64,000 nt of DNA. Origin: Chitinophagaceae bacterium. GTDB lineage: Bacteria > Bacteroidota > Bacteroidia > Chitinophagales > Chitinophagaceae. The position numbers and the translations under genes are program-made. Under the pieces are notes generated by a model. The model saw only the letters and a program-made list of their open reading frames with translations. It was not told the origin of the DNA and did no database searches. Below, one piece after another: positions 1 through 64,000 of the stretch (position 1 is its first letter; every line of letters begins with the position of its first letter). The stretch spans positions 1 to 64,000 of the forward strand of contig JACMKU010000123.1 of the NCBI GenBank assembly GCA_014379965.1, in the 5' to 3' direction.

Positions 1-672
1 GAAAAACAACTCACCGAGAAAGAAAGCCTCGACCTGATCGCTACTATGATCAATAAGGCTAAAGATTCTTACTATGATACGGGCGTAGGTGCAATCATGT
101 GGGGGGCAGTCATTGCAGTGTGTTCGCTGATACGCTTGTCGGAAATCCATTTTCAATACAAGCTCCCGTTTGATGTCTACCTGTTGACTTTGGTAGCGGT
201 CATTCCCCAGGTCATCATTTCGATCAGGGAGAAGAAGGCAAGAAAGGTCAAAGCGTATGACGATATCTTCCTGGATTATCTCTGGCTCGGATTCGGCATC
301 TGCATCTTCCTGATGATCTTTATCGTAAACACTATGTTTGGCGATCTGCGACCGCTCCTGGGCGAGTACAGGGAACTTACAAAGAACAGTGCCATTAAGT
401 TTGAATTCCATTATCACGAATTCATTGCACCCTTATTCCTCTTACTTTATGGCTTCCCCACTTTCGTCACTGGCGCCGCCTTCAAGTTTCGCCCGATGCT
501 CTGGGGTGGAATTTTCTGCTGGGTCTGTTGCCTCATCACGCTTTTTACAACCATAAAAATCGACTTATTGCTAACTGCTGCGTCGGCTGTATTTGCCTGG
601 CTGATACCCGGTATAATGATGGAAAAGGAATACAGGTTATATAAAAGAGAACAAGCTGGAACAAATGTTTAA
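1..672 (+). CDS. Membrane protein, 5'-truncated by window edge
   Basis: The reading frame is open from base 1, so the gene begins before the window; the ATG at 46 is internal (the codons before it read EKQLTEKESLDLIAT). About six hydrophobic segments can be seen, for example around MWGAVIAVCSLI, LWLGFGICIFLMIF and APLFLLLYGF, with a short charged tail. I recognise no catalytic motif; it resembles the small uncharacterised multi-pass membrane proteins that Bacteroidota pair with a winged-helix regulator. Its stop overlaps the start of the downstream regulator by 8 nt, so the two are co-transcribed and probably functionally linked (inference). Function unknown. Confidence 0.75.
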   Translation, partial: EKQLTEKESLDLIATMINKAKDSYYDTGVGAIMWGAVIAVCSLIRLSEIHFQYKLPFDVYLLTLVAVIPQVIISIREKKARKVKAYDDIFLDYLWLGFGICIFLMIFIVNTMFGDLRPLLGEYRELTKNSAIKFEFHYHEFIAPLFLLLYGFPTFVTGAAFKFRPMLWGGIFCWVCCLITLFTTIKIDLLLTAASAVFAWLIPGIMMEKEYRLYKREQAGTNV

Positions 673-946
673 AGATCTCGACCCTATATTACATTCGCAA
701 CTTCGGCTCGCAGTCATGTCATTACTTATTAGTGTGAAGGAGGCCGAATTTACGTACCTGAAGGAACAAACGAGCGCTTCGGCAGGAAACCTCAGCGTAC
801 AGATACAAAAACTGAAAGAGGCGGGGTATATCGATGTGATAAAGCAGTTCAAGGATAATTACCCGCAGACTATTTGCAGGATAACGCCCCAGGGAGTGAA
901 AGCATTTGAAGAGTATGTGAAGAACTTGCAGACTTATCTTAAGTAA
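665..946 (+). CDS. Winged-helix transcriptional regulator (MarR/ArsR-like)
   Basis: A 93-residue protein consisting of one winged helix-turn-helix domain. Helices are followed by the recognition segment ASAGNLSVQIQKLKEAGYI and a wing ending in TICRITPQGVKAFEEY, the layout of the stand-alone winged-helix family related to MarR and PadR C-termini (Pfam HTH_34 type). No sensor domain is present, so the signal may come through the co-transcribed membrane protein or by dimerisation. The start overlaps the upstream stop by 8 nt (translational coupling). A strong intrinsic terminator follows, closing this two-gene operon. The target is unknown; autoregulation is the simplest guess. Confidence 0.85.
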   Translation: MFKDLDPILHSQLRLAVMSLLISVKEAEFTYLKEQTSASAGNLSVQIQKLKEAGYIDVIKQFKDNYPQTICRITPQGVKAFEEYVKNLQTYLK

Positions 947-953
947 AAAAACA

Positions 954-984
954 AGGCCCTTTAGAAAAAGGGCCTATTTGTTTT
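954..984 (+). terminator. Intrinsic terminator after the regulator gene
   Basis: Nine-base-pair perfect stem (AGGCCCTTT paired with AAAGGGCCT) with a 4-nt loop, followed by ATTTGTTTT. It lies 8 nt after the stop at 946. Confidence 0.85.
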
Positions 985-1059
985 GGTGCTCTAAGTGTAT
1001 AAAAATTTATCAACGAGAATCACCCCTCAAAAACTTTATCCTGTCTGTCGGTGTATTAA

Positions 1060-1464
1060 TTATTTGCCTTTAGCTACAATGATAGAGGAGTAGTAAACAG
1101 TACCGTCCTTCTGAACGACCTTGATACGGTAAGAAGAACCTTCTTCTTTGATTTTCTCGTAAAACATGTAATTATCAGTTTCTGCTTTATCGGTGCCGAA
1201 AACTAGGGCGGCCATCACGAAATTTTTTCCATCAGTGCTTCTCTCAACTTCAAACTGGTAAGCAGTAACATTCTGGTTAATAGTCCAATTGAGGACAACT
1301 TTATTATTATTGACAGTACCTACGAAGCTGGTGAATTCCAGCGATTCAGTACGGGTAGTACCGTCAAGGGTGGCGATGGCTGTAAAAGGGGTTGTGCGTG
1401 CTGAAAGATCTAAGGTGAAGATCAGGCTCAGGGCAAGGGTTAGGGCAGTTAGAGTCGTTTTCAT
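1060..1464 (-). CDS. Small secreted protein, orphan FnIII-like T9SS linker module
   Basis: 134 residues from the ATG at 1464; the longer frame up to 1611 has no signal peptide at its end and runs across the promoter, so the internal ATG, followed by a clear signal peptide (MKTTLTALTLALSLIFTLDLSA), is preferred. The rest matches the module that precedes the sorting domain in the large T9SS proteins of this window: VLNWTINQN, then FEVERSTDGKNF, then YRIKVVQKDGTVYYS. Here it stands alone with no propeller or enzyme domain before it and no sorting domain after it. Function unknown; likely periplasmic or cell-surface. A promoter with a good consensus lies about 100 nt upstream. Confidence 0.75.
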   Translation of the reverse strand: MKTTLTALTLALSLIFTLDLSARTTPFTAIATLDGTTRTESLEFTSFVGTVNNNKVVLNWTINQNVTAYQFEVERSTDGKNFVMAALVFGTDKAETDNYMFYEKIKEEGSSYRIKVVQKDGTVYYSSIIVAKGK

Positions 1465-1568
1465 TTTTGGGTACGTTTCGGAAGGTTTCCTCTTTAAAAC
1501 CCCGGAATCTCTTTTACGTGTTTTTACGTATTTTCCCGTGGTACTTATGTGGTTTTCCGAATCGTATA

Positions 1569-1599
1569 CAAACGTAATACCCTTGCGTTGTTTTTGCAA
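1569..1599 (-). promoter_or_regulatory. Bacteroidota-type promoter for the gene at 1464
   Basis: On the minus strand TTG (1597-1599) is followed after 20 nt by TACGTTTG (1569-1576), an exact match to the TAnnTTTG -7 box. The leader would be about 100 nt. Confidence 0.55.
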
Positions 1600-1663
1600 G
1601 TGTTTTCCCAATAATTTTTACAAAAAAGATTTAAATCATTGATTAACAATAGGTAAACTTTAA

Positions 1664-1671
1664 TATCTTTA
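1664..1671 (+). promoter_or_regulatory. Likely -7 box close to the ABC ATPase start
   Basis: TATCTTTA fits the TAnnTTTG box with the last base changed, and ends 5 nt before the ATG at 1677. One of a set of start-proximal boxes in this window. Confidence 0.4.
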
Positions 1672-1676
1672 TACTC

Positions 1677-2585
1677 ATGGCCGCGATAATCCACGTAAAA
1701 GACCTTAGTAAAGCCTTCGGGGAAATAACCGCCGTTAGCGGTCTTTCCTTCCAGGTGCCCGAAGGGCAGGTCTATGGATTCCTTGGTCAGAATGGGGCTG
1801 GAAAGTCCACTACGATAAGGATGCTGTTGACCCTGGTGACACCTTCATCGGGCTCCATCGAAATCTTCGGGCTCGACCTTTTCAAGCATCGCAAGGAAAT
1901 CCTCCGACAGGTTGGAGCCATCATCGAACGTCCCGATCTATATAAATACCTGACCGCCTACGAGAATCTCAAGTTGTTTGCAACAATGAGTGGAGTAAGG
2001 GCAACGAGGCAGAAGATATTGGAGCAGTTAACCATGGTTGGGTTACAGGACCGGGCAGATAGCAAGGTGAAGACCTTTTCACAGGGGATGAAACAACGGC
2101 TTGGTATAGCCACCGCCCTCATTCATGACCCGAGACTCATTATACTCGATGAGCCCACCAACGGTCTCGATCCCCAGGGGATTGCCGACGTACGTAACCT
2201 GATCCTTCATCTAAGCCGGGAAAAAGGGAAGACTTTAGTAATCTCGTCTCATCTATTAAGCGAAATGGAATTGATAGCGGACTCTATGCTCATCATAGAT
2301 AAAGGAAAGAAAGTAGTCGAAGGTCTCAGCAAGGAATTATTAAATCCCGATACGCTTCATGTAGAACTTATCACTGGCGACAAGCAGAGGACACTTGCAG
2401 TATTGAAAGAATCGGAGTGGAAGTCCAATATATTAGATAGCAAGGATGAGTCAATACTTGTAATGATGCCTGCGGCGTCCGTGCCCATGCTGAACCGGCT
2501 GCTGGTAGAAAAAGGAGTGCATGTTTTCTCAATACGTCCTAAAAACTCACTGGAAGATTATTTCCTTTCATTAACCAGGAACTAA
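1677..2585 (+). CDS. ABC transporter ATP-binding protein
   Basis: 302 residues, a full-length single nucleotide-binding domain of the drug/lantibiotic/Na+ export type (CcmA/NatA-like). Walker A GQNGAGKST lies near residues 37-45, the ABC signature reads FSQGMKQR near 135, Walker B is LIILDEPTNGLD near 155, and the switch histidine follows in ISSHLLSEME. The C-terminal ~80 residues form the extra domain usual in this subfamily. It ends 2 nt before the permease gene, so the two form an exporter operon. Substrate cannot be told from sequence. Confidence 0.93.
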   Translation: MAAIIHVKDLSKAFGEITAVSGLSFQVPEGQVYGFLGQNGAGKSTTIRMLLTLVTPSSGSIEIFGLDLFKHRKEILRQVGAIIERPDLYKYLTAYENLKLFATMSGVRATRQKILEQLTMVGLQDRADSKVKTFSQGMKQRLGIATALIHDPRLIILDEPTNGLDPQGIADVRNLILHLSREKGKTLVISSHLLSEMELIADSMLIIDKGKKVVEGLSKELLNPDTLHVELITGDKQRTLAVLKESEWKSNILDSKDESILVMMPAASVPMLNRLLVEKGVHVFSIRPKNSLEDYFLSLTRN

Positions 2586-2587
2586 CC

Positions 2588-3463
2588 ATGCTCCAATTAT
2601 TAAGGATAGAATTATACAAGATCTTCAAGAGGCCGCGCACCTATATTGCGTTTATTGTCATTACGGCTATAATCCTCCTTCTGCAGATAGCACTCAAGGC
2701 CGATGGGAAGGAATATGTGGGAATGATGATGAGTGGAATGGACGATAGTTTTTTTGCGCCTCCTACTGAAGTATTGAACGGCTACACAGTATGTTTCATT
2801 ATCCTTAATCTATTGCTTATTCACGTACCGATCCTGGTTGCGTTGATCGCGGGTGATATGATATCAGGGGAAGCTAACATGGGCACACTTCGACTTCTCG
2901 CCTCTCGTCCCGCCAGCCGCATCGAGTTGTTGCTTGTAAAGTTCCTGGCAGCTACCATTTATACGCTTGCGCTGCTCGTGTGGGTGGCCCTGCTCGCTCT
3001 CGGAGTCAGCATTTTGTTATTCGGCACTAACCAAATGGTGATTCCAAGGGAATTTGAGTTCAACATCATCGATACGGGGGATGTGTTCTGGAGATATATG
3101 GCGGCCTTTGCTTTCGCGAGCGTGGGACTAATCACGGTGGCCTCACTCGCCTTCATGCTTTCTACATTCGTAGATAATTCAATCGTTCCGGTGGTGGGCA
3201 CTGTTTGCGTGATCATCATCTTCACCATACTCACGCAAATACAGATCCCTTTTTATGATTCTGTGGAACCATACCTGTTTACTACACACATGCTTGGGTG
3301 GAAAGGTTTTTTTTACGTGAAGGGTGAAGAGGGCATTACGATCGACGGATCGGTAGAAAATCTGCCAGCCGTGTTGAAGAGCGGTGCAGTTCTCCTTGGC
3401 TATTCGCTGTTGTTCCTTGGTATAGCAATATGGCACTTTAGGAGAAAGAATATTTTGAGCTAA
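2588..3463 (+). CDS. ABC-2 type transporter permease
   Basis: 291 residues with about six transmembrane segments. The N-terminus (LLRIELYKIFKRPRTYIAF) is the cytoplasmic coupling helix plus first membrane span typical of ABC-2 permeases, and the SGEANMGTLRLLASRP stretch is the conserved cytoplasmic loop that contacts the ATPase. It follows the ATPase gene by 2 nt and precedes the LolA-like gene by 19 nt. The partner ATPase and this permease probably form a homodimeric-type 2+2 exporter in the inner membrane. Confidence 0.9.
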   Translation: MLQLLRIELYKIFKRPRTYIAFIVITAIILLLQIALKADGKEYVGMMMSGMDDSFFAPPTEVLNGYTVCFIILNLLLIHVPILVALIAGDMISGEANMGTLRLLASRPASRIELLLVKFLAATIYTLALLVWVALLALGVSILLFGTNQMVIPREFEFNIIDTGDVFWRYMAAFAFASVGLITVASLAFMLSTFVDNSIVPVVGTVCVIIIFTILTQIQIPFYDSVEPYLFTTHMLGWKGFFYVKGEEGITIDGSVENLPAVLKSGAVLLGYSLLFLGIAIWHFRRKNILS

Positions 3464-3482
3464 ACAATTAATACATTCGAAA

Positions 3483-4193
3483 ATGAAAAGATGCGTGGTG
3501 TTCCTGTTGATGATGGTATTTGTGCAGCTAAACCTTAAAGCCCAAACGGCGGAAGAATTGATCCTTAAAGTGAAGGCAAAGCTTGATAAGGTCAATGACT
3601 ACGAGGCGAAAGGAAAAATGAAGATGAACATAACCTTCATCAAAGCGCCAATTGCTACCATCAAAGTCTACTATAAGAAGCCCGATCAGCTTCGCATCAA
3701 CAATGAGAAAGGCATATCACTTATTCCAAAGGGTTCCGTGAATATCAACATCGGCGCCATCTTGTCTGATGCGGGTAGTTACGACATTATCGATGCCGGT
3801 AAGGAGGACAAGACCAATTTCCGAATCGTTCGTCTTTTGCCAAAGGATGAAAATTCAAATGTAGTATTATCGACATTTTACATAGATGCAGAACAAGGCC
3901 TTGTGAGAAAGGCCAAGACTACCACAAGGGACAATGGCAGCTACGAGCTGGAAATGGCCTACGGAAAGTATGCTGAGTTTGGGCTGCCCGATAAAGTGGT
4001 GTTTTCTTTCAACACGAAAGATTACAAATTGCCAAAGGGCGTCACCTTCGACTACGATGATGGTTCCAAGAAAGTGACCGATAAGGATAAGACGAAGAAT
4101 CGGAAAGGGCGAGTGGAAATCGTTTACTCCGCATTCGTGATCAATAAGGGCATTCCGGACTCAATATTTAGTCAGGGGTCATCGAAGCGGTGA
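3483..4193 (+). CDS. LolA-like outer membrane lipoprotein carrier family protein
   Basis: 236 residues with a signal peptide (MKRCVVFLLMMVFVQLNLKAQ). The mature start (AEELILKVKAKLDKVNDYEAKGKMKM) and the alternating beta-strands, including TIKVYYKKPDQLRI and FYIDAEQGLVRKAKTTTRD, match the LolA/LolB-like fold used by periplasmic lipid or lipoprotein carriers. It is probably not the dedicated LolA, since it is longer and linked to an ABC exporter rather than to LolCDE. Placed 19 nt after the permease, it may hand a lipid or lipoprotein substrate across the periplasm (inference). Confidence 0.7.
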   Translation: MKRCVVFLLMMVFVQLNLKAQTAEELILKVKAKLDKVNDYEAKGKMKMNITFIKAPIATIKVYYKKPDQLRINNEKGISLIPKGSVNINIGAILSDAGSYDIIDAGKEDKTNFRIVRLLPKDENSNVVLSTFYIDAEQGLVRKAKTTTRDNGSYELEMAYGKYAEFGLPDKVVFSFNTKDYKLPKGVTFDYDDGSKKVTDKDKTKNRKGRVEIVYSAFVINKGIPDSIFSQGSSKR

Positions 4194-4412
4194 CAAATTC
4201 CTTCCAACATTTGATTTTCCCAATTTAATATCTATTTTAGCCGCCTTTAGTTTCCATCCTGTGTGCACAATTGTGCTCTGTTGGCTGACAGCCAATGCTT
4301 GAAGCCGCTCAATTCCTATCAGATCCTCCATTTCCTATTTAACGGTTTGCCCTTTATTGGACTTACTGGTGCCTTTGCTTCCACTAGTACCTATTCTGCT
4401 AAAATTGAAATA

Positions 4413-7178
4413 ATGAGAGGAATTCGTTTTTTGATCTTTATCGTTTTCGTATTGCTATGTGACGATGCTGCCTCGCAGGTATTCGCACAGCCGGGCTTTT
4501 CGGCTTCAAACATAGGATCGGGTTGGAGCCAGCCCATCGGTGCCGCGTTTTCCAAGGACGGGCAAAAATTATTTGTCTGGGAAAAGGCCGGGAAAGTATT
4601 CGTCTGTATAAGAAATGGCTCTGGCTTGTACGATAAGCAGGCTACCCCGGTAATCGATCTTACCTATGAGGTCGCAAATTGGGATGATCATGGACTCACC
4701 GGCTTCGCGCTCGATCCTGATTTTGCAGCCAATGGTTTTATTTATCTTTTATATGTGGTAGACAGGAGATTCTTAATGAATGACGGAACTATTCCGATCG
4801 ACAAAGAAAGAGTGGCAACCATCGGACGCCTCACTCGGTATCAGACCATTGTCGATGCTGGTGATCTTGTTGCGGATACGCTGACACGCCTGGTGTTACT
4901 CGGTGAAACAAAGTCAACGGGGATACCGGTATTGCATGACTCTCACGGTATGGGAAGTCTTGTGTTTGCTGCGGATGGCTCGCTACTTTTGTCTGCCGGT
5001 GATGGCGCGACGTATAATGGAGCTGATGTTGGCAATAATGGACAGACCTATTATGTGCAAGCTTTGGCCGACGGCATCATCAGGGGACAGGAAAATGTGG
5101 GTGCATTTCGTTCCCAAATGTTGAATTCACACAACGGGAAAATATTAAGAATAGATCCGCAAACCGGTAACGGACTTTCGAGTAACCCATTTTACGATGC
5201 CTCCGCAGTGCGCTCGCCTAAATCAAGAGTGTGGGCACTCGGATTCAGAAATCCTTTTCGTTTCACCATAAGGCCAGGAACAGGATCTACCAATCCTTCT
5301 GCCGGCGACATTGGCGAAATCTTCCTGGGTGATGTGGGTTTTCGCACATTCGAAGAATTGGATATCATTAAGTCTCCCGGAATGAACTGTGGCTGGCCAA
5401 TTTTCGAGGGTCATACCTTTGAAGTGCCACCATCAGGAGGAGAGCTTGCATACTCCGCATATGATACGCTCAACAGGGACGAGCCAAATCCATTGTTCAA
5501 TGGCGGAAGTTGTACGCCCAGATGGTTCAGGTTTCGCGACCTTATCAAACAGGCTACAGCAGATGGCATCAAGAATGTTTACAATCCTTGCAATCCTGCC
5601 GAGGTGATTACGAGTGGAAATACAAATCGTTTCTATCACCGTCGACCTGCAATAGATTGGCAGCAGTTCGAGAATGTATCAAGGCTTCCAATTTTCACCG
5701 GTAACCTGGCGGCAACGGCAATGCTAGGCACGCCTGCATCGAATGCTACGGGTACTCCTTTTCCCGGAAACTGTAGTCTCGGCGGGTTCTGGTATACGGG
5801 CAACCTGTTTCCAACTCAGTTTCGTAATGTATACTTCCATGGTGATTTCGGTGCGAAATGGATCAAGGCATTCACGGTCAACTTTACAGATGTCGTGCAG
5901 AAGGTAGACAATTTCGCCTCTAATATTCCGGCCCTCGTGTTCATGACGGAGAATCCATTGGACGGCACGATCCTCTATGTGGATATTGGCGTCAACGCCG
6001 TGAAGCGAATCACATACGGTGGAAACCAGTCTCCCGTCGTCAAGATGACTTCTGATGTGACGTATGGTCCATCTTCCCTCACTGTATCATTCACCGGCAA
6101 CGAATCATATGATCCCGATGGTGCGAGCGTCACACATCTTTGGAATTTTGGCGATGCGTCGCCTACCAGCACTGCTGCGGATGTCGTTCATACATTCACT
6201 TCGCCTGCTGGAGTACCTAAGAAGTTTGTTGTTACCTTATCGGTTCAGGATGCTTCGAGCGTGACCGTCACCGACAGCATAATCATTTCGGTGAATAATA
6301 CACCGCCGCAGGTAGAGATCACAAGCCCAATTGATAATTCCTTCTATGCCCTTGGTTCGGATTCGGTCTATGCCTTCACTTCGACTGTTGTCGACGCAGA
6401 GCATTCTTCATCACAGCTGCGTTATGAGTGGCAGAAGTCTTTACGTCATAATAACCACGAACATCCGGGAGCAATTGACACGGCGCGGATCACTTCCGGG
6501 GCGATTGCCAGAATTGGTTGCAACGGAGAAAGCTATTACTGGTTCGTTCGACTGAGAGTAATAGATGGTGCTGGATTATCGAGCATCGATTCAGTTAAGA
6601 TATTTCCGGCATGTTCGTCTGGTCCGTTGCCACTGGTACTTAGAAGTTTTAGTGTCTCGCCCCAGGGTAGCGAGAACCTGGTGAGATGGGTAACCGAGTC
6701 CGCCATGGAGGTTAAGTCTTTTGATGTAGAGCGTAGTACGGATGGACGCCACTTCGTGAGCATAAATCACCAGAACGCAAATGCATCGGCCGGCATTAAT
6801 CAATACAAGTTTAGCGATAACAATTTCCCACCGGGAACAAATTATTACAGATTAAGTATGACGGAGATCGGAGATGTCATAAAATATTCCGCGATAGTGA
6901 AACTCACTTCGGACCGCCAGTCCGAATCATTGGTAATATCTCCCAATCCCGTGGTCGGCAACTTCTCCGTTAAATATGTGGCGACAGTCAATGGTCCAGT
7001 TACGCTTCGTGTGATCGACATTAGTGGGAAGGTTCTGAAGACTTTGAACGAGACCGTTAATCGCGGACATAACCTTATCTATGTTCAAAACGAACCCACA
7101 TGGAAGGCAGGAATCTATATCCTGACTATTCATCAGGGGAATGAGATAAGGCAGGGTAAACTTGTGAAAGCAGAATAG
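4413..7178 (+). CDS. Secreted glucose/sorbosone dehydrogenase-like protein with PKD and T9SS sorting domain
   Basis: 921 residues from the ATG at 4413, which directly precedes a signal peptide (MRGIRFLIFIVFVLLCDDAASQ); a GTG at 4263 would add 50 residues and bury that peptide. Residues ~25-535 form a six-bladed propeller of the PQQ-type sugar dehydrogenase family (DSHGMGSLVFAADGSLLLSAGDG, LGFRNPFRFTI). Residues ~540-630 are a PKD domain (SYDPDGASVTHLWNFGD), then a second Ig-like domain, the shared VERSTDGRHF linker module (~735-830) and a type A sorting domain (SPNPVVGNFSV ... GIYILTI). It should be exported by the T9SS and anchored or released at the surface. Activity on sugars is not shown by the sequence. 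Confidence 0.88.
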   Translation: MRGIRFLIFIVFVLLCDDAASQVFAQPGFSASNIGSGWSQPIGAAFSKDGQKLFVWEKAGKVFVCIRNGSGLYDKQATPVIDLTYEVANWDDHGLTGFALDPDFAANGFIYLLYVVDRRFLMNDGTIPIDKERVATIGRLTRYQTIVDAGDLVADTLTRLVLLGETKSTGIPVLHDSHGMGSLVFAADGSLLLSAGDGATYNGADVGNNGQTYYVQALADGIIRGQENVGAFRSQMLNSHNGKILRIDPQTGNGLSSNPFYDASAVRSPKSRVWALGFRNPFRFTIRPGTGSTNPSAGDIGEIFLGDVGFRTFEELDIIKSPGMNCGWPIFEGHTFEVPPSGGELAYSAYDTLNRDEPNPLFNGGSCTPRWFRFRDLIKQATADGIKNVYNPCNPAEVITSGNTNRFYHRRPAIDWQQFENVSRLPIFTGNLAATAMLGTPASNATGTPFPGNCSLGGFWYTGNLFPTQFRNVYFHGDFGAKWIKAFTVNFTDVVQKVDNFASNIPALVFMTENPLDGTILYVDIGVNAVKRITYGGNQSPVVKMTSDVTYGPSSLTVSFTGNESYDPDGASVTHLWNFGDASPTSTAADVVHTFTSPAGVPKKFVVTLSVQDASSVTVTDSIIISVNNTPPQVEITSPIDNSFYALGSDSVYAFTSTVVDAEHSSSQLRYEWQKSLRHNNHEHPGAIDTARITSGAIARIGCNGESYYWFVRLRVIDGAGLSSIDSVKIFPACSSGPLPLVLRSFSVSPQGSENLVRWVTESAMEVKSFDVERSTDGRHFVSINHQNANASAGINQYKFSDNNFPPGTNYYRLSMTEIGDVIKYSAIVKLTSDRQSESLVISPNPVVGNFSVKYVATVNGPVTLRVIDISGKVLKTLNETVNRGHNLIYVQNEPTWKAGIYILTIHQGNEIRQGKLVKAE

Positions 7179-7200
7179 CTAATGGAGATATAAAAGAATA

Positions 7201-7222
7201 AAGAGGGTCTTGGGACCCTCTT
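7201..7222 (+). terminator. Hairpin after the T9SS dehydrogenase gene
   Basis: Perfect 9-bp stem AAGAGGGTC / GACCCTCTT with loop TTGG, 22 nt after the stop. The following tract is T-rich but interrupted because repeat B1 begins here. Confidence 0.65.
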
Positions 7223-7351
7223 CTGTTCCTGTTTCTGTTTTCTGTTCCTGTTTCTCGCTCTGTTTCTGTTTCTCACTCTTGCGAGAAAGAGAAACGGAAA
7301 GAGGAACAGGAACGGGAACAGAAAACAGAAACAGGAACAGAGCGAGAAACC
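7221..7351 (+). repeat. Word-palindrome element B1 (GGAACAG / CTGTTCC words)
   Basis: Left arm is a run of CTGTTCC, TGTTTCTGTT and CTCGCTCTG words; the right arm is its complement (GAGAAAC, GGAACAGGAACGG, AACAGAGCGAG). The turn is at about 7278-7282, so nearly the whole element can fold into one long imperfect hairpin. It fills the space between two converging genes. Confidence 0.9.
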
Positions 7352-7383
7352 TATGTGCCTATGTGGTTCAAAACAACCTATAA

Positions 7384-8475
7384 TCAGCTTTCCCGGATTT
7401 CCTCATCTTCCATCCTCGCGAAAGATTCGGCAGTTATCTTACGCACGGGATTCTTGCGGTTGTCCTCGAAGTATGTGCGTTGCTGAATAATATTCCTGCA
7501 CTCGAGGAGCGCAGCGAGGAATGAGGAGGTATCAGCTTTGTCTTTACCGGAAATATCAAAAGCAACTCCATGGTCGGGTGATGTTCTTACTGCAGGCAAT
7601 CCGGCAGTAAAGTTAATCCCTTCGCTTATTGCCAGTGATTTGAAAGGAATGAGTCCCTGGTCGTGATACATTGCTAGTACAGCATCGAATTTCGTGTGAT
7701 AGCTACGCGCAAAGAATGCATCTGCACTGTATGGGCCCACTGCGAGTATGTTACTGTTCTTCGCTTCTTTGATAGCGGGTTTGATAATCGTCTCTTCTTC
7801 GGCACCAACCAGTCCTTCGTCGCCTGCATGTGGATTCAATCCAAGTACAGCGATTCTTGGTTTGTCGATCCCGAAGTCCTTTTGCAGGCTCTTATTAATG
7901 ATATTCAACTTACTTACTATTGCTTCCTTGGTGATGTTACCGGCGACTTCACTGATTGGTAGGTGTTCGGTGACGAGCGCCACACGAAAATCACCCGCGC
8001 AAAGCATCATTACTACATCATTCACGGCAAAAATATTCTTCAGATATGGAGTATGCCCGGTGAAGCTGAATTCCGAAGATTGGATATTCTTTTTGTGTAT
8101 GGGTGCGGTCACGAGGCCTTCAATCTGCTTTTGTTTTAATGCAGCAACGGCGCTCTGGAGCGACATGATCGCATATTTTCCACCAGCCTCTGTCAATTGA
8201 CCCGGCGTGACCGCGACGTCATCCTCCCAGCAATTGAAAACGTTGACCTGCTTAGGGTTCAGCCTGGAAAAGTCTTTAATGTTTTGATAGTTGAAAGTGC
8301 TGCTTTCTGGAATGGTCTTCCGATAAAAATTAATCACTTTATTAGATCCAAATACCACAGGGGTGCACATTTCGAGAATGCGATTATCGGAAAAAGTTTT
8401 TATGATCAGTTCTACGCCGATGCCATTGAGGTCACCACAGGAAATACCGATCACTGGCTTTGCAGGTGTGTTCAT
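7384..8475 (-). CDS. pdxA: 4-hydroxythreonine-4-phosphate dehydrogenase PdxA
   Basis: 363 residues, slightly longer than E. coli PdxA (329) as is usual in Bacteroidota. It oxidises 4-phosphohydroxy-L-threonine in the deoxyxylulose-5-phosphate-dependent pyridoxal phosphate pathway. Family motifs are clear: N-terminal PVIGISCGDLNGIGVE, the metal histidine segments FTGHTPYL, LNPHAGDEG and MYHDQGLIP, and the C-terminal TSPDHGVAFDISG. Convergent with the T9SS dehydrogenase gene. A -7-like box ends 5 nt before the ATG. Cytoplasmic homodimer requiring a divalent metal and NAD(P). Confidence 0.97.
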   Translation of the reverse strand: MNTPAKPVIGISCGDLNGIGVELIIKTFSDNRILEMCTPVVFGSNKVINFYRKTIPESSTFNYQNIKDFSRLNPKQVNVFNCWEDDVAVTPGQLTEAGGKYAIMSLQSAVAALKQKQIEGLVTAPIHKKNIQSSEFSFTGHTPYLKNIFAVNDVVMMLCAGDFRVALVTEHLPISEVAGNITKEAIVSKLNIINKSLQKDFGIDKPRIAVLGLNPHAGDEGLVGAEEETIIKPAIKEAKNSNILAVGPYSADAFFARSYHTKFDAVLAMYHDQGLIPFKSLAISEGINFTAGLPAVRTSPDHGVAFDISGKDKADTSSFLAALLECRNIIQQRTYFEDNRKNPVRKITAESFARMEDEEIRES

Positions 8476-8480
8476 GGTTA

Positions 8481-8488
8481 TAAAATTA
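8481..8488 (-). promoter_or_regulatory. Likely -7 box close to pdxA start
   Basis: Minus-strand TAATTTTA, 5 nt before the ATG at 8475; it matches TAnnTTTG except the last base. Would give a nearly leaderless pdxA mRNA. Confidence 0.4.
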
Positions 8489-8499
8489 CAGGTTTTTAT

Positions 8500-8618
8500 T
8501 CAGTAGTGAATGGTCAGTAGTGAATAGTGAATGGCACCCCGTGTATTGAAATAAGCTGCTCGATAGGGAAAAGGAGATGCAAACAACGTGAATTACTCAC
8601 CATTCACTACTCACTCTC
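8500..8618 (+). repeat. Word-palindrome element A1 (GTGAATGGTGAG words)
   Basis: Left arm 8500-8540 (AGTAGTGAATGGTCAGTAG and similar), about 50 nt of unrelated centre, then right arm 8594-8618 (ACTCACCATTCACTACTCAC). Lies between pdxA and the stop of the upstream minus-strand T9SS gene. Confidence 0.85.
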
Positions 8619-8647
8619 TTAAGCTATCAACAAAACCCAGGGTGTCT

Positions 8648-8677
8648 CAAAAAAAAACCGCCTCTACTGAGACGGTT
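8648..8677 (-). terminator. Intrinsic terminator of the 8701-11799 gene
   Basis: On the minus strand, AACCGTCTC pairs with GAGGCGGTT (one mismatch) around loop AGTA and is followed by a run of eight T. It lies 24 nt after the stop codon. Confidence 0.85.
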
Positions 8678-8700
8678 CACGGGGTAGGGATTAAAACAAA

Positions 8701-11700
8701 TCAATTTTTCTTCAGCACTTTTCTGTTTATGAGGAACTCATTGCTTTTAACTCTGAATATATAGGCTCCATCCGGAAGGCTTTCCGTATTCGGCAGGCTA
8801 AGGGCGTTGATGCCCGCATGCACTACAAATACCTGTTTTCTGATGACCTTACCGAAAATGTCGACCAGGAATGCTTCAATTTTCTCATCGCCTGTAGCGG
8901 CCACATCGAATTCCAATGAATGGTGGAATGGATTGATCACGTTCACAAGTCCGATTCCCGCATTCGCCTGCCTGCTTAGTTGAATGGTTCGTGAATATTT
9001 GCGCGTGTTAGATTCGTCGACGAGTATCAATCTATAGAAGGCTTTCGCCGACACGGGTTGAGGATCTATGAAGGTATATGAGTTGACAGTCGAAGTGTAA
9101 TTGGTGTAGCCATTCACTGTCCCCACTATCTGGAAATTATTTCCATCGGCGCTTCTCTCAATGTTAAACTTGATCGGGCCATCCTCTTTCGAAGTTGTCC
9201 AACTAAGATGACTCCTGTCTGTGACTAGTTTGCCATGGAAGGAGAGGAGATCCGTTTTCAATGGTATACCACAATCTTCAACTACGAGGTTGATGATACT
9301 GATACCATCCGTAACCTGGCACGCCGTATTTCCAAGGTTTGCTACCGTGGTAGCTACGATAACCCGGTAAAGGTCGGCGCTGTCGGCAGTCGTTGTAGCC
9401 GATGGCGGAATGGTGTAAGAAGTTATGTATTCATTTTCCTGTCCCGGCGGCGCAGTTTGTGCTGCGGTAATGTCAGTCCAGGTAGCACCGTTGTCGGTGC
9501 TTCGTTGCCATTTATAGTGTATATAGTTATCGAAATAGGATCGGATGGTATCATTAATCGTCAGTGGATTTCCTTCACAGACAGTAGGGTTGAGCGAAGG
9601 TGAGTAATTCATGTTTGGCAAACACGTGGCAACCGTAATGTCATCTATTACCCAGTCATTACCACCGCCGCCTTGAGAATTGTTACGGATGACGAACGTG
9701 GCGCTGGTCTGTGTGGAGTCGGTGATGAATACGAATCCTTTCTTTACCCAACCACTGGCTGTACTCACTTCGCCAGTACTGTAGCGGTCTACGCTATCCA
9801 GGGAGAAAGTAAGGTTAGGTAATACCCCTGGTCTTCTTGGTAAATAGGTTGTACCCGTAGAGTCGATACCGCAAGTTGGACAAATATTTCTCAACCATGC
9901 AGAGAACTCGTAGTATGTATTGGGACAAAGATTGGTAAGGGTCTGCCGATAGGTTTCAGATGCTACATAGTCAGCATTTACCATCAACATGTATCCAGCC
10001 GGCGTGGCGTCTGCAGGCGGAACATTTCCTATTGAATTGTTAGATCCTGTGTGGTCTCCATCAACATCCCAGTGACCACCGTGCATACGATTGGCGCAGG
10101 CGTTGTTTGAAGGCATGGGTGTAGGGCACGTAGGCGTTCGCTCAGCAAGCCTGTTGGTGCCGCTATATGGACTCATGTTCTTAACGATGCTGTACTGACC
10201 ATCACCAATGCCTTGCAAAGGTGCGGAGTTCGTGAAGGTATATCCGGGGATTGGGGTTGTTAGGTCGGTAGCCCTGTTCAACGTGCTTCCCGAGCCGAAT
10301 GTTCCGCCGGATTCCACGGCACTGTTTATACCAGTTGCACTCGCGCACAAACTCAAAGGATCTGTAATAAGTATTTTGTATGGTGTGCCCGACAGTGTGA
10401 CATCCGCGCCACCAGCGGTCGTTTTATATACAAATTTTGATGCTCCGAGATTAATAATACTGTCGACATCGCCGGTTACTCTAACTCTAAACGAAGTAGC
10501 GAATAGCATACCACCGCCCCCACGAGGTTTGTTTGCCGCGCCCGCTGCAATAAGCTGGCCCGTAGCTGAGGCTGTTTCGTTGTCCAGATTATTTGCAGGC
10601 GTGCCCGGCAAGGTTGCGCCCATTCCAAGATTGATACGGATATTATATTGATTAGCCCCGAGTGGTGATGGAACATAGCTTGCAGCATCGTCACCTGTGA
10701 GTGGCGTATAACGCCTGAACGTAAGGCCTTCGTTAGTAATGATTCGAATAGAGTCAGCCGTGGTTGTCAACATTGCCGTGTGCGTTGGGATGTTAGCCAG
10801 GTATCTTGGACTGAAGCAGGTACCACCCGACACGTTAATCGTCATGCGTATTTCGAGTGTGTCACCTTTTTGAACTACACCACCCGCTGATCTCTTAGAA
10901 AGGTTGACGTAGCTATTACCGTGACGCTGGGGATCAGGAGTGTTGAAAACGCAAATGCTGAATTCACCCGCAGTCGCCGGAGTAGTTGTGCTTGTTGAAC
11001 CGACGCGAATCCAATAAGGATTTCCTGGAATCAGCCCGGTAGCTGCCATTGAATTGGTATTGACGCAAAACAGCGATATCAATCCTGCGCAGGAACCCGA
11101 GAATAACTGAATTCTCCTGTTAATGAAATTTGCGCCAAAGTCCGCCGTGGTTATTGTAGCGTTGGGAGACTCGGCAACAAACCTGTACCATAAGTCGATA
11201 CCACCTGCCACACCGCAAGGCCATGCTATCCCTGAAGGAGTAGCACCTTCGATAGTACTAAACGTTTTCGCACAGGAATTATTAACGGGAAGAACGAAAG
11301 CGCCAAGACAGCCATCGTTTGCCGGAGGATCTATCACACAAATATTGAATGCACCGGTGGCATTGGGATCATTATACACCCGAATTCTATATGTTGTTCC
11401 AACCAACAAGCCTGTAGCATTGATACTTGTAGTACCACAGAAAAGTGATATAGGCGCAGCACAGGTACCGCCGAAAAGCGTAAGACGCGGATTGGCGAGC
11501 ACTGTGGTAAGCACAATTGTTGGATTTGCACTCTGAGCGATGAAGGAGTACCAGACATCATTTCTAGTTGCAACACCACAGCCTGGAAGTCCTAATAATG
11601 CAGTGTAAGTAGTTGCCCCGGTAATACTACCTGCTACGTTATTACCCGCACTGGAACATGAGGGCGATGATGTAATAGGAGTAGCCGCGCAAATCAAATT

Positions 11701-11799
11701 GTTTGCTTGGCTGTGCGTAGTAACTGGGAATAAAAAACTCCCGATTAAAAACAGTAAAATGCCAGGTGGGAATATACAGGCACGTATAAGTTTTTTCAT
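8701..11799 (-). CDS. Large secreted T9SS cargo protein with tandem pre-peptidase C-like domains
   Basis: 1032 residues with a signal peptide of ~30. Two repeats of a beta-sandwich module follow (NDVWYSFIAQS ... YRIRVYND and DLWYRFVAES ... YWIRVGS), resembling bacterial pre-peptidase C-terminal domains. A middle region of unknown fold leads to a jelly-roll-like segment (YYEFSAWLRNICPTCG ... NDWVIDDITV) of the kind found in carbohydrate-binding or MAM-like modules. The C-terminus has the shared linker (FNIERSADGNNFQIVG) and a type A sorting domain ending DGAYIFRVKSNEF. No enzyme motif was seen, so an adhesin or glycan-binding role is likely (inference). Transcribed divergently from the gene at 11986. 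Confidence 0.85.
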   Translation of the reverse strand: MKKLIRACIFPPGILLFLIGSFLFPVTTHSQANNLICAATPITSSPSCSSAGNNVAGSITGATTYTALLGLPGCGVATRNDVWYSFIAQSANPTIVLTTVLANPRLTLFGGTCAAPISLFCGTTSINATGLLVGTTYRIRVYNDPNATGAFNICVIDPPANDGCLGAFVLPVNNSCAKTFSTIEGATPSGIAWPCGVAGGIDLWYRFVAESPNATITTADFGANFINRRIQLFSGSCAGLISLFCVNTNSMAATGLIPGNPYWIRVGSTSTTTPATAGEFSICVFNTPDPQRHGNSYVNLSKRSAGGVVQKGDTLEIRMTINVSGGTCFSPRYLANIPTHTAMLTTTADSIRIITNEGLTFRRYTPLTGDDAASYVPSPLGANQYNIRINLGMGATLPGTPANNLDNETASATGQLIAAGAANKPRGGGGMLFATSFRVRVTGDVDSIINLGASKFVYKTTAGGADVTLSGTPYKILITDPLSLCASATGINSAVESGGTFGSGSTLNRATDLTTPIPGYTFTNSAPLQGIGDGQYSIVKNMSPYSGTNRLAERTPTCPTPMPSNNACANRMHGGHWDVDGDHTGSNNSIGNVPPADATPAGYMLMVNADYVASETYRQTLTNLCPNTYYEFSAWLRNICPTCGIDSTGTTYLPRRPGVLPNLTFSLDSVDRYSTGEVSTASGWVKKGFVFITDSTQTSATFVIRNNSQGGGGNDWVIDDITVATCLPNMNYSPSLNPTVCEGNPLTINDTIRSYFDNYIHYKWQRSTDNGATWTDITAAQTAPPGQENEYITSYTIPPSATTTADSADLYRVIVATTVANLGNTACQVTDGISIINLVVEDCGIPLKTDLLSFHGKLVTDRSHLSWTTSKEDGPIKFNIERSADGNNFQIVGTVNGYTNYTSTVNSYTFIDPQPVSAKAFYRLILVDESNTRKYSRTIQLSRQANAGIGLVNVINPFHHSLEFDVAATGDEKIEAFLVDIFGKVIRKQVFVVHAGINALSLPNTESLPDGAYIFRVKSNEFLINRKVLKKN

Positions 11800-11893
11800 A
11801 ATTACGGATCTAGTGGGTCATCTAAGGATGTTGGTCTCCAGTGCAAAATAAGAGAAAACCATAAAGGAATACAATAGGAATACTACGATAGTT

Positions 11894-11940
11894 TACTAAG
11901 AGTTAATACTAGCATATGTAAGGTGTATATACTCTTAGTA
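11894..11940. promoter_or_regulatory. Operator-like inverted repeat between divergent T9SS genes
   Basis: Arms 11894-11909 and 11925-11940 pair over 14 of 16 bases (outer ten, TACTAAGAGT / ACTCTTAGTA, are perfect) around a 15-nt centre. It lies in the 186-nt space between two divergent genes, 46 nt before the ATG at 11986, and is not flanked by a T-tract. Confidence 0.5.
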
Positions 11941-11985
11941 GTTATGTGAAAGATTTATATTTTGCGCTCTCAAAATCCACCATCC

Positions 11986-14900
11986 ATGAAGCAACCACTA
12001 CTCTGTTTGTTATTTATTGTTATTGTTCAGCAGGCAACGGGACAAACCGCAAATAACCTTTGCGCGTCTGCAGTAAACCTCACACCATCGGGAACTTTTA
12101 TCACGGCTACCGGTGATTTATACCTGGCCAATGCTACGGGAAGTCCCACAAGCACATGTAATGCTACGCGAAACGACGTATGGTATCGCTTCACTACTCC
12201 CGTCGGTGGAATAACCTTTGCAACTATTTCCGTAACGCTTACATCGAATCCTTCTTCACTTACTTCAACCAATACATTTATTGAATTGTATAATGCTACC
12301 ACGTGTGCAAATGCAACTGCAGTAAACACATTGGGATGTTTTAATGTAAGCGCCAAAAGATCGTGGGGTGGACTGGCGGCTAACACTATTTATTATTTCC
12401 GCGTCTTTACTACTGCAGGTACGGGCTCTAATCCTTCGCGATGGGGCTTTACCGTTACGGGAGAGTCAAATAATGAATGCTCTTCTGCGACCTCCGTTGT
12501 TCCCGGAACAACAAACCTTATGGGAAGCTTGTTTGGCGCCACAGCAAGTTCCGGAATTCCGACTGGGTGCCTTGGTGATCCCGATGACGATGTCTGGTAT
12601 CGTTTCATTGCTCCTGCATCGTATGCTACCATTACGCTCGGCAGTGTTGGAGCCAACCTGGCAACATCTGGTGCCCGCATGCAGGTGTTCTCTCAAACAA
12701 CAGGATGCGGTTCGCTGGTTTCATTCGCATGTAATACTCAAACAAATGTTCTTAATCTGACTGGACTCGATATAAACTCGACATATTATATAAGAGTATA
12801 TGGACATGGCACAGGTAACCTTGGCGCCTCAACTGCGAATGCGGGATCGGTATTCACATTGTCCATCACTCCCTCTGCCCCGACAAACGTAACCGCAGGA
12901 AGGATGAAAGAAGTGTACAGGCAGATTATTCTCTCAGCACCTGGTGTATTAGCCGATCCCTGGGAGGTAACTTACGGTCCTGATGGCTATCTCTGGATCA
13001 CTGAATCTAAAGGAAGTCGTATATACCGCATGCATCCAACTACTGGTGTTAGAGACACGCTTCTAAATATTTCCCAGGGGAGTACATTCTTTACTCTTCC
13101 AGCCGAAACGGCTTTTAATTTGACTTTCGACGTTGCGGCGAGTGGACCACAAGGTGGCCTAGCGGGACTCGCTCTGCATCCCAACTTGCTGCATCCAACC
13201 GACCCCAAGAACTTTGTATATGTATCATACATACACACTTCTAACGGCGGCTCTTCGCCTACTGGCATATTTTTTACAAACCGGATCGCTCGTTTCAATT
13301 ACAATCCAACTACTAAGAAACTCGAATCACCCATCTCTATTTGCGATACCATTCGTGGTAGCAACGACCACAACTCTCAACGAATGGCAATTGCGAAGGT
13401 CGGAGACTCTAGCTTCTTATTTTATGCCGCAGGCGACATGGGCTCAGGGCAGTTCAGTAACAGGGACCGTCCTATGAGGGCACAGGACTCTACTTCGTAC
13501 GAAGGAAAGATCCTTCGTTTCAGGCTCGTTCCAGATGCCGATGTAAATACCTACCAGCGGTGGATTCCTAATGACAATCCCTATACGAATAGCGCGGTAT
13601 GGTGTATCGGTATCCGAAACAACCAGGGCTTCGCCGTTGATACCTTGAACAAAATTCTTTATGGCTCCTCTCACGGACCATATAGCGACGACGAGATTAA
13701 TATCATTCAACGCTATAAGAATTATGGCCATCCGCTTGTGATAGGCTACAAGGCAGACGATAATTATAATACATCGACTGCAGGCGCTTCCAATACAACC
13801 TCCAGCTGTCCGATGATCAATGATGAATCTTTTAATGCCGATAGTATCAACACCAGGCCATATGCAAAATACAAGGACCCGCTTTTTTCTGCGTATGCGG
13901 AGCCTCAGGCGAGCCTTCATAATATCTGGCTTACCAACCCCGGTAATGGCGGATGGCCATCCGAAGGCTGGTCGGGAATGGACTTCTATTCAAACAACAT
14001 CATTCCTAACTGGAAAAATTCATTGATCGTAAGTTCATTGAAATGGGGAAGGATCCTGAAGTTGAAACTCGGCGCTGGTGATACCACAATAGTGAAGACA
14101 GCTGGCTTCGATACAGTTAGTTATTTTGGAAGTACCAACCGCTTCCGTGACATCGCATTCTCTCCGAATGGAAGAGACATGTATGTAGTCATGGACAGAT
14201 CTGCCACTACTTCAGGTCCGAGTGCGGCAAGCCCCGTGGTACCCGCGTGTGGAGGTTGTGTGCAGAAGTATTCCTTCCTTGGTTACAGTGATGTTGCCGG
14301 TAAGAGTTCGATATCGGATTCGATCTATGTCACAGCCGGTTCTCCCGGATCGTGCCTGCCCGGTACTACCATCATAATTGATTCCATGAATACAAACCTC
14401 TGGGTTCCCATTACAGGACCCGAGGGTAATATTATGGCCGAGATAAAAGCAAATGGAAATATTCTCGATACGATTAGGTCTTCGTTTTATGTGCACGGTG
14501 GTCCAACACGCGTCACTGGATCGAAGAGATACCTCAATCGCAACATCACTATTAACCCAAAGAATACGCCTGTCACTCCAGTCAGTATAAGATTATATAT
14601 TTCGAAGGCGGAATTCGATACACTCGACGCCAACCCTCTTAGTGGTATCAGTAGTATCGGCGATCTAAAGATTCTAAAGAACAGTGACACCTGTGGTAAC
14701 GTGGCGTATTCGAACGCAACAGCCGTTACGACCGGCGTTGCCCTGGCACACGGGGAGTTCGGTTATGTATTGGGTGGCGATGTTAGCAGTTTCTCTACTT
14801 TCTACTTCGGATCCGCGCCAATCACGTTGCCGGTAAACCTGTTGACATTTACAGGTGAGCTCCAGGGTAATGCTACTTTGCTTGAGTGGAAGACAACACA

Positions 14901-15384
14901 GGAGACCAATACATCTCACTTCGTTGTTGAACGCAGCCTCGACGGTAATAACTATAGTGCGATCGGCAACGTCGCTGCTGCAGGTTCTAGCAACAGCACA
15001 ATACAGTATAACCTTATCGACCATGAGGCAGGACAGCAACCAACAACTATTCTCTATTATCGTTTGAAGATGATGGACCGGGATGGGCAATTCACATATT
15101 CGAATGTGATCACGATCGTTCTTCCAACAATGACGGGTAAAATAGCTGTTACACCTAACCCAGTCGCTTCCAGGGCTAGGGTGCTAATCACAGCTACCAG
15201 GGATGGGAAGACACAATGGAAACTGACTGATAACAGCGGTCGTGTGATATCGAACGGAAGTGAGAATATCAGAAAGGGTAACAATCAGTTCTATATCGAT
15301 ATGAATAAATTGTCGGCAGGTGTGTATTATCTTAACGTCAATGGTGCAGGTATCGATAATCTTGTAAAAATTCAAAAACAATAA
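11986..15384 (+). CDS. Secreted sGDH-type (PQQ) sugar dehydrogenase fused to N-terminal beta-sandwich domains, T9SS cargo
   Basis: 1132 residues from the ATG at 11986, which begins a signal peptide (MKQPLLCLLFIVIVQQATGQ); an in-frame TTG 24 nt upstream is less likely. Two pre-peptidase C-like domains occupy ~20-295 (NDVWYRFTTP, DDVWYRFIAP). Residues ~310-760 are a soluble-glucose-dehydrogenase-type propeller: WEVTYGPDGYLWITES, GSNDHNSQRM with the catalytic-type His near 462, IGIRNNQGFAVD and HGPYSDDEINII (calcium-type loop). Then come a beta-rich region, the linker (LPVNLLTFTGELQ, VERSLDGNNY) and a type A sorting domain. Its last ~230 residues are closely similar to the next gene's, indicating duplication. 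Substrate and PQQ use are inferred. Confidence 0.88.
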   Translation: MKQPLLCLLFIVIVQQATGQTANNLCASAVNLTPSGTFITATGDLYLANATGSPTSTCNATRNDVWYRFTTPVGGITFATISVTLTSNPSSLTSTNTFIELYNATTCANATAVNTLGCFNVSAKRSWGGLAANTIYYFRVFTTAGTGSNPSRWGFTVTGESNNECSSATSVVPGTTNLMGSLFGATASSGIPTGCLGDPDDDVWYRFIAPASYATITLGSVGANLATSGARMQVFSQTTGCGSLVSFACNTQTNVLNLTGLDINSTYYIRVYGHGTGNLGASTANAGSVFTLSITPSAPTNVTAGRMKEVYRQIILSAPGVLADPWEVTYGPDGYLWITESKGSRIYRMHPTTGVRDTLLNISQGSTFFTLPAETAFNLTFDVAASGPQGGLAGLALHPNLLHPTDPKNFVYVSYIHTSNGGSSPTGIFFTNRIARFNYNPTTKKLESPISICDTIRGSNDHNSQRMAIAKVGDSSFLFYAAGDMGSGQFSNRDRPMRAQDSTSYEGKILRFRLVPDADVNTYQRWIPNDNPYTNSAVWCIGIRNNQGFAVDTLNKILYGSSHGPYSDDEINIIQRYKNYGHPLVIGYKADDNYNTSTAGASNTTSSCPMINDESFNADSINTRPYAKYKDPLFSAYAEPQASLHNIWLTNPGNGGWPSEGWSGMDFYSNNIIPNWKNSLIVSSLKWGRILKLKLGAGDTTIVKTAGFDTVSYFGSTNRFRDIAFSPNGRDMYVVMDRSATTSGPSAASPVVPACGGCVQKYSFLGYSDVAGKSSISDSIYVTAGSPGSCLPGTTIIIDSMNTNLWVPITGPEGNIMAEIKANGNILDTIRSSFYVHGGPTRVTGSKRYLNRNITINPKNTPVTPVSIRLYISKAEFDTLDANPLSGISSIGDLKILKNSDTCGNVAYSNATAVTTGVALAHGEFGYVLGGDVSSFSTFYFGSAPITLPVNLLTFTGELQGNATLLEWKTTQETNTSHFVVERSLDGNNYSAIGNVAAAGSSNSTIQYNLIDHEAGQQPTTILYYRLKMMDRDGQFTYSNVITIVLPTMTGKIAVTPNPVASRARVLITATRDGKTQWKLTDNSGRVISNGSENIRKGNNQFYIDMNKLSAGVYYLNVNGAGIDNLVKIQKQ

Positions 15385-15410
15385 ACGCTTTCAATTACTA
15401 ATCCAATCAA

Positions 15411-15441
15411 CCCGTGCTGTTGTATTAGCGCGGGTTTTTTT
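15411..15441 (+). terminator. Intrinsic terminator
   Basis: CCCGTGCT pairs with AGCGCGGG (one wobble/mismatch) around an 8-nt loop, followed by seven T. Confidence 0.85.
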
Positions 15442-15566
15442 CCCGCTAAGCTTGATCGTAGAATTGCGATCACCTTTGGGAATTTTACAGTCAAAAGCGA
15501 GCAATAACCCGATTGCACAGGTATAAACATTTTAATAATTTAGAAGTCAAGTAATTCCATCCATCT

Positions 15567-17486
15567 ATGAAAAAAATCGTCTACATGCTTGCCCTGCTTA
15601 TTGCATTAAAAGCATCCTCGCAATCAGAACCCTTTACTACACGAACAGTTGTCTCTGGTCTGGACCGCGCCTGGGAAATGTTATATGGCCCCAATGGGAC
15701 CTTATGGATCACGGAGAACCGGGTCTATAAACTTTCTACGATTAACATTGCTTCGGGTACCAAGACAGTGTTGCTTGACCTGGTCGCAACGGGAGAGAAG
15801 ACTTTTCCCGCTACAGGTACACAACCACAAGGTGGTATGATGGGTATGGCGATTCATCCAAACTTATATTCTTCAGACCCAACTATACGTGCGCTGAAGC
15901 CATGGGTATATATCGCTTATGTTTATGCACGAGGAGCAGTCACAAACTGTCCTAACCCCGGTCCTTCCTGTCCATTTAGCACAAGGATCGTCCGCTATAC
16001 CTGGAACGGTACAACGCTAAGCAGCCCTGTTACTATATTAGACAACATGCCTGGAAGCAGTGACCACAATTCGGGAAGACTTGTGCTTAGTCCTGTCTCC
16101 GAGCCAGGTGTGGGTGGAGGTTTGAATTCCCAAATGCGTCTTTATTATTCAATTGGTGATATGGGTGCAGGCCAGTTGACAAACAATACCCGTACGAATA
16201 ATGCTCAGAATATAGACGTGCTTGAAGGAAAGATCCTTCGTCTTAATTCAGAAACAGATGGAGACGCTGGTCTTGATGCATGGGTACCGGATGATAATCC
16301 TTACTATGATGCATCTGCGATCACGCCCCAGGATTATGTATATTCTTATGGGCACCGTAACCCGCAAGGTCTCGTTTGGGGCTGGGCAGGTGGAGCTTTC
16401 AAATTGTATAGCGCGGAACATTCTGATCGCGCGGATGATGAACTGAATTATATCCAGTCTACAAATAACTATGGTTGGGATAAGGTTTCGGGAAAGTGCG
16501 ATGGTGACGTCAATGGATTCAAGATTGGTGGAACCACCGTTGCAAATGAGGTCACCAACTGTACAGGAACCACGCAACCTATGTTTACATTCTTTCATAA
16601 TAATACAACATGGCCGAGCACATATCCTGCAAATGGATCTTCGAATGCTCAATGGCCTTCAGCGGCCATTTCGAGCATTGCATTTTATGGAAGCGTTCGT
16701 ATACCAGGATGGCAGAATTCCATCTTTGTCACACCTCTTAAAGAAAACCTGGTGTACAGGATGAAACTCAGCGCGGATGGTACTACCATTACTGGCGATA
16801 CAGTATCCTATTTCCGCGGAGGAGGAACACGAATACGTAGGATCATCGTTGGCCCTGATGCACAACGATTCTATGTAGCCCGTGACGCAGGAACAATTGT
16901 GGAATACACATACACCGGTGCCATTACCTTACCAGTAAAGTTATTGTCTTTCAGAGGTGCATTGCAAAACAGCGTAAGCAACCTGCAGTGGGCCACTGGC
17001 CAGGAGACAAACACACTTCATTTTATTGTAGAAAGAAGTATCAACGGTACTGACTATACTAGTATCGGAACTGTAGGTGCAATAGGTAATAGTAACACGA
17101 AGTTGGAATATACTTATAAAGATAACGGCGCGCTCAATCAGCCTGCTACCGTTCTCTATTACAGGTTGAAGATGGTCGATAAGGATGGCGAGTACACCTA
17201 TTCTAACGTCATTACTATTTCGCTCGCCCCTGCGGGTGGACGCGTTGTAGTATCGCCTAACCCTGTCCATGATGAAGCGAAGGTGGCCATTACAACTACC
17301 GGCGAAGGTGAAGCTCAATGGAAAATGGTCGACAACACAGGTCGTATCGTACTCCATGGAAAGAAGTCGCTGATGCCTGGTACCAACCAAATGACGATAA
17401 ATACAGGCAAACTTTCTGCTGGAGTCTATTATCTGCGCGTACAAGGTGCAGGTATTGATAGGCAGGTGAAGTTGCAAAAACTTTAG
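15567..17486 (+). CDS. Secreted soluble glucose dehydrogenase (sGDH, PQQ) family protein, T9SS cargo
   Basis: 639 residues with a signal peptide (MKKIVYMLALLIALKASSQ). The propeller spans ~25-450 and carries the hallmarks of soluble PQQ glucose dehydrogenase: WEMLYGPNGTLWITE, SSDHNSGRL with catalytic-type His167, YGHRNPQG with Arg264, and AEHSDRADDELNYI. Such enzymes oxidise aldoses to lactones in the periplasm or outside the cell. The C-terminal part is the linker (LPVKLLSFRGALQ, VERSINGTDY, YYRLKMVDKDGEY) and a type A sorting domain (SPNPVHDEAKV ... AGVYYLRVQG). It lacks the N-terminal sandwich domains of the preceding paralogue. Repeat C1 starts right at its stop codon. Confidence 0.92.
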   Translation: MKKIVYMLALLIALKASSQSEPFTTRTVVSGLDRAWEMLYGPNGTLWITENRVYKLSTINIASGTKTVLLDLVATGEKTFPATGTQPQGGMMGMAIHPNLYSSDPTIRALKPWVYIAYVYARGAVTNCPNPGPSCPFSTRIVRYTWNGTTLSSPVTILDNMPGSSDHNSGRLVLSPVSEPGVGGGLNSQMRLYYSIGDMGAGQLTNNTRTNNAQNIDVLEGKILRLNSETDGDAGLDAWVPDDNPYYDASAITPQDYVYSYGHRNPQGLVWGWAGGAFKLYSAEHSDRADDELNYIQSTNNYGWDKVSGKCDGDVNGFKIGGTTVANEVTNCTGTTQPMFTFFHNNTTWPSTYPANGSSNAQWPSAAISSIAFYGSVRIPGWQNSIFVTPLKENLVYRMKLSADGTTITGDTVSYFRGGGTRIRRIIVGPDAQRFYVARDAGTIVEYTYTGAITLPVKLLSFRGALQNSVSNLQWATGQETNTLHFIVERSINGTDYTSIGTVGAIGNSNTKLEYTYKDNGALNQPATVLYYRLKMVDKDGEYTYSNVITISLAPAGGRVVVSPNPVHDEAKVAITTTGEGEAQWKMVDNTGRIVLHGKKSLMPGTNQMTINTGKLSAGVYYLRVQGAGIDRQVKLQKL

Positions 17487-17600
17487 TCGTTTAACGTTTA
17501 ATGTTTAACGTTCTTAAGATCGAGCAGTATTATGGTTCTATAGACCAAGGATTGTTCAACCTGCAGAACGTTAAACGTTAAACCCTTAAACGTTAAACCT
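17486..17600 (+). repeat. Word-palindrome element C1 (GTTTAACG words)
   Basis: Left arm CGTTTAACGTTTAATG... begins at the stop codon of the sGDH gene; centre 17512-17566; right arm GAACGTTAAACGTTAAACCC. The inner edge of the left arm reads GTTCTTAAGATCGA, shared in part with C2 and C3. Together with the terminator at 17612 this explains the first 150 nt of the 317-nt gap 17487-17803; the remainder shows only A+T-rich upstream sequence of the carboxypeptidase gene. Confidence 0.85.
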
Positions 17601-17611
17601 ACCTTGAAGAG

Positions 17612-17632
17612 CCCCTACCTCAGGGGTTTTTC
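17612..17632 (+). terminator. Short intrinsic terminator
   Basis: CCCCT / AGGGG stem (5 bp) around ACCTC, followed by five T. Confidence 0.6.
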
Positions 17633-17803
17633 CATTCCCCCACTCGTAGTTTTCAAATAGGCCTGAGAATCCCGTACCGACGTATACAGGAAATCTACTT
17701 TCCGTAGTCAATACGTGGCATTGGGACACCCTGTTTTCAGCCCTAAATCAGTAATATTAAGTGTGAAAACTGGCGCAAATGCGACAGCAAAATCCATAGA
17801 AAT

Positions 17804-20584
17804 ATGAAACCCTTAAAAGTCCAAGTGCTAATCGTCATCTGCATGCTTGTATTTCAATTTGCTCATGCACAGGAGAAATACAGCACTGTCAAAATCTACA
17901 CACCCTCCGATAAATCGGAAAGGGCTCGTTTGATCGGACTATTGCAGATCGACCACTTCCAGGAGTTGGAGAACGGCGTCATCATCACAGAGATCGGCGC
18001 AGGCGACCTCGCTAAATTGAGGACAACAGCACATCGTTACGAGATACTCGTTGACGACGTAGCCAAACGGCTCGAGACGTTAAACAGGAAGTTCTATGCC
18101 GAAAGGGCGAAAGGCATCGATCCGCAACAACAGCGGTTAGCCATGGAGCAAAATCAAAAGACAGTTGATGATATAATCGCTGAACCAACAGCCTTTACCG
18201 TACAGCCAACATTCGGGGGCTATTATAGCTTTGCTCAAATGGAAGCTGCAATGAATACACTCGTGGCCAGTTATCCAACCATCGCTCAGAAGATATCTCT
18301 CGGGCAATCCCATGAGGGGCGCGACATCTGGTGTATTAAGATCTCAGACCAGGTGGCAACGGATCAGCTTAATGAGCCTGAAGTGCTGTTCATAGGTCTT
18401 CAACACGCTCGCGAAGCCATAGGTGGAAGTAGCATGATCTTTCTAATGCAGTACCTCTGCCAGAACTATGGTACTGATACTCGTATACGCGACCTCGTCG
18501 ATAACAGGGAAGTATTCATCATCCCCTGTATGAATCCCGATGGTTGGGAGTACAATCGCAATAATGGCGGCGTAGGAAGTGGTTGGAGAAAAAATAGAAG
18601 AGACAATGCTGGATCGAGTTGGGGAGTAGATCTCAACCGTAACTGGGGTGTCGACTGGGGTAATTGTTCTTCACCGATTATAGGCGATCCTACTTCGTGC
18701 GGTAGTAGCGATGGATTCGACGATACTTATTACGGCACTGCTCCATTCTCAGAACCAGAGACGCAAGCGATCCGCAATTTTACTTATACGAAACATTTTA
18801 TAGCGATGATCGACCAGCACGCTTATGGTCCATACTATTCACTGCCGTTCGGAAGACCGAGCCTCGCGACGAATGTGATGTCAGCAGATGATGATAAGTT
18901 CTACACATATATTTCCGCCGCGATGGGAACATATAACGGTATGCGCTCGGGCAATAGCCCACAGGCGCTTGGCTATGAAGTAGCGGGAGGTGTGAAAGAC
19001 TGGATGCTTAAAGGAAACGTCGGAACCGGAACAAAAGGGAAGGTGTATGGTATGACTGGCGAAGGTGGTGCCGGTGGCGGAACAGGTGGATCCTTTGGCT
19101 CATTCTGGGCACCTGCGAGTGAGATTGTCAACCTGTGTAAAGGAATGACATATCAGAATCTTCAATTGTTATATGCCGCGGGCTCATATGTGAACTTGCA
19201 GGATGCCTCTGACATCGACCTGGCCTCAACTTCAGGATCATTCGATTTCAAGATCACCCGCGTAGGTTTAGAGAACCAGCCGGTAGATATAACAGTGGTG
19301 CCTCTCGAAAATGTGCGCTCGGTTGGTTCAACGGTGACGGTGTCGTCGCTTACAAACTATGGTGATACTTACAGCGGAAGCATTACCTATTCACTTTCTA
19401 CAAGCGTTACCAATGGAAAACGTGTTCGATTCGCATGGAGAATCCAAACGGGTGGATATACTTATTACGATACAGTTACAAAATTTTATAACCCTGTCAC
19501 TATTTTCTCCGATGACATGGAAGGTTCAACCGTGGGAACCAACTGGGCGGTAACAGGTGGATGGAATTACACGACGGAGAGAGCATACGGTGGAACAAAG
19601 TCATTGACTGAATCACCGGGAGGTAATTACAGTTCGAGTTCAATCAGGCGCGCGACCTATACAGGTACGATCGACTTAAGTGATGCCACTGCTTCGTGGG
19701 TGAGTTTTTGGGTGAGGCACAGGGCGGAGAATTTCCGCGACAAACTCCAGGTGCAGGTCTCAGATGATGGAGGTGCGAGTTGGACGGCGATAGCCGGTAC
19801 AACCACCATCCAGGAACCTGGAACACTAGATGGAAGTACGATCAATGGCAACCCATCACTTACGGGAATCAGGGAAGAATGGACAAGAGAGTTGTTCGAC
19901 CTTGAGGAATGGCTAAATACACCGGCACTCCGAATCCGGCTTGAATTCACTTCGAGTGGCGCAACCTCTTATGATTTCAGCGAGGATGAGGGATTTCACA
20001 TAGACGATTTCAAGGTCGTGAAGAGCATCACGCCGCTTATTACATTGCCCGTACATTTCATAAGTTTCACGGGAAGATTGCAGCAAAATGAAATGGTGCG
20101 TCTGGATTGGAAGGCGGTCACAGATGAAATGCATGATAACTTCCACGTTGAAAAATCATTGAATGGAACCGACTTCACACAGATAGGTAAAGGCCCTGCA
20201 GTCGCTCCATACTGGATGATCGATGCAAATCCAGCAATTGGGAATAATTATTACCGCGTCCGCCAAACTGATAAGGATGGTAGGGTTACATACAGCCAGG
20301 TGATCAATGTCTTTTATGATCCGGCAAATTACCAGGTGACTGTTTATCCTAATCCGGTGACTGATTTCGTACAAATCAAGTTTACGAGTAACAGGCCGGA
20401 ACAATATCTCATCTGTATCACCGATCTCACTGGACGAAAAGTTTATGAAGAGAGTATTGCAACTTCATCCGGAAGTAAAGAGCTGAACATACCATTCAGT
20501 CAAATGGCCGCACAATTATATATTCTAACCGTAAAGAACGGTCGTAACGAAATTGTTAGCACGCAGAGAATAGCTAAGCAATAG
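17804..20584 (+). CDS. Secreted zinc carboxypeptidase (M14) with T9SS sorting domain
   Basis: 926 residues; signal peptide of 22 (ending FAHAQ). Residues ~23-125 look like an inhibitory or folding propeptide, and the M14 domain spans ~135-460. Zinc ligands are His201 and Glu204 (LQHAREAIGG) and His339 (MIDQHAYG); substrate carboxylate binding is by DLNRNWG (Asn278, Arg279); the catalytic acid is Glu420 (GMTGEGG). All key residues are present, so it should be an active exopeptidase. After it come a jelly-roll-like module (~560-670), the linker (LDWKAVTDEMHDNFHVEKSLNG) and a type A sorting domain (YPNPVTDFVQIKF). Likely surface-bound or released, degrading peptides outside the cell. Confidence 0.94.
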   Translation: MKPLKVQVLIVICMLVFQFAHAQEKYSTVKIYTPSDKSERARLIGLLQIDHFQELENGVIITEIGAGDLAKLRTTAHRYEILVDDVAKRLETLNRKFYAERAKGIDPQQQRLAMEQNQKTVDDIIAEPTAFTVQPTFGGYYSFAQMEAAMNTLVASYPTIAQKISLGQSHEGRDIWCIKISDQVATDQLNEPEVLFIGLQHAREAIGGSSMIFLMQYLCQNYGTDTRIRDLVDNREVFIIPCMNPDGWEYNRNNGGVGSGWRKNRRDNAGSSWGVDLNRNWGVDWGNCSSPIIGDPTSCGSSDGFDDTYYGTAPFSEPETQAIRNFTYTKHFIAMIDQHAYGPYYSLPFGRPSLATNVMSADDDKFYTYISAAMGTYNGMRSGNSPQALGYEVAGGVKDWMLKGNVGTGTKGKVYGMTGEGGAGGGTGGSFGSFWAPASEIVNLCKGMTYQNLQLLYAAGSYVNLQDASDIDLASTSGSFDFKITRVGLENQPVDITVVPLENVRSVGSTVTVSSLTNYGDTYSGSITYSLSTSVTNGKRVRFAWRIQTGGYTYYDTVTKFYNPVTIFSDDMEGSTVGTNWAVTGGWNYTTERAYGGTKSLTESPGGNYSSSSIRRATYTGTIDLSDATASWVSFWVRHRAENFRDKLQVQVSDDGGASWTAIAGTTTIQEPGTLDGSTINGNPSLTGIREEWTRELFDLEEWLNTPALRIRLEFTSSGATSYDFSEDEGFHIDDFKVVKSITPLITLPVHFISFTGRLQQNEMVRLDWKAVTDEMHDNFHVEKSLNGTDFTQIGKGPAVAPYWMIDANPAIGNNYYRVRQTDKDGRVTYSQVINVFYDPANYQVTVYPNPVTDFVQIKFTSNRPEQYLICITDLTGRKVYEESIATSSGSKELNIPFSQMAAQLYILTVKNGRNEIVSTQRIAKQ

Positions 20585-20608
20585 TGGATTATTCGTTTTA
20601 GTAGTATA

Positions 20609-20640
20609 CCTCTTCCTTTCAAGGAGGAGGTTTTTTATTT
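20609..20640 (+). terminator. Intrinsic terminator of the carboxypeptidase gene
   Basis: CCTCTTCCTT pairs with AAGGAGGAGG (one mismatch) around TC, followed by six T, ATTTT. Confidence 0.85.
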
Positions 20641-20643
20641 TAA

Positions 20644-20670
20644 ACAACATATTGATTATCAATATGTTGT
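20644..20670. promoter_or_regulatory. Perfect 27-nt dyad in the 20585-20983 gap
   Basis: ACAACATATTGAT and ATCAATATGTTGT are perfect 13-base reverse complements around a single T. A+T-rich, no T-tract after it, and just behind a terminator, so a protein-binding site is as plausible as an RNA hairpin. The rest of the ~400-nt gap holds no ORF or repeat that I could recognise; the A+T-rich sequence to 20983 presumably contains the promoter of the GEVED gene. Confidence 0.5.
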
Positions 20671-20983
20671 CATCTTACTTCGAATAAGGGTTTTCCATTA
20701 TCTATTTTATTGCATTAAATGAGTGAGTTACAGCAAATATTTCGATCTCGTAGTATAACTGCTATAGTGATATTAACAGGCACCTTTCGTGAATGGCACT
20801 ATCATCTGTAAATCTAATTGGGATATGTACTTTTTGCGTAATCAAACGCTTGCGGAAGTAGGTGTTTTTAGATTGATGTTATAATTTTCATAAGCAAATT
20901 CCTGTATTTGCAAGGACGAATTAGCAACCAATATCTTTCTTGAAAACCCGACCGCAGTTTGAAAACCAAAGAAACCTGTGCTT

Positions 20984-23590
20984 ATGAAAAAAACCTTTAC
21001 ACTGAATTTTCCCGTTTTTCTCGTGTTAATGTTGGTTGGAATTAGCGGGCAGGCTCAATGTCCTGCCGGGTATACCGCCGCGGAACTCAATTGGGATCAC
21101 CTGGATTTTTTGCCGTCAAACAATACAAGGTATTCCACATACTACCCCTCAGCCGCTTTTCCATACAACCAGAATTTCGCGATGGGAACTCGACGGGTTA
21201 ATTTCAGCATGGCTCCCGCGGCAAACATTACACTTAATGGTGAAAATGGCGTCAACACGGCGCATGCTCTTAGTTATGCGACGGCAGGGGACGACGTTCA
21301 ATTCACGACTGCTGCTGCAACCAGTACAACGATCACGATGACTTTCGATGCTAATGTCGATACGGCGAGTTTCTCGTTGTTTGATATCGATGCGAGCCAG
21401 CGTGTCAATGTAGTTGCTACCAATGCGGCGGGTGTGTCGCAGATCATTCGCATGGTCACCGTCGTGGGAACATCCGGTATCGTTGTTGGTGGTTCGGGTA
21501 CTATCTCGGCTACTGCTACCGGTCCAGCCACGGCTTATGCCGGTACGGACAATAGGGGAACGATAAATGTCAGGGTACAGGGTGCGGCAAGGCAGATCAT
21601 CATCACCCTTAGCAATGCTGCCGGTGACGTTTGGTTATCCGATATCGACGCATGTATTACCGGAACTTTTCCAGCCAATTACCAACAGATATCAAGACCG
21701 TTCACTGGTCAGCCACAATATGTAGTTACAGTTGTAAACAACAACATCTACTATGTGGATCCGACTAATGGAAGAGGATATTTCCTATTCAATGAGCCGG
21801 CACACAATCGTCTCAACTCGCTTGCGTACGACCCGTATGACAGGGTAGTGTATTATACTTTTAGTTTGACAGCCAACCCAACGCCTGACAAGACGCTTAA
21901 GAAATATGACGTAGATGCCAAGACGATCTCCGTGGTCATCCCAAATGTCAACACGTTTGGAATACCTACTTATGAGTCGGGTGTGGAATCGGGTGCGGCC
22001 ACTTTTTATAATGGCTCTCTATACCTGGGTATCGAAGGATATACAGGAACATCCGGTACAGGTTCTTATGCTGCGGGCAGAAAGTCTACAATATGGAAGA
22101 TCGATTTCGACGCTGCAGGTAATGCAGTTCCTCCCGCAACGCAGGTATGGGGTGTAACGGCGGATGACGGTACGAATGCCCAGAACATACACGACTGGAG
22201 TGACTTCGCTATATCGAATGGTGTACTTACAGACTTCGATGGCTCACAGAGCGGGCAGGTTGACTTTTATTCGTTTAACCTCATGACCGGAAATCGTGTC
22301 AACTACGTGCCAGCGGGTGTCATTCCACGCCAGGTTTCCATTGGATGGGATGAGAGAATATATAATGTTGATGCAGCGATATCTTTATATAATGGTACAA
22401 CCGGTGTAGGTACGCTCAATACTATATTTGCGCCACTCGGACCGACGATTCCAACAGGTGCATCGGCGAGTTGGGGTGATGCGGCAGGACCTTATCGTCC
22501 TTTCCTTGATTTTGGTGATGCGCCTGCGACATACGATCCAGACCCATGGTCGCCCGCATGTCATGATACACTGACACCAACAGTCGCTAACGTCCGTACA
22601 CGTTTGAAGCTCGGTGCGGACGAAGATGTGGAATGGTTGAAGCGAGGCTTTACAACCGTCGAAGATAATTTCGAGGATGGGCTTGCATTCGTTCCCATTT
22701 TCTCACCGATTTCGAGTAGTTATCTCGCGAGAGTAACGGTAACGAACAACACCGGTAGCCCAGCCACACTTTGCGCATGGCTCGATTTCAATGGCAATGG
22801 ATTCTTTAATCCTGGCGAGGGCATAACACCCATCACAGTTCCTTCAGCAGCGGCACCTCAATCGTTTTGGATGAGCTGGCCAAGCGCACCGTCGCCGCTG
22901 GTCACCGGTTCTTATACTTACTTGCGTATCCGTATTACCTCGAGTGCATATAATATGACTACTGCGAATTCTACTGGCTATTATGACATGGGAGAAGTGG
23001 AAGACTATCGCGTGATCGTGGACAATACCGTGTTGCAGATGAATCTCTCGGAATTCGATGCTGCAGTGGATGATAATGTCAGGGTGAAAATGAATTGGTC
23101 AGGAAATGAAGGTCCAGGCTTCCTGGGATATGATGTAGAGCGCAGTACTGATGGCACCAACTGGGAACATTTCGCTTACGTAGAAGGGGTTGGTCATGAT
23201 CAATTCCAGGAATATAAGATTGTAGACCACGCGCCATACAGGGGTACATCTTACTACAGGCTTCGATTGAATCAATCGAATGGACCGGTGCGGTATAGTA
23301 ATATAAGGCCCGTGAAGATCGTTGACATGTCGAGAGCGATGGTCCTGTTCCCGAATCCGGCGACTGACCATGCCAACCTGGTAATAGCTGGTGGAGTGAG
23401 AGGAAAGGTTGCCCAGATCTTCATAACAGACATAAAAGGAAACAGGTTAGCCGAGCAGAAGGTAACGCTTGCCGATGACTATAATATAATAGCATTACCT
23501 ATCCAACGATCATGGATACGGGGAATGTATTTTGTACATATGCGTATTGGAGAAAGTACCACTTCGGCGAAGCTAGTCTTGAACAGGTAG
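20984..23590 (+). CDS. Secreted GEVED-domain protein, T9SS cargo
   Basis: 868 residues from the ATG at 20984 (a GTG 6 nt upstream is less likely), with a signal peptide (MKKTFTLNFPVF ... GQAQ). An N-terminal beta-sandwich (~25-220) is followed by a propeller-like region (~230-505) with repeated blades such as RLNSLAYDPYDRVVYY. Residues ~510-680 form the GEVED domain: LDFGDAPATY at the start, DFNGNGFFNPGEG, and YYDMGEVEDYRV at the end. The linker (VERSTDGTNWEHF, YYRLRLNQSNGPVRYSN) and a type A sorting domain (FPNPATDHANLVI) follow. No catalytic motif is visible; probably a surface structural or ligand-binding protein. Confidence 0.88.
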   Translation: MKKTFTLNFPVFLVLMLVGISGQAQCPAGYTAAELNWDHLDFLPSNNTRYSTYYPSAAFPYNQNFAMGTRRVNFSMAPAANITLNGENGVNTAHALSYATAGDDVQFTTAAATSTTITMTFDANVDTASFSLFDIDASQRVNVVATNAAGVSQIIRMVTVVGTSGIVVGGSGTISATATGPATAYAGTDNRGTINVRVQGAARQIIITLSNAAGDVWLSDIDACITGTFPANYQQISRPFTGQPQYVVTVVNNNIYYVDPTNGRGYFLFNEPAHNRLNSLAYDPYDRVVYYTFSLTANPTPDKTLKKYDVDAKTISVVIPNVNTFGIPTYESGVESGAATFYNGSLYLGIEGYTGTSGTGSYAAGRKSTIWKIDFDAAGNAVPPATQVWGVTADDGTNAQNIHDWSDFAISNGVLTDFDGSQSGQVDFYSFNLMTGNRVNYVPAGVIPRQVSIGWDERIYNVDAAISLYNGTTGVGTLNTIFAPLGPTIPTGASASWGDAAGPYRPFLDFGDAPATYDPDPWSPACHDTLTPTVANVRTRLKLGADEDVEWLKRGFTTVEDNFEDGLAFVPIFSPISSSYLARVTVTNNTGSPATLCAWLDFNGNGFFNPGEGITPITVPSAAAPQSFWMSWPSAPSPLVTGSYTYLRIRITSSAYNMTTANSTGYYDMGEVEDYRVIVDNTVLQMNLSEFDAAVDDNVRVKMNWSGNEGPGFLGYDVERSTDGTNWEHFAYVEGVGHDQFQEYKIVDHAPYRGTSYYRLRLNQSNGPVRYSNIRPVKIVDMSRAMVLFPNPATDHANLVIAGGVRGKVAQIFITDIKGNRLAEQKVTLADDYNIIALPIQRSWIRGMYFVHMRIGESTTSAKLVLNR

Positions 23591-23680
23591 ACATGAAAGG
23601 AATCGGGAATCAGGAATTGGGAAGTAGGTATCGGCGTTAGTAGGTCCTTTGGACGTTTACCTTAAAACATGAATTAATGA

Positions 23681-23710
23681 ATGGGCGCTTTCGGGCGCCC
23701 ATTTTCATTT
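23681..23710 (+). terminator. Intrinsic terminator of the GEVED gene
   Basis: ATGGGCGC pairs with GCGCCCAT around a 4-5 nt loop, followed by TTTCATTT. Upstream, 23597-23625 holds a few GGAATC/GGAATT words that resemble a single repeat arm. Confidence 0.85.
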
Positions 23711-23746
23711 AGGCAACCTCGGGGGATCATCTGCATTGTTTTTAGC

Positions 23747-23754
23747 TATTTTTG
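23747..23754 (+). promoter_or_regulatory. -7 box close to rsmA start
   Basis: TATTTTTG exactly fits TAnnTTTG and ends 3 nt before the ATG at 23758. No convincing -33 box at the expected distance. Confidence 0.45.
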
Positions 23755-23757
23755 CTA

Positions 23758-24510
23758 ATGTACACGCTGAAAAAATCTCTTGGACAGCATTTCCTGCATG
23801 ATGAGGAAGTGTGCAGGAACATCATAAGCGTGATAAAGGAACGTCCTTTCACCCAATTGCTCGAAGTGGGACCAGGCGGTGGCGCGTTGACCAAATACCT
23901 GGTAGGAATGGAGGGGATAGCATTGAAGGCCGTGGAATTGGACGAGGAGAAAGTTGCTTTTTTATTGAATGCGTATCCGGTACTGGCAGGCAAGCTGATT
24001 CACCAGAGTTTTCTCGAGATGGAGAAGCCATTCGAAGGCCCTTTCACAGTAATAGGCAACTTCCCATATAATATTTCCACCCAGATATTATTTAGAATGC
24101 TCGATTGGAGGGAAGATGTGGAGTGCATGATAGGGATGTTTCAAAAGGAGGTGGCGCAACGTGCGGCGTCTTCTGAAGGAAATAAAGTCTATGGCGTTCT
24201 ATCCGTCCTCATCCAGGCGTTTTTCGAGGTGGAATATCTTTTCGACGTGCAGGAGACTTCATTTACACCGCCTCCGAAGGTCAAAAGCGGGGTGATCCGC
24301 CTGCTTCCGCGTTCGGCTGCGTTGAATATGCGGAGTGAAAAAGATTTTTTTCTTTTGGTGAAAACTGCATTCAATCAGCGAAGAAAAACCCTTAGAAATG
24401 CGGTTAAGAGTTTGTTCGATGCAGCGATATGGCAGGATGAGTTGTTTAACAAAAGAGCGGAACAACTAACAGTTGAGCAATTTGCAGAATTAACGTTCAG
24501 GATGAAATGA
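23758..24510 (+). CDS. rsmA: 16S rRNA (adenine1518/1519-N6)-dimethyltransferase RsmA (KsgA)
   Basis: 250 residues from the ATG at 23758. It dimethylates two adjacent adenines in helix 45 of 16S rRNA during small-subunit maturation. Motifs: N-terminal [17 protein letters not shown]-binding [11 protein letters not shown] near 35-45, acidic VELDEEK, and the catalytic NFPYNIST near 100. The C-terminal helical domain is complete ([12 protein letters not shown] ... [10 protein letters not shown]). The stop overlaps the next start (ATGA), so the downstream dehydrogenase is translationally coupled. Confidence 0.97.
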
Positions 24511-25433
24511 ATAAAGTAATAATCACTGGAAAGGCCCATGAACACTTGCTGGAAAGACTGCAGGCAAACGGTTACGAAGTATTGTACCAACCCTTAATCG
24601 ACTACGATGAAGTGGCGCAGATCATCGATGAGGCCGCAGGCCTTATTGTTACAACAAGAATAAAAGTTGATAAGAGCCTACTTGATAAAGCAACGAGGCT
24701 AAAGTGGATTGGCCGCCTGGGAAGTGGCATGGAGTTGATCGACCAACCATATGCGGAAAGTAAAGGGATAAGATGCGTGAGTACACCGGAAGGAAACAGC
24801 AACGCAGTGGGAGAGCATGCGCTCGGGTTATTGCTAAACCTGATGAACAATATCAAGATTGCTTCCACGGAAGTGAAGAAGGGGCAGTGGCTTCGGGAAA
24901 AGAACCGGGGAGTGGAATTATTTGGTAGGACAGTTGGAATCATCGGTTTCGGCAATACTGGGAGTGCATTTGCGAGGTTGTTAGCTTCATTCGAGGCGAC
25001 GGTGCTTGCATACGATAAGTACAAATTTGGCTTCGGTCGAGGGTACATCAAGGAGGCGAGCCTGGAACAGATCGGACGGTATGCAGATGTTATTAGCATC
25101 CACCTTCCATTGACGGAAGAAACGTTTCATATGGCCGATTCGAATTTTTTCAATTCATTGCATCTCAAACCTTTCTTTGTTAATACAGCCCGGGGGAAAA
25201 TCGTTAATACAACTGACGTTATTACTGCCCTCAAACATGGGAAGATCGCGGGAGCTGCGCTCGATGTTTTGGAAAATGAGAAGCTGGATACGCATACGCA
25301 GAATGAAAAAAGCGAGTTGGAATGGTTATTAGATCAGCCTAATGTGATCATTACCCCCCATATTGCTGGGTATACGCATGAGGCCTCCTTCAAGATGGCG
25401 AAGATCCTGGCGGACAAGATCCTTCCGCGATAA
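24507..25433 (+). CDS. D-2-hydroxyacid dehydrogenase (phosphoglycerate dehydrogenase-like)
   Basis: 308 residues, a compact member without the C-terminal ACT domain of classical SerA. The NAD-binding motif reads [14 protein letters not shown] near 143, and the catalytic triad segments are visible: [12 protein letters not shown] (Arg), [10 protein letters not shown] (Glu) and ITPHIAGYT (His). It may be a 3-phosphoglycerate dehydrogenase for serine synthesis, or another 2-ketoacid reductase; the sequence does not decide. It overlaps rsmA by 4 nt, a pairing likely to reflect co-transcription rather than a shared pathway. Confidence 0.9.
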
Positions 25434-25443
25434 CGGACAAGCA

Positions 25444-25476
25444 TTTGTTCTTTTCAGAATTAGTTTATTATCTTTG
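25444..25476 (+). promoter_or_regulatory. Promoter upstream of greA
   Basis: TTTG at 25444-25447 and TATCTTTG (exact TAnnTTTG) at 25469-25476 with a 21-nt spacer. Predicted leader about 70 nt. Confidence 0.5.
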
Positions 25477-25540
25477 TTTTCAATAATGCAACGCTTCAGT
25501 ACAATCCCTGGGGCGTTGTTATTTTTTTTTGTTTATAATC

Positions 25541-25548
25541 AAAGGAGG
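25541..25548 (+). promoter_or_regulatory. Canonical Shine-Dalgarno of greA
   Basis: AAAGGAGG ends 4 nt before the ATG at 25553. Such a full-length site is rare in this window, where most starts have none, and it fixes the greA start against an in-frame TTG at 25529. Confidence 0.6.
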
Positions 25549-25552
25549 GACT

Positions 25553-26026
25553 ATGAGTAGTTTTCAATACGTGACAAAGGATACCCTTGAGTTAATGAAG
25601 GTCGAACTGCAGCGAATGAAGGGTGTAGAACGTCCGGCTGCGAGCCGGGCTATCGCCGAAGCAAGGGAAAAAGGTGACCTAAAGGAAAATGCTGAGTATG
25701 ATGCGGCGAAGGAAGCTCAAGGTCTCCTCGAAGCTAAGATCGCCTCCCTCGAAGGATCACTGGCGACGATGCGCATCCTGGATGAATCAGATATCGATAC
25801 AAGTAAGGTATCTATTCTTACAAAGGTGACTCTCACAAATGTGAATACTAAGAAACAGGTGACATACCAGGTTGTGAGTGAAAAGGAAGCGGACCTAAAA
25901 GCAGGTAAGATCTCTGTGAGCAGCCCAATCGGCAAAGGTATCCTCGGCAAGCATATCGGTGAGACCGCTGAAGTACAAGCTCCCGCAGGCACTATCCAGT
26001 TCAAGATCGAGAATATTACGGCGTGA
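25553..26026 (+). CDS. greA: Transcription elongation factor GreA
   Basis: 157 residues, the usual GreA length. It rescues backtracked RNA polymerase by stimulating transcript cleavage through its coiled-coil tip. The N-terminal coiled coil carries the acidic tip (EKGDLKENAEYDAAKEAQG) and the C-terminal FKBP-like domain has ILTKVTLTNV and the SPIGKGILGKHIGETAEV segment typical of GreA. The start is fixed by the strong Shine-Dalgarno 4 nt upstream. The HIT-family gene follows after a terminator, a neighbourhood I believe is common in Bacteroidota. Confidence 0.97.
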   Translation: MSSFQYVTKDTLELMKVELQRMKGVERPAASRAIAEAREKGDLKENAEYDAAKEAQGLLEAKIASLEGSLATMRILDESDIDTSKVSILTKVTLTNVNTKKQVTYQVVSEKEADLKAGKISVSSPIGKGILGKHIGETAEVQAPAGTIQFKIENITA

Positions 26027-26050
26027 TTTTAATACAATGTATTTAGCTGA

Positions 26051-26080
26051 ATGCTCCCAGGCCGGGAGCATTTTTCTTTT
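26051..26080 (+). terminator. Intrinsic terminator of greA
   Basis: ATGCTCCC / GGGAGCAT perfect 8-bp stem with a 5-nt loop, followed by TTTTCTTTT. Confidence 0.9.
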
Positions 26081-26139
26081 CCGAAGGTTGTAGCTTTGAA
26101 CTATAATAGATATCGTGTTCAACAGGATTAGTTATTATT

Positions 26140-26147
26140 TACGTTTG
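26140..26147 (+). promoter_or_regulatory. -7 box upstream of the HIT gene
   Basis: TACGTTTG, an exact TAnnTTTG match, 24 nt before the ATG at 26172. The -33 region is weak (TGTTC at about the right distance). Confidence 0.5.
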
Positions 26148-26171
26148 TGGAAAGCAAAAACCTTTGGTAAC

Positions 26172-26561
26172 ATGACCATATTCTCCAAGATAATCTCGGG
26201 TGAGATACCTTCTTACCGCATTGCAGAAGACGATAAGTTCTTTGCCTTCCTGGATATATTCCCGCTACGCGAGGGACACACTCTCGTCGTTCCCAAGATT
26301 GAAACCGATAATTTGTTTGACCTGCCGAAGGATTACCTCGATAGAATAATGGGATTTGCCCAACCTATTGCAAAGGCAATTGAAAAGAGCTTCGATTGCA
26401 ATCGTTGTGGTATTAGTGTGATTGGCCTTGAAGTTCCTCATGCGCACATACACCTCATCCCGATTCAATCTGCAAACGATCTAAATTTTACCAATTCCAA
26501 GTTGAAACTTTCTCAAGAGGAGATGAAGGCAATACAGGAAAAGATCATTTCTAACCTTTGA
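26172..26561 (+). CDS. HIT family protein (nucleotide-binding hydrolase)
   Basis: 129 residues from the ATG at 26172; a GTG frame extending to 26115 would run through the promoter box. The protein has the HIT fold: FSKIISGEIPSYRIAEDD at the N-terminus, AFLDIFPLREGHTLVVPK, and the histidine triad HAHIHLIPI near the C-terminus. Members hydrolyse nucleoside phosphoramidates or dinucleoside polyphosphates. Its stop codon directly abuts the ruvC stop on the other strand with no base between. Confidence 0.94.
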   Translation: MTIFSKIISGEIPSYRIAEDDKFFAFLDIFPLREGHTLVVPKIETDNLFDLPKDYLDRIMGFAQPIAKAIEKSFDCNRCGISVIGLEVPHAHIHLIPIQSANDLNFTNSKLKLSQEEMKAIQEKIISNL

Positions 26562-27146
26562 TTATTTTTTCAGGATGCGTTGTGGATTCCTCGCCACGAA
26601 TTCCTCCCAATTATTGCTGCGTGGTGATTTCTTCTTGGCTGTAGCAGGGGCCGGCAGCATTAGTTTTCCCTGGAAATGATGGCAAATGGCTACGGCTAAA
26701 GCATCAGTGGCATCGAATAGCTTAGGCCTGTCCGTCAGCGAAAGTATATGTTGAAGCATTTTCCAAACCTGCTCCTTGTCGGCATTACCATTACCCGTAA
26801 TAGATTGTTTTATTTTCCTCGGCGAGTATTCGGTCACAGGTACACCTGCGCTCATGGCCGCAGCGATAGCTACGCCCTGCGCTCGTCCGAGTTTTAACAT
26901 GCTCTGGACATTCTTTCCAAAGAAGGGTGCTTCAATTGCGAATTCATCTGGTTTGAATTTTTTCACAAGGAGCACCACTTGCCGATGGATCAACTGCAAC
27001 CGCTCATAGTTATCTTTCTTGCCTGATAATTTCAGCGCACTCATTTCTAACAGTTCCATCGAATTGCCATTTACAGCAATCACGCCATGTCCCATGATGA
27101 GGGTACCAGGATCGATGCCAAGGATTATTTTGACCGGCTTTTGCAA
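26562..27146 (-). CDS. ruvC: Crossover junction endodeoxyribonuclease RuvC
   Basis: 194 residues if translation starts at the TTG at 27146, giving LQKPVKIILGIDPG; no ATG lies close, and longer frames add unrelated sequence. RuvC cuts Holliday junctions with RuvAB. Catalytic acidic residues are seen in ILGIDPG, FAIEAPFFGKN and the C-terminal FDATDALAVAICH. The lysine-rich C-tail (AKKKSPRS) is usual for the phylum. ruvB is about 20 kb away, not in an operon. Tail-to-tail with the HIT gene with zero spacing. The start codon is the main uncertainty. Confidence 0.92.
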   Translation of the reverse strand: MQKPVKIILGIDPGTLIMGHGVIAVNGNSMELLEMSALKLSGKKDNYERLQLIHRQVVLLVKKFKPDEFAIEAPFFGKNVQSMLKLGRAQGVAIAAAMSAGVPVTEYSPRKIKQSITGNGNADKEQVWKMLQHILSLTDRPKLFDATDALAVAICHHFQGKLMLPAPATAKKKSPRSNNWEEFVARNPQRILKK

Positions 27147-27254
27147 ACGGGCTGTATTTTTACATGATCTAGTGAAAGGAATTAACCAATTGCGAGTTCC
27201 AATCCCGAAACTACAAAAAAACGGGGTGCCGATGCGAATCATGAGACTTTGACA

Positions 27255-28277
27255 ATGAAGGCGATTACCAACAAACAGAAGAAGTACATACGATCTTTCA
27301 TCCATTATTTTCTTGGACCTGTGCTGTTTGTCTGGGTCTCCTATTCTATATACACACAAGTGCGTCAACAACCGGACCTTGACAGGTCATGGCAGCACAT
27401 CAAGGAATCCTTCGGAAGCCCCCTCATCTTAAATCTCGTGGCCGTGATCATCCTCATGGTAATCAACTGGGGTATCGAGGCGGTAAAATGGAAGTTGTCG
27501 GTGAGAAATATTCAAAGGATCAGTTTGCTAACCGCGTTTAAGGCAGTGTTGTCAGGGACTTCGTTTTCAGTAACCATGCCGAACAGGGTGGGAGAATACA
27601 TCGGCAGGGTGCTGTATATGGAGGAGGGAAATCGGCTTAAGGCTGTATCGCTCACTATAGCAGGGAGCATGAGCCAGCTGATCATAACGTTGCTCATGGG
27701 GTTGATCGGACTTTTACTATTGGCAGAACCCATAGCCCAAAGGGAGTTCTTGTCGCCTGCATGGATCAGGACTATCATCGTAGGCGTATCGATTGTATTA
27801 GTAATTTTAACAGTATTTTGTTTCCGGCTGCCTATGGTGAGCAGGATAGCGGTAAAGGGGCGATGGATGAAGAAATACAGCTGGTTAATCAGCGGTTTAG
27901 AGGGGTTCAATGCAACGTTGATGATGCAACTTTTGTCTTTATCTGCGTTACGGTTCCTGGTCTTTATTGTCCAGTATTACCTGATGTTTCGTTTATTTGG
28001 TGTGGAAGTTTCCTGGTCGCAGGCCTGGTGTGCGATGAGTGTTTCGTTTCTGGTGATGGCGGTGATACCTACAATCGCACTGATCACTGACTTGGGACTG
28101 AGGGGGAAAGTAAGCCTGAAACTGCTTAACCTGTTTAGCGGAAATGACCTCGGAATCGGTTGGGCATTATTGAGCATATGGCTAATCAACCTTATCATAC
28201 CGGCCCTGGCCGGCAGTTTGCTAATTTTGAGCATCAAGAAATTTTTTAAGAATACTACTAATGAAGAAGGGACTTAA
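27255..28277 (+). CDS. Flippase-like / lysylphosphatidylglycerol synthase-type membrane protein
   Basis: 340 residues from the ATG at 27255. About eight transmembrane segments; the signature of the UPF0104/LPG_synthase_TM family is visible in GTSFSVTMPNRVGEYIGR and in WGIEAVKWKLS. Family members are the membrane half of MprF-type proteins or stand-alone lipid flippase-like proteins. No lysyl-transfer domain is present here, so lipid movement or an envelope role is more likely than lipid lysinylation. Its last 17 nt overlap the DUF3108 gene, indicating coupling. Confidence 0.85.
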   Translation: MKAITNKQKKYIRSFIHYFLGPVLFVWVSYSIYTQVRQQPDLDRSWQHIKESFGSPLILNLVAVIILMVINWGIEAVKWKLSVRNIQRISLLTAFKAVLSGTSFSVTMPNRVGEYIGRVLYMEEGNRLKAVSLTIAGSMSQLIITLLMGLIGLLLLAEPIAQREFLSPAWIRTIIVGVSIVLVILTVFCFRLPMVSRIAVKGRWMKKYSWLISGLEGFNATLMMQLLSLSALRFLVFIVQYYLMFRLFGVEVSWSQAWCAMSVSFLVMAVIPTIALITDLGLRGKVSLKLLNLFSGNDLGIGWALLSIWLINLIIPALAGSLLILSIKKFFKNTTNEEGT

Positions 28278-29070
28278 GCTTTTGGTTATTCCAGTGATTG
28301 CGCTGATGGCATTTTCAACAAAGGTGGAGACGCCTTTCCAGGATTTCTGCAAAATCGATAACACAGCCTTCAAGGCGGGTGAAAAGATAACCTACACTGT
28401 ATATTATGCGGTCGCCGGAATCTATGTAAATGCAGGAACCGCCACCTTCACAAACACATTGGAGACACTTAACAACAAACCCGTGTACCATATCGTTGGC
28501 GAAGGCAACACTAACTCCTCATACGACTGGATCTACAAAGTCCGCGATAAGTACGAAACTTATATTGACACTTCTACCATGCAGGCTTTGAAATTCGTGC
28601 GCAATGTTAATGAAGGGGGGTATAAGAAATACCAGCTCGTCACCTTCAACAAGAACACTAATACGGCGGTTTCTAATGATGGAGTTTACAAGGTCCCGGC
28701 GTGCGTACAGGATGTCGTGAGTTCCGTATTCTACGCGCGCAATATCGATTTCTCAAAACTTCGTAAGGATGATAAGATCGGATTCTCAATGTTCCTCGAC
28801 AACGAAGTATTCAACATGTACATCCGTTACCTCGGCAAGGAAACGATAAAGACCAAGTTCGGAAAGTTTAATGCTATCAAGTTCAAGCCCCTGCTGATCA
28901 AAGGAACGATCTTCGAAGGTGGTGAGAACATGACGGTGTGGGTGACTGATGACGCGAACCGTATTCCGGTTCGGATTGAGAGCCCAATTGTTGTCGGAAA
29001 GGTGAAGATCGATATGATGAATTACGAGAATGTCCGCCACCCCCTTACTTCGCTGATCAAGAGGAAATAG
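28261..29070 (+). CDS. DUF3108 domain-containing periplasmic protein
   Basis: 269 residues with a short hydrophobic N-terminus (MKKGLKLLVIPVIALMAF). The body matches DUF3108: GEKITYTVYYAVAGIYVNAGTATF at the start, YDWIYKVRDKYETYID, and MTVWVTDDANRIPVRIESPIVVGKVKIDM near the end. The fold is a beta-rich periplasmic or outer-membrane-associated domain of unknown function. Overlaps the flippase-like gene by 17 nt; the pair may handle an envelope lipid (inference). Confidence 0.88.
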   Translation: MKKGLKLLVIPVIALMAFSTKVETPFQDFCKIDNTAFKAGEKITYTVYYAVAGIYVNAGTATFTNTLETLNNKPVYHIVGEGNTNSSYDWIYKVRDKYETYIDTSTMQALKFVRNVNEGGYKKYQLVTFNKNTNTAVSNDGVYKVPACVQDVVSSVFYARNIDFSKLRKDDKIGFSMFLDNEVFNMYIRYLGKETIKTKFGKFNAIKFKPLLIKGTIFEGGENMTVWVTDDANRIPVRIESPIVVGKVKIDMMNYENVRHPLTSLIKRK

Positions 29071-29081
29071 GCAGTAATCAG

Positions 29082-29237
29082 CGGTGAGGCAAGTGAATGG
29101 TGAGTGGTGAATAGTCAGTGGTTCTCGTTGTTCGCACTCTCATTTCATAGTCGAAGTGATTTTACTAAATTCACGATGCCACTCACCATTCACCACTCAC
29201 CACTCACCATGCACTTGCCTCACCACTCACCGGTCAC
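29082..29237 (+). repeat. Word-palindrome element A2
   Basis: Left arm 29082-29121 (GGTGAGGCAAGTGAATGG, GTGAGTGGTGAATAG) and right arm 29178-29237 (CCACTCACCATTCACC ... CACTTGCCTCACC) around a ~55-nt centre. Even the unusual GGCAAG interruption is mirrored in both arms. The right arm contains the stop codon of the MBL gene (29234-29236). Confidence 0.9.
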
Positions 29238-30094
29238 AGCTCCATCAATTTGAAGAACTCCTTTGCACGTATTCCCTTTTCTGTCTTCTGTAGCGTGCAA
29301 CATTCATTTACCGGGTCATGCTCGAAAAAGAGCACGTAATCGCCGGCCAATGCTTCCCTGAGAAAGGATTTCTTTTCGTTTAAAGTAGTTAGCGGGAACA
29401 TATCATATCCCATTACATAAGGAAGTGGAATGTGTCCGGCCGATGGGAGAAGATCGGCGACGTATACCAGTATTTTGTTCTTGTACCTGATCTGAGGCAA
29501 CATCATGCTATCTGTGTGTCCGTTGACGAAACGCACATCTATGTTTTCTGTGAAAATAGTTGACCCAAGTTTATCTCCAATCGGTTCACTCACATCGATG
29601 AATTGCAACTGCCCGCTTTCCTGGATAGGAAGAATATTTTCTTTTAAGAAAGATGCCTTCTCCCGTTCGTTGGGGTAGACGGCCCAATCCCAATGTCGTT
29701 TGTTGCTCCAATACACCGCATTCTGGAATGCAGGCACCAGTTTGTCGCCTTGCCGGATGATGCTCCCACCACAATGGTCAAAATGAAGATGGGTAAGGAA
29801 GACATCGGTAATATCATCGGGGTTAAATCCATGCTTCGCCAGGGATTTCTCGAGTGTGTCATCGCCATGGAGATAATAGTGCGCGAAGAATTTTTCATCT
29901 TGCTTATTTCCATTGCCATTGTCAACCAGGATGAGACGATTCCCATCTTCGATGAGCAGGCAGCGAAGCGCCCAGGAACAAAGGTTCTTCTCATCTGCCG
30001 GGTTGATCTTATTCCAAATCGACTTGGGTACGACGCCAAACATTGCTCCGCCATCCAACTTGAAATAACCCGTATCTATAGTATAGAGTTTCAT
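29234..30094 (-). CDS. Metallo-beta-lactamase fold hydrolase (lactonase-like)
   Basis: 286 residues. The zinc-binding signature THLHFDHCGG is present near residue 112, with further ligands in FVNGHTDSMML and in YVADLLPS. The overall layout (TIDTGYFKLDGGAMFGVVPKS start, ADLLPSAGHIPLPYVMGYD) resembles the N-acyl-homoserine-lactonase-like branch, but the substrate cannot be set by sequence alone. No signal peptide, so cytoplasmic. Its start overlaps the upstream transporter stop by 4 nt. The stop codon lies within repeat A2. Confidence 0.9.
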   Translation of the reverse strand: MKLYTIDTGYFKLDGGAMFGVVPKSIWNKINPADEKNLCSWALRCLLIEDGNRLILVDNGNGNKQDEKFFAHYYLHGDDTLEKSLAKHGFNPDDITDVFLTHLHFDHCGGSIIRQGDKLVPAFQNAVYWSNKRHWDWAVYPNEREKASFLKENILPIQESGQLQFIDVSEPIGDKLGSTIFTENIDVRFVNGHTDSMMLPQIRYKNKILVYVADLLPSAGHIPLPYVMGYDMFPLTTLNEKKSFLREALAGDYVLFFEHDPVNECCTLQKTEKGIRAKEFFKLMEL

Positions 30095-31467
30095 AATGGT
30101 ATGCTACCAGTTTGCTGTTCTGATTCACGTTGAGCGCTTCTCGTGTACATCAATAATAAAAGTCCTATAATGAAGTAGACCATCAATGCGAGTACAGAGG
30201 AACGTTGTGAGCCGGTCAGTTCGTTGATAAATCCGAAACTGAACATCCCAATAACGATAGCGATCTTTTCTGTAACGTCATAGAAACTGAAGAAAGAGGC
30301 AGTGTCTTTTGTCTCGGGCATCAACTTGGCGTAAGTAGAACGGCTGATCGCCTGTATTCCTCCCATGACGAAGCCGACGATCGCGGCGAGGCCGAAGAAT
30401 TCATACTTGCCTTTTACAGGTAGGTAGTATCCAATCAGGCAGATGAATATCCAGACAACCACACATAGCATTAGCGCCTTAAGATTCCCCATGCGTTTCG
30501 AGAGACCTGAAATAATATAAGCGCCGGGAATGGCGATAAGTTGTATGATCAGGATAGCGACGATGAGGTCGGTAGTCTCGATTTGAAGCTCGCTCTTGCC
30601 ATATAGAGTAGCGGCAAGCATCACGGTTTGTACGCCCATGTTATAAAAGAAGAAGGCGATGAGAAAGCGTTTCAGCACTTTCAGACTTCCCAGCTGCCTC
30701 CACACTTTCTGGAGTTCCTTGTATCCTTTCGATAGAATATGCTGTCGAAGGTCACCCGTACCGGCGGGGACTGACTTAGGCAAACGGGAAAGTGAGTATT
30801 GACCGAAAGCCCACCACCAGATGCCGACGAGAAGGAAGCACATCCGAAATTGAATAGTAGAAGCGTCATTATCGGTTTCGTCGCCACCCACTATTCCGGG
30901 AACGAATACCAACACAAAACAGACGAGCTGGAGGATCACACTACCAACATATCCATAGGCAAATCCCTTCGCGCTAATTCGATCCCTGTCCTGTGGTGCG
31001 GCAATCTCGGGAAGGAACGAATTGTAATAAACCAGGCTGGCCCAATAGCCAACACATGCGATGATCATGCAACCTAGTCCTAATCCTAATTGAGAACTTA
31101 AAACTCCCGTGCGGCCGGTTGGAGTTGTGAAAAAGAATAATCCTGCGCATGCTAAGCTGCCAAGCGTGAGGAAGAAATTCATAAAGCTTTTCTTATTTCC
31201 CCTGTAGTCGGCGATCGAAGAAAGCAAGGGGGATATAATTGCTACAACGAGCATCGCAAAGGCCAGGGCATAATTATATAGGGCGGTATTTACGAACTCA
31301 CGTCCAAGAAACTGAACCTTGTCGGCCATCGTATCAGGATTACCATCGCCCGTTACGGCCTCGTAATATGCAGGAAAGATCGTGGAGGTGATGACAAGAT
31401 TGTAAACTGAGTTGGCCCAGTCGTACATGGCCCAGCCGTTGATGACTTTTTTAGAAGCTGTCTGCAT
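30091..31467 (-). CDS. MFS transporter, UMF1/Atg22-like family
   Basis: 458 residues with twelve predicted membrane spans. The N-terminus (INGWAMYDWANSVYNLVITS) is the diagnostic start of the UMF1 family related to fungal vacuolar effluxer Atg22. The MFS-A-like loops SSIADYRGNKKSFM and SGLSKRMGNLKALM are present, as is GGIQAISRSTYAKLMPE. Substrate unknown; an amino acid or small-metabolite efflux role is a family-based guess. It overlaps the MBL gene by 4 nt, forming a two-gene operon. Confidence 0.9.
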   Translation of the reverse strand: MQTASKKVINGWAMYDWANSVYNLVITSTIFPAYYEAVTGDGNPDTMADKVQFLGREFVNTALYNYALAFAMLVVAIISPLLSSIADYRGNKKSFMNFFLTLGSLACAGLFFFTTPTGRTGVLSSQLGLGLGCMIIACVGYWASLVYYNSFLPEIAAPQDRDRISAKGFAYGYVGSVILQLVCFVLVFVPGIVGGDETDNDASTIQFRMCFLLVGIWWWAFGQYSLSRLPKSVPAGTGDLRQHILSKGYKELQKVWRQLGSLKVLKRFLIAFFFYNMGVQTVMLAATLYGKSELQIETTDLIVAILIIQLIAIPGAYIISGLSKRMGNLKALMLCVVVWIFICLIGYYLPVKGKYEFFGLAAIVGFVMGGIQAISRSTYAKLMPETKDTASFFSFYDVTEKIAIVIGMFSFGFINELTGSQRSSVLALMVYFIIGLLLLMYTRSAQRESEQQTGSIPL

Positions 31468-31469
31468 TT

Positions 31470-31638
31470 TTGAGAGTTGAATGAGTTGAATTTGTTGATT
31501 GGTTGAATGAGTTGAATGGGTTGATTAAGTTGATTGGGTTGATTGGTTGATTCAGTTGAATAGGCTGATTTGGCTTAAGAAAAGTAAAGGGTTTCCCCAA
31601 CTTAATCAACCAATCAACTTAATCAACCCAACCAACTA
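31470..31638 (+). repeat. Word-palindrome element D (GTTGATTGG words)
   Basis: Left arm 31476-31572 holds about ten words of the GTTGATTG/GTTGAATG type; a ~30-nt centre; right arm 31597-31638 has CTTAATCAACCAATCAAC and similar. It ends 1-2 nt from the uppP stop codon and starts just before the transporter gene. Confidence 0.9.
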
Positions 31639-31639
31639 C

Positions 31640-32476
31640 CTAAACCTGCCCATCTTCACTAATCACTCCCGTCAATAATAGTATCAACAGAATGATTCCC
31701 GCGATAATCCGATACCAGCCAAACACTTTAAATCCATACACCTTCAGGTAATTGATAAAAAAACGGATGGCGATGATTGCGACAATAAACGCCATCAGGT
31801 TACCCAGCGCAAACGCTATCGTATTATCGGTCGATTCGAGGATGATCTCATATCCTTTCCTCGGAACACCGCTCTGCTTCCAGTCTTTCACAAATACCGA
31901 ATAGGCTGTGGCGGCAAACATGGTGGGCACGGCCAGGAAGAAGGAAAATTCCGCCGCAAGGTTGCGGGTAAATTTTTGCTGCATTCCGCCGATGATTGAA
32001 GCCGCGCTTCGACTCACGCCGGGAATCATGGCGATGGTTTGCCAAATGCCAATGATAAACGCCTTGCCGTATGTGATCTGGTCGTCCGATTCGATACGCG
32101 GCTTATTGAAGGCCTTATCGATGAACAAGAGAATGATACCGCCTGCCAGCATGGTAATGGCAACGGTAGTCGGACTTTCCAGCAACCGGTCTATCTTATC
32201 GGAAAACAGGAATCCAAGTAATAATGCGGGAAGTACGCCAATGATCAGCTTCACATAAAACTGCCAGCTTCGGAAGTCGAAGAACTTTCTCCAATACAAT
32301 ACAACTACTGCCAGGATTGCCCCGAACTGTATGGCGACTTCGAACAGTTTGGTAAATTCATCCGTGTGAATGCCAAGGAGGGAACTCGTGATGATCATGT
32401 GACCGGTGGAGGAAATGGGTAGGAATTCTGTGATGCCTTCAACTATAGCAATGATGACAGCTTCGAGAAGATTCAT
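31640..32476 (-). CDS. uppP: Undecaprenyl-diphosphatase UppP (BacA)
   Basis: 278 residues, about eight membrane spans. It recycles undecaprenyl pyrophosphate to the monophosphate carrier for peptidoglycan and other envelope polymers. Catalytic motifs are intact: [15 protein letters not shown] near the N-terminus and [13 protein letters not shown] in the middle. It is the last gene of the minus-strand ftsX - DUF3098 - uppP set, an order conserved in Bacteroidota. A strong hairpin with a T-tract separates it from DUF3098, so it may have its own promoter. Confidence 0.96.
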
Positions 32477-32530
32477 AAATGGGTTTGAAGAGTTGAAAAT
32501 AAGACAATTTGAAAATTAACCGCAAGAAAA

Positions 32531-32574
32531 ACCGGTTTGAAAATTTGAATGCTGATTCAAATTTTCAAACCGGT
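32531..32574 (-). terminator. Perfect 20-bp hairpin (family F word) between DUF3098 and uppP
   Basis: Arms 32531-32550 and 32555-32574 are perfect reverse complements (ACCGGTTTGAAAATTTGAAT and its complement) around the loop GCTG. On the minus strand the stem is followed by a run of T (TTTTTCTTG). The same TTTGAAAAT words recur loosely at 32484-32519, so it belongs with the word-palindromes of this window as well as acting like a terminator. Confidence 0.8.
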
Positions 32575-32597
32575 GATCAATGTGCTTTTATTATCGC

Positions 32598-32837
32598 TTA
32601 TCCTTTAGGTTTCCTGAAAATCGCGAACACCTCAATGACAAGACCTGCAAGTATCAATATCGGGGCTACAGTTATGCGCCAAAATCCATAAACTTTGTCC
32701 GCATCGAAAACATTAGGGTCTTCGCTCTTTCCACCTGCGAGCATGAACATGCCTATTGCCATCACCACGATGCCCGCGAGCATCCAGATATAATTCTCTC
32801 TGGAAAAGATGGGAAAGCTTGATTTGTTGTCGGTCAT
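32598..32837 (-). CDS. DUF3098 family small membrane protein
   Basis: 79 residues with two transmembrane helices (IWMLAGIVVMAIGMFMLAG and WRITVAPILILAGLVIEVFAIF), a lysine/charged linker and a short basic tail (RKPKG). It matches the DUF3098 family in size and pattern (FSRENYIWML start). Sits between ftsX and uppP, which suggests a role in division or envelope assembly (inference from context). Confidence 0.88.
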   Translation of the reverse strand: MTDNKSSFPIFSRENYIWMLAGIVVMAIGMFMLAGGKSEDPNVFDADKVYGFWRITVAPILILAGLVIEVFAIFRKPKG

Positions 32838-32866
32838 TTTTTTGAGTTTGGAGGTGCAATATAAAT

Positions 32867-32954
32867 GAAAAGACCGGAAGTCCGAAAGACCGGAAGTCCG
32901 AAAGACAAGTCCTAAATACCGAAAGGTCTTCCGGTCTTTCGGACTTTCCGTCTA
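32867..32954 (+). repeat. Word-palindrome element E1 (GACCGGAAGTCC words)
   Basis: Left arm 32869-32906 (AGACCGGAAGTCCGAAAG, twice), an 18-nt centre, right arm 32921-32950 (AAGGTCTTCCGGTCTTTCGG). It separates ftsX from DUF3098. Confidence 0.9.
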
Positions 32955-32964
32955 GTTGCTTTGC

Positions 32965-33837
32965 TTAATACAGGTCATCCAACTTCATCTTCAAATACTT
33001 TATCACGCTTCTATGTGTACTAAACAGGGTGATGCTGATACCGATGATGATGAGAACGAAGAAGAGGAGGAACATGAGGTTATTGTCATGGACTACCTTC
33101 AGCCAGCTTACGTTCGTCTCTGCTACCGTGATTACCAGGTAAAGTATTGCCGATGCGATCAACCCGCTGATTGCGCCGTTGATGATAGCTCGGCTATTCA
33201 TTGGCTTGGCAATGAACCATCGCGTGGCTCCAACCATCTGCATCGTCTTTATCAGGAAACGATTGCTGAACATCGCCAGCCTGATGGTATTGTCGATCAG
33301 GAATATCACCACCAGTGCGATGACGATCGCCACCACCATCAACACAATGCTCACTGTACGCAGGTTCTCATTCATTTTAGAGATGAGCGCCTTGGGATAT
33401 TTTACATCGGTGACATAGGTCTGTTGTTCCAGATCAGTCTGTATGTTGGTGAGCGAATCTACTTCCGCGTATTCCTTTTTCACGAGGAAGAAGATTGCAT
33501 TCGGGAGAGGATTTGCATCTAGTACGCGTGTCCAATCTTCGTTTTCCTCCTTCATGTACCGTTCCTTGCCAGCCTCTTTCGTCACATATTCCATTGATTT
33601 CACATAAGGCTTGGCGGCGATATACTGCATCAGGGCCACGCTATCTTTAGGATTGAGGTCGCCGCGGAGATAGACGCCAATTTCCACATTTTCGCGGAAG
33701 TAATCTCCCATCTTGTTTGCATTGATAACGATCCATCCGACGAGGCCTAGGAGAAAGAGGACTAACGTCACTCCCAGGATAGACATAAAGTACGATGGTT
33801 TGCCACGTTTGATAGAGGCCTTACCAGTTTGAGCCAT
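32965..33837 (-). CDS. ftsX: Cell division permease-like protein FtsX
   Basis: 290 residues with four transmembrane spans and a large extracytoplasmic loop after the first span, the FtsX layout. The N-terminal span (YFMSILGVTLVLFLLGLVGWIVI) follows a short basic tail, and the C-terminal region carries the FtsX/ABC3 permease pattern NTIRLAMFSNRFLIKTMQMVGATRWF. With FtsE (not in the window) it couples ATP hydrolysis to cell-wall hydrolase activation at the septum. First gene of the ftsX - DUF3098 - uppP group. Confidence 0.94.
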   Translation of the reverse strand: MAQTGKASIKRGKPSYFMSILGVTLVLFLLGLVGWIVINANKMGDYFRENVEIGVYLRGDLNPKDSVALMQYIAAKPYVKSMEYVTKEAGKERYMKEENEDWTRVLDANPLPNAIFFLVKKEYAEVDSLTNIQTDLEQQTYVTDVKYPKALISKMNENLRTVSIVLMVVAIVIALVVIFLIDNTIRLAMFSNRFLIKTMQMVGATRWFIAKPMNSRAIINGAISGLIASAILYLVITVAETNVSWLKVVHDNNLMFLLFFVLIIIGISITLFSTHRSVIKYLKMKLDDLY

Positions 33838-33912
33838 AGTAATGGATTTAGAAAATAATAGGTTCCGGCCCGGTGCTCTTGAAACTCATCCAAATTATCG
33901 CACCGGAGCATG

Positions 33913-33920
33913 CAAAAATA
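33913..33920 (-). promoter_or_regulatory. Possible -7 box of the ftsX operon
   Basis: Minus-strand TATTTTTG, an exact TAnnTTTG match, about 75 nt before the ATG. No good -33 box at the expected distance. Confidence 0.3.
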
Positions 33921-34050
33921 GCAATTAAGGGCTACAATCAGTATTTTTGCTGCCCATTTAAACGATTGTAGCAGAAGGATATTGCCGTGTGAAGCGAGAG
34001 AATTGTTAAAGCTGGCGAAGTGAGCGGTCAATAAGTCGTCATTGCGAGCG

Positions 34051-34170
34051 AAGCGAAGCAAGTGAATGGTGAGTAGTGAGTAGTCTCCGGAGGTGGGCAC
34101 TTCCCTTACGTATGGAAAATCAAAATTTAAACGACCCAATCACTATTCACCACTGATCACTCACTACTAC
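34051..34170 (+). repeat. Word-palindrome element A3 in the ftsX-leuS divergent gap
   Basis: Left arm 34061-34084 (AGTGAATGGTGAGTAGTGAG), centre ~50 nt, right arm 34140-34170 (ATCACTATTCACCACTGATC, ACTCACTACTAC). Directly before the left arm, 34040-34060 holds ATTGCGAGCGAAGCGAAGCA, a short motif that looks like a separate repeat. The rest of the 356-nt gap 33838-34193 contains a weak CCGGTGC/GCACCGG inverted repeat (33870-33906) and the divergent promoters. Confidence 0.8.
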
Positions 34171-34193
34171 TGCATATTTCAAATTAAATTTTA

Positions 34194-36983
34194 ATGGACT
34201 ACAACTTCAGGGATATCGAAAAGAAATGGCAGCAGCACTGGAAGGATGCAGGTGTCTACAAGGTTTCTAATGAGAGCAGCAAGCCCAAGTATTATGTGCT
34301 GGATATGTTTCCTTATCCAAGCGGCACGGGATTGCATGTTGGACATCCATTGGGATATATCGCTTCCGACATCTTTAGCCGCTACAAACGCCTGAAAGGA
34401 TTCAACGTGCTTCACCCAATGGGTTTCGACAGCTTTGGCCTGCCTGCCGAACAGTATGCGCTTGATACTGGCCAGCACCCTGCCGAGACGACAAAGAAGA
34501 ATATCGCCACATTCAAGAGCCAGTTGGACAACATCGGACTCTCCTTCGATTGGTCAAGGGAAGTTTGGACGAGCGATCCTAAGTATTACAAGTGGACGCA
34601 ATGGATATTTCTTCAATTGTTCAATAGCTGGTACAACCGGGCCACGAATAAAACAGAACGGATAAACTCCCTCACTGCGATTTTTGAAAAAGAAGGAAAT
34701 GAAGGTCATGCCTGTCCCGGCGATGCCAATATCCGCTTCTCCGGATCCGAGTGGAAGAACTTTAGTGAAAAGGTGAAGATGGATGTGCTCATGGAATACA
34801 GGGTGGCTTATTGTGGAGTCGGCGAAGTGAACTGGTGCGAAGCGCTTGGAACTGTGTTGGCGAATGATGAAGTGGTAAATGGAGTGAGTGAACGTGGTGG
34901 ATTTCCCGTGGTGAAGAAGAAATTAAGACAATGGTACCTACGTATCACGGAATACGCCGATAGGCTTCTGAGTGGACTGGAGACTGTAGACTTTAGCGAA
35001 GCGATGAAAGAAATGCAGGCAAACTGGATCGGCAAGAGCAGCGGAGCCGAGATGGAATTTGAGCTCAGTGGGCTTCGTCACGATATTAAGCTAAGAGTAT
35101 ACACCACCAGGCCCGATACTATCTTCGGCGTCGACTTCATGGTAATAGCTCCCGAGCATGAATTGGTAGAGCAGATCACTAGCGCCGGACAGAAACAGGC
35201 CGTTGAAGAATATGTAGCGTATGTAAAGAGCAGGAGTGAGCGTGAGCGAATGGCGGAGAAGAAGATCACCGGTGTCTTCACAGGCGCTTATGCGCTGAAC
35301 CCCTTCAATAAACGAGAGATCCCGATCTGGGTATCCGAATACGTGTTGGCTGGTTACGGCACCGGCGCCATCATGGCCGTTCCCTGTGGCGACGAGCGTG
35401 ACCATCGCTTTGCTGAGCATTTCGGATTGAACATTACCAATATCATCGGTAAGCATTACGACGGGAAAGATGCAAATCCAACTAAAGATGCAGTCCTGGA
35501 GAATTCCGACTTTCTTAATGGAATAGTGATGAGGGACGCGATAGAGGTTGTAATTCGGAAGATAGAACAATTAGAAATAGGTGTAAGGAAGACGAACTAT
35601 AAGATGCGTGATGCAGCATTCAGTCGCCAACGTTACTGGGGTGAGCCATTCCCGATACAATGGATCGATGGAATTGCACGAGCACTCGACGAGTCACAGT
35701 TGCCAGTCGAACTTCCCATCGTGGAGTCTTACAAACCAGGCCCTGATGGAGAGGGCCCACTCGCTAACATTCCTGATTGGACGGCAAAGCATCTCGAGAC
35801 CAACACGATGCCGGGTTACGCCGGAAGTAGCTGGTATTTTCTCCGATTCATGGATCCATACAACGATGAGCAGTTCTGCGATCGAATGGCCTCGGACTAT
35901 TGGAAGCAGGTGGATCTTTATATAGGAGGAACTGAACATGCAGTTGGACATCTTCTCTACAGCCGCATGTGGACGAAGTGCCTGTTCGACCTTGATTACA
36001 TTGGGCATGACGAACCATTCAAGAGACTATTGAATCAGGGGATGATCCAGGGTAGCAGCAGGTTTGCTTACCGGGTAAGAGGAACAAACAAGTTTGTCTC
36101 TGCTGGCCTTAAGAATAAGTATGACACTGATGACATTCACGTGGACGTAAATATCGTCGACGGTTTCGAAATGGATATAGAGGCATTTAAGAAATGGCGA
36201 GATGAATACAAGTCAGCTGAATTCCTACTCGAAGACGGCAAGTATATTACTGGCTCCGAGGTTGAAAAAATGTCGAAGTCAAAGTACAACACGGTAAATC
36301 CCGATGATCTAGTGGCGAAATATGGCGCCGATACCTTTCGCATGTATGAGATGTTTCTTGGCCCGGTGGAGATGAGCAAACCGTGGGATACCAAGGGGAT
36401 CGAAGGTGTACATCGGTTCCTGAGGAAACTCTGGCGTTTGTTCTTCGACGAGACGAAAGGTAAATTGTGGACGACAGACAAACCGACGGAGGCTGAGCTA
36501 AAGGTTCTTCATCGTGCGATCAGGAAGATTGAAGAGGATACCGCAAGATTTAGTTTCAATACCGCAGTGAGCGCCTTCATGATCGCAGTGAATGAACTCA
36601 CTGAACTGAAGTCGCATAAGAAAGATATTCTCGAGCCGCTGCTGATCATTCTCACTCCTTATGCGCCACATATTGCAGAAGAACTTTATCAGGCACTAAA
36701 CGAGGGCACCGGGATGGCTGGAGGTGGAACTAGGAGGAAGCCATCGATACTCGACGCAGCATATCCCATTTTCGAAGCGACATATGTCACTGAAAGCAGC
36801 AAGGAATATCCCATCTCCATCAATGGCAAATTACGCACGACTATGAACATTGCCCTTGATGCGGCACCGACAGACGTCGAGAAGATCGTGTTAGAGAATG
36901 AGATCGTGAAGAAATGGCTAGAGGGCAAACCGCCGAAGAAAGTAATTTTTGTGAAGGGGAAGATGGTGAATGTGGTGGTTTGA
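34194..36983 (+). CDS. leuS: Leucine--tRNA ligase
   Basis: 929 residues, the usual length for Bacteroidota LeuRS. It charges tRNA-Leu and edits mischarged product. Class I signatures are intact: the HIGH-type motif in PYPSGTGLHVGHPLGY near 40-55 and KMSKS in EVEKMSKSKYN near 691. The CP1 editing domain is present (VYTTRPDTIFGVDF, GTGAIMAVPCGDERDHRFA), and the zinc-region and leucine-specific insertions (residues ~600-690) have the expected size. The C-terminus (ISINGKLRTTMNIALDA) is complete. An AT-rich box almost touches the ATG. Confidence 0.98.
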   Translation: MDYNFRDIEKKWQQHWKDAGVYKVSNESSKPKYYVLDMFPYPSGTGLHVGHPLGYIASDIFSRYKRLKGFNVLHPMGFDSFGLPAEQYALDTGQHPAETTKKNIATFKSQLDNIGLSFDWSREVWTSDPKYYKWTQWIFLQLFNSWYNRATNKTERINSLTAIFEKEGNEGHACPGDANIRFSGSEWKNFSEKVKMDVLMEYRVAYCGVGEVNWCEALGTVLANDEVVNGVSERGGFPVVKKKLRQWYLRITEYADRLLSGLETVDFSEAMKEMQANWIGKSSGAEMEFELSGLRHDIKLRVYTTRPDTIFGVDFMVIAPEHELVEQITSAGQKQAVEEYVAYVKSRSERERMAEKKITGVFTGAYALNPFNKREIPIWVSEYVLAGYGTGAIMAVPCGDERDHRFAEHFGLNITNIIGKHYDGKDANPTKDAVLENSDFLNGIVMRDAIEVVIRKIEQLEIGVRKTNYKMRDAAFSRQRYWGEPFPIQWIDGIARALDESQLPVELPIVESYKPGPDGEGPLANIPDWTAKHLETNTMPGYAGSSWYFLRFMDPYNDEQFCDRMASDYWKQVDLYIGGTEHAVGHLLYSRMWTKCLFDLDYIGHDEPFKRLLNQGMIQGSSRFAYRVRGTNKFVSAGLKNKYDTDDIHVDVNIVDGFEMDIEAFKKWRDEYKSAEFLLEDGKYITGSEVEKMSKSKYNTVNPDDLVAKYGADTFRMYEMFLGPVEMSKPWDTKGIEGVHRFLRKLWRLFFDETKGKLWTTDKPTEAELKVLHRAIRKIEEDTARFSFNTAVSAFMIAVNELTELKSHKKDILEPLLIILTPYAPHIAEELYQALNEGTGMAGGGTRRKPSILDAAYPIFEATYVTESSKEYPISINGKLRTTMNIALDAAPTDVEKIVLENEIVKKWLEGKPPKKVIFVKGKMVNVVV

Positions 36984-37010
36984 ACCTTTGCTGCTTTTAG
37001 AAGGTTGATA

Positions 37011-37128
37011 AGTTTAATAGTTTAATAGCTTAAGGGTTTAAGGGTTTAAAAGTTTCTTAATCGATCACCCAATTAGTTTAGAAACTTCTGCCTTATGAAC
37101 TTTTAAACCCTTAAACTTTCAAACCCCA
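37011..37128 (+). repeat. Word-palindrome element C2 (TTTAAGGG words)
   Basis: Left arm 37011-37055 (AGTTTAATAG, TTAAGGGTTTAAGGGTTTAA), centre with GTTTCTTAATCGA, right arm 37095-37128 (ATGAACTTTTAAACCCTTAA, ACTTTCAAACCCC). It lies between leuS and the next gene. Confidence 0.9.
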
Positions 37129-37177
37129 TGCGGCTTATTCCCAAAGCATACTAACTTTAAATCAAACATTGACGGCT

Positions 37178-37909
37178 ATGAGACTAACAAGTTTTGTAAT
37201 CACCCTGATCCTTTCTTCTTCGCTCATCGCACAAGAAGGCGCGGTATGGAGAGCTGCCAGCAAGGAGAGCGAGGAATATCATGAGTATCGGGTAAAACCT
37301 ACCGTTCCTCCCCATGGACTCGCAAAGGTGAAAGCACTTATCAAAGACATAAAGGTCGATGAGGACGATACCGAGGCGCTCGCACGCAATGTCTATGAAT
37401 CTCTTTCGTTGCGCGAGAAGTTTACTTACAACATGATTCACGCAGAGTCGTACAGCCAGAACTGTGATGCCAACCCTCCCATACAAGAAGAACATAAGAA
37501 GATCTTCGGTTACCTTCCCGATGCCTTCGGAGAGTATGCATGGAGCGACCGCCAATCTGGTTTCCTTAGGGCGAACCGCGATTCAGTGATATCGTTGATG
37601 AAGGAGAGCATTACGAGGAGCAAGCGTGTTGGAGTAAATTTCAAACATGCCATCATCGAGATCAATGCGAGAGAGATGATTCCCTTTATCATAGCGGCCT
37701 ACGCGGAGATTAAAAAAGATCTGGACCTGTTGACCGTATTATTGTTGTTGATGAAGGAAAATGAATACGATCCATTCATCGCTTCTGCCTCGTACCGTAA
37801 ATTATATAGCGATGAGTCAAACTATGCGGCCTTTCTCGTTTTCTCAAAAGGCAACGAGGAATTGATCATCAAACGTGCGACTGATTTCTATAATGCCGGG
37901 AAAAAATAG
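37178..37909 (+). CDS. Secreted protein of unknown function
   Basis: 243 residues from the ATG at 37178 with a signal peptide (MRLTSFVITLILSSSLIAQ); a TTG 9 nt upstream is less likely. I do not recognise a family. The mature protein is rich in charged alpha-helical sequence (AKVKALIKDIKVDEDDTEALARNVYESL, and a later AEIKKDLDLLTVLLLLMKENEY), which could form a helical repeat scaffold. One cysteine only (near SQNCDANPP). It overlaps the next gene by 17 nt, so it is co-translated with a formylglycine-generating-enzyme-like protein, hinting at a shared extracytoplasmic task. Confidence 0.7.
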   Translation: MRLTSFVITLILSSSLIAQEGAVWRAASKESEEYHEYRVKPTVPPHGLAKVKALIKDIKVDEDDTEALARNVYESLSLREKFTYNMIHAESYSQNCDANPPIQEEHKKIFGYLPDAFGEYAWSDRQSGFLRANRDSVISLMKESITRSKRVGVNFKHAIIEINAREMIPFIIAAYAEIKKDLDLLTVLLLLMKENEYDPFIASASYRKLYSDESNYAAFLVFSKGNEELIIKRATDFYNAGKK

Positions 37910-38735
37910 CATCGTGTTCATATTCTACGTGTCACTATTCGCGAATACGATAGTGCGGTCGCAAACAGTGTCGCTTGCGAATGGAGATCCTTTTGTACGC
38001 ATTGCCGCCGGCAGCTACCAGGTTGGAAAAAAGGATCACACACTCAATCCCGTGAGGAAAGTCGTGATAGAGGAATTTTTTATTGCGACTACGGAGACAA
38101 CCAACAAGCAATTCCAGCAATTTGTATCGTCTACTTCCTATGTGACAGATGCCGAGAAGAAGAAGAATGCTATGGTATTTAGTCCCGGACTTAGGGAATA
38201 CGAGTGGATCGAGGATTCAACGGCGAACTGGCGCTATCCAAATGGTATTAGCCGGGGAGGTATCGATAATAAAGGGGACCATCCTGTCACATGTATCAGC
38301 TATACGGATATAATGGCCTATTGCCGGTGGGCAGAAGTGAGGTTGCCTTCATTACAGGAATGGGAGATCGCCTGCCGCGCAGGAAGCACGACTGATTATT
38401 TCTTTGGTAATGATGCCGGCAACATAAAATATTTCGCAAACACCTGGCTGGGTAGGAACCACCTGGTGGGAGACAGTTCGGATGGTTACATGTATACCTC
38501 CCCCGTCGGTAGTTTCAAACCGAATTCCTGGGGGTTGTATGATATGTATGGTAACGTATTTGAATTTTGTACTGGAAAGCTTAAGCCGAATCAGAAAGAT
38601 GCGGTCGTCCATGCGCGTGGCGGATCGTGGTGGTGCAGCAAGACTGCATGTCGCTTCTATAACTCATACGATATTGGCCGTGTCAATATACATGCGTCGT
38701 TTAGCAACCAGGGGTTTAGAGTTGTTAAGCTCTAG
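37893..38735 (+). CDS. Formylglycine-generating-enzyme (SUMF1) family protein
   Basis: 280 residues from the ATG at 37893, giving a signal peptide (PGKNSIVFIFYVSLFANTIVRSQ). The FGE-sulfatase domain fills the rest: FVRIAAGSYQVG, FFIATTETTNKQF, PVTCISYTDIMAYCRWAEVRLPS, NSWGLYDMYGNVFEFC and the end SNQGFRVVKL. Unusually for the many non-catalytic relatives, it keeps a Cys-x4-Cys pair (GGSWWCSKTACRFY, Cys248 and Cys253) at the position of the FGE active site. No sulfatase gene is in the window. It may be a real oxidase acting on exported proteins, or a lectin-like binding domain. Overlaps the preceding gene by 17 nt. Confidence 0.88.
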   Translation: MPGKNSIVFIFYVSLFANTIVRSQTVSLANGDPFVRIAAGSYQVGKKDHTLNPVRKVVIEEFFIATTETTNKQFQQFVSSTSYVTDAEKKKNAMVFSPGLREYEWIEDSTANWRYPNGISRGGIDNKGDHPVTCISYTDIMAYCRWAEVRLPSLQEWEIACRAGSTTDYFFGNDAGNIKYFANTWLGRNHLVGDSSDGYMYTSPVGSFKPNSWGLYDMYGNVFEFCTGKLKPNQKDAVVHARGGSWWCSKTACRFYNSYDIGRVNIHASFSNQGFRVVKL

Positions 38736-38754
38736 TAAAGTGGTGATATTACGA

Positions 38755-38878
38755 TAGTTTAATAGTTTAAGGGTTTAATAGTTTAAAAGTTCTTAAATCC
38801 GAATCTTCTATAGTGAAAGTAAGTTCGAATTAAACAACTATTAAACCCTTAAACTTTTAAACCCTTAAAACCTCAAGG
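38755..38878 (+). repeat. Word-palindrome element C3 (TTTAAGGG / TTTAATAG words)
   Basis: Left arm 38755-38792 and right arm 38832-38872. A 20-nt block, AGTTTAAGGGTTTAATAGTT at 38765-38784, has an exact reverse complement at 38837-38856. The centre starts with GTTCTTAAATCCGA, as in C1 and C2. Confidence 0.9.
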
Positions 38879-38886
38879 ATAATACA

Positions 38887-39732
38887 ATGAAAAAACTCTT
38901 ACTCATCTCTGCTCTGCTTGCGAGATTCCTTCCAGGGTCTGCTCAGGACCTTCACGTCATGACATTCAACATCCGACTCAATACTTCCTCCGACAGCATG
39001 AATGCCTGGCCCTATCGCAAGGATAAATGTGCATCTCAGATCTTATTTCATGATGTCCACCTGTTAGGTGTACAGGAAGCCTTGCACGACCAAATGATGG
39101 ATCTGAAATCCCGCCTTCCCGGCTTTAAGTCGATAGGGGGAGGGCGTGATGATGGTAAAGAGAAGGGAGAATATTCTGCCATTTTCTATGATACCTTGCG
39201 ACTACAGGTGCTAAGATCCGCGATGTTTTGGTTGTCAGAAACCCCTGACGTACCTGGCAGTAAGAGTTGGGACGCAGCAATCACACGGATGGTAACCTGG
39301 GCGGAATTCAGGGATCGCAAAACGAAAAAGCGTTTTTTCGCATTCAATACCCACTTTGATCATATAGGGAAACAGGCAAGACGAGAAAGTGCCCACCTGG
39401 TGTTGAAAAAGGTTAAGTCGATTGCGGGTAGCTCACCTGTTGTGATAACGGGCGATTTCAATGCCCAGCCCGCAGATGAGCCCATCCAGGTAATTGTCGA
39501 CAAGACAAACCCGCTTCACCTGCTCGATGCAAAAGCCCTCTCGATAACTCCACACTATGGTCCCACTGGAACGTTCAATGGATTTAAAAGCAAAGAGACC
39601 ACCGATCAGCCAATCGACTATATTTTTCTCAAAGGAAAATGGAAAGTGCTGGAACATGCAACGATTTCACAGACCTGGGAAGGCAGGTTTGCATCTGATC
39701 ACTTTGCGGTGGTAGCCCTGCTCAGATTGTAG
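38887..39732 (+). CDS. Secreted endonuclease/exonuclease/phosphatase family protein
   Basis: 281 residues with a signal peptide (MKKLLLISALLARFLPGSAQ). All blocks of the DNase I-like phosphoesterase fold are present: MTFNIRLNTSSDSMNAW, LLGVQEALHDQM (metal Glu), FNTHFDHIGKQAR (catalytic His), ITGDFNAQP, IDYIFLKG and ASDHFAVVALL (general base His). The family includes nucleases, sphingomyelinases and inositol phosphatases; this exported branch in Bacteroidota is usually annotated only generally. Substrate unknown. Repeat A4 follows within 10 nt of the stop. Confidence 0.93.
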   Translation: MKKLLLISALLARFLPGSAQDLHVMTFNIRLNTSSDSMNAWPYRKDKCASQILFHDVHLLGVQEALHDQMMDLKSRLPGFKSIGGGRDDGKEKGEYSAIFYDTLRLQVLRSAMFWLSETPDVPGSKSWDAAITRMVTWAEFRDRKTKKRFFAFNTHFDHIGKQARRESAHLVLKKVKSIAGSSPVVITGDFNAQPADEPIQVIVDKTNPLHLLDAKALSITPHYGPTGTFNGFKSKETTDQPIDYIFLKGKWKVLEHATISQTWEGRFASDHFAVVALLRL

Positions 39733-39739
39733 TCTCTAA

Positions 39740-39863
39740 CTAGTGAATAGTGAGTTGTCAATAGTGAGTGTCTCACTGAGTTTGAACTTCCTTCACGATT
39801 CGAAGCCGTAACGTTTTTTCTAAACTCGGAGAGCCACTCACTATTGACAACTCACTATTCACC
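39740..39863 (+). repeat. Word-palindrome element A4 with perfect 28-nt arms
   Basis: Bases 39743-39770 (GTGAATAGTGAGTTGTCAAT... ) and 39835-39862 are exact reverse complements over 28 nt with a 64-nt centre. The right arm includes the stop codon (39859-39861) of the minus-strand gene, and the left arm begins 8-10 nt after the plus-strand stop: a bidirectional 3' element. Confidence 0.95.
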
Positions 39864-40887
39864 GCACCCGCTTCACAAACCTCACCATCGCACTACTCCC
39901 CTCCGTACTTTCAAGTCGTGACTCATATCGCTTGTCTCCTACGAGGGCTACCATGTATGACGTGTTGGGAGGTATTGATCCGAGGTTTTCTGCGACCATG
40001 ATCAGTTCGTTAGTGTCGCGAAGCTCGGTGACCGCCAGTTTGATGGTATAGGAGCTCCCTGTGAGACGAATATGAGTAAAGATCAGCCTATCATTTAGGA
40101 ACAGCGAAATCGAGTCACCGTCGATTTCTGCGTTATCATAGAACCTTAGTTCTATTGAATCACCGTCAATCGGTATTTCCTTGGTCAACACTTTCTTGCG
40201 CGTAGTAAATTTCTCTTCAATTGATTGGATTGGCACAGCCTCTAGAGGTTTGACAATTACCGGCGCGGCTTTCGGAACAACGACAGTTGGTACTTCTTTA
40301 GGCGTTTCGGTTGGTATAGTAACGACTACTGGTGCCTTCGCTTCTTCCTCCACCGGCGGCGCGGATGTGGTATGCAGGGTGGCAATGCTATCGATGATGT
40401 CGGGATCATTTCCTCCCACGAGGTAATTGTCGATTACGAAGTCCCACTCATCTTCGAACGTTCCTTCCCTGATCTTATCGAGATGCACGTCGCCCTTAAG
40501 GTCTTCTTCATACACTTTGCCCGATTTTCCATCTAACATCATTTTGCCGCCACCGGGGCAATTGAAATCAGCTCTCGATAACAATGGCATCTTACCTGGG
40601 GTGGATAAAGTGACCGAACCTGACCTTTCTTCGATCAACTGATCATCCCACCAAACGGCTTCATTTGTCTGTGCATCGAAGTAACCTTTGATGTTGTAAC
40701 GTCGGTAATTATTTGGCGATTCATAATAGTAGGAAGTACCGGCCAGGCTGTCGCCATTTTGGATGATTTTCATCTCCACTTTTTGACGATTAATCTTGCC
40801 TTTCCAGACGCCAGTGATCATTTGCGAATGAGAAGTGATTGAAATCAACATTAAGACTACCAGGGATGCTAGAACGAATCCTTTCAA
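39859..40887 (-). CDS. Secreted protein of unknown function with C-terminal beta domain
   Basis: 342 residues with a signal peptide (MKGFVLASLVVLMLISITSHSQ). Residues ~23-170 form a beta-rich domain (GVWKGKINRQKVEMKIIQNGDSLAG ... YNIKGYFDAQT). A proline/valine-rich linker (~175-225) follows, then a C-terminal domain with the pattern IPIDGDSIELRFYDNAEIDGDSISLFLNDRL and ENLGSIPPNTSYMVAL, a module I have seen in hypothetical Bacteroidota proteins. No catalytic residues stand out. It lacks a sorting domain, so periplasmic or lipid-independent surface association is likely. Function unknown. Confidence 0.8.
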   Translation of the reverse strand: MKGFVLASLVVLMLISITSHSQMITGVWKGKINRQKVEMKIIQNGDSLAGTSYYYESPNNYRRYNIKGYFDAQTNEAVWWDDQLIEERSGSVTLSTPGKMPLLSRADFNCPGGGKMMLDGKSGKVYEEDLKGDVHLDKIREGTFEDEWDFVIDNYLVGGNDPDIIDSIATLHTTSAPPVEEEAKAPVVVTIPTETPKEVPTVVVPKAAPVIVKPLEAVPIQSIEEKFTTRKKVLTKEIPIDGDSIELRFYDNAEIDGDSISLFLNDRLIFTHIRLTGSSYTIKLAVTELRDTNELIMVAENLGSIPPNTSYMVALVGDKRYESRLESTEGSSAMVRFVKRVR

Positions 40888-41163
40888 GTGCTTGATTTTT
40901 AATGGGTAAAAAAGGGGTTATGATATACTTAGAAACGGAAAGTCAGGCAGAATAGTATTCAATTAAACGCACTAAATGAGAATAAGATCGGATATGAATT
41001 TAAACACCTCTTGATCTAAAGCAAGCGTTTGATGCTGAAATGGATACATCAAAAGAAAAATACTACGAAAAATTGCCGCAAGGAAAAAAATAAATACCTT
41101 CCATCACTAAAGTCCTGGACGGGGCTTACCAAAACATTTACTACTTAATTAACAACTCTGCTT

Positions 41164-44100
41164 ATGAGAAAGATCTACGTAGCTATTCTTTCCTTATTTA
41201 CATTATTTTTTTGGAACACCAAGTCAACCGCCCAGGTTAACCTGTACATTTTTTCGCAGTCTTCAGGCACTTATACACCCATAACAGGAGGTACTGTAGT
41301 AGCAACTGCCACAGATAATACAACGGCAGCCGGTTCATTGGATGATGCCAATTACACCTTACCGGCAGGTACAATTCCATTTACGTTTACGTTCAATGGA
41401 ATCGGATATACCTCACTCGTTATAAGCTCTAACGGGTTTCTAACATTTGGCGCTACTGCTCCAGGTGGTACTAACTACACACCCATTTCAGGCGCTACCG
41501 CATATGCAGGCGCTATTGCTGCGTTTGGGGGTGACATCAATTCAATTTTCAACCTTGGATCGACAACCGGAAACATAAGATATGAGGTGGTGGGAACTGC
41601 TCCTAACAGGGAGTTCGTGGTTCAATGGTCGAATTTTAGGCCTGCATTCTCGACTTCGACAACGTCTGCCTACGTCTTCTCTTTTCAAATCAGGCTCGCG
41701 GAGACATCGAACGCCGTTCGCATTGTATATGGCGGCAATCTTGCTTTCGTTATTGGATCGACCGCCGTTTCAGGCACTCGTCAGATAGGTCTGAGGGGCG
41801 CTACAAATGCGGATTTCAATAATAGAACCAATCCTGCGACCACTGCCTTTACTGCTTCAACGGCCGGACTTGCTAATAATGCAACCCAGGCGTACAATAC
41901 GACTACCAACCCTCCCGGGATGCCGACCAGTGGTCTTACATATACCTGGCTCGTGCCTCCGCCTTGCGTTGCGCCACCTGGCGGTGGAACTGCAGTTGCA
42001 CCGGCTGGATCGGTTTGTGCCGGAACGCCATTTTCTGTTAGTGTTACTGGGGGCAGCTTTGGTACTGGTTTGACATATCAATGGGAATCATCTACTGACA
42101 ATGCAACATGGGGTCCGGTTGCAGCTGCAACATCTGCCCTATTAACTACCTCCACTTCTACGAATACTTACTATCGCAGGAAAATAACATGTAGTGGAGT
42201 CGACGGATTTTCTACCAGTGCTCTGGTAACAGTTACTGCGCCGATCAGTGTACTACCCTGGACTGAAAATTTCGACGGGTTAGCTACCGTTGGGCTTACT
42301 TCATTTCCAAACTGCTGGGTTAAGCAGAATGGAGACTGGAGATCTGCAAACAATGCTTCCTCTGGTTTCGATGCGGATGCTCGCTCAGCGCCAAACTTTA
42401 TTGCAAATGCCTGGTCGGCTACGAACGAGTTCATTTGGACTTCTGGTTTCCAATTGACAGCAGGTACTTCATACGATTTCTCGTTTTGGTTTGCAGACTT
42501 CGCTCCAGGGTATACTTCATGGGCTGGAGAAGTTTGGATCAATGGATCAGCCAGCTCAACAGGAGCAACCCAGGTTGGAACGCCATTCATCAGCGTAGGA
42601 ACGGTTGGTCCAATAGCCTATACCAAGGTGACAAAAGTTTTCGTTCCTACTTCAAGCGGTGTTTATCATTTTGGAATACGTGTGAATGAGGCGACAGGCG
42701 CCCCATGGTATTTGAGTTTTGATGATTTCAGACTCGAAGTAACTCCACCGTGCGTGACGCCAACGGCGCTCAACGTGACGGCACTGGCGCCTACGACTGC
42801 TACTGTTAGTTGGACGGCCTCTGTATCTCTGCCAACTGGTGGATACCAGTGGGAAGTTCGCACATCAGGTGTTGGTGGAAGCGGAGCGACTGGGCTTGCT
42901 GCAAGTGGCGCGACGGCTGCGGGTGTTACAACAGCAAATGTTACTGGCCTTACGCCTAACACTGCCTATACCTTGTACGTTCGCTCAGTATGTACGGCCG
43001 GCACTACATTCAGCTCGTGGGAGGGACCGCGTAATTTCCGTACGCCTTGTCTTCCATTTAATACCTTCCCTTACACTGAAACATTTGAAGCAGCAAGCGT
43101 GACAAGAACGTGCTGGACACCAACACAGGTGACAGGTACAGTCAATTGGACATACGGTGCTGGTGCAGGAAATGGCGGTGCCATTACTGCTGCACATAGC
43201 GGTACGCAAAATGCAAGACATTTCGGTAACAATTCCGGAAGTGTTGCACGCCTCGTATCTCCTTCACTTAATTTCTCTGCGGTGCCTGTACAGGGCGCAC
43301 AGGTGACGTTCTGGTATGCTAATCAAAACTGGTTAGGCGATCAGAACGAGCTAAGGGTATTCTATAGAACATCTTCAGCCGGTGCATGGACACTCATACC
43401 TGGCGCAGTTTATACAACTAATGTGGGCGTCTGGACTGAGGTTGAATTAGCCCTGCCGTCGTCTTCAGGTGCTTCAGACTACTATATCGCTTTCGAAGGA
43501 ACAGAGCTGTTTGGATGGGGAGTGGCAGTAGACGATGTAACGCTAGCCGTTGCGCCAACCTGCCCTAAGCCAACCAACGTAACCGCTCTTGGTGTCACTT
43601 CCACTTCAGCAATAGTATCCTTCACTTCACCCGGCAACGCATTTATCGTTGAATATGGTGCACCAGGCTTTGTTCCTGGTACAACCAATGTTGCCGGCAC
43701 TGGTGGTACGATTGTATTGGGTATAGCTTCACCAATCACTGTTACTGGTCTTACACCAAACACAGCATACGATTTCTATGTAAGGCGTATCTGCGTTCCT
43801 GGTGTTGACTTCAGTACTAACGTAAAGGTTTCAGCTTCCTCATTATGCGCACCGACGAGTATTCCTTATTTGCAGAATTTCGAGACTGGTACACCACTTG
43901 TTGGGTTCCCAACCTGTACGAGCAACGAAGACGTTAATGGTAACAGCGGACCTACTCCAAATGGTGGCGGTGGTCGTTTCATCATCAACAATGTCGCGCA
44001 GACTTACGCTTCTCCAGATAAGAGTCTTTGGTATATCTATGATCTAGGCAATCCTGCACGTGGAGGTGATGACTGGTTCTATCTCCAGGGTCTTAACCTC

Positions 44101-46026
44101 ACGGCAGGTACTTCTTATCGTGTGAAGGCATACTATAAAGGATCCGATGCGCCTACATGGGTTGAGAGATTCGAGATCAGGTATGGTACGATGGCCCATA
44201 GCAGCGCCATGACGAACCTGCTATATACAAACAATGGTACATCGACTGTTACTGCCAGTCCGTTTGACTCCGTCATCGTGGACTTTACAGTTCCAACAAC
44301 AGGTGTATACTATGTCGGTTTCCACAACATCTCTGCACCTGACCAGGCCTTCCTATTCATTGATGATATCAGCGTCAGGATTTCTCCCAAGGTGGATGTA
44401 GGTATTACGGGTGTCACTCTTCCTTCGCTGAACTGCCCAACAAGCAATGTGTTGGTACAGGCAAGGATCAGGAATTACAACACCACTGTTCAGGACTTCA
44501 GCGTCTATCCTGTCACGGTCACGGCCACCATTACGGGTGCCGCTTCAGGAACGCTTACAGCTACCCTCAATACGGGAACGCTGGCACCTGGTGCAAGTAT
44601 GGATTTCTATCTCAACCCCGCATTCAATTTCACAACAGCGGGTACATATAATATAACAGTCGCCACTAGTTCTCCAGATGATCCGGAAACAGGAAATAAT
44701 TCATTCACTACATCGATCAACGTGAATGCAAATCCTGCTACGCCAGTCATTACGCCAGCGGCACCAGCCATTTGCGTAGGCGGCCAGGTTCAATTGAGCA
44801 CACAGTTCACAACTGCAGCGGCTCCTGTAACGCTTCCTGCGGTTTCTTCCGGTACGATCGCTGTGAATGTACCTGATGCTCTTGCATCTGGTGCTACTCA
44901 TACTATCAACGTGACTACTGTTCCAGCCGGAGCTACGGTAACTGGAATTTCCGTTTCTATCAATCATTTCAGCCATACATGGATCAGCGACATGGTGATC
45001 AACCTTAAGGCGCCAAATGGTAAAGTCCTCAACCTGTTCAATGGCAAGGGCGGCAATGGCGATAGCCTGATGAATACGGTTATCAACTCTACATCTACGT
45101 CGCCACTGGCGGCTGGTGTTGCCCCTTTCACTGGTACATATGCTCCTGATGCCACTGCTACAAACCCTCCAACGGGTTATACGCAGGACGTCACCAATTT
45201 CGCCGGACTTTATTCTATCGGAAACGGTGCATGGACTTTGGCGATGAGAGATTTGTTTGGTGGTGATTTGGGAGTTCTTAAATCATGGTCAATAACATTG
45301 ACTTACCAGTTCGTAACTCCAAGGGTGACATGGACACCGGTAACAGGATTGTTTACCAATGCTGCTGCTACTACCGCGTATACAGCTGGTACAGATGCTT
45401 ATTCAGTATTTGCCAAGCCTGCGACGACTACAACATATACTGTGACCGCAACAACGCTTGCCGGCTGTACTGCTTCTTCAACAGCTACGGTAACCGTTAA
45501 TACCGGTACACCGATTACTGTGGGATCAATAGCTGATACAGTTTGTACGAGTGATGCAATCATCCAATTGCCTGCCACGCCTGTCGGTGGTACATGGACC
45601 GGGCCTGGTGTTTCTGGAAATACGTTTATCCCGCCATCTACGGCTATTGGAACGTACACCCTTACGTACACCTTCGTGAATGCCTTTGGTTGTACCAGCA
45701 CCGCTACCAAGCGTATCTCGGTGAAGGATTGCCCTGAAAGGCTGATATTGCTGAGAGACAACGCAGTGATCCTCTACCCGAATCCAAATGACGGTCGATT
45801 CAATATCAGGATCAACAGCGTATTGTATAACTATCTTGGCATGAAGGTTTACTCTAATAATGGTATCCTGGTTAGGACACAGCAGTTTGCTGGTCTTGCC
45901 TATGGTCGTGTAATACCGATCGACCTCACGAATCTGCCGGGCGGAATCTACATGGTTAAGTTCTACTATGATGGTGGAACGAGAACATCGGAGAAGACGT
46001 TCAAGGTTCTTGTTGGTCTACCATAA
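41164..46026 (+). CDS. Giant T9SS cargo protein with FnIII modules and a proprotein-convertase P-domain
   Basis: 1620 residues, signal peptide MRKIYVAILSLFTLFFWNTKSTAQ. Regions in order: a beta-sandwich (~25-275); an Ig-like stretch; a jelly-roll/choice-of-anchor type domain (~360-525); FnIII (~528-625, VTALAPTTATVSWTAS ... VTGLTPNTAYTLYVRS); a second jelly-roll (~630-795); FnIII (~800-890); a third jelly-roll (~895-1075, with FRIND-like KSLWYIYDLGNPARGG); a CARDB-like domain; a P-domain (~1232-1382, SVSINHFSHTWISDMVINLKAPNGK ... GAWTLAMRDLFGGDLG); and a type A sorting domain (YPNPNDGRFNIRI ... PGGIYMVKFYYDGG). No protease domain precedes the P-domain. Likely a surface adhesin or scaffold. 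Confidence 0.9.
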   Translation: MRKIYVAILSLFTLFFWNTKSTAQVNLYIFSQSSGTYTPITGGTVVATATDNTTAAGSLDDANYTLPAGTIPFTFTFNGIGYTSLVISSNGFLTFGATAPGGTNYTPISGATAYAGAIAAFGGDINSIFNLGSTTGNIRYEVVGTAPNREFVVQWSNFRPAFSTSTTSAYVFSFQIRLAETSNAVRIVYGGNLAFVIGSTAVSGTRQIGLRGATNADFNNRTNPATTAFTASTAGLANNATQAYNTTTNPPGMPTSGLTYTWLVPPPCVAPPGGGTAVAPAGSVCAGTPFSVSVTGGSFGTGLTYQWESSTDNATWGPVAAATSALLTTSTSTNTYYRRKITCSGVDGFSTSALVTVTAPISVLPWTENFDGLATVGLTSFPNCWVKQNGDWRSANNASSGFDADARSAPNFIANAWSATNEFIWTSGFQLTAGTSYDFSFWFADFAPGYTSWAGEVWINGSASSTGATQVGTPFISVGTVGPIAYTKVTKVFVPTSSGVYHFGIRVNEATGAPWYLSFDDFRLEVTPPCVTPTALNVTALAPTTATVSWTASVSLPTGGYQWEVRTSGVGGSGATGLAASGATAAGVTTANVTGLTPNTAYTLYVRSVCTAGTTFSSWEGPRNFRTPCLPFNTFPYTETFEAASVTRTCWTPTQVTGTVNWTYGAGAGNGGAITAAHSGTQNARHFGNNSGSVARLVSPSLNFSAVPVQGAQVTFWYANQNWLGDQNELRVFYRTSSAGAWTLIPGAVYTTNVGVWTEVELALPSSSGASDYYIAFEGTELFGWGVAVDDVTLAVAPTCPKPTNVTALGVTSTSAIVSFTSPGNAFIVEYGAPGFVPGTTNVAGTGGTIVLGIASPITVTGLTPNTAYDFYVRRICVPGVDFSTNVKVSASSLCAPTSIPYLQNFETGTPLVGFPTCTSNEDVNGNSGPTPNGGGGRFIINNVAQTYASPDKSLWYIYDLGNPARGGDDWFYLQGLNLTAGTSYRVKAYYKGSDAPTWVERFEIRYGTMAHSSAMTNLLYTNNGTSTVTASPFDSVIVDFTVPTTGVYYVGFHNISAPDQAFLFIDDISVRISPKVDVGITGVTLPSLNCPTSNVLVQARIRNYNTTVQDFSVYPVTVTATITGAASGTLTATLNTGTLAPGASMDFYLNPAFNFTTAGTYNITVATSSPDDPETGNNSFTTSINVNANPATPVITPAAPAICVGGQVQLSTQFTTAAAPVTLPAVSSGTIAVNVPDALASGATHTINVTTVPAGATVTGISVSINHFSHTWISDMVINLKAPNGKVLNLFNGKGGNGDSLMNTVINSTSTSPLAAGVAPFTGTYAPDATATNPPTGYTQDVTNFAGLYSIGNGAWTLAMRDLFGGDLGVLKSWSITLTYQFVTPRVTWTPVTGLFTNAAATTAYTAGTDAYSVFAKPATTTTYTVTATTLAGCTASSTATVTVNTGTPITVGSIADTVCTSDAIIQLPATPVGGTWTGPGVSGNTFIPPSTAIGTYTLTYTFVNAFGCTSTATKRISVKDCPERLILLRDNAVILYPNPNDGRFNIRINSVLYNYLGMKVYSNNGILVRTQQFAGLAYGRVIPIDLTNLPGGIYMVKFYYDGGTRTSEKTFKVLVGLP

Positions 46027-46051
46027 TAGTTATGATCATTTAAAATAGTCT

Positions 46052-46084
46052 AAGCATCCCGTTAACAGCGGGATGCTTTTTTAT
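46052..46084 (+). terminator. Intrinsic terminator of the P-domain gene
   Basis: AAGCATCCC / GGGATGCTT perfect 9-bp stem with a 9-nt loop, followed by six T. Confidence 0.92.
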
Positions 46085-46105
46085 TAAATTACATCAAGAC
46101 CTATT

Positions 46106-46846
46106 TTGAAAATCTCCCCCTTGATATCGTTGCTTTCACGCCACCATGCAGATTATGCGAGGGTGGTGCCGTTTACTCCAGGAAAAGATGCATTGATTCC
46201 ACTCGATTTTACAGCTGCTAATACTGAATTGACAGATCGAATTCTTGGAGACACACATTTGTTTACAGATTACATCAATACCAAACTCCAACAAAGTAAA
46301 GCACGATATGGAATCGGAGGTTATGGGGAACATCGCACCGTATATCGCACTAGCAGGTTGTTTGATAATGATCTTTCGAAAAATATTCTAACGGGTGACC
46401 TGGCAAATGACGCGATCGCGGAGCCTAGACGGCTGCACCTGGGAACTGACATCTGGGGCAAGCCGCATACTTCCGTTGCCGCACCAATCGATGGTATTGT
46501 GCATAGTTTCGCGTTCAACAACAGGGCTGGAGATTATGGCACGACTATTATTCTATCGCACCAGCTGGAGGGAACAAGTTTTTATACACTATATGGCCAT
46601 TTGAGTCTTAACTCGATTAAGAATATGCAGGAAGGTGATCGCCTACTGAAAGGAGACATTTTTGCTGAGTTCGGCATCCAGGATGAAAACGGCCATTGGC
46701 CTCCCCATCTTCATTTCCAGATCATACAAGATCTGCAGGGGTGGACTGGCGACTATCCCGGCGTATGCCGCTACTCTGAGAGAGAAGCTTATTTGCAAAA
46801 TTCCCCCGATCCAGAGATTATACTTCAGTTAAATCAATACACGTAG
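46106..46846 (+). CDS. M23-type metallopeptidase domain protein without signal peptide
   Basis: 246 residues. The LytM/M23 zinc site is visible: [10 protein letters not shown] (His and Asp ligands) near 112 and HLHFQI near 207, with [18 protein letters not shown] in between. The usual periplasmic address is missing: the N-terminus is soluble ([32 protein letters not shown]), so the protein is probably cytoplasmic. It resembles the middle domain of the large phosphotransferase - M23 - aminotransferase fusion proteins, so a metabolic rather than cell-wall role is possible (inference). Repeat G1 abuts its stop codon. Confidence 0.85.
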
Positions 46847-46965
46847 AATTTCACGCAAAGACGCAAAGGTTCGCAAAGGCGCCAAGCACTACTGAGATCG
46901 AACATTCTTTGCGACTTTGCGAACCTTTGCGTCTTTGCGTGAAACCTATTCTTTGCGTGAAACCC
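46847..46965 (+). repeat. Word-palindrome element G1 (ACGCAAAG / CTTTGCGT words)
   Basis: Begins directly after the M23 stop codon: left arm AATTTCACGCAAAGACGC, GGTTCGCAAAGGCGCC; centre 46885-46909; right arm CTTTGCGACTTTGCGAACC, GCGTCTTTGCGTGAAACC, plus one extra copy of CTTTGCGTGAAACCC. It ends 1-2 nt before the ruvB -7 box. Confidence 0.92.
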
Positions 46966-46966
46966 T

Positions 46967-46974
46967 TAAATTTA
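46967..46974 (+). promoter_or_regulatory. Likely -7 box close to ruvB start
   Basis: TAAATTTA, 3 nt before the ATG at 46978, at the very edge of repeat G1. A matching -33 region would have to lie inside the repeat. Confidence 0.4.
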
Positions 46975-46977
46975 CAC

Positions 46978-48006
46978 ATGGCAAATCCCAACCTCGAAAG
47001 TGATAAGCAGGGCCTCTCTGCAGCGGAGAAGGAATTTGAAAACAACATCAGACCTTCACAGATAAGTGATTTCGCCGGCCAGGAGCAAATCATTGAGAAC
47101 CTCAGGATATTCATCAAGGCGGCCAAGATTCGGGGAGAAGCATTGGATCACGTCCTATTTCATGGTCCGCCCGGACTAGGTAAGACAACACTCTCACGAA
47201 TCGTTGCGACCGAACTTGGAGTGAATATTAGAGAAACTTCCGGTCCCGTGATTGAAAAGCCAGGTGATTTGGCGGGTTTGCTGACCAATCTTGAGCCTAA
47301 CGATGTATTGTTCATCGATGAGATCCATCGGCTGAGTACAGTAGTAGAGGAGTATCTCTATGCAGCGATGGAAGACTACCGCATCGATATCATGGTTGAT
47401 AGTGGTCCCAATGCACGAAGTATACAGATCAACCTGAATCCGTTTACGCTGATAGGAGCAACGACGCGCAGTGGGCTGTTGACCGCGCCGCTGTTGTCGC
47501 GGTTCGCAATCAAATCGCGACTCGAATATTACACGGCACCGATACTCAACCGCATCATTCAGCGGTCAGCTTCCATACTTCAGACGAATATTTCCAAGGA
47601 TGCCATCGTGGAGATCGGTAGAAGGAGTCGTGGGACCCCACGAATCGCAAATGGCTTATTACGACGTGTTCGCGATTTCGCCCAGGTGTTGAATGATGGA
47701 GAGATCGATCTTGGCATTACACAACATGCATTGAAGGCATTGAACGTTGATGAATACGGTCTCGATGACATGGATAATAAAATTCTGATGACGATCATCG
47801 AGAAATTTAAAGGAGGTCCAGTAGGTATTACCACGATCGCTACAGCTGTAGGAGAAGAGGCAGGTACCCTGGAAGAAGTATATGAGCCCTTTCTTATACA
47901 GGAGGGATTTCTTCAGCGAACTCCGCGTGGAAGGGAAGTTACAGCCAAGGCTTATGACCACTTAGGAAGAACGAATCCGGGGCGATCGGGGACATTGTTC
48001 GCTTAA
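46978..48006 (+). CDS. ruvB: Holliday junction branch migration helicase RuvB
   Basis: 342 residues from the ATG at 46978; the longer in-frame extension translates repeat G1 and is rejected. AAA+ motor that drives Holliday-junction migration with RuvA and feeds RuvC. Walker A is [10 protein letters not shown] near 62-71, Walker B LFIDEIH near 111-117, sensor 1 LIGATTRSG, arginine finger region [11 protein letters not shown], and the C-terminal winged helix contains [15 protein letters not shown] and [12 protein letters not shown]. ruvC is ~20 kb away. Repeat E2 begins immediately after the stop. Confidence 0.98.
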
Positions 48007-48197
48007 GTAAGACTGGAAGTCGGGAAGACCGGAAGTCCGAAAGTCGGGAAGACCGGAAGTCCGAAAGTCGGGAAGACCGGAAGTCCGGAAGACCAGTCAT
48101 TAAAGAGAAAATTCCCTTCTTCTATGGAATAAAAGAATTTACAAAGCAAGCGAAAGTCTTTCGGACTTCCGGTCTTCCGGTCTTTATTCCGGTCTTT
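48007..48197 (+). repeat. Word-palindrome element E2 (GACCGGAAGTCC words)
   Basis: Left arm 48007-48098 contains at least three tandem 28-nt units of the AAGACCGGAAGTCCGAAAGT type; ~60-nt centre; right arm 48152-48197 (GTCTTTCGGACTTCCGGTC and so on). It starts at the ruvB stop and its right arm includes the rprY stop codon (48196-48198). Confidence 0.92.
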
Positions 48198-48894
48198 ACT
48201 CTTGAACTACCAGCCTAAATCCATTACCATGGATATTGACAATCTCCAACTTGGGATCGTCCTTTAGATATTTCCTTAATTTAGCAATATACACATCCAT
48301 GCTACGGCCATTGAAGTACGTGTCGCTGCCCCAGATCTTCTTCAACGCCTGTTCTCTTGGTAGGAGGTCATTGAGGTGCTCAGCAAGCATCTTGAGAAGT
48401 TCATTCTCTTTCGGAGATAAGGTTTGCGTCACATCCTTATGAGAAAGCTGCCTGAGCTTGGGATTGAAATGATAGGTAGAAAGGTCAAACTCCTTGTTTT
48501 CGCTTTCCTTATTGATTTCCTCGTTGCGTTTGAGGATAGCTTTTATCTTAAGTAGTAAGACCTCGCTGTCGAAGGGCTTGGTGATATAATCATCGGCTCC
48601 AAGTTTATATCCTTGAATGATATCTTCTTTCATGGTCTTCGCACTGAGAAAGAATAAGGGAATATCGGGATCAACATCGCGGATCTCTTCGGCAAGTGTA
48701 AATCCATCCATGTTTGGCATCATCACATCGAGGAGGCAGAGGTCGAATTTTTCACGTTGGAAAGCAGCAAGGCCTAATCGACCATCTCTTTCAAGTATTA
48801 CGTCGTAGTCATTCAATTCAAGATAATTCTTAAGCACACTTCCCAGGTTAGGATCATCTTCACACAATAAAATTTTAGGTTTCTTTGAGTCCAT
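48196..48894 (-). CDS. rprY: OmpR-family response regulator RprY
   Basis: 232 residues: receiver domain (1-~120) with phospho-acceptor Asp56 in LCLLDVMMPNMDG, acidic pair CEDD, conserved Thr/Ser in FFLSAKTM and Lys in YITKPFDSE; then an OmpR winged helix (~140-230) with LSPKENELLKMLAEHLN and DVYIAKLRKYLKDD. The sequence agrees closely with Bacteroidota RprY, which acts with the kinase RprX in envelope or oxidative stress responses. No kinase gene is adjacent. The stop codon lies in repeat E2. Confidence 0.92.
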   Translation of the reverse strand: MDSKKPKILLCEDDPNLGSVLKNYLELNDYDVILERDGRLGLAAFQREKFDLCLLDVMMPNMDGFTLAEEIRDVDPDIPLFFLSAKTMKEDIIQGYKLGADDYITKPFDSEVLLLKIKAILKRNEEINKESENKEFDLSTYHFNPKLRQLSHKDVTQTLSPKENELLKMLAEHLNDLLPREQALKKIWGSDTYFNGRSMDVYIAKLRKYLKDDPKLEIVNIHGNGFRLVVQE

Positions 48895-49054
48895 GATTGG
48901 TAAAATTTAATTCATTAGTTTTTCTTATTTGCAAAATCGCCCCGCTCTTCCGATTACTGGGTGAGCAAATAACTGTAAATCATTTGCCAAACAGGGGGGA
49001 AGGTAAATAATATTTTGTTAAGAGTGGTCGCCTATAAAGGGTTTTTGAACTAGA

Positions 49055-49207
49055 AAGGTAGTGAATGGTGAGTTGTGAATGGTGAGTGGCACCCCTAATC
49101 GAGAATTCTTCACTGATTCGCGAATCGGTAATTCATGGTCGAAACTCAGAGACCACTCTCCATTCGCGACTCACCTCTCACCTGCCTTTCATTGTTCACA
49201 ATTCACT
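49055..49207 (+). repeat. Word-palindrome element A5 in the rprY - DUF853 divergent gap
   Basis: Left arm 49055-49095 (GAAAGGTAGTGAATGGTGAG ...), ~55-nt centre containing TGGTCGAAACTCAGAG, right arm 49150-49207 (ACCACTCTCCATTCGCGACT ... TTCACAATTCAC). The GAAAGG start of the left arm is mirrored by CCTTTC in the right. The rest of the 346-nt gap 48895-49240 is A+T-rich with no gene; TAATTTTC at about 49218 may belong to the DUF853 promoter. Confidence 0.85.
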
Positions 49208-49240
49208 TTCTTTCTGTAATTTTCTTAAAACTGTTGCACA

Positions 49241-50776
49241 ATGGCAGATAGCACAAAATTTCAACAGGTAGTCAAAGAGGGTTATTCATTCAAAGGCGAG
49301 AGCTTCAAGATTGGCTGCGCAATGCTGGATGGTAGCGTTGTACCGGGCGCGGATGTATTGATCCCATTGCGCACGATGAACCGGCATGGATTGATTGCAG
49401 GCGCTACGGGAACTGGCAAGACGAAGACACTTCAGATGTTGGCGGAAGGACTCAGTGACGCGAGTGTTCCTGTCGTACTGATGGATATTAAGGGTGACCT
49501 CAGCGGTATCGCCGCACCTGGAATTTTGAATGATAAACTTACGGAACGGGCAAAACTGCTGAACATTGAGTACAAGCCGACCGCATACCCGGTCGACCTG
49601 CTCACCCTCAGCAACCAGCCCGGGGCAAGGCTAAGAGCCACTGTGAGTGAGTTTGGACCGGTCTTGTTGTCAAGAATACTCGGACTGAACGATACCCAGG
49701 GGGGATTTGTGGCCATGATTTTCAAATACTGTGACGATAATAAACTTCCTCTGCTTGACTTGAAGGATTTCATAAAGGTTCTTCAATTTGTGAGTGATGA
49801 AGGCAAGGCTGAAATGGAGAAGAGTTATGGAAAGATTTCGACCACATCTACGGGTACCATTCTTAGGAAGGTGATAGAACTGCAGCAGCAGGGGGCCGAT
49901 GTTTTTTTCGGTGAGAAGAGTTTCGAAGTAGACGACCTCATGCGGATCAATGATGATGGCCGCGGCATGGTCTCTATTGTTCGCGTTACTGATCTGCAGG
50001 ACCGGCCAAAGCTATTTTCCACTTTCATGCTCCAATTACTCGCGGAGTTGTATGCCAGCTGCCCGGAAGAGGGCGATCTCGACAAGCCGAAACTGATCAT
50101 GTTCATCGATGAGGCGCACCTGATATTCCAGGAGGCGAATGATGCGCTACTCCAACAAATCGAAACCATCATCAAGTTGATAAGATCCAAGGGTATCGGA
50201 ATTTATTTCTGTACGCAGAACCCGATGGATGTTCCGGCTGATGTGCTCGCGCAACTTGGTCTTAAGATTCAACATGCGCTTCGTGCGTTTACGGCGGCAG
50301 ATCGCAAGGTGATCAAACAGACTTCTGAGAATTATCCAGAGACGACATTCTATAAAACTGAAGACCTGATCACACAACTTGGAATAGGCGAAGCGCTCGT
50401 CACAATACTCAATGAAAAAGGCATACCTACGCCGCTTGTGCATTGTATGATACGACCACCAGCAAGTCGTATGGATGTGCTGACAGCGTCGGAGATTGAT
50501 GGTCTCGTTGCAAAATCCAGGATCGCATCGAAGTATAACCAGGTTATTGATACCGAGAGCGCATATGAGATCCTTACGGAGAAATTGAATGAAGCTGCTG
50601 AGAAGACCAAGAAGGAGGAACAGAAAGAGAAACAGGGCTCAAATTCGAAGAAGGACAAAGGATTCTTTGACGATCCTACCGTGAGGAGCATGACCCGCAC
50701 CGCTGGTAATACCATTGTTAGGTCATTGCTGGGAGCGTTAGGACTTGGAGGAAGGAGTCGAAGAAGATTGTTTTAG
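49241..50776 (+). CDS. HerA-like / DUF853 family ATPase
   Basis: 511 residues of a P-loop ATPase in the HerA/FtsK superfamily, DUF853 branch. Walker A is AGATGTGKTKT (residues 53-63), followed by PVVLMDIKGDLSG; Walker B reads KLIMFIDEAHLIF near 285; the sensor segment is GIYFCTQNPMDVP. The C-terminal ~70 residues are lysine/glutamate rich (EKTKKEEQKEKQGSNSKKDK) and end in a glycine-arginine tail (LGGRSRRRLF). Relatives are annotated as helicases, but the true DNA or protein substrate is not established. No NurA nuclease partner is nearby. Confidence 0.92.
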   Translation: MADSTKFQQVVKEGYSFKGESFKIGCAMLDGSVVPGADVLIPLRTMNRHGLIAGATGTGKTKTLQMLAEGLSDASVPVVLMDIKGDLSGIAAPGILNDKLTERAKLLNIEYKPTAYPVDLLTLSNQPGARLRATVSEFGPVLLSRILGLNDTQGGFVAMIFKYCDDNKLPLLDLKDFIKVLQFVSDEGKAEMEKSYGKISTTSTGTILRKVIELQQQGADVFFGEKSFEVDDLMRINDDGRGMVSIVRVTDLQDRPKLFSTFMLQLLAELYASCPEEGDLDKPKLIMFIDEAHLIFQEANDALLQQIETIIKLIRSKGIGIYFCTQNPMDVPADVLAQLGLKIQHALRAFTAADRKVIKQTSENYPETTFYKTEDLITQLGIGEALVTILNEKGIPTPLVHCMIRPPASRMDVLTASEIDGLVAKSRIASKYNQVIDTESAYEILTEKLNEAAEKTKKEEQKEKQGSNSKKDKGFFDDPTVRSMTRTAGNTIVRSLLGALGLGGRSRRRLF

Positions 50777-50798
50777 ATCGGCGACAATTTAATTTAGA

Positions 50799-50863
50799 GT
50801 TGCGCCTCGCTAGGGTGGAGGAACAGAAACAGGAACAGAAACAGGAACAGAGCGAGGAGGCGC
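50799..50863 (+). repeat. Reduced word-palindrome element B2
   Basis: A short inverted repeat, GCGCCTCGCT near 50802-50811 and AGCGAGGAGGCGC near 50851-50863, encloses about five GGAACAGAAACAG words present in one orientation only. It lies between the DUF853 and recQ stop codons. Confidence 0.8.
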
Positions 50864-50871
50864 ACTTACCT

Positions 50872-52818
50872 TTATTTCATCTTTAGCCACACTCCCCCAT
50901 CAACTTGAATCTTATTCTCAGCCTGCAAATGCTCGATCACTCTCCACGCCTTTTCCTTCTTTACCCCGCCTAGTTGACCGAGCAGGTCCTTTATCTCGAG
51001 TCGTCCTTTCTCCACTATACTGGTTATACGTAGATAGATCGCATCGAATTCTTCCTGTGTAATCGAAGCTGCTTTTTGCCTCAGGCAATTATCGCAGATG
51101 CCGCAAGCCTTCATTTCTTTGTCGCCAAAATAATTACCGATGATGCGACTCCTGCAGTCCGTACCCTCCTTTACAAACCTGATTAATTCCGCGAGCCTAT
51201 CAATCGCTTTCTGTTTTCGTTGTCCATACGCCTGCATGTCAATAGTAAGCTCTGACGATCTTATTCTTTGGCGAAGAAAGTATAGCTGTGGTGAATCCTT
51301 GCGTGGGTTGTATTCGATAATGCCCGCTTTATCGAGACGAGCAAGTCTCCCTTTCACATCATCCTCGTGTACCTTCAGCAGTTGCGCAATGGAGAGTTCA
51401 GAAATGAAGGCTGGATGATCGAAAATGCCGTCGTAGGCACGCAATAATGTTTTAATCACTGGCTCCAGGTCGGCGTGATCTTTCTCAAATTCATATAGTT
51501 TCTCCTTCGTAATAGTGAACAGTATTGTTGGGGGGAGAAATACCTGTTCATTAAATGATAACCATCCATCCTGCTCCAGCGCTTTCAGCGAATAGAGAGC
51601 GGTCTGTCCATTCATGCTGAACTTCCTGAGAAAATCCGCCATGTCGAAAGCAAAGTACTCTCCTTTGCCACCATTTTCAGGGATCTGTAAATAATTGGCG
51701 ACGGCCTGGTAAACAAGACGGATATCCGCAAGCGATGGAAATCTAGAGGGAATGGAATCGCTAAGTTCCTTCAATTCCGCTTCGTTGTAGAGGAGCACTG
51801 CAAATGAAGTCTTACTATCCCTGCCCGCACGACCGGCCTCCTGGTAATAGTTTTCCAGGCAATCGGGAACATCTGCGTGAACAACTGTGCGCACATCGGG
51901 TTTATCGATTCCCATCCCGAATGCATTGGTGCAAACGATAACCCTTACCTGGTTGTTGATCCATGATTCCTGTTTTCGGTTTCGATCTTCTTGCGATAAC
52001 CCTGCATGGTAATAATCGGCGGAGATACCCTGCAATTGCAAAAGCTCACTGATCTCTTTTGTTCTCTTCCTGCTTTTACAGTAGACGATGGAGGTGCCAG
52101 ATACCCTGGAAAGAACTTCGATGATCTTGTGAATGCGAGACTCAGGTTTGAATACGCTATAGGAGAGATTGGGTCGCTCGAACGATTGGCGAAAGATCTT
52201 CCAGTACGGATTCACACTGTCAGGTACATTCAATCGCGCGCAGATGTCTTCCTGGACTTCGGTTGTCGCGGAGGCGGTCAAGGCCAGCACCGGCACGTCG
52301 TGCAATTCTTCACGAAGCGCAGCGATCCGGAGATAGGACGGTCGGAAGTCATACCCCCATTGAGAGATGCAATGCGCCTCATCCACCGCGAGCAGGTTGA
52401 TGTGCATGCCTGGAAGATATTCCTTGAACAATGAAGTCTCGAGTCTCTCAGGTGATACATACAGGAATTTGCAATTGCTTCGGGTAACCGTCTGCAGAAT
52501 ATTAATTACTTCTTTCCGACTCATACCGGAATAGATCGAATAGGCAGTGATATTCTTACGACGAAGATTAGAAACCTGGTCCTTCATTAATGCGATGAGT
52601 GGAGACACGACGAGGCACATTCCATCCATCGCAAGCGCCGGCACCTGGTAACAAAGAGATTTACCGCCACCTGTAGGCATTAACGCAAGGGTATCCTTTC
52701 CTTCCAATACAGAACGGATAATATCCTCCTGTAATGGACGGAACGACTGGTAGCCCCAGTGTTTTTTCAAGATATCCGTTATTGTTGCCGTCACGATCTC
52801 TGATAAATATGCAGGCAA
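50872..52818 (-). CDS. recQ: RecQ family ATP-dependent DNA helicase
   Basis: 648 residues if started at the TTG at 52818; a GTG at 52794 is an alternative and gives a start nearer to relatives (VTATITDILKKHWGYQ). Superfamily 2 motifs are complete: motif 0 YQSFRPLQEDII, Walker A LMPTGGGKSLCYQ, DEAH box in LLAVDEAHCISQWGYDFRPSY, and QEAGRAGRD. The RecQ zinc-binding domain follows (DCRSRIIG ... ACGICDNCLR) and then a winged helix; the C-terminus ends without a clear HRDC domain. 3'-5' helicase for recombination and replication repair. Confidence 0.95.
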   Translation of the reverse strand: MPAYLSEIVTATITDILKKHWGYQSFRPLQEDIIRSVLEGKDTLALMPTGGGKSLCYQVPALAMDGMCLVVSPLIALMKDQVSNLRRKNITAYSIYSGMSRKEVINILQTVTRSNCKFLYVSPERLETSLFKEYLPGMHINLLAVDEAHCISQWGYDFRPSYLRIAALREELHDVPVLALTASATTEVQEDICARLNVPDSVNPYWKIFRQSFERPNLSYSVFKPESRIHKIIEVLSRVSGTSIVYCKSRKRTKEISELLQLQGISADYYHAGLSQEDRNRKQESWINNQVRVIVCTNAFGMGIDKPDVRTVVHADVPDCLENYYQEAGRAGRDSKTSFAVLLYNEAELKELSDSIPSRFPSLADIRLVYQAVANYLQIPENGGKGEYFAFDMADFLRKFSMNGQTALYSLKALEQDGWLSFNEQVFLPPTILFTITKEKLYEFEKDHADLEPVIKTLLRAYDGIFDHPAFISELSIAQLLKVHEDDVKGRLARLDKAGIIEYNPRKDSPQLYFLRQRIRSSELTIDMQAYGQRKQKAIDRLAELIRFVKEGTDCRSRIIGNYFGDKEMKACGICDNCLRQKAASITQEEFDAIYLRITSIVEKGRLEIKDLLGQLGGVKKEKAWRVIEHLQAENKIQVDGGVWLKMK

Positions 52819-52860
52819 GTTATACCAGCAACGCTAGCCTGCCAATTGAATAAATACGGG

Positions 52861-52883
52861 AATTCTTGGGGAAAACAAGAATT
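52861..52883. other. Hairpin upstream of recQ / downstream of copA
   Basis: AATTCTTG / CAAGAATT perfect 8-bp stem with loop GGGAAAA. No clear T-tract on either side, so its role as a copA terminator is uncertain. Confidence 0.5.
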
Positions 52884-52888
52884 AGAGG

Positions 52889-52950
52889 TCAGAAACAGAA
52901 ACAGAAACAGGAACAGAAACAGGAACAGAAACAGGAACAGAGCGAGAAAC
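52889..52950 (+). repeat. Half word-palindrome element B3 (GGAACAG words, one arm)
   Basis: About eight AGAAACAGGAACAG-type words in one orientation, ending AGCGAGAAACAGG; no complementary arm nearby. It touches half-element A7. A short plus-strand frame here would encode only RN repeats and is not a gene. Confidence 0.85.
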
Positions 52951-52954
52951 AGGA

Positions 52955-52990
52955 AAGCCACTCACCGCTCACCATTCACAACTCACTATT
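52955..52990 (+). repeat. Half word-palindrome element A7 (CACTCACC words, one arm)
   Basis: Right-arm-type words only (CCACTCACCGCTCACCATTC, ACAACTCACTATTA), ending at the copA stop codon (52989-52991). Confidence 0.8.
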
Positions 52991-55127
52991 ACACCACCCG
53001 CTTAATAAACAACCTTCCCGAATTGATTGCCAATACCACATCGCTCAGGCCCATAACGAGTGCACCAAAGGTGGGAGTAAGAAATCCAAGGGCCGCGACC
53101 GGGATGGCGACAATATTATATGCGAATGCCCAAAAGAGGTTTTGCTTGATAGTGATATAGGTATGCTTACCAAGTCCGAGAGCCGTAGGAAGATTCTTCA
53201 ATCCATTATTCATCAGCACCACCTGGGCGGTCTGCATTGCAATCTGCGACGCATCGCTCATGGAGATCCCTACTGTAGCTTTGGCCAGGGCTGGGGCATC
53301 ATTGATGCCATCGCCTACCATCACTGTGGGTGCCGAGGCACTGAGTGCCGCGATCTTTTGTAGTTTTTGTTCGGGTGTCTGTTCAGCTATTACCTCATCG
53401 ATTCCCAATTCTTCCCCGAGTTTTTTTGTCTTCTCATACCTGTCACCACTCAACAGAATTGTTTTGATATTCTTCGAATGCAGGTAGTCCACAACCATTT
53501 TCGCCTCGGGTCTCACCTCATCCTTCACGTCTATCCAACCTATCAGTTCGCCGTTGCGGGTCACATACACGTTGTGCGTATCGCCTTCTCCAGGTGTAGT
53601 CAGCAATTTGTAAGAACCAGCCTGGAAAGTATTTCCATCATTATCTATTCCTTTTATACCAAGGCCTTTTATTTCCTCCACTTTTTTCCAGCGGATCTCA
53701 TTGCCGCTCTTCCATTGCAAATTGATGCTTGCCGCAATGGGGTGGTTGGAATACTTCTCGAGTGAATAAACGATGCGCTTGAATTCATCTCCTGAAATAT
53801 TCTTGTCTATGATCTCCCAGTTGCTTATGTCGAAACGACCGGTGGTCAATGTGCCCGTCTTGTCGAATACAACCTGCTTAATATCCTTAAACAGTTCAAG
53901 ACTTGTTGCATTCCGAAACAGTATTCCACTCCTCGCACCTCTGCCGAGTCCCACTGCAATTGCCGCCGGCGTTGCCAGACCCATGGCGCAAGGACAGGCT
54001 ATCACGAGTACGGCAATGCTTCGCATTAATGCGTCTGTAAAGTTTTCGAGGACGATCCAGTTTACCACTAATGTCAATGCGGCTATAACAAGTACCACCG
54101 GTACGAAAATGGCGCTGATCCGGTCCGCCAACAACTGCACTGGGGGCTTCTCTCCCTGTGCTTGCTTCACAAGGTTGATGATGCCCGACAATACAGTATC
54201 ATTACCTACTGCTGTCACTTGAGCCCTCACTGTTCCATCCTGGATGATACTGCCACCAATCAATTTGTCCTTGCTCACTTTATGCAAGGGCACACTCTCA
54301 CCTGTCAGCAGCGATTCATTAACATGTACATCTCCCCACAATATTTTGCAATCTGCTGGTACCTGTTCTCCCGACTTGATAAGTATCAGGTCCCCGTTTT
54401 TTAGTGCGGTGTTTTCTACAGGGAATATTTGTTCCTGGTATTGATCATCAAAAGCGATCATATTAGCCATCACCTTCTGTGAACGGGCGAGTTTATGTAA
54501 AGCTTTCTGCGTGGAGTGGACCGAAGCATCTTCCAGGTAATTGCCAAGAAACACCAGCGTGATGATCGTGGCTGTGGTCTCGTAGAACATGTAATTAGCC
54601 GCCTGTCCCGTGAGTGTGCCATACAGGCTATAGACGAAAGATGCGGTGGCACCTACGGCGATCAACACATTCATATTAGGTATGCCGTTTCGCAGGCTTT
54701 TCCATGCACTCTTCCCGAAGAAGCTCATTCCTACGACGAACACCGGAAGCGACAGGCCCAATTGCACCCAGGGATTCATCAGCCAATGAATATGACCCGT
54801 TCCCGGAATCATGTGCAACATCAGGAGCGCCGTAAAAGGAAGACAAAACCAGAATCGCTGAATGTGAGTGGAGAGCAACGGTTTGGACGGGGTACCACTT
54901 GGTGCCGCGGCGCCTTCGACCGTATAGCCGAGTTCCTGAATGCCCGTGGCCAATTCATCCGCATGATTGTCTTCCTTCATCTCAAAAGCGACGTCTCCCG
55001 TGCCAAAATTCACCTTCACCTCCTTCATGCCTTTCTTCTCGAGGTAACGGCGAATGGTGAGAGCACAATTCGTGCAATCCATTCCCTGTACTTTCCATTG
55101 AATCTTTTCCATATTGCTATTGGCCAT
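52989..55127 (-). CDS. copA: Copper-type heavy-metal P1B-ATPase
   Basis: 712 residues. One N-terminal metal-binding (HMA) domain with GMDCTNCA (Cys18, Cys21), then the P-type core: intramembrane CPC in VIACPCAMGLATP near 377, phosphorylation site DKTGTLT near 421, nucleotide-binding SNHP, and GDGINDAPAL near 607. Membrane helix 5 has the YN pair (FAYNIVAIP). Helix 6 reads MGLSDVVLAINS, where most copper exporters have MxxSS. It probably exports Cu(I); the Ser-to-Asp change could alter preference. A second in-frame ATG (55112) is a possible start. No chaperone or regulator gene is adjacent. Confidence 0.93.
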   Translation of the reverse strand: MANSNMEKIQWKVQGMDCTNCALTIRRYLEKKGMKEVKVNFGTGDVAFEMKEDNHADELATGIQELGYTVEGAAAPSGTPSKPLLSTHIQRFWFCLPFTALLMLHMIPGTGHIHWLMNPWVQLGLSLPVFVVGMSFFGKSAWKSLRNGIPNMNVLIAVGATASFVYSLYGTLTGQAANYMFYETTATIITLVFLGNYLEDASVHSTQKALHKLARSQKVMANMIAFDDQYQEQIFPVENTALKNGDLILIKSGEQVPADCKILWGDVHVNESLLTGESVPLHKVSKDKLIGGSIIQDGTVRAQVTAVGNDTVLSGIINLVKQAQGEKPPVQLLADRISAIFVPVVLVIAALTLVVNWIVLENFTDALMRSIAVLVIACPCAMGLATPAAIAVGLGRGARSGILFRNATSLELFKDIKQVVFDKTGTLTTGRFDISNWEIIDKNISGDEFKRIVYSLEKYSNHPIAASINLQWKSGNEIRWKKVEEIKGLGIKGIDNDGNTFQAGSYKLLTTPGEGDTHNVYVTRNGELIGWIDVKDEVRPEAKMVVDYLHSKNIKTILLSGDRYEKTKKLGEELGIDEVIAEQTPEQKLQKIAALSASAPTVMVGDGINDAPALAKATVGISMSDASQIAMQTAQVVLMNNGLKNLPTALGLGKHTYITIKQNLFWAFAYNIVAIPVAALGFLTPTFGALVMGLSDVVLAINSGRLFIKRVV

Positions 55128-55260
55128 ATGACCAGAACGTAGTTTTTTATTTCACAGGATATTCTTGCACCTGCTTTCACCTGCCTGCAAAGTTAAATAA
55201 CACAGGCAGGGGACTTGTTTAATAGTAACAATATCTTGGCAACATGGTTGCTATTCCTAC

Positions 55261-55268
55261 TAATTTTG
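55261..55268 (+). promoter_or_regulatory. -7 box close to tsaE start
   Basis: TAATTTTG, an exact TAnnTTTG match, ends 4 nt before the ATG at 55273. Confidence 0.45.
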
Positions 55269-55272
55269 GCAA

Positions 55273-55698
55273 ATGGAATTTCAGTTTTCGTTGAATAACA
55301 TCGGTGAAATTGCAACCCGGTTTTGGAAATTACAGAACGATTCAAGCGTATTCGCCTTTCATGGACTTATGGGAGCAGGTAAGACAACATTCATTCATGC
55401 GTTGTGCGAGGCGAAGGGAGTGAAGGACACCGTGGGTAGCCCTACTTTTTCCCTCATCAATCAATACAACTATACCGAGGGTGGGGAAATAAAGAAAATC
55501 TACCACCTGGATCTATACCGCCTGAAAGATGAGGATGAGGCGATCCAGGCGGGTCTTGAAGATTGCCTATATAGTGGTGATGTTTGTCTCGTGGAATGGC
55601 CAGAGAAAGCCCCGGGTATTTTTCCCGGAAATACGGCGCATTTGTATATCGAGGTCATAGATTCTGATAATCGCAGGTTGTGGGTAGGGGATAAATAG
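55273..55698 (+). CDS. tsaE: tRNA threonylcarbamoyladenosine biosynthesis ATPase TsaE
   Basis: 141 residues, standard for TsaE. Walker A is GLMGAGKTTF near 31-40, followed by the switch segment VGSPTFSLINQYN, then IYHLDLYRLKDEDEA and the Walker B-like VCLVEWPEKAPG. TsaE energises the TsaB-TsaD complex that makes the t6A modification of ANN-decoding tRNAs. The alanine dehydrogenase gene follows on the same strand after ~127 nt containing no repeat of the word type. Confidence 0.96.
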   Translation: MEFQFSLNNIGEIATRFWKLQNDSSVFAFHGLMGAGKTTFIHALCEAKGVKDTVGSPTFSLINQYNYTEGGEIKKIYHLDLYRLKDEDEAIQAGLEDCLYSGDVCLVEWPEKAPGIFPGNTAHLYIEVIDSDNRRLWVGDK

Positions 55699-55825
55699 CT
55701 AAATTTGACGACCAGCAGTCAGAGGCCCAACTGCGCTCCCGAGTTGCCCGGCAAACGGACAACAAGATGCGTCGACTGTCATTGCACTCCCAGCAAGCTG
55801 GCAAATATTAAACCTTGAACTCTGC

Positions 55826-57040
55826 ATGAGCCAGCAAAAGCCTAAAATTAGTACCTCCTTTAGCTACGAGACCCTTGAGGAAACGCTGGACATTAAGCCC
55901 AAGGCACAGGGAATGATGATTGGGATACCCAAAGAGATCGCATTCCAGGAAAATCGTATCGCCCTTACCCCCGATGCAGTGAGCGTGCTCGTCAGCAATG
56001 GCCATAGCGTAGTAATCGAACATAATGCCGGTGAAGCGTCGCATTTCAGGGACAAAGACTACAGTGAAGCGGGGGCTAAGATAGTTTACGACCGAGCCGA
56101 TGTATTCAAGGCGCCGGTATTGGTGAAGAGTGCCCCAATCATAGAAGAAGATATTCCATTATTACAGGTTAGCCAGGTGATCATTTCGCCCATACATCTT
56201 TCTGTTTTGAAGGCCGACCTACTCGAAAAAATGATGGATAAGAAGATCACCGCGATCTCTTTCGAGAATCTGAAAGACGATAGTGACTCCTATCCCATCG
56301 TTCGAAGCATGAGCGAGATCGCCGGAAGTGCGGTCATGCTGATAGCCGCGCAGTACTTGAGCTCCGCCAATCACGGCAAAGGCGTCCTGCTTGGAGGTAT
56401 CTCCGGTATCGCGCCAACTAAAGTAATTATTATCGGTGCCGGCATCGTCGGCGAGTATGCCGCACGTGCGGCGCTCGCGCTTGGCGCATCCGTAAAAGTC
56501 TTCGATAACAGTGTGTATAGGCTAAAGAGATTGCAGAATAATATTGGTCATCGACTATGGACTTCCGTGATGGAGCCAAGAATGATTGCCAAGCAATTAA
56601 AGACCTGCGAGGTCGCAGTGGGTGCGCTTGCTTCAGAGACTGGTCGTACACCAATGGTGGTAACCGAGGAGATGGTCAGTAATATGCGACCGGGGTCCGT
56701 CATCATCGATGTGAGCATCGATCGCGGCGGTTGTTTTGAAACATCGGAGATCACTAGTCATGAGCATCCCATCTTCCTGAAATATGGCGTCATTCACTAT
56801 TGCGTTCCCAACATACCATCGGGCTTTGCGCGTACCGCATCACAGGCAATCAGTAATGTGCTGATGCCTCTGTTGCTTGAGGCGGGTGAAGAGGGTGGCT
56901 TCGAAAGACTCGTATGGCACCAGGTACACCTTAGAAGTGGCATCTATCTCTTCAAAGGTGCTCTTACCAATTTCTATCTGAGTGAAAGGTTTGATCTTAA
57001 GTTCACCGACCTGAATCTGTTGATTGCGAGTCAGCGGTGA
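55826..57040 (+). CDS. ald: Alanine dehydrogenase
   Basis: 404 residues, about 35 more than B. subtilis Ald because of an N-terminal extension (SQQKPKISTSFSYETLEETL) before the conserved MIGIPKEIAFQENRIALTP. NAD-binding motif VIIIGAGIVGEYAARAAL; substrate residues in the GIPKEIAFQENR and SPIHLSV segments; catalytic-type His in IISPIHLS; VIIDVSIDRGGCFETSE near the active site. Converts L-alanine to pyruvate and ammonia, or the reverse. Bacteroidota often have this gene beside tsaE. Its stop codon (57038-57040) is part of repeat A6. Confidence 0.93.
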   Translation: MSQQKPKISTSFSYETLEETLDIKPKAQGMMIGIPKEIAFQENRIALTPDAVSVLVSNGHSVVIEHNAGEASHFRDKDYSEAGAKIVYDRADVFKAPVLVKSAPIIEEDIPLLQVSQVIISPIHLSVLKADLLEKMMDKKITAISFENLKDDSDSYPIVRSMSEIAGSAVMLIAAQYLSSANHGKGVLLGGISGIAPTKVIIIGAGIVGEYAARAALALGASVKVFDNSVYRLKRLQNNIGHRLWTSVMEPRMIAKQLKTCEVAVGALASETGRTPMVVTEEMVSNMRPGSVIIDVSIDRGGCFETSEITSHEHPIFLKYGVIHYCVPNIPSGFARTASQAISNVLMPLLLEAGEEGGFERLVWHQVHLRSGIYLFKGALTNFYLSERFDLKFTDLNLLIASQR

Positions 57041-57175
57041 GTGAGTGGTGAATGGTGAGTGGTGAGTGGCTCTCCGCAATTTGAAAATACTTTGTTTATG
57101 AAAACCTCTTAGCAGGGTCGAAATTCAGAATCCACTCACAATTCACCACTCACTACTCACCACTCACCACTCACT
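57034..57175 (+). repeat. Word-palindrome element A6 spanning two converging stop codons
   Basis: Left arm 57034-57073 (GCGGTGAGTGAGTGGTGAAT ...) includes the ald stop; ~55-nt centre with GGGTCGAAATTCAGAA, shared with A5; right arm 57131-57175 (TCCACTCACAATTCACCACT ...) includes the rhodanese stop codon (57171-57173). The element exactly fills the convergent gap. Confidence 0.93.
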
Positions 57176-58382
57176 TGATCAGCATATCATTACACCCAAA
57201 TAGCTCCACATTATTCATATACCATTCCCAGCGTCCCGTTCCTCCCACCAGGTAGCTGATTTTATATCCTTTCCTGGAAAGGGCATCTGCGAGTTCGAGC
57301 CCTTCGATGCCATTCTCAGAATATAGTGTGTACTCTTTACGCTTGTCAGTAAACTGTTTTTCAAACATCCCCTCGCCTTTTCCAACAAAGAAGTTTTCCG
57401 CATTCTTGAGATGTTTGAAATCGTGCTTCACTCCATCGTTAACCTTGTTGAATAAGGTGTCATGTCTCAGGTCGACAAGGACCACCGACTTTTTATCTTT
57501 TTTCGCGCAATAGTTGAGGGCGGTAAGAAATTCGACCTCAGTTTGTTTCTTGAAATATTTATTGGTCAGCGCTGGCTGCACCCTGTTGGCCACGGTCTCA
57601 TAAAACAGGTTAGGCCCGCCGACAAGGTATGACACGTCTTTCACGCCTTTATTCGCAAGCCAATGTGCTAATTCGGCCGCTCCATTGTTAACAAGATTGA
57701 ATAACACAACCGGCCTGTCCTTCACCTTTTGTACCTCCTGCAACACAAGGAGTGAATCGGCGTAATCGAACATCACAGTCTTAGCCGGCAAAGGATAGTA
57801 TGTGTAGAACCGGATGGTTGCTGTATCGTAGAAGAATCGCGGCGTGTTACGAATGCCGAGGAGCAGGATGTTCTTATTTGTAGAAAGTTGATCGAACAAT
57901 TCGTTGGGTGAGAGATTGCGATAGGTAACGGAACTTTCGAGGTACGCCTCGCGGAATGGGGTCAAATCATCGTATCGGCGATACCATTCCGTCATGCCAC
58001 CCTGTACATTACTTACATTGGTAAATCCATTCTTCAGCAGGATGTTCGAGGCCGCCCGGCTACGATAGCTATGCGAACAGATGAGGTATATCTCTTTGTC
58101 TTTGTATGGTTCGAGTTTCTTTAAAGCCTCGGGGTTTTGCTGAAGCTCTCTTAATTCGATATGTATGGCATCTTTAATGCGGCCTATATTGGATTGCCTG
58201 AACCGGGAAGCGGAGTCATAATATTCGCCGTTTGACCTTACATCTACGATGACCATGTCCTTGCCGCCGTGTTGTTTCTTTCGCATGAGGTCCGGTAGAG
58301 TTATCTCTTTATAGTTATCCTGGGTGCTACCGCATGCGCAGATAAGGAGTAGGGAAAGGAGGGGCACAATTTGCTTTGTCAT
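57171..58382 (-). CDS. Lipoprotein with three rhodanese-like domains
   Basis: 403 residues from the ATG at 58382 (an ATG 18 nt upstream would push the signal peptide inward). Signal peptide with lipobox ICAC, lipid on Cys17. Three rhodanese-like domains: ~22-135, ~150-265 and ~280-400. The first has the active loop CSHSYRSR with Cys102, so it could carry a persulfide; the second (LFNLVNNGAAELA) and third (LYSENGIEGLELA) lack the cysteine. Such proteins move sulfane sulfur or sense it in the periplasm. It follows an AraC regulator gene on the same strand by 30 nt. Confidence 0.9.
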   Translation of the reverse strand: MTKQIVPLLSLLLICACGSTQDNYKEITLPDLMRKKQHGGKDMVIVDVRSNGEYYDSASRFRQSNIGRIKDAIHIELRELQQNPEALKKLEPYKDKEIYLICSHSYRSRAASNILLKNGFTNVSNVQGGMTEWYRRYDDLTPFREAYLESSVTYRNLSPNELFDQLSTNKNILLLGIRNTPRFFYDTATIRFYTYYPLPAKTVMFDYADSLLVLQEVQKVKDRPVVLFNLVNNGAAELAHWLANKGVKDVSYLVGGPNLFYETVANRVQPALTNKYFKKQTEVEFLTALNYCAKKDKKSVVLVDLRHDTLFNKVNDGVKHDFKHLKNAENFFVGKGEGMFEKQFTDKRKEYTLYSENGIEGLELADALSRKGYKISYLVGGTGRWEWYMNNVELFGCNDMLIK

Positions 58383-58412
58383 GGCCTGATTTTTAAACAA
58401 AGCAAGGCTTAT

Positions 58413-59270
58413 TCAATCGTTAAACTTTGTACGAAATTGACTTTTAGATGAAAGGAATGATTTTGGTGACGTAGCGGCAATTTTACGGAGTGACCGGTTG
58501 AGGTGACTGGTGTCGTAAAACCCTGCAAGGCTCGCCGCATCATGGACTTTGTATCCCTGGCGTAAAAGTTTCTTCGCATACTCTGCGCGCAGGATCAGGA
58601 GGTAATCGTAGGGCGACACCCCCACCTTCTTCTTGAATAATCTCACCAGGTGAAAAGCATTGAGATTTACCAACTCGCTCATTTGCTGGAGGGAGATTTC
58701 ATCTCGAAAATTTGCGCGGATGAATTCGATCAGTCGGTTGACTCTGGTATCACTACCCGGTGCTTCCTTCGGCACCTTGTTGATACGCGATGTGGATTGT
58801 AGAAGGGAGTTCATGCAGTCGAAGAATATCTCCTCTTGTTCCAGCGGATCGCCTTTTGTTTCCAATGTCACGAACAATCTTAGGAATTTAGCAGACAAAC
58901 CCGGTTGATGAACGACGTGATCCCGAAAATGAAAATCGTGTGCGATCGGAAGATGTAATAATGAGGCAATGCGGTCGATAGCATCCTGGTCGGGATAGAG
59001 ACTGAGATATCGAAGCGGCATGTCGGCAAGAGTGCTTCCCGTATGCACTTCTCCGGGGTTGATCAAAACAAGCTGATCATTATAGGCAGTATAATTTCTA
59101 CCGCTGCAATAGAAATTATCTATGCCGCTAAGTACAAACTCGACGACATAGTGATCATGAAAATGCCTCGAAAAACTGTGGCGGACGAGATTGTAACTGG
59201 CGAAATCGATATTGAGGAGATGGTCGCTTCTCCAAAGAGTAAACTGAGTAGTAGGTTCATGACTCTTCAC
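58413..59270 (-). CDS. AraC family transcriptional regulator
   Basis: 285 residues: an N-terminal cupin-type sensor (LVRHSFSRHFHDHYVVEFVLSG, VLINPGEVHTG, ~25-110) and a C-terminal AraC/XylS double helix-turn-helix (~175-275, ISLQQMSELVNLNAFHLVRLFKKKVGVSPYDYL ... KVHDAASLAGFYDTSHLNRSLRKI). The sensor histidines suggest a sugar or aromatic small-molecule ligand, as is typical, but the inducer is unknown. It lies 30 nt upstream of the rhodanese lipoprotein gene and ~55 nt downstream of the ABC ATPase; control of the lipoprotein is plausible. Confidence 0.92.
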   Translation of the reverse strand: MKSHEPTTQFTLWRSDHLLNIDFASYNLVRHSFSRHFHDHYVVEFVLSGIDNFYCSGRNYTAYNDQLVLINPGEVHTGSTLADMPLRYLSLYPDQDAIDRIASLLHLPIAHDFHFRDHVVHQPGLSAKFLRLFVTLETKGDPLEQEEIFFDCMNSLLQSTSRINKVPKEAPGSDTRVNRLIEFIRANFRDEISLQQMSELVNLNAFHLVRLFKKKVGVSPYDYLLILRAEYAKKLLRQGYKVHDAASLAGFYDTSHLNRSLRKIAATSPKSFLSSKSQFRTKFND

Positions 59271-59325
59271 CCTATTAAATTACTCAATCGGCACACCCTT
59301 CATTTGCCGCTCGTATAAAAGACGA

Positions 59326-60114
59326 TTATTGTTTGTATTCGGAGATGCTCAATTGGTGTTGGCAGAATCGGTATTCTACCTTGTCATTGCTGCTTACAAT
59401 TACCAGCCTTCCGCTGCAATACTCGCTGACCATGCGGTGATAGAGCTCAATGCCTGCCGCATCCAGGTTTGTACAGGGTTCATCCAGAAGGATCACGGGC
59501 GTATCCGAGAAAATAGCCTGGCCAAGTTTCACCCGTTGCTTCATCCCGGATGAATAATACCGGATCTGCTTATTCGCCGCCTTCTCCAATCCGAGTATTG
59601 CTATGATCGAACTCGTCGTAAGCCCATTTAAAAATGGTTTAAACCCATGATGAAAATTCAGGAACTCCGTCAATGTCATTTCCTCAACTACCTCCATATA
59701 TGGCGCGCCTATCGAAATCCATCTAAACACCCGTTCACTATTTAATTGCCAATCGCCAACTGCCAATGAAGCCTGATTGACCGACGAATCGACCATCGTC
59801 ATGTGCCCATTGCTTATTGTCCATTTCTTATCCTTAGGCGAAACGTGACTATTGGCAATTGGCAATTGCCTATTGGCCATTGCCCATTGCCTATTGCCAA
59901 TTGCCAATTGAGTATTGCCACCTGCCCAATGAACAATGCCTTCATTCGTATGCATCGATCCGGCTATCACTTGCAGCAGAGTGCTCTTACCTGATCCATT
60001 GGGACCGGTAATCGCATAGGTGCCTCCTTTTTCAAAATTGTAAGTTAAATGGCGGAATATCCATTCACGATTGAACCGTTTTCCTGCATCAGATAGGGAG
60101 ATCGTCATCGCCAT
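59326..60114 (-). CDS. ABC transporter ATP-binding protein carrying an in-frame repeat insertion
   Basis: 262 residues; relatives of this compact type are ~200-210. Walker A GPNGSGKS (37-44), signature YYSSGMKQR (186-194), Walker B VILLDEPCTNLD (207-218) and a final IVSSND are intact. Between the Walker A and the Q-loop-like ERVFRWISIGAPY, residues ~64-125 are an insert translated from repeat H (TQLAIGNRQWAMANRQLPIAN ...), low in complexity and unlike any ABC domain. It keeps the frame, so the protein may still fold with an exposed loop. The start overlaps the lpxA end by 26 nt (20 if the ATG at 60108 is used). No permease gene is adjacent. Substrate unknown. Confidence 0.85.
   Translation of the reverse strand: MAMTISLSDAGKRFNREWIFRHLTYNFEKGGTYAITGPNGSGKSTLLQVIAGSMHTNEGIVHWAGGNTQLAIGNRQWAMANRQLPIANSHVSPKDKKWTISNGHMTMVDSSVNQASLAVGDWQLNSERVFRWISIGAPYMEVVEEMTLTEFLNFHHGFKPFLNGLTTSSIIAILGLEKAANKQIRYYSSGMKQRVKLGQAIFSDTPVILLDEPCTNLDAAGIELYHRMVSEYCSGRLVIVSSNDKVEYRFCQHQLSISEYKQ
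59744..59940 (+). repeat. Word-palindrome element H (ATTGGCAATTGGC words) inside a coding sequence
   Basis: Left part 59744-59769 (TAATTGCCAATCGCCAACTG ...), centre ~80 nt, then 59849-59920, itself a palindrome (ATTGGCAATTGGCAATTGCC facing CATTGCCCATTGCCTATTGC ...), and a final CCCAATGAACAATGCC. This is the only word-palindrome of the window within a gene. Confidence 0.9.
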
Positions 60115-60895
60115 TGCCTTTGGTGAAGCGTTTTATGATGCCACGGCGCGAAGCCCTGATAAACTGGACGATCTCATCTCTTTCATCGCTGGCAGCGAAT
60201 TCTTCTTCGAGGTATTCAACAGCTTGGGAGATATTTAAGCCTTTGCCATAGATCACCCTGTATATTTCTAAAATATGATTGATCTTCTCTACGCTGAAGC
60301 CTCGTCTTTTTAATCCAATAGAATTTACGCCCGCGTAAGAAATAGGATTGCGGGCGCCCTTGATATACGGAGGCACATCCTTACCAACTAATGACCCGCC
60401 ACTCAGCATTGCATGCTGTCCAATATGTACAAACTGGTGAATCGCACACATGCCACCTAGGATCGCCCAGTCGTCGATAACCACGTGACCTGCGATCTGG
60501 GTGTTATTGCTCATGATCACGTTGTCGCCCACGAAACAATCGTGCGCAAGGTGGCAATATGCCATTATCAGGCAGTTCTTACCTACGACTGTCTTCTCCT
60601 TGTCTTTGGTGCCACGGTTCACAGTTACGAACTCACGAATTGTGGTGTTGTCACCTATGACTACCTGTGAGTATTCGCCCTGGAACTTCAAGTCCTGGGG
60701 AATAGCGGCAATAACAGCTCCTGGAAATATTCGGCAGTTTTTGCCGATGCGTGCGCCTTCCATGATGGTCACATTCGATCCTACCCACGTGCCGTCACCA
60801 ATCTCTACATCCTGGTGAATAACGGTGAACGGATCAACTTTTACATTCGTGGCAAGCTTGGCATTAGGATGAATATATGTGTGCGGATGTATCAT
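60089..60895 (-). CDS. lpxA: UDP-N-acetylglucosamine acyltransferase LpxA
   Basis: 268 residues. First step of lipid A synthesis: transfer of the R-3-hydroxyacyl group from acyl-carrier protein to UDP-GlcNAc. The left-handed parallel beta-helix is evident from hexapeptide repeats such as VEIGDGTWVGSNVTIMEGARIGKNC, with the catalytic His in AYCHLAHDCFVGDN; the C-terminal helical tail (GFSVEKINHILEIYRVIYGKGL) is complete. An ABC ATPase gene overlaps its 3' end. A terminator-like hairpin sits in the short leader. Confidence 0.97.
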   Translation of the reverse strand: MIHPHTYIHPNAKLATNVKVDPFTVIHQDVEIGDGTWVGSNVTIMEGARIGKNCRIFPGAVIAAIPQDLKFQGEYSQVVIGDNTTIREFVTVNRGTKDKEKTVVGKNCLIMAYCHLAHDCFVGDNVIMSNNTQIAGHVVIDDWAILGGMCAIHQFVHIGQHAMLSGGSLVGKDVPPYIKGARNPISYAGVNSIGLKRRGFSVEKINHILEIYRVIYGKGLNISQAVEYLEEEFAASDERDEIVQFIRASRRGIIKRFTKGNGDDDLPI

Positions 60896-60906
60896 GAAGT
60901 ATTTAC

Positions 60907-60930
60907 AAAAATCTCCGCCTCAGGCGGAGA
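60907..60930 (-). promoter_or_regulatory. Terminator-like hairpin in the lpxA leader
   Basis: TCTCCGCCT / AGGCGGAGA, a perfect 9-bp stem around a single C (60912-60930), followed on the minus strand by TTTTTG (60906-60911) and then, 11-12 nt on, the lpxA ATG at 60895. Lies between the -7 box at 60935 and the start codon. Confidence 0.65.
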
Positions 60931-60934
60931 CCTG

Positions 60935-60942
60935 CAAAGGTA
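60935..60942 (-). promoter_or_regulatory. -7 box of lpxA
   Basis: Minus-strand TACCTTTG, an exact TAnnTTTG match, 39 nt before the ATG. The transcript would begin at or just before the hairpin at 60912-60930. Confidence 0.45.
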
Positions 60943-61023
60943 ATTGTTACGGCCAAAACTGTGATTTTTTTTACGCATAGGGTGTTAAAACTCAGGCTTT
61001 AGAAGTTTTATATCCTTTGGCAG

Positions 61024-61053
61024 TTGAAAATCAGCCATGCGCCTGTAAATTTG
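61024..61053 (+). promoter_or_regulatory. Promoter of the Cys-rich AraC gene
   Basis: TTG at 61024-61026, 19-nt spacer, TAAATTTG (exact TAnnTTTG) at 61046-61053, 8 nt before the ATG at 61062. Confidence 0.55.
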
Positions 61054-61061
61054 CAGTCCTC

Positions 61062-62003
61062 ATGCATACGCCTCCTGATATATTGACCCTCGCTTACAGG
61101 CAAGCTCCCATGCAGGAACAATTAATCCTGTTGCAGGAGCGCGAGCAGCAAATGCCAGGCTCGGTCCAGTACAATATCAGCCGATACCAAAGCTCCGCAC
61201 CGGGCAGCATGGACGATGTTGGCATGATGGTCTATCACTATGAGAAAAGCGAGCCAAGGGAGAATTACCTCGAACTCAGGTTTTGCGTAGCGGGTAACAT
61301 CTATTGTAAGGAAAAAGCCTCTTCCTGCAACATGTGCAAGGCGGGATTGTCGAAAAACTGTACCGACAAGGTCGACAGCATCGACGTTCTAAGCTTCCGT
61401 TTTTCACCGGCACATCTCTCACAATTTGTGAGACCAAGAAGTACCAACGATACGCTAGGAGAAGACATCCTCAACTTCCGAAAGCAGTCTTCATTCACCA
61501 AGATCCTTCCGTTATGTGGGAAGACAAGGATGGTGGTCGAAGCCTTGTTGAATCACGAGTATAGCGATAGCCTCGAGAATATTTATATCAATGCCCAGAT
61601 GCAGATGTTGCTGCTCTATAGCATGGATTGCATGATCGGGGAGAAGGAAGTTGATACCATTAATTGTAAGTTCCTGGCCAACGAGGCTGACAGGGACAAG
61701 ATTATAAAGGCAAGAGAAGTGCTGATTCAGCATATTGGTGAGCCCATCACCATCAAAGAATTGAGCAGGAAGGTGGCCATCAACGAATGTTATCTGAAGA
61801 AAGGATTCAAGGAAATGTTCGGCACCACCATCTTCGACTTCTACCAGGGCCAGCGAATGGAACACGCGCGTTATCTTCTTTATGAGAAAGGCCTAAGCGT
61901 GACCGATGTATCTATGCTGCTCGGCTATTCATCCATCTCCCACTTCTCCACTGCATTCAAAAAGCACACAGGGTTGAAGCCTTGCGAATTGCTATTCAGG
62001 TAG
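61062..62003 (+). CDS. AraC family regulator with a four-cysteine motif in the sensor domain
   Basis: 313 residues from the ATG at 61062; a TTG frame to 61017 would run across the promoter. The sensor half (1-~200) holds a Cys-x6-Cys-x2-Cys-x7-Cys cluster at residues 82, 89, 92 and 100 (IYCKEKASSCNMCKAGLS ...), followed by VLSFRFSPAHLSQFV. The C-terminal AraC domain (~215-310) reads EPITIKELSRKVAINECYLKKGFKEMFGTTIFDFYQ and VTDVSMLLGYSSISHFSTAFKKHTG. The cluster could bind zinc or an iron-sulfur centre, making it a metal or redox sensor (inference). Divergent from lpxA. Repeat G2 begins at its stop. Confidence 0.9.
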   Translation: MHTPPDILTLAYRQAPMQEQLILLQEREQQMPGSVQYNISRYQSSAPGSMDDVGMMVYHYEKSEPRENYLELRFCVAGNIYCKEKASSCNMCKAGLSKNCTDKVDSIDVLSFRFSPAHLSQFVRPRSTNDTLGEDILNFRKQSSFTKILPLCGKTRMVVEALLNHEYSDSLENIYINAQMQMLLLYSMDCMIGEKEVDTINCKFLANEADRDKIIKAREVLIQHIGEPITIKELSRKVAINECYLKKGFKEMFGTTIFDFYQGQRMEHARYLLYEKGLSVTDVSMLLGYSSISHFSTAFKKHTGLKPCELLFR

Positions 62004-62144
62004 ATTTCACGCGAAGACGCAAAGTTTCGAAAAGACGCGAGGGGTTTCATTTATTGGCAGAAATCTTCGCGAAGCATTGATGAATTTCCCTCTCGAGAAT
62101 TTCTTTGCGTCTTTGCGAACCTTAGCGTCTTTGCGTGAAACCCT
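62004..62144 (+). repeat. Word-palindrome element G2 (ACGCAAAG words)
   Basis: Starts right after the AraC stop (ATTTCACGCGAAGACGCAAA ...), centre ~70 nt with its own TCTTCGCGAAG, right arm 62100-62144 (TTTCTTTGCGTCTTTGCGAA, CCTTAGCGTCTTTGCGTGAA ...) and supplies the last bases of the ferritin stop region (stop at 62143-62145). Confidence 0.9.
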
Positions 62145-62652
62145 ATTTTTTCTCGGCAACTCCTGGGTAATTGAGGATATCGCGATCAAAGAGATACATA
62201 CCGCTCTTGTCATCGCCGATCATCTCGAGTTTATCATTCAGTGTTCGGGCTACACGCTCTTCCTCCATCTGCTCGTTCACGTACCATTGCAGGAAATTGT
62301 GAGTAGCATAGTCCTTTTCCGTGAGAGACAGGTGCACGAGATCGTTGATGCTATCGCTGACTTTCAATTCGTGTTTGAGAAACTCTTCGAACACGCGGAT
62401 GATCGACTGGAATGTCAACAGGGGCTGTTCCAATGCAGGGATCATGGCGAATCCGCCTCGCTCATTGATAAAGCGGATCAACTTCAACATGTGAACCCTT
62501 TCTTCGTCTGATTGTTTGTAGAAGAATTCCGTAACTCCCTGGAGACCCGGTTGAATCTCTGCCCATGATGCCATAGCAAGGTAAGCCTGGGATGATTCGG
62601 CTTCCATCTGTACCTGCTTATTTAAGGCATCCTGAATGGTTTTAGATAACAT
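62143..62652 (-). CDS. Non-haem ferritin
   Basis: 169 residues, a single four-helix ferritin domain (FtnA type). Iron is oxidised and stored in a 24-mer shell. Di-iron site residues are visible: Glu17 region (QMEAESSQAYLAMASW), EERVHM with Glu and His on helix B, and a further Glu pair in FLQWYVNEQMEEERVAR. Ends DRDILNYPGVAEKK. Transcribed divergently from the nitroreductase gene, and the first base of its leader is only ~3 nt from a -7 box. Likely iron-regulated, but no Fur-type site was recognised by eye. Confidence 0.95.
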   Translation of the reverse strand: MLSKTIQDALNKQVQMEAESSQAYLAMASWAEIQPGLQGVTEFFYKQSDEERVHMLKLIRFINERGGFAMIPALEQPLLTFQSIIRVFEEFLKHELKVSDSINDLVHLSLTEKDYATHNFLQWYVNEQMEEERVARTLNDKLEMIGDDKSGMYLFDRDILNYPGVAEKK

Positions 62653-62655
62653 ATA

Positions 62656-62663
62656 TAAAATTA
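62656..62663 (-). promoter_or_regulatory. Likely -7 box close to ferritin start
   Basis: Minus-strand TAATTTTA, 3 nt before the ATG at 62652; fits TAnnTTTG except the last base. Confidence 0.4.
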
Positions 62664-62691
62664 TTGATTGGAAAGGTAGAATAAATACCTC

Positions 62692-62721
62692 TTTACCTTA
62701 ACAACGCAGCGTTTAGTTTTG
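62692..62721 (+). promoter_or_regulatory. Promoter of the nitroreductase gene
   Basis: TTTA at 62692-62695, 18-nt spacer, TAGTTTTG (exact TAnnTTTG) at 62714-62721; ATG at 62743. Confidence 0.5.
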
Positions 62722-62742
62722 TAAAAAAATAATTGTTATAAA

Positions 62743-63324
62743 ATGAATAATGCTGAAATTTTCAATCAACTCGCCAGGTCACGGCGATCCGTATTCCCCG
62801 ATCAGTTTGTTGCGGGAAAGAAAGTAGACCAGGAGATTATCGAGGAGATCATGACCAATGCCACCTGGGCGCCGAATCATGGAAAGGAAGAGCCGTGGCA
62901 ATTCACTGTGTTCAGTGGAGATGGGTTGAAAGAACTCGCCGACTTCCAGGCGGAGTTGTATAAGGAGACGACACCCGATAATTTCAAAGAAGCGACCTAT
63001 ATCAAGTTGCAACAACAGCCGTTAAAGGCGTCTCATGTCATTGCCATCGGAATGAAGAGAAGCGCCAATAAGAACATCCCGGAAGTGGAGGACATAGCGG
63101 CTGTTTCCTGTGCCGTTCAGAACATATACTTATCGCTCACTGCTTATGGTCTTGGGGGTTATTGGACTACCGGCGGTGTTACCTATCGTGAGAAGGCCAA
63201 GCCTTTCTTCGGTCTCGGTGAGAATGATAAGCTTTTGGGGTTTTTCTATATCGGCCATGTTGCTGTGCCGTCAGTAGGAGGAAAGAGGGAGGGGATTGCT
63301 GAAAAGATAAGGTGGGTGGGTTAG
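62743..63324 (+). CDS. Nitroreductase family protein
   Basis: 193 residues of the FMN-dependent nitroreductase fold. The FMN-phosphate motif RSRRSVFPDQF lies at the N-terminus, followed by ATWAPNHGKEEPWQF, the dimer segment AVSCAVQNIYLSLTAYGLGGYWTTG, and LGFFYIGHV near the end. Members use NAD(P)H to reduce nitro compounds, quinones or other electrophiles; the physiological substrate is not known. Divergent from ferritin, which may place both under redox or iron control. Confidence 0.94.
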   Translation: MNNAEIFNQLARSRRSVFPDQFVAGKKVDQEIIEEIMTNATWAPNHGKEEPWQFTVFSGDGLKELADFQAELYKETTPDNFKEATYIKLQQQPLKASHVIAIGMKRSANKNIPEVEDIAAVSCAVQNIYLSLTAYGLGGYWTTGGVTYREKAKPFFGLGENDKLLGFFYIGHVAVPSVGGKREGIAEKIRWVG

Positions 63325-63326
63325 GA

Positions 63327-63498
63327 TGCCCTCGCTCTCGCTCTGTTTCTCGCTCTGTTCCTGATCCTGTTCCTGTTTCTGTTCCTGTTTCTGTTCCTCT
63401 TCTAACGATCTTTCTTAAAACTTAGAGCGAGAAACAGAGCGGGAGCGAGGGAGAGAAACAGGAACAGGAACAGAAACAGGAACAGGGCGAGAGCGAGG
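63327..63498 (+). repeat. Word-palindrome element B4 (CTGTTCC / GGAACAG words)
   Basis: Left arm 63330-63399 (CTCGCTCTCGCTCTG, CTGTTCCTGTTTCTGTTCC ...), a ~25-nt centre, right arm 63424-63498 (AGAGCGAGAAACAG, GGAACAGGAACAGAAACAGG ...). Sits between the nitroreductase stop and the cytochrome peroxidase promoter. Confidence 0.92.
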
Positions 63499-63513
63499 TA
63501 ACACCCAACCAAC

Positions 63514-63521
63514 TAATTTTA
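63514..63521 (+). promoter_or_regulatory. Likely -7 box close to the cytochrome peroxidase start
   Basis: TAATTTTA, 3 nt before the ATG at 63525, the same sequence as the boxes before pdxA and ferritin. Confidence 0.4.
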
Positions 63522-63524
63522 CCT

Positions 63525-64000
63525 ATGCGCAAATGCATCACCATCCTCATCCTCACCCTTTCCCTTGTCTCCTTCCACTCCTTCACGAAGCCTGGAAAAT
63601 TGCGCGAGATTTATTCACGCGACCCTTCACAGTGGCCAAAGCCTAATGTAGACAAGGATGTGAACTGGCAAGAGCTTGGGCCGCTTCCCCCACCACCGTT
63701 TCTTCCGCGAACAAAAGCGGAGACTCACCTGGTTCAATTAGGAAAGACATTATTCTTCGATCCACGCCTTAGTGGTTCCGGCAAGATCTCATGTGGTAGT
63801 TGCCACCAACCAGAACTTTCATGGACAGATGGTAGGGATAAGTCGCTTGGGCATGCGGGCCAGGTGAGTAAACGCAACTCGCCATCGTTGCAGAATGTGT
63901 GGTTTTACAAGAAATTATTCTGGGACGGTAGGAGCCATAGTCTCGAAGACCAGGTATTTGCTCCCATCAACAGCGAGAGCGAGATGCATAACGATATGGC
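63525..64000 (+). CDS. Di-haem cytochrome c peroxidase family protein, 3'-truncated by window edge
   Basis: The first ~158 residues are in the window. After a signal peptide (MRKCITILILTLSLVSFHSFT), the mature part reads TLFFDPRLSGSGKISCGSCHQPELSWTDGR, where CGSCH is a c-type haem-binding site, then RNSPSLQNVWFYKKLFWDGR and LEDQVFAPINSESEM. These are the N-terminal haem domain signatures of bacterial CCP/MauG proteins, which reduce peroxide or modify proteins in the periplasm. The second haem domain would lie outside the window. The frame is open to the end. Confidence 0.92.
   Translation, partial: MRKCITILILTLSLVSFHSFTKPGKLREIYSRDPSQWPKPNVDKDVNWQELGPLPPPPFLPRTKAETHLVQLGKTLFFDPRLSGSGKISCGSCHQPELSWTDGRDKSLGHAGQVSKRNSPSLQNVWFYKKLFWDGRSHSLEDQVFAPINSESEMHNDM

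Follow-up and report, generated by a model that had tools for sequence, protein, structure and literature searches.

A heptamer repeat array carried in frame by an lpxA-coupled ABC ATPase of a Chitinophagaceae bacterium, and arrays of other words in its orthologues

Tandem heptamer repeats that are dispersed through bacterial genomes are known from the STRR of heterocystous cyanobacteria and from the TAACTGA direct repeats, which have been reported in Beggiatoaceae, cyanobacteria and five Bacteroidetes. In the passages of the source consulted these repeats are described as mostly intergenic, only a few TAACTGA sets are placed inside open reading frames (ORFs), and the rule that stop codons in the translated word bar TAACTGA from genes has already been stated (PMC4679880). 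The arrays described here share with STRR the tandem heptamers, a species-specific consensus and many copies (587 for the word GGCAATN in the genome under study, G000). They differ from both, as far as those passages extend, in comprising several words and inverted hairpin pairs, in having many in-frame housekeeping hosts, and in placing different words in one and the same loop in different lineages (PMC4679880). Rickettsia palindromic elements, with 44 integrations from ten families in R. conorii, have been interpreted as selfish DNA compatible with protein function and, in the parts of the source seen, are families of about 150 bp that encode a conserved peptide and lie in frame in unrelated metabolic genes (PMC10969869). 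The present arrays likewise lie in frame in unrelated protein genes, ten hosts having been named by NCBIfam in the relatives G011 and G078, but they form no such families and encode no such peptide; their unit is a 7-mer, the number of units varies, the words change with the lineage, and some arrays take the place of existing sequence at unchanged length. A further likeness is found in the amino-acid tandem repeats of Borgs, where nucleotide repeats within ORFs make disordered segments that are genome-specific and fast evolving, with unit lengths divisible by three and sequences that are almost all unique to their site in the portions of the source available (PMC9879509). The unit here, of 7 nt, is not divisible by three, and one word recurs genome-wide.

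Palindromic repeats of 20-40 bp, termed REPs, have also been described in the excerpts consulted (PMC3733652). The present arrays are similar to the REP/RAYT system in including dispersed intergenic palindromes, many of which are close to gene 3' ends, and are unlike it in being heptamer arrays and in lacking a linked Y1 transposase in the five genomes tested. DNA uptake sequences of Neisseria and Pasteurellaceae are short species-specific words that occur in coding and intergenic DNA, in inverted pairs after genes and otherwise as single copies, with one word per species. Here the words stand in tandem and a genome has several families of them, which makes this an analogy only. Coding inverted repeats in nematomorph mitochondria provide a further comparison, again from part of the source (PMC6649704). 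In the open-licence PMC literature, as far as its passages were covered, no description of such arrays in Chitinophagaceae was found, and the combination of heptamer words, in-frame housekeeping hosts and reuse of one loop is absent from PMC4679880, PMC10969869 and PMC9879509 as far as their passages show.

The window, by which the whole 64,000-nt stretch analysed is meant (positions 1 to 64,000 of contig JACMKU010000123.1, assembly GCA_014379965.1), carries on its reverse strand, at 59326..60114, an ABC ATPase of 262 aa (Pfam ABC_tran, 1.8e-21), which is the host of the repeat element studied here, element H. ORFs were defined by length, without a gene finder; the ATG of this ORF is at 60114, while its orthologues begin at ATG 60108 (MTISL...). 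The neighbouring gene on the same strand (60089..60895), recognised by its sequence, is presumably lpxA, encoding UDP-GlcNAc acyltransferase, and its 3' end overlaps the start of the ABC gene by 26 nt, counted from ATG 60114. Relatives of the ABC ATPase are present in all 61 genomes searched, and lpxA adjoins the ABC gene in 75 of 80 loci, with overlapping ends in most of them.

A sequence-only reading of this DNA had proposed that H adds about 55-60 residues in frame behind Walker A, ahead of the following conserved block, leaving all catalytic motifs intact. Walker A, the signature (SSGMKQ), Walker B (LLDEP) and the downstream blocks are indeed unbroken and in order. Among 118 distinct Chitinophagaceae orthologues the span from GKST to the conserved APY has a mode of 37 aa, and the 91 aa of the present gene, the longest of the set, therefore place the insert at about 54 aa, slightly less than had been suggested; in other families of the same order (21 genomes) the loop is again 37 aa, with a range of +1 to -4. 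Relative to the orthologues, the insert is best placed at 59752..59913 on the reverse strand, an in-frame stretch of 162 nt (a multiple of three) without stops, whose ends are ambiguous by a few codons, and the ATPase segment that contains it includes TQLAIGNRQWAMANRQLPIANS. Word-bearing flanks extend to 59744 and about 59940, which makes the limits first given for the element, 59744-59940, fair ones. The alignment that had been proposed as a check shows H to be new relative to all orthologues examined, and identical residues were not found in many genera, though GGCAAT-type words do occur in the loop of Foetidibacter and Niastella. The fold model that had likewise been proposed as a check, made with AlphaFold2, has pLDDT below 50 across nearly all of residues 67-118 and above 90 in the core; the prediction is thus of a disordered loop, one that the host seems able to tolerate.

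As G000 is known from a draft assembly of 221 contigs, in which repeats are a risk, a repeat-driven misjoin has been considered as the origin of H. The two halves of the gene match a single orthologue and are joined in frame, lpxA lies upstream just as it does in relatives, and similar loop arrays are found in the one-contig genome G011 and in the named isolates Foetidibacter luteolus, Niastella caeni and Terrimonas pollutisoli, which leaves an artefact of assembly barely credible.

The internal structure of H is that of a partly decayed hairpin of GGCAATN heptamers. Its inner palindrome is a dense array of GGCAATN and its reverse complement at 59846..59919 (reverse strand), detected by a period-7 scan that gave 0 matches in 20 Markov shuffles of the window. 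Folding and a map of the units place a short outer arm at 59744..59770 (reverse strand), made of decayed forward words (GGCAGTT GGCGATT GGCAATT on the coding strand), which pairs in the fold with reverse words of the dense array. Between the two, at 59771..59845 on the same strand, the unit map and direct reading reveal a degenerate word-like stretch (GGACAATAAGCAATGGGCAC...) and a non-word spacer. The term palindrome, which had been applied to H as a whole, is only partly apt, since the inner part is dense and the other arm short and decayed. With at most one mismatch, H holds 16 forward and 7 reverse GGCAATN units (1000 shuffles: mean 1.9, maximum 7), and its period-7 score of 19/21 was matched by 0 of 2000 codon shuffles; these values lie beyond the shuffles, and chance is thus not the source of the repeat structure. 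By the period scan, H is the sole in-gene element in the window. Stops in its three frames number 0, 3 and 6, which is weak evidence. In a comparison of off-frame stops, word loops (27 and 77 in the two other frames) and control loops (48 and 141) have the same asymmetry, which shows the coding frame only.

The folding of H (z = -4.45 against dinucleotide shuffles and -3.4 against codon shuffles) has a bearing on another explanation, in which the element is a functional RNA hairpin within the lpxA-ABC operon. It would act on the transcript by attenuation, stabilisation or punctuation, a role that word hairpins between genes may have behind stop codons, and, as the lpxA overlap leaves no gap, would sit in the first tolerant loop. 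Codon-shuffle values in other loops (L075, -7.4; L110, -5.5; L023, -3.6; L150, -3.3) agree with this, as does the frequent adjacency of lpxA described above. Array-bearing loops in general, however, mostly hold direct repeats and fold into no strong hairpin (mean z -1.8; control loops -0.9), most orthologues are without any array, and in G011 and G078 arrays sit in many unrelated genes, so that an RNA function is considered quite unlikely.

The word of which H is composed belongs to a genome-wide family, in agreement with the earlier proposal that such elements reach new sites, coding ones included. The pattern GGCAATNGGCAATNGGC, with one mismatch allowed, accounts for the 587 matches in G000, against 1 for the control and 0-32 in seven relatives, which makes GGCAATN the dominant dispersed word family found in G000. 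Samples of each genome were taken around word matches, and element classes were set by simple thresholds. Around 20 such places in G000, GGCAATN arrays are intergenic, often tens of bases from a stop codon, and the remaining sampled ones run into an ORF, either at its end or at a start that was probably called too far upstream; no clear mid-gene GGCAATN array was found in the stretches fetched around these 20 places. The sequence-only reading had also held that the elements are not old terminators, which does not follow for these other copies, which are intergenic, are often near stop codons and may have a role at 3' ends. Copies differ in unit number, order and length. The frequent variant GGCAATA yields, by reasoning from its sequence and without a count, a TAG every third unit in any frame, and this may be why the arrays of G000 mostly stay outside genes.

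The loop occupied by H carries arrays in other orthologues as well. A period array at p<0.001 (codon shuffles) was detected in the loop of 23 of the 118 orthologues, where about 0.1 would be expected; the rate is a biased one, since long or split loops were the reason for choosing some of the genomes. The presence of arrays at this place in 22 other orthologues shows that H is no isolated case. Scores of 17/21 or more were reached by 20 loops and by 0 gene remainders, and the period is 7 in all p<0.001 arrays in loops longer than the 37-aa baseline; two of the 23 (L043 and L053) carry arrays at baseline loop length. In 430 kb around 80 separately fetched orthologues, five of eight strong arrays lie in the ABC gene, two are intergenic and one is a collagen-like repeat, with a Markov null of 0. 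The trait is scattered on a tree built without the loop and needs at least 19 state changes, which indicates that loop arrays have often been gained or lost. Steps of 21 nt in loop length were also considered and dropped, the lengths not being clearly quantised.

Loop words vary by lineage and include GGCAATN, GTTAACG, TATCAGC, CTCCGAC, AACAGCC, AGTCGAT, AAGTCAG, CAATGGT and others. In four tested lineages the loop word has been shown to be a word dispersed in the same genome: besides GGCAATN, counts in eight genomes are 31 in G078 (control 15) and 0-5 elsewhere for GTTAACN, 29 in G028 and 0-3 elsewhere for TCCGACN, and 39 in G011, 80 in G000 and 0-7 in the other six for AATCAGN, in which G000 is rich although its own ABC loop is without it. 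These data bear on local replication slippage, by which a chance short repeat in a tolerant loop would have grown in place, independently of elements elsewhere. The tandem nature of the arrays and the variable length of the loop in Chitinophagaceae, which ranges from 37 to 91 aa among species of one genus, are compatible with such growth. It is poorly supported as a sole explanation by a unit of 7 nt, which shifts the frame at every step, and by a word that is common genome-wide; H moreover contains both orientations of its word, and arrays in HemW and ArgS (see below) are length-neutral replacements. Slippage acting alone is for these reasons held to be unlikely.

Arrays inside other enzymes have been detected in two relatives. 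By sample, arrays are mainly intergenic in G000 and G028, the ABC gene being the sole convincing mid-gene case in the latter, and most or all are mid-gene in G011 and G078: 15 of 23 sampled arrays lie more than 60 nt inside ORFs in the one-contig genome G011, and five of five in G078. The ten hosts in these two genomes are ArgC, N-acetylornithine carbamoyltransferase, ArgS, an ABC-F protein, IspG, HemW, AnmK, MetG, BioA and TrpE. In the MetRS of G078, residues 254-282 align to two chain residues of the solved MetRS 1rqg, and the segment at 254-281 has almost no counterpart there. In-gene arrays of G011 (L210-L229) are in the orientation that reads QSAIGN in 15 of 16 cases (p=5e-4), a count that includes the ABC loop, and several of its intergenic arrays are inverted pairs. 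The pure word GGCAATC is stop-free in either orientation, with a polar reading QSAIGNR and a more hydrophobic reverse reading IADCRLP, so that the bias would seem to lie with the peptide; the 15:1 orientation points, at the level of sequence, to translation and protein-level selection.

Comparison with congeners distinguishes insertion from replacement. In G011 the ABC loop exceeds the baseline by 14 aa and three congeners have near-baseline spans, which identifies the array of G011 as an insertion. In the ArgS of G011 (L250) the array adds one residue relative to three congeners, and in its HemW (L258) an array that reads LLPIADCRLLIADLL replaces LLSISDLGFLISALR with length unchanged relative to congeners; a second HemW array of G011 is common to one congener. 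These nearly length-neutral cases indicate that the process can replace as well as insert. The earlier phrase that the elements insert or expand thus holds for H, which is an insert, and falls short for the HemW and ArgS arrays, which overwrite conserved coding sequence at about the same length. AnmK has different word variants at the same place in two congeners (L264 in G011, L265 in G297) and is a possible second recurrent site.

Replacement in place is poorly explained by slippage, and also by transposition. A transposase-driven mobile palindrome such as an RPE, REP or MITE would be dispersed, hairpin-forming and in frame in unrelated genes, as Rickettsia palindromic elements are in the passages of the source consulted (PMC10969869), and the arrays resemble it in these respects. 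They nevertheless have no fixed sequence or ends that could be seen, their unit number and order vary among copies, their length-neutral overwriting is unlike transposition, and none was found beside Y1 (RAYT) transposase genes at 15 loci in five genomes, in fetched flanks of up to about 1.5 kb. Movement of this kind is regarded as improbable. Fifteen Y1-transposase matches were observed in G147 (L270 and further loci), and ten of these agree in both score and frame length, which hints at recent activity of an IS200-like element in that genome.

The reading preferred here, to which a probability of roughly 0.68 is given, is that H is a translated copy of the dominant STRR-like GGCAATN family of G000, placed in the loop that comes after Walker A and the subsequent beta strand, spread by ectopic copying, passed by selective filtering and kept as a near-neutral passenger. 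Arrays would spread by ectopic copying or template switch, inserting or replacing sequence, and purifying selection would filter the genic copies, passing those whose total length is a multiple of three or length-neutral, without an in-frame stop, with a polar peptide and in a surface loop. H itself would merely lengthen a disordered loop, and the ABC loop would be a permissive site; a local function or a mutational hotspot could account for its recurrence instead. A bolder and rather doubtful proposal is that an undescribed process in Chitinophagaceae writes the genome's own heptamer word into new places, replacing conserved coding sequence too, and time and again reshapes the surface segments of housekeeping enzymes, using QSAIGN-like peptides peculiar to the genome. 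Judging from the sequences compared, new protein segments seem to have arisen from repeat DNA again and again. If this is true, a large bacterial family gains protein segments from repeat DNA, aminoacyl-tRNA synthetases and central biosynthetic enzymes included, and the different words that different species hold in one loop offer a natural series for learning how non-triplet repeats enter genes, what copies them and what protein-level selection lets pass.

Additional word arrays and hairpins occur in the window. The hairpin nearest to H, a contrast case at 57038..57178, is made of ACTCACC/ATTCACC and lies between convergent gene ends. Others were observed at 29080-29227, 31467-31645, 32870-32953, 37002-37126, 38746-38880, 39740-39883, 46844-46964, 48009-48175, 52879-52993 and 63330-63501. 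Their units measure 6 to 9 nt and represent several words, and where positions were compared with the ORFs they are intergenic, many of them directly after stop codons. The stretch 62101-62142 is similar to 46905-46946, and 23601-23617 (AATCGGGAATCAGGAAT) carries another heptamer word of G000, AATCAGG/AATCGGG, with 80 pattern matches genome-wide.
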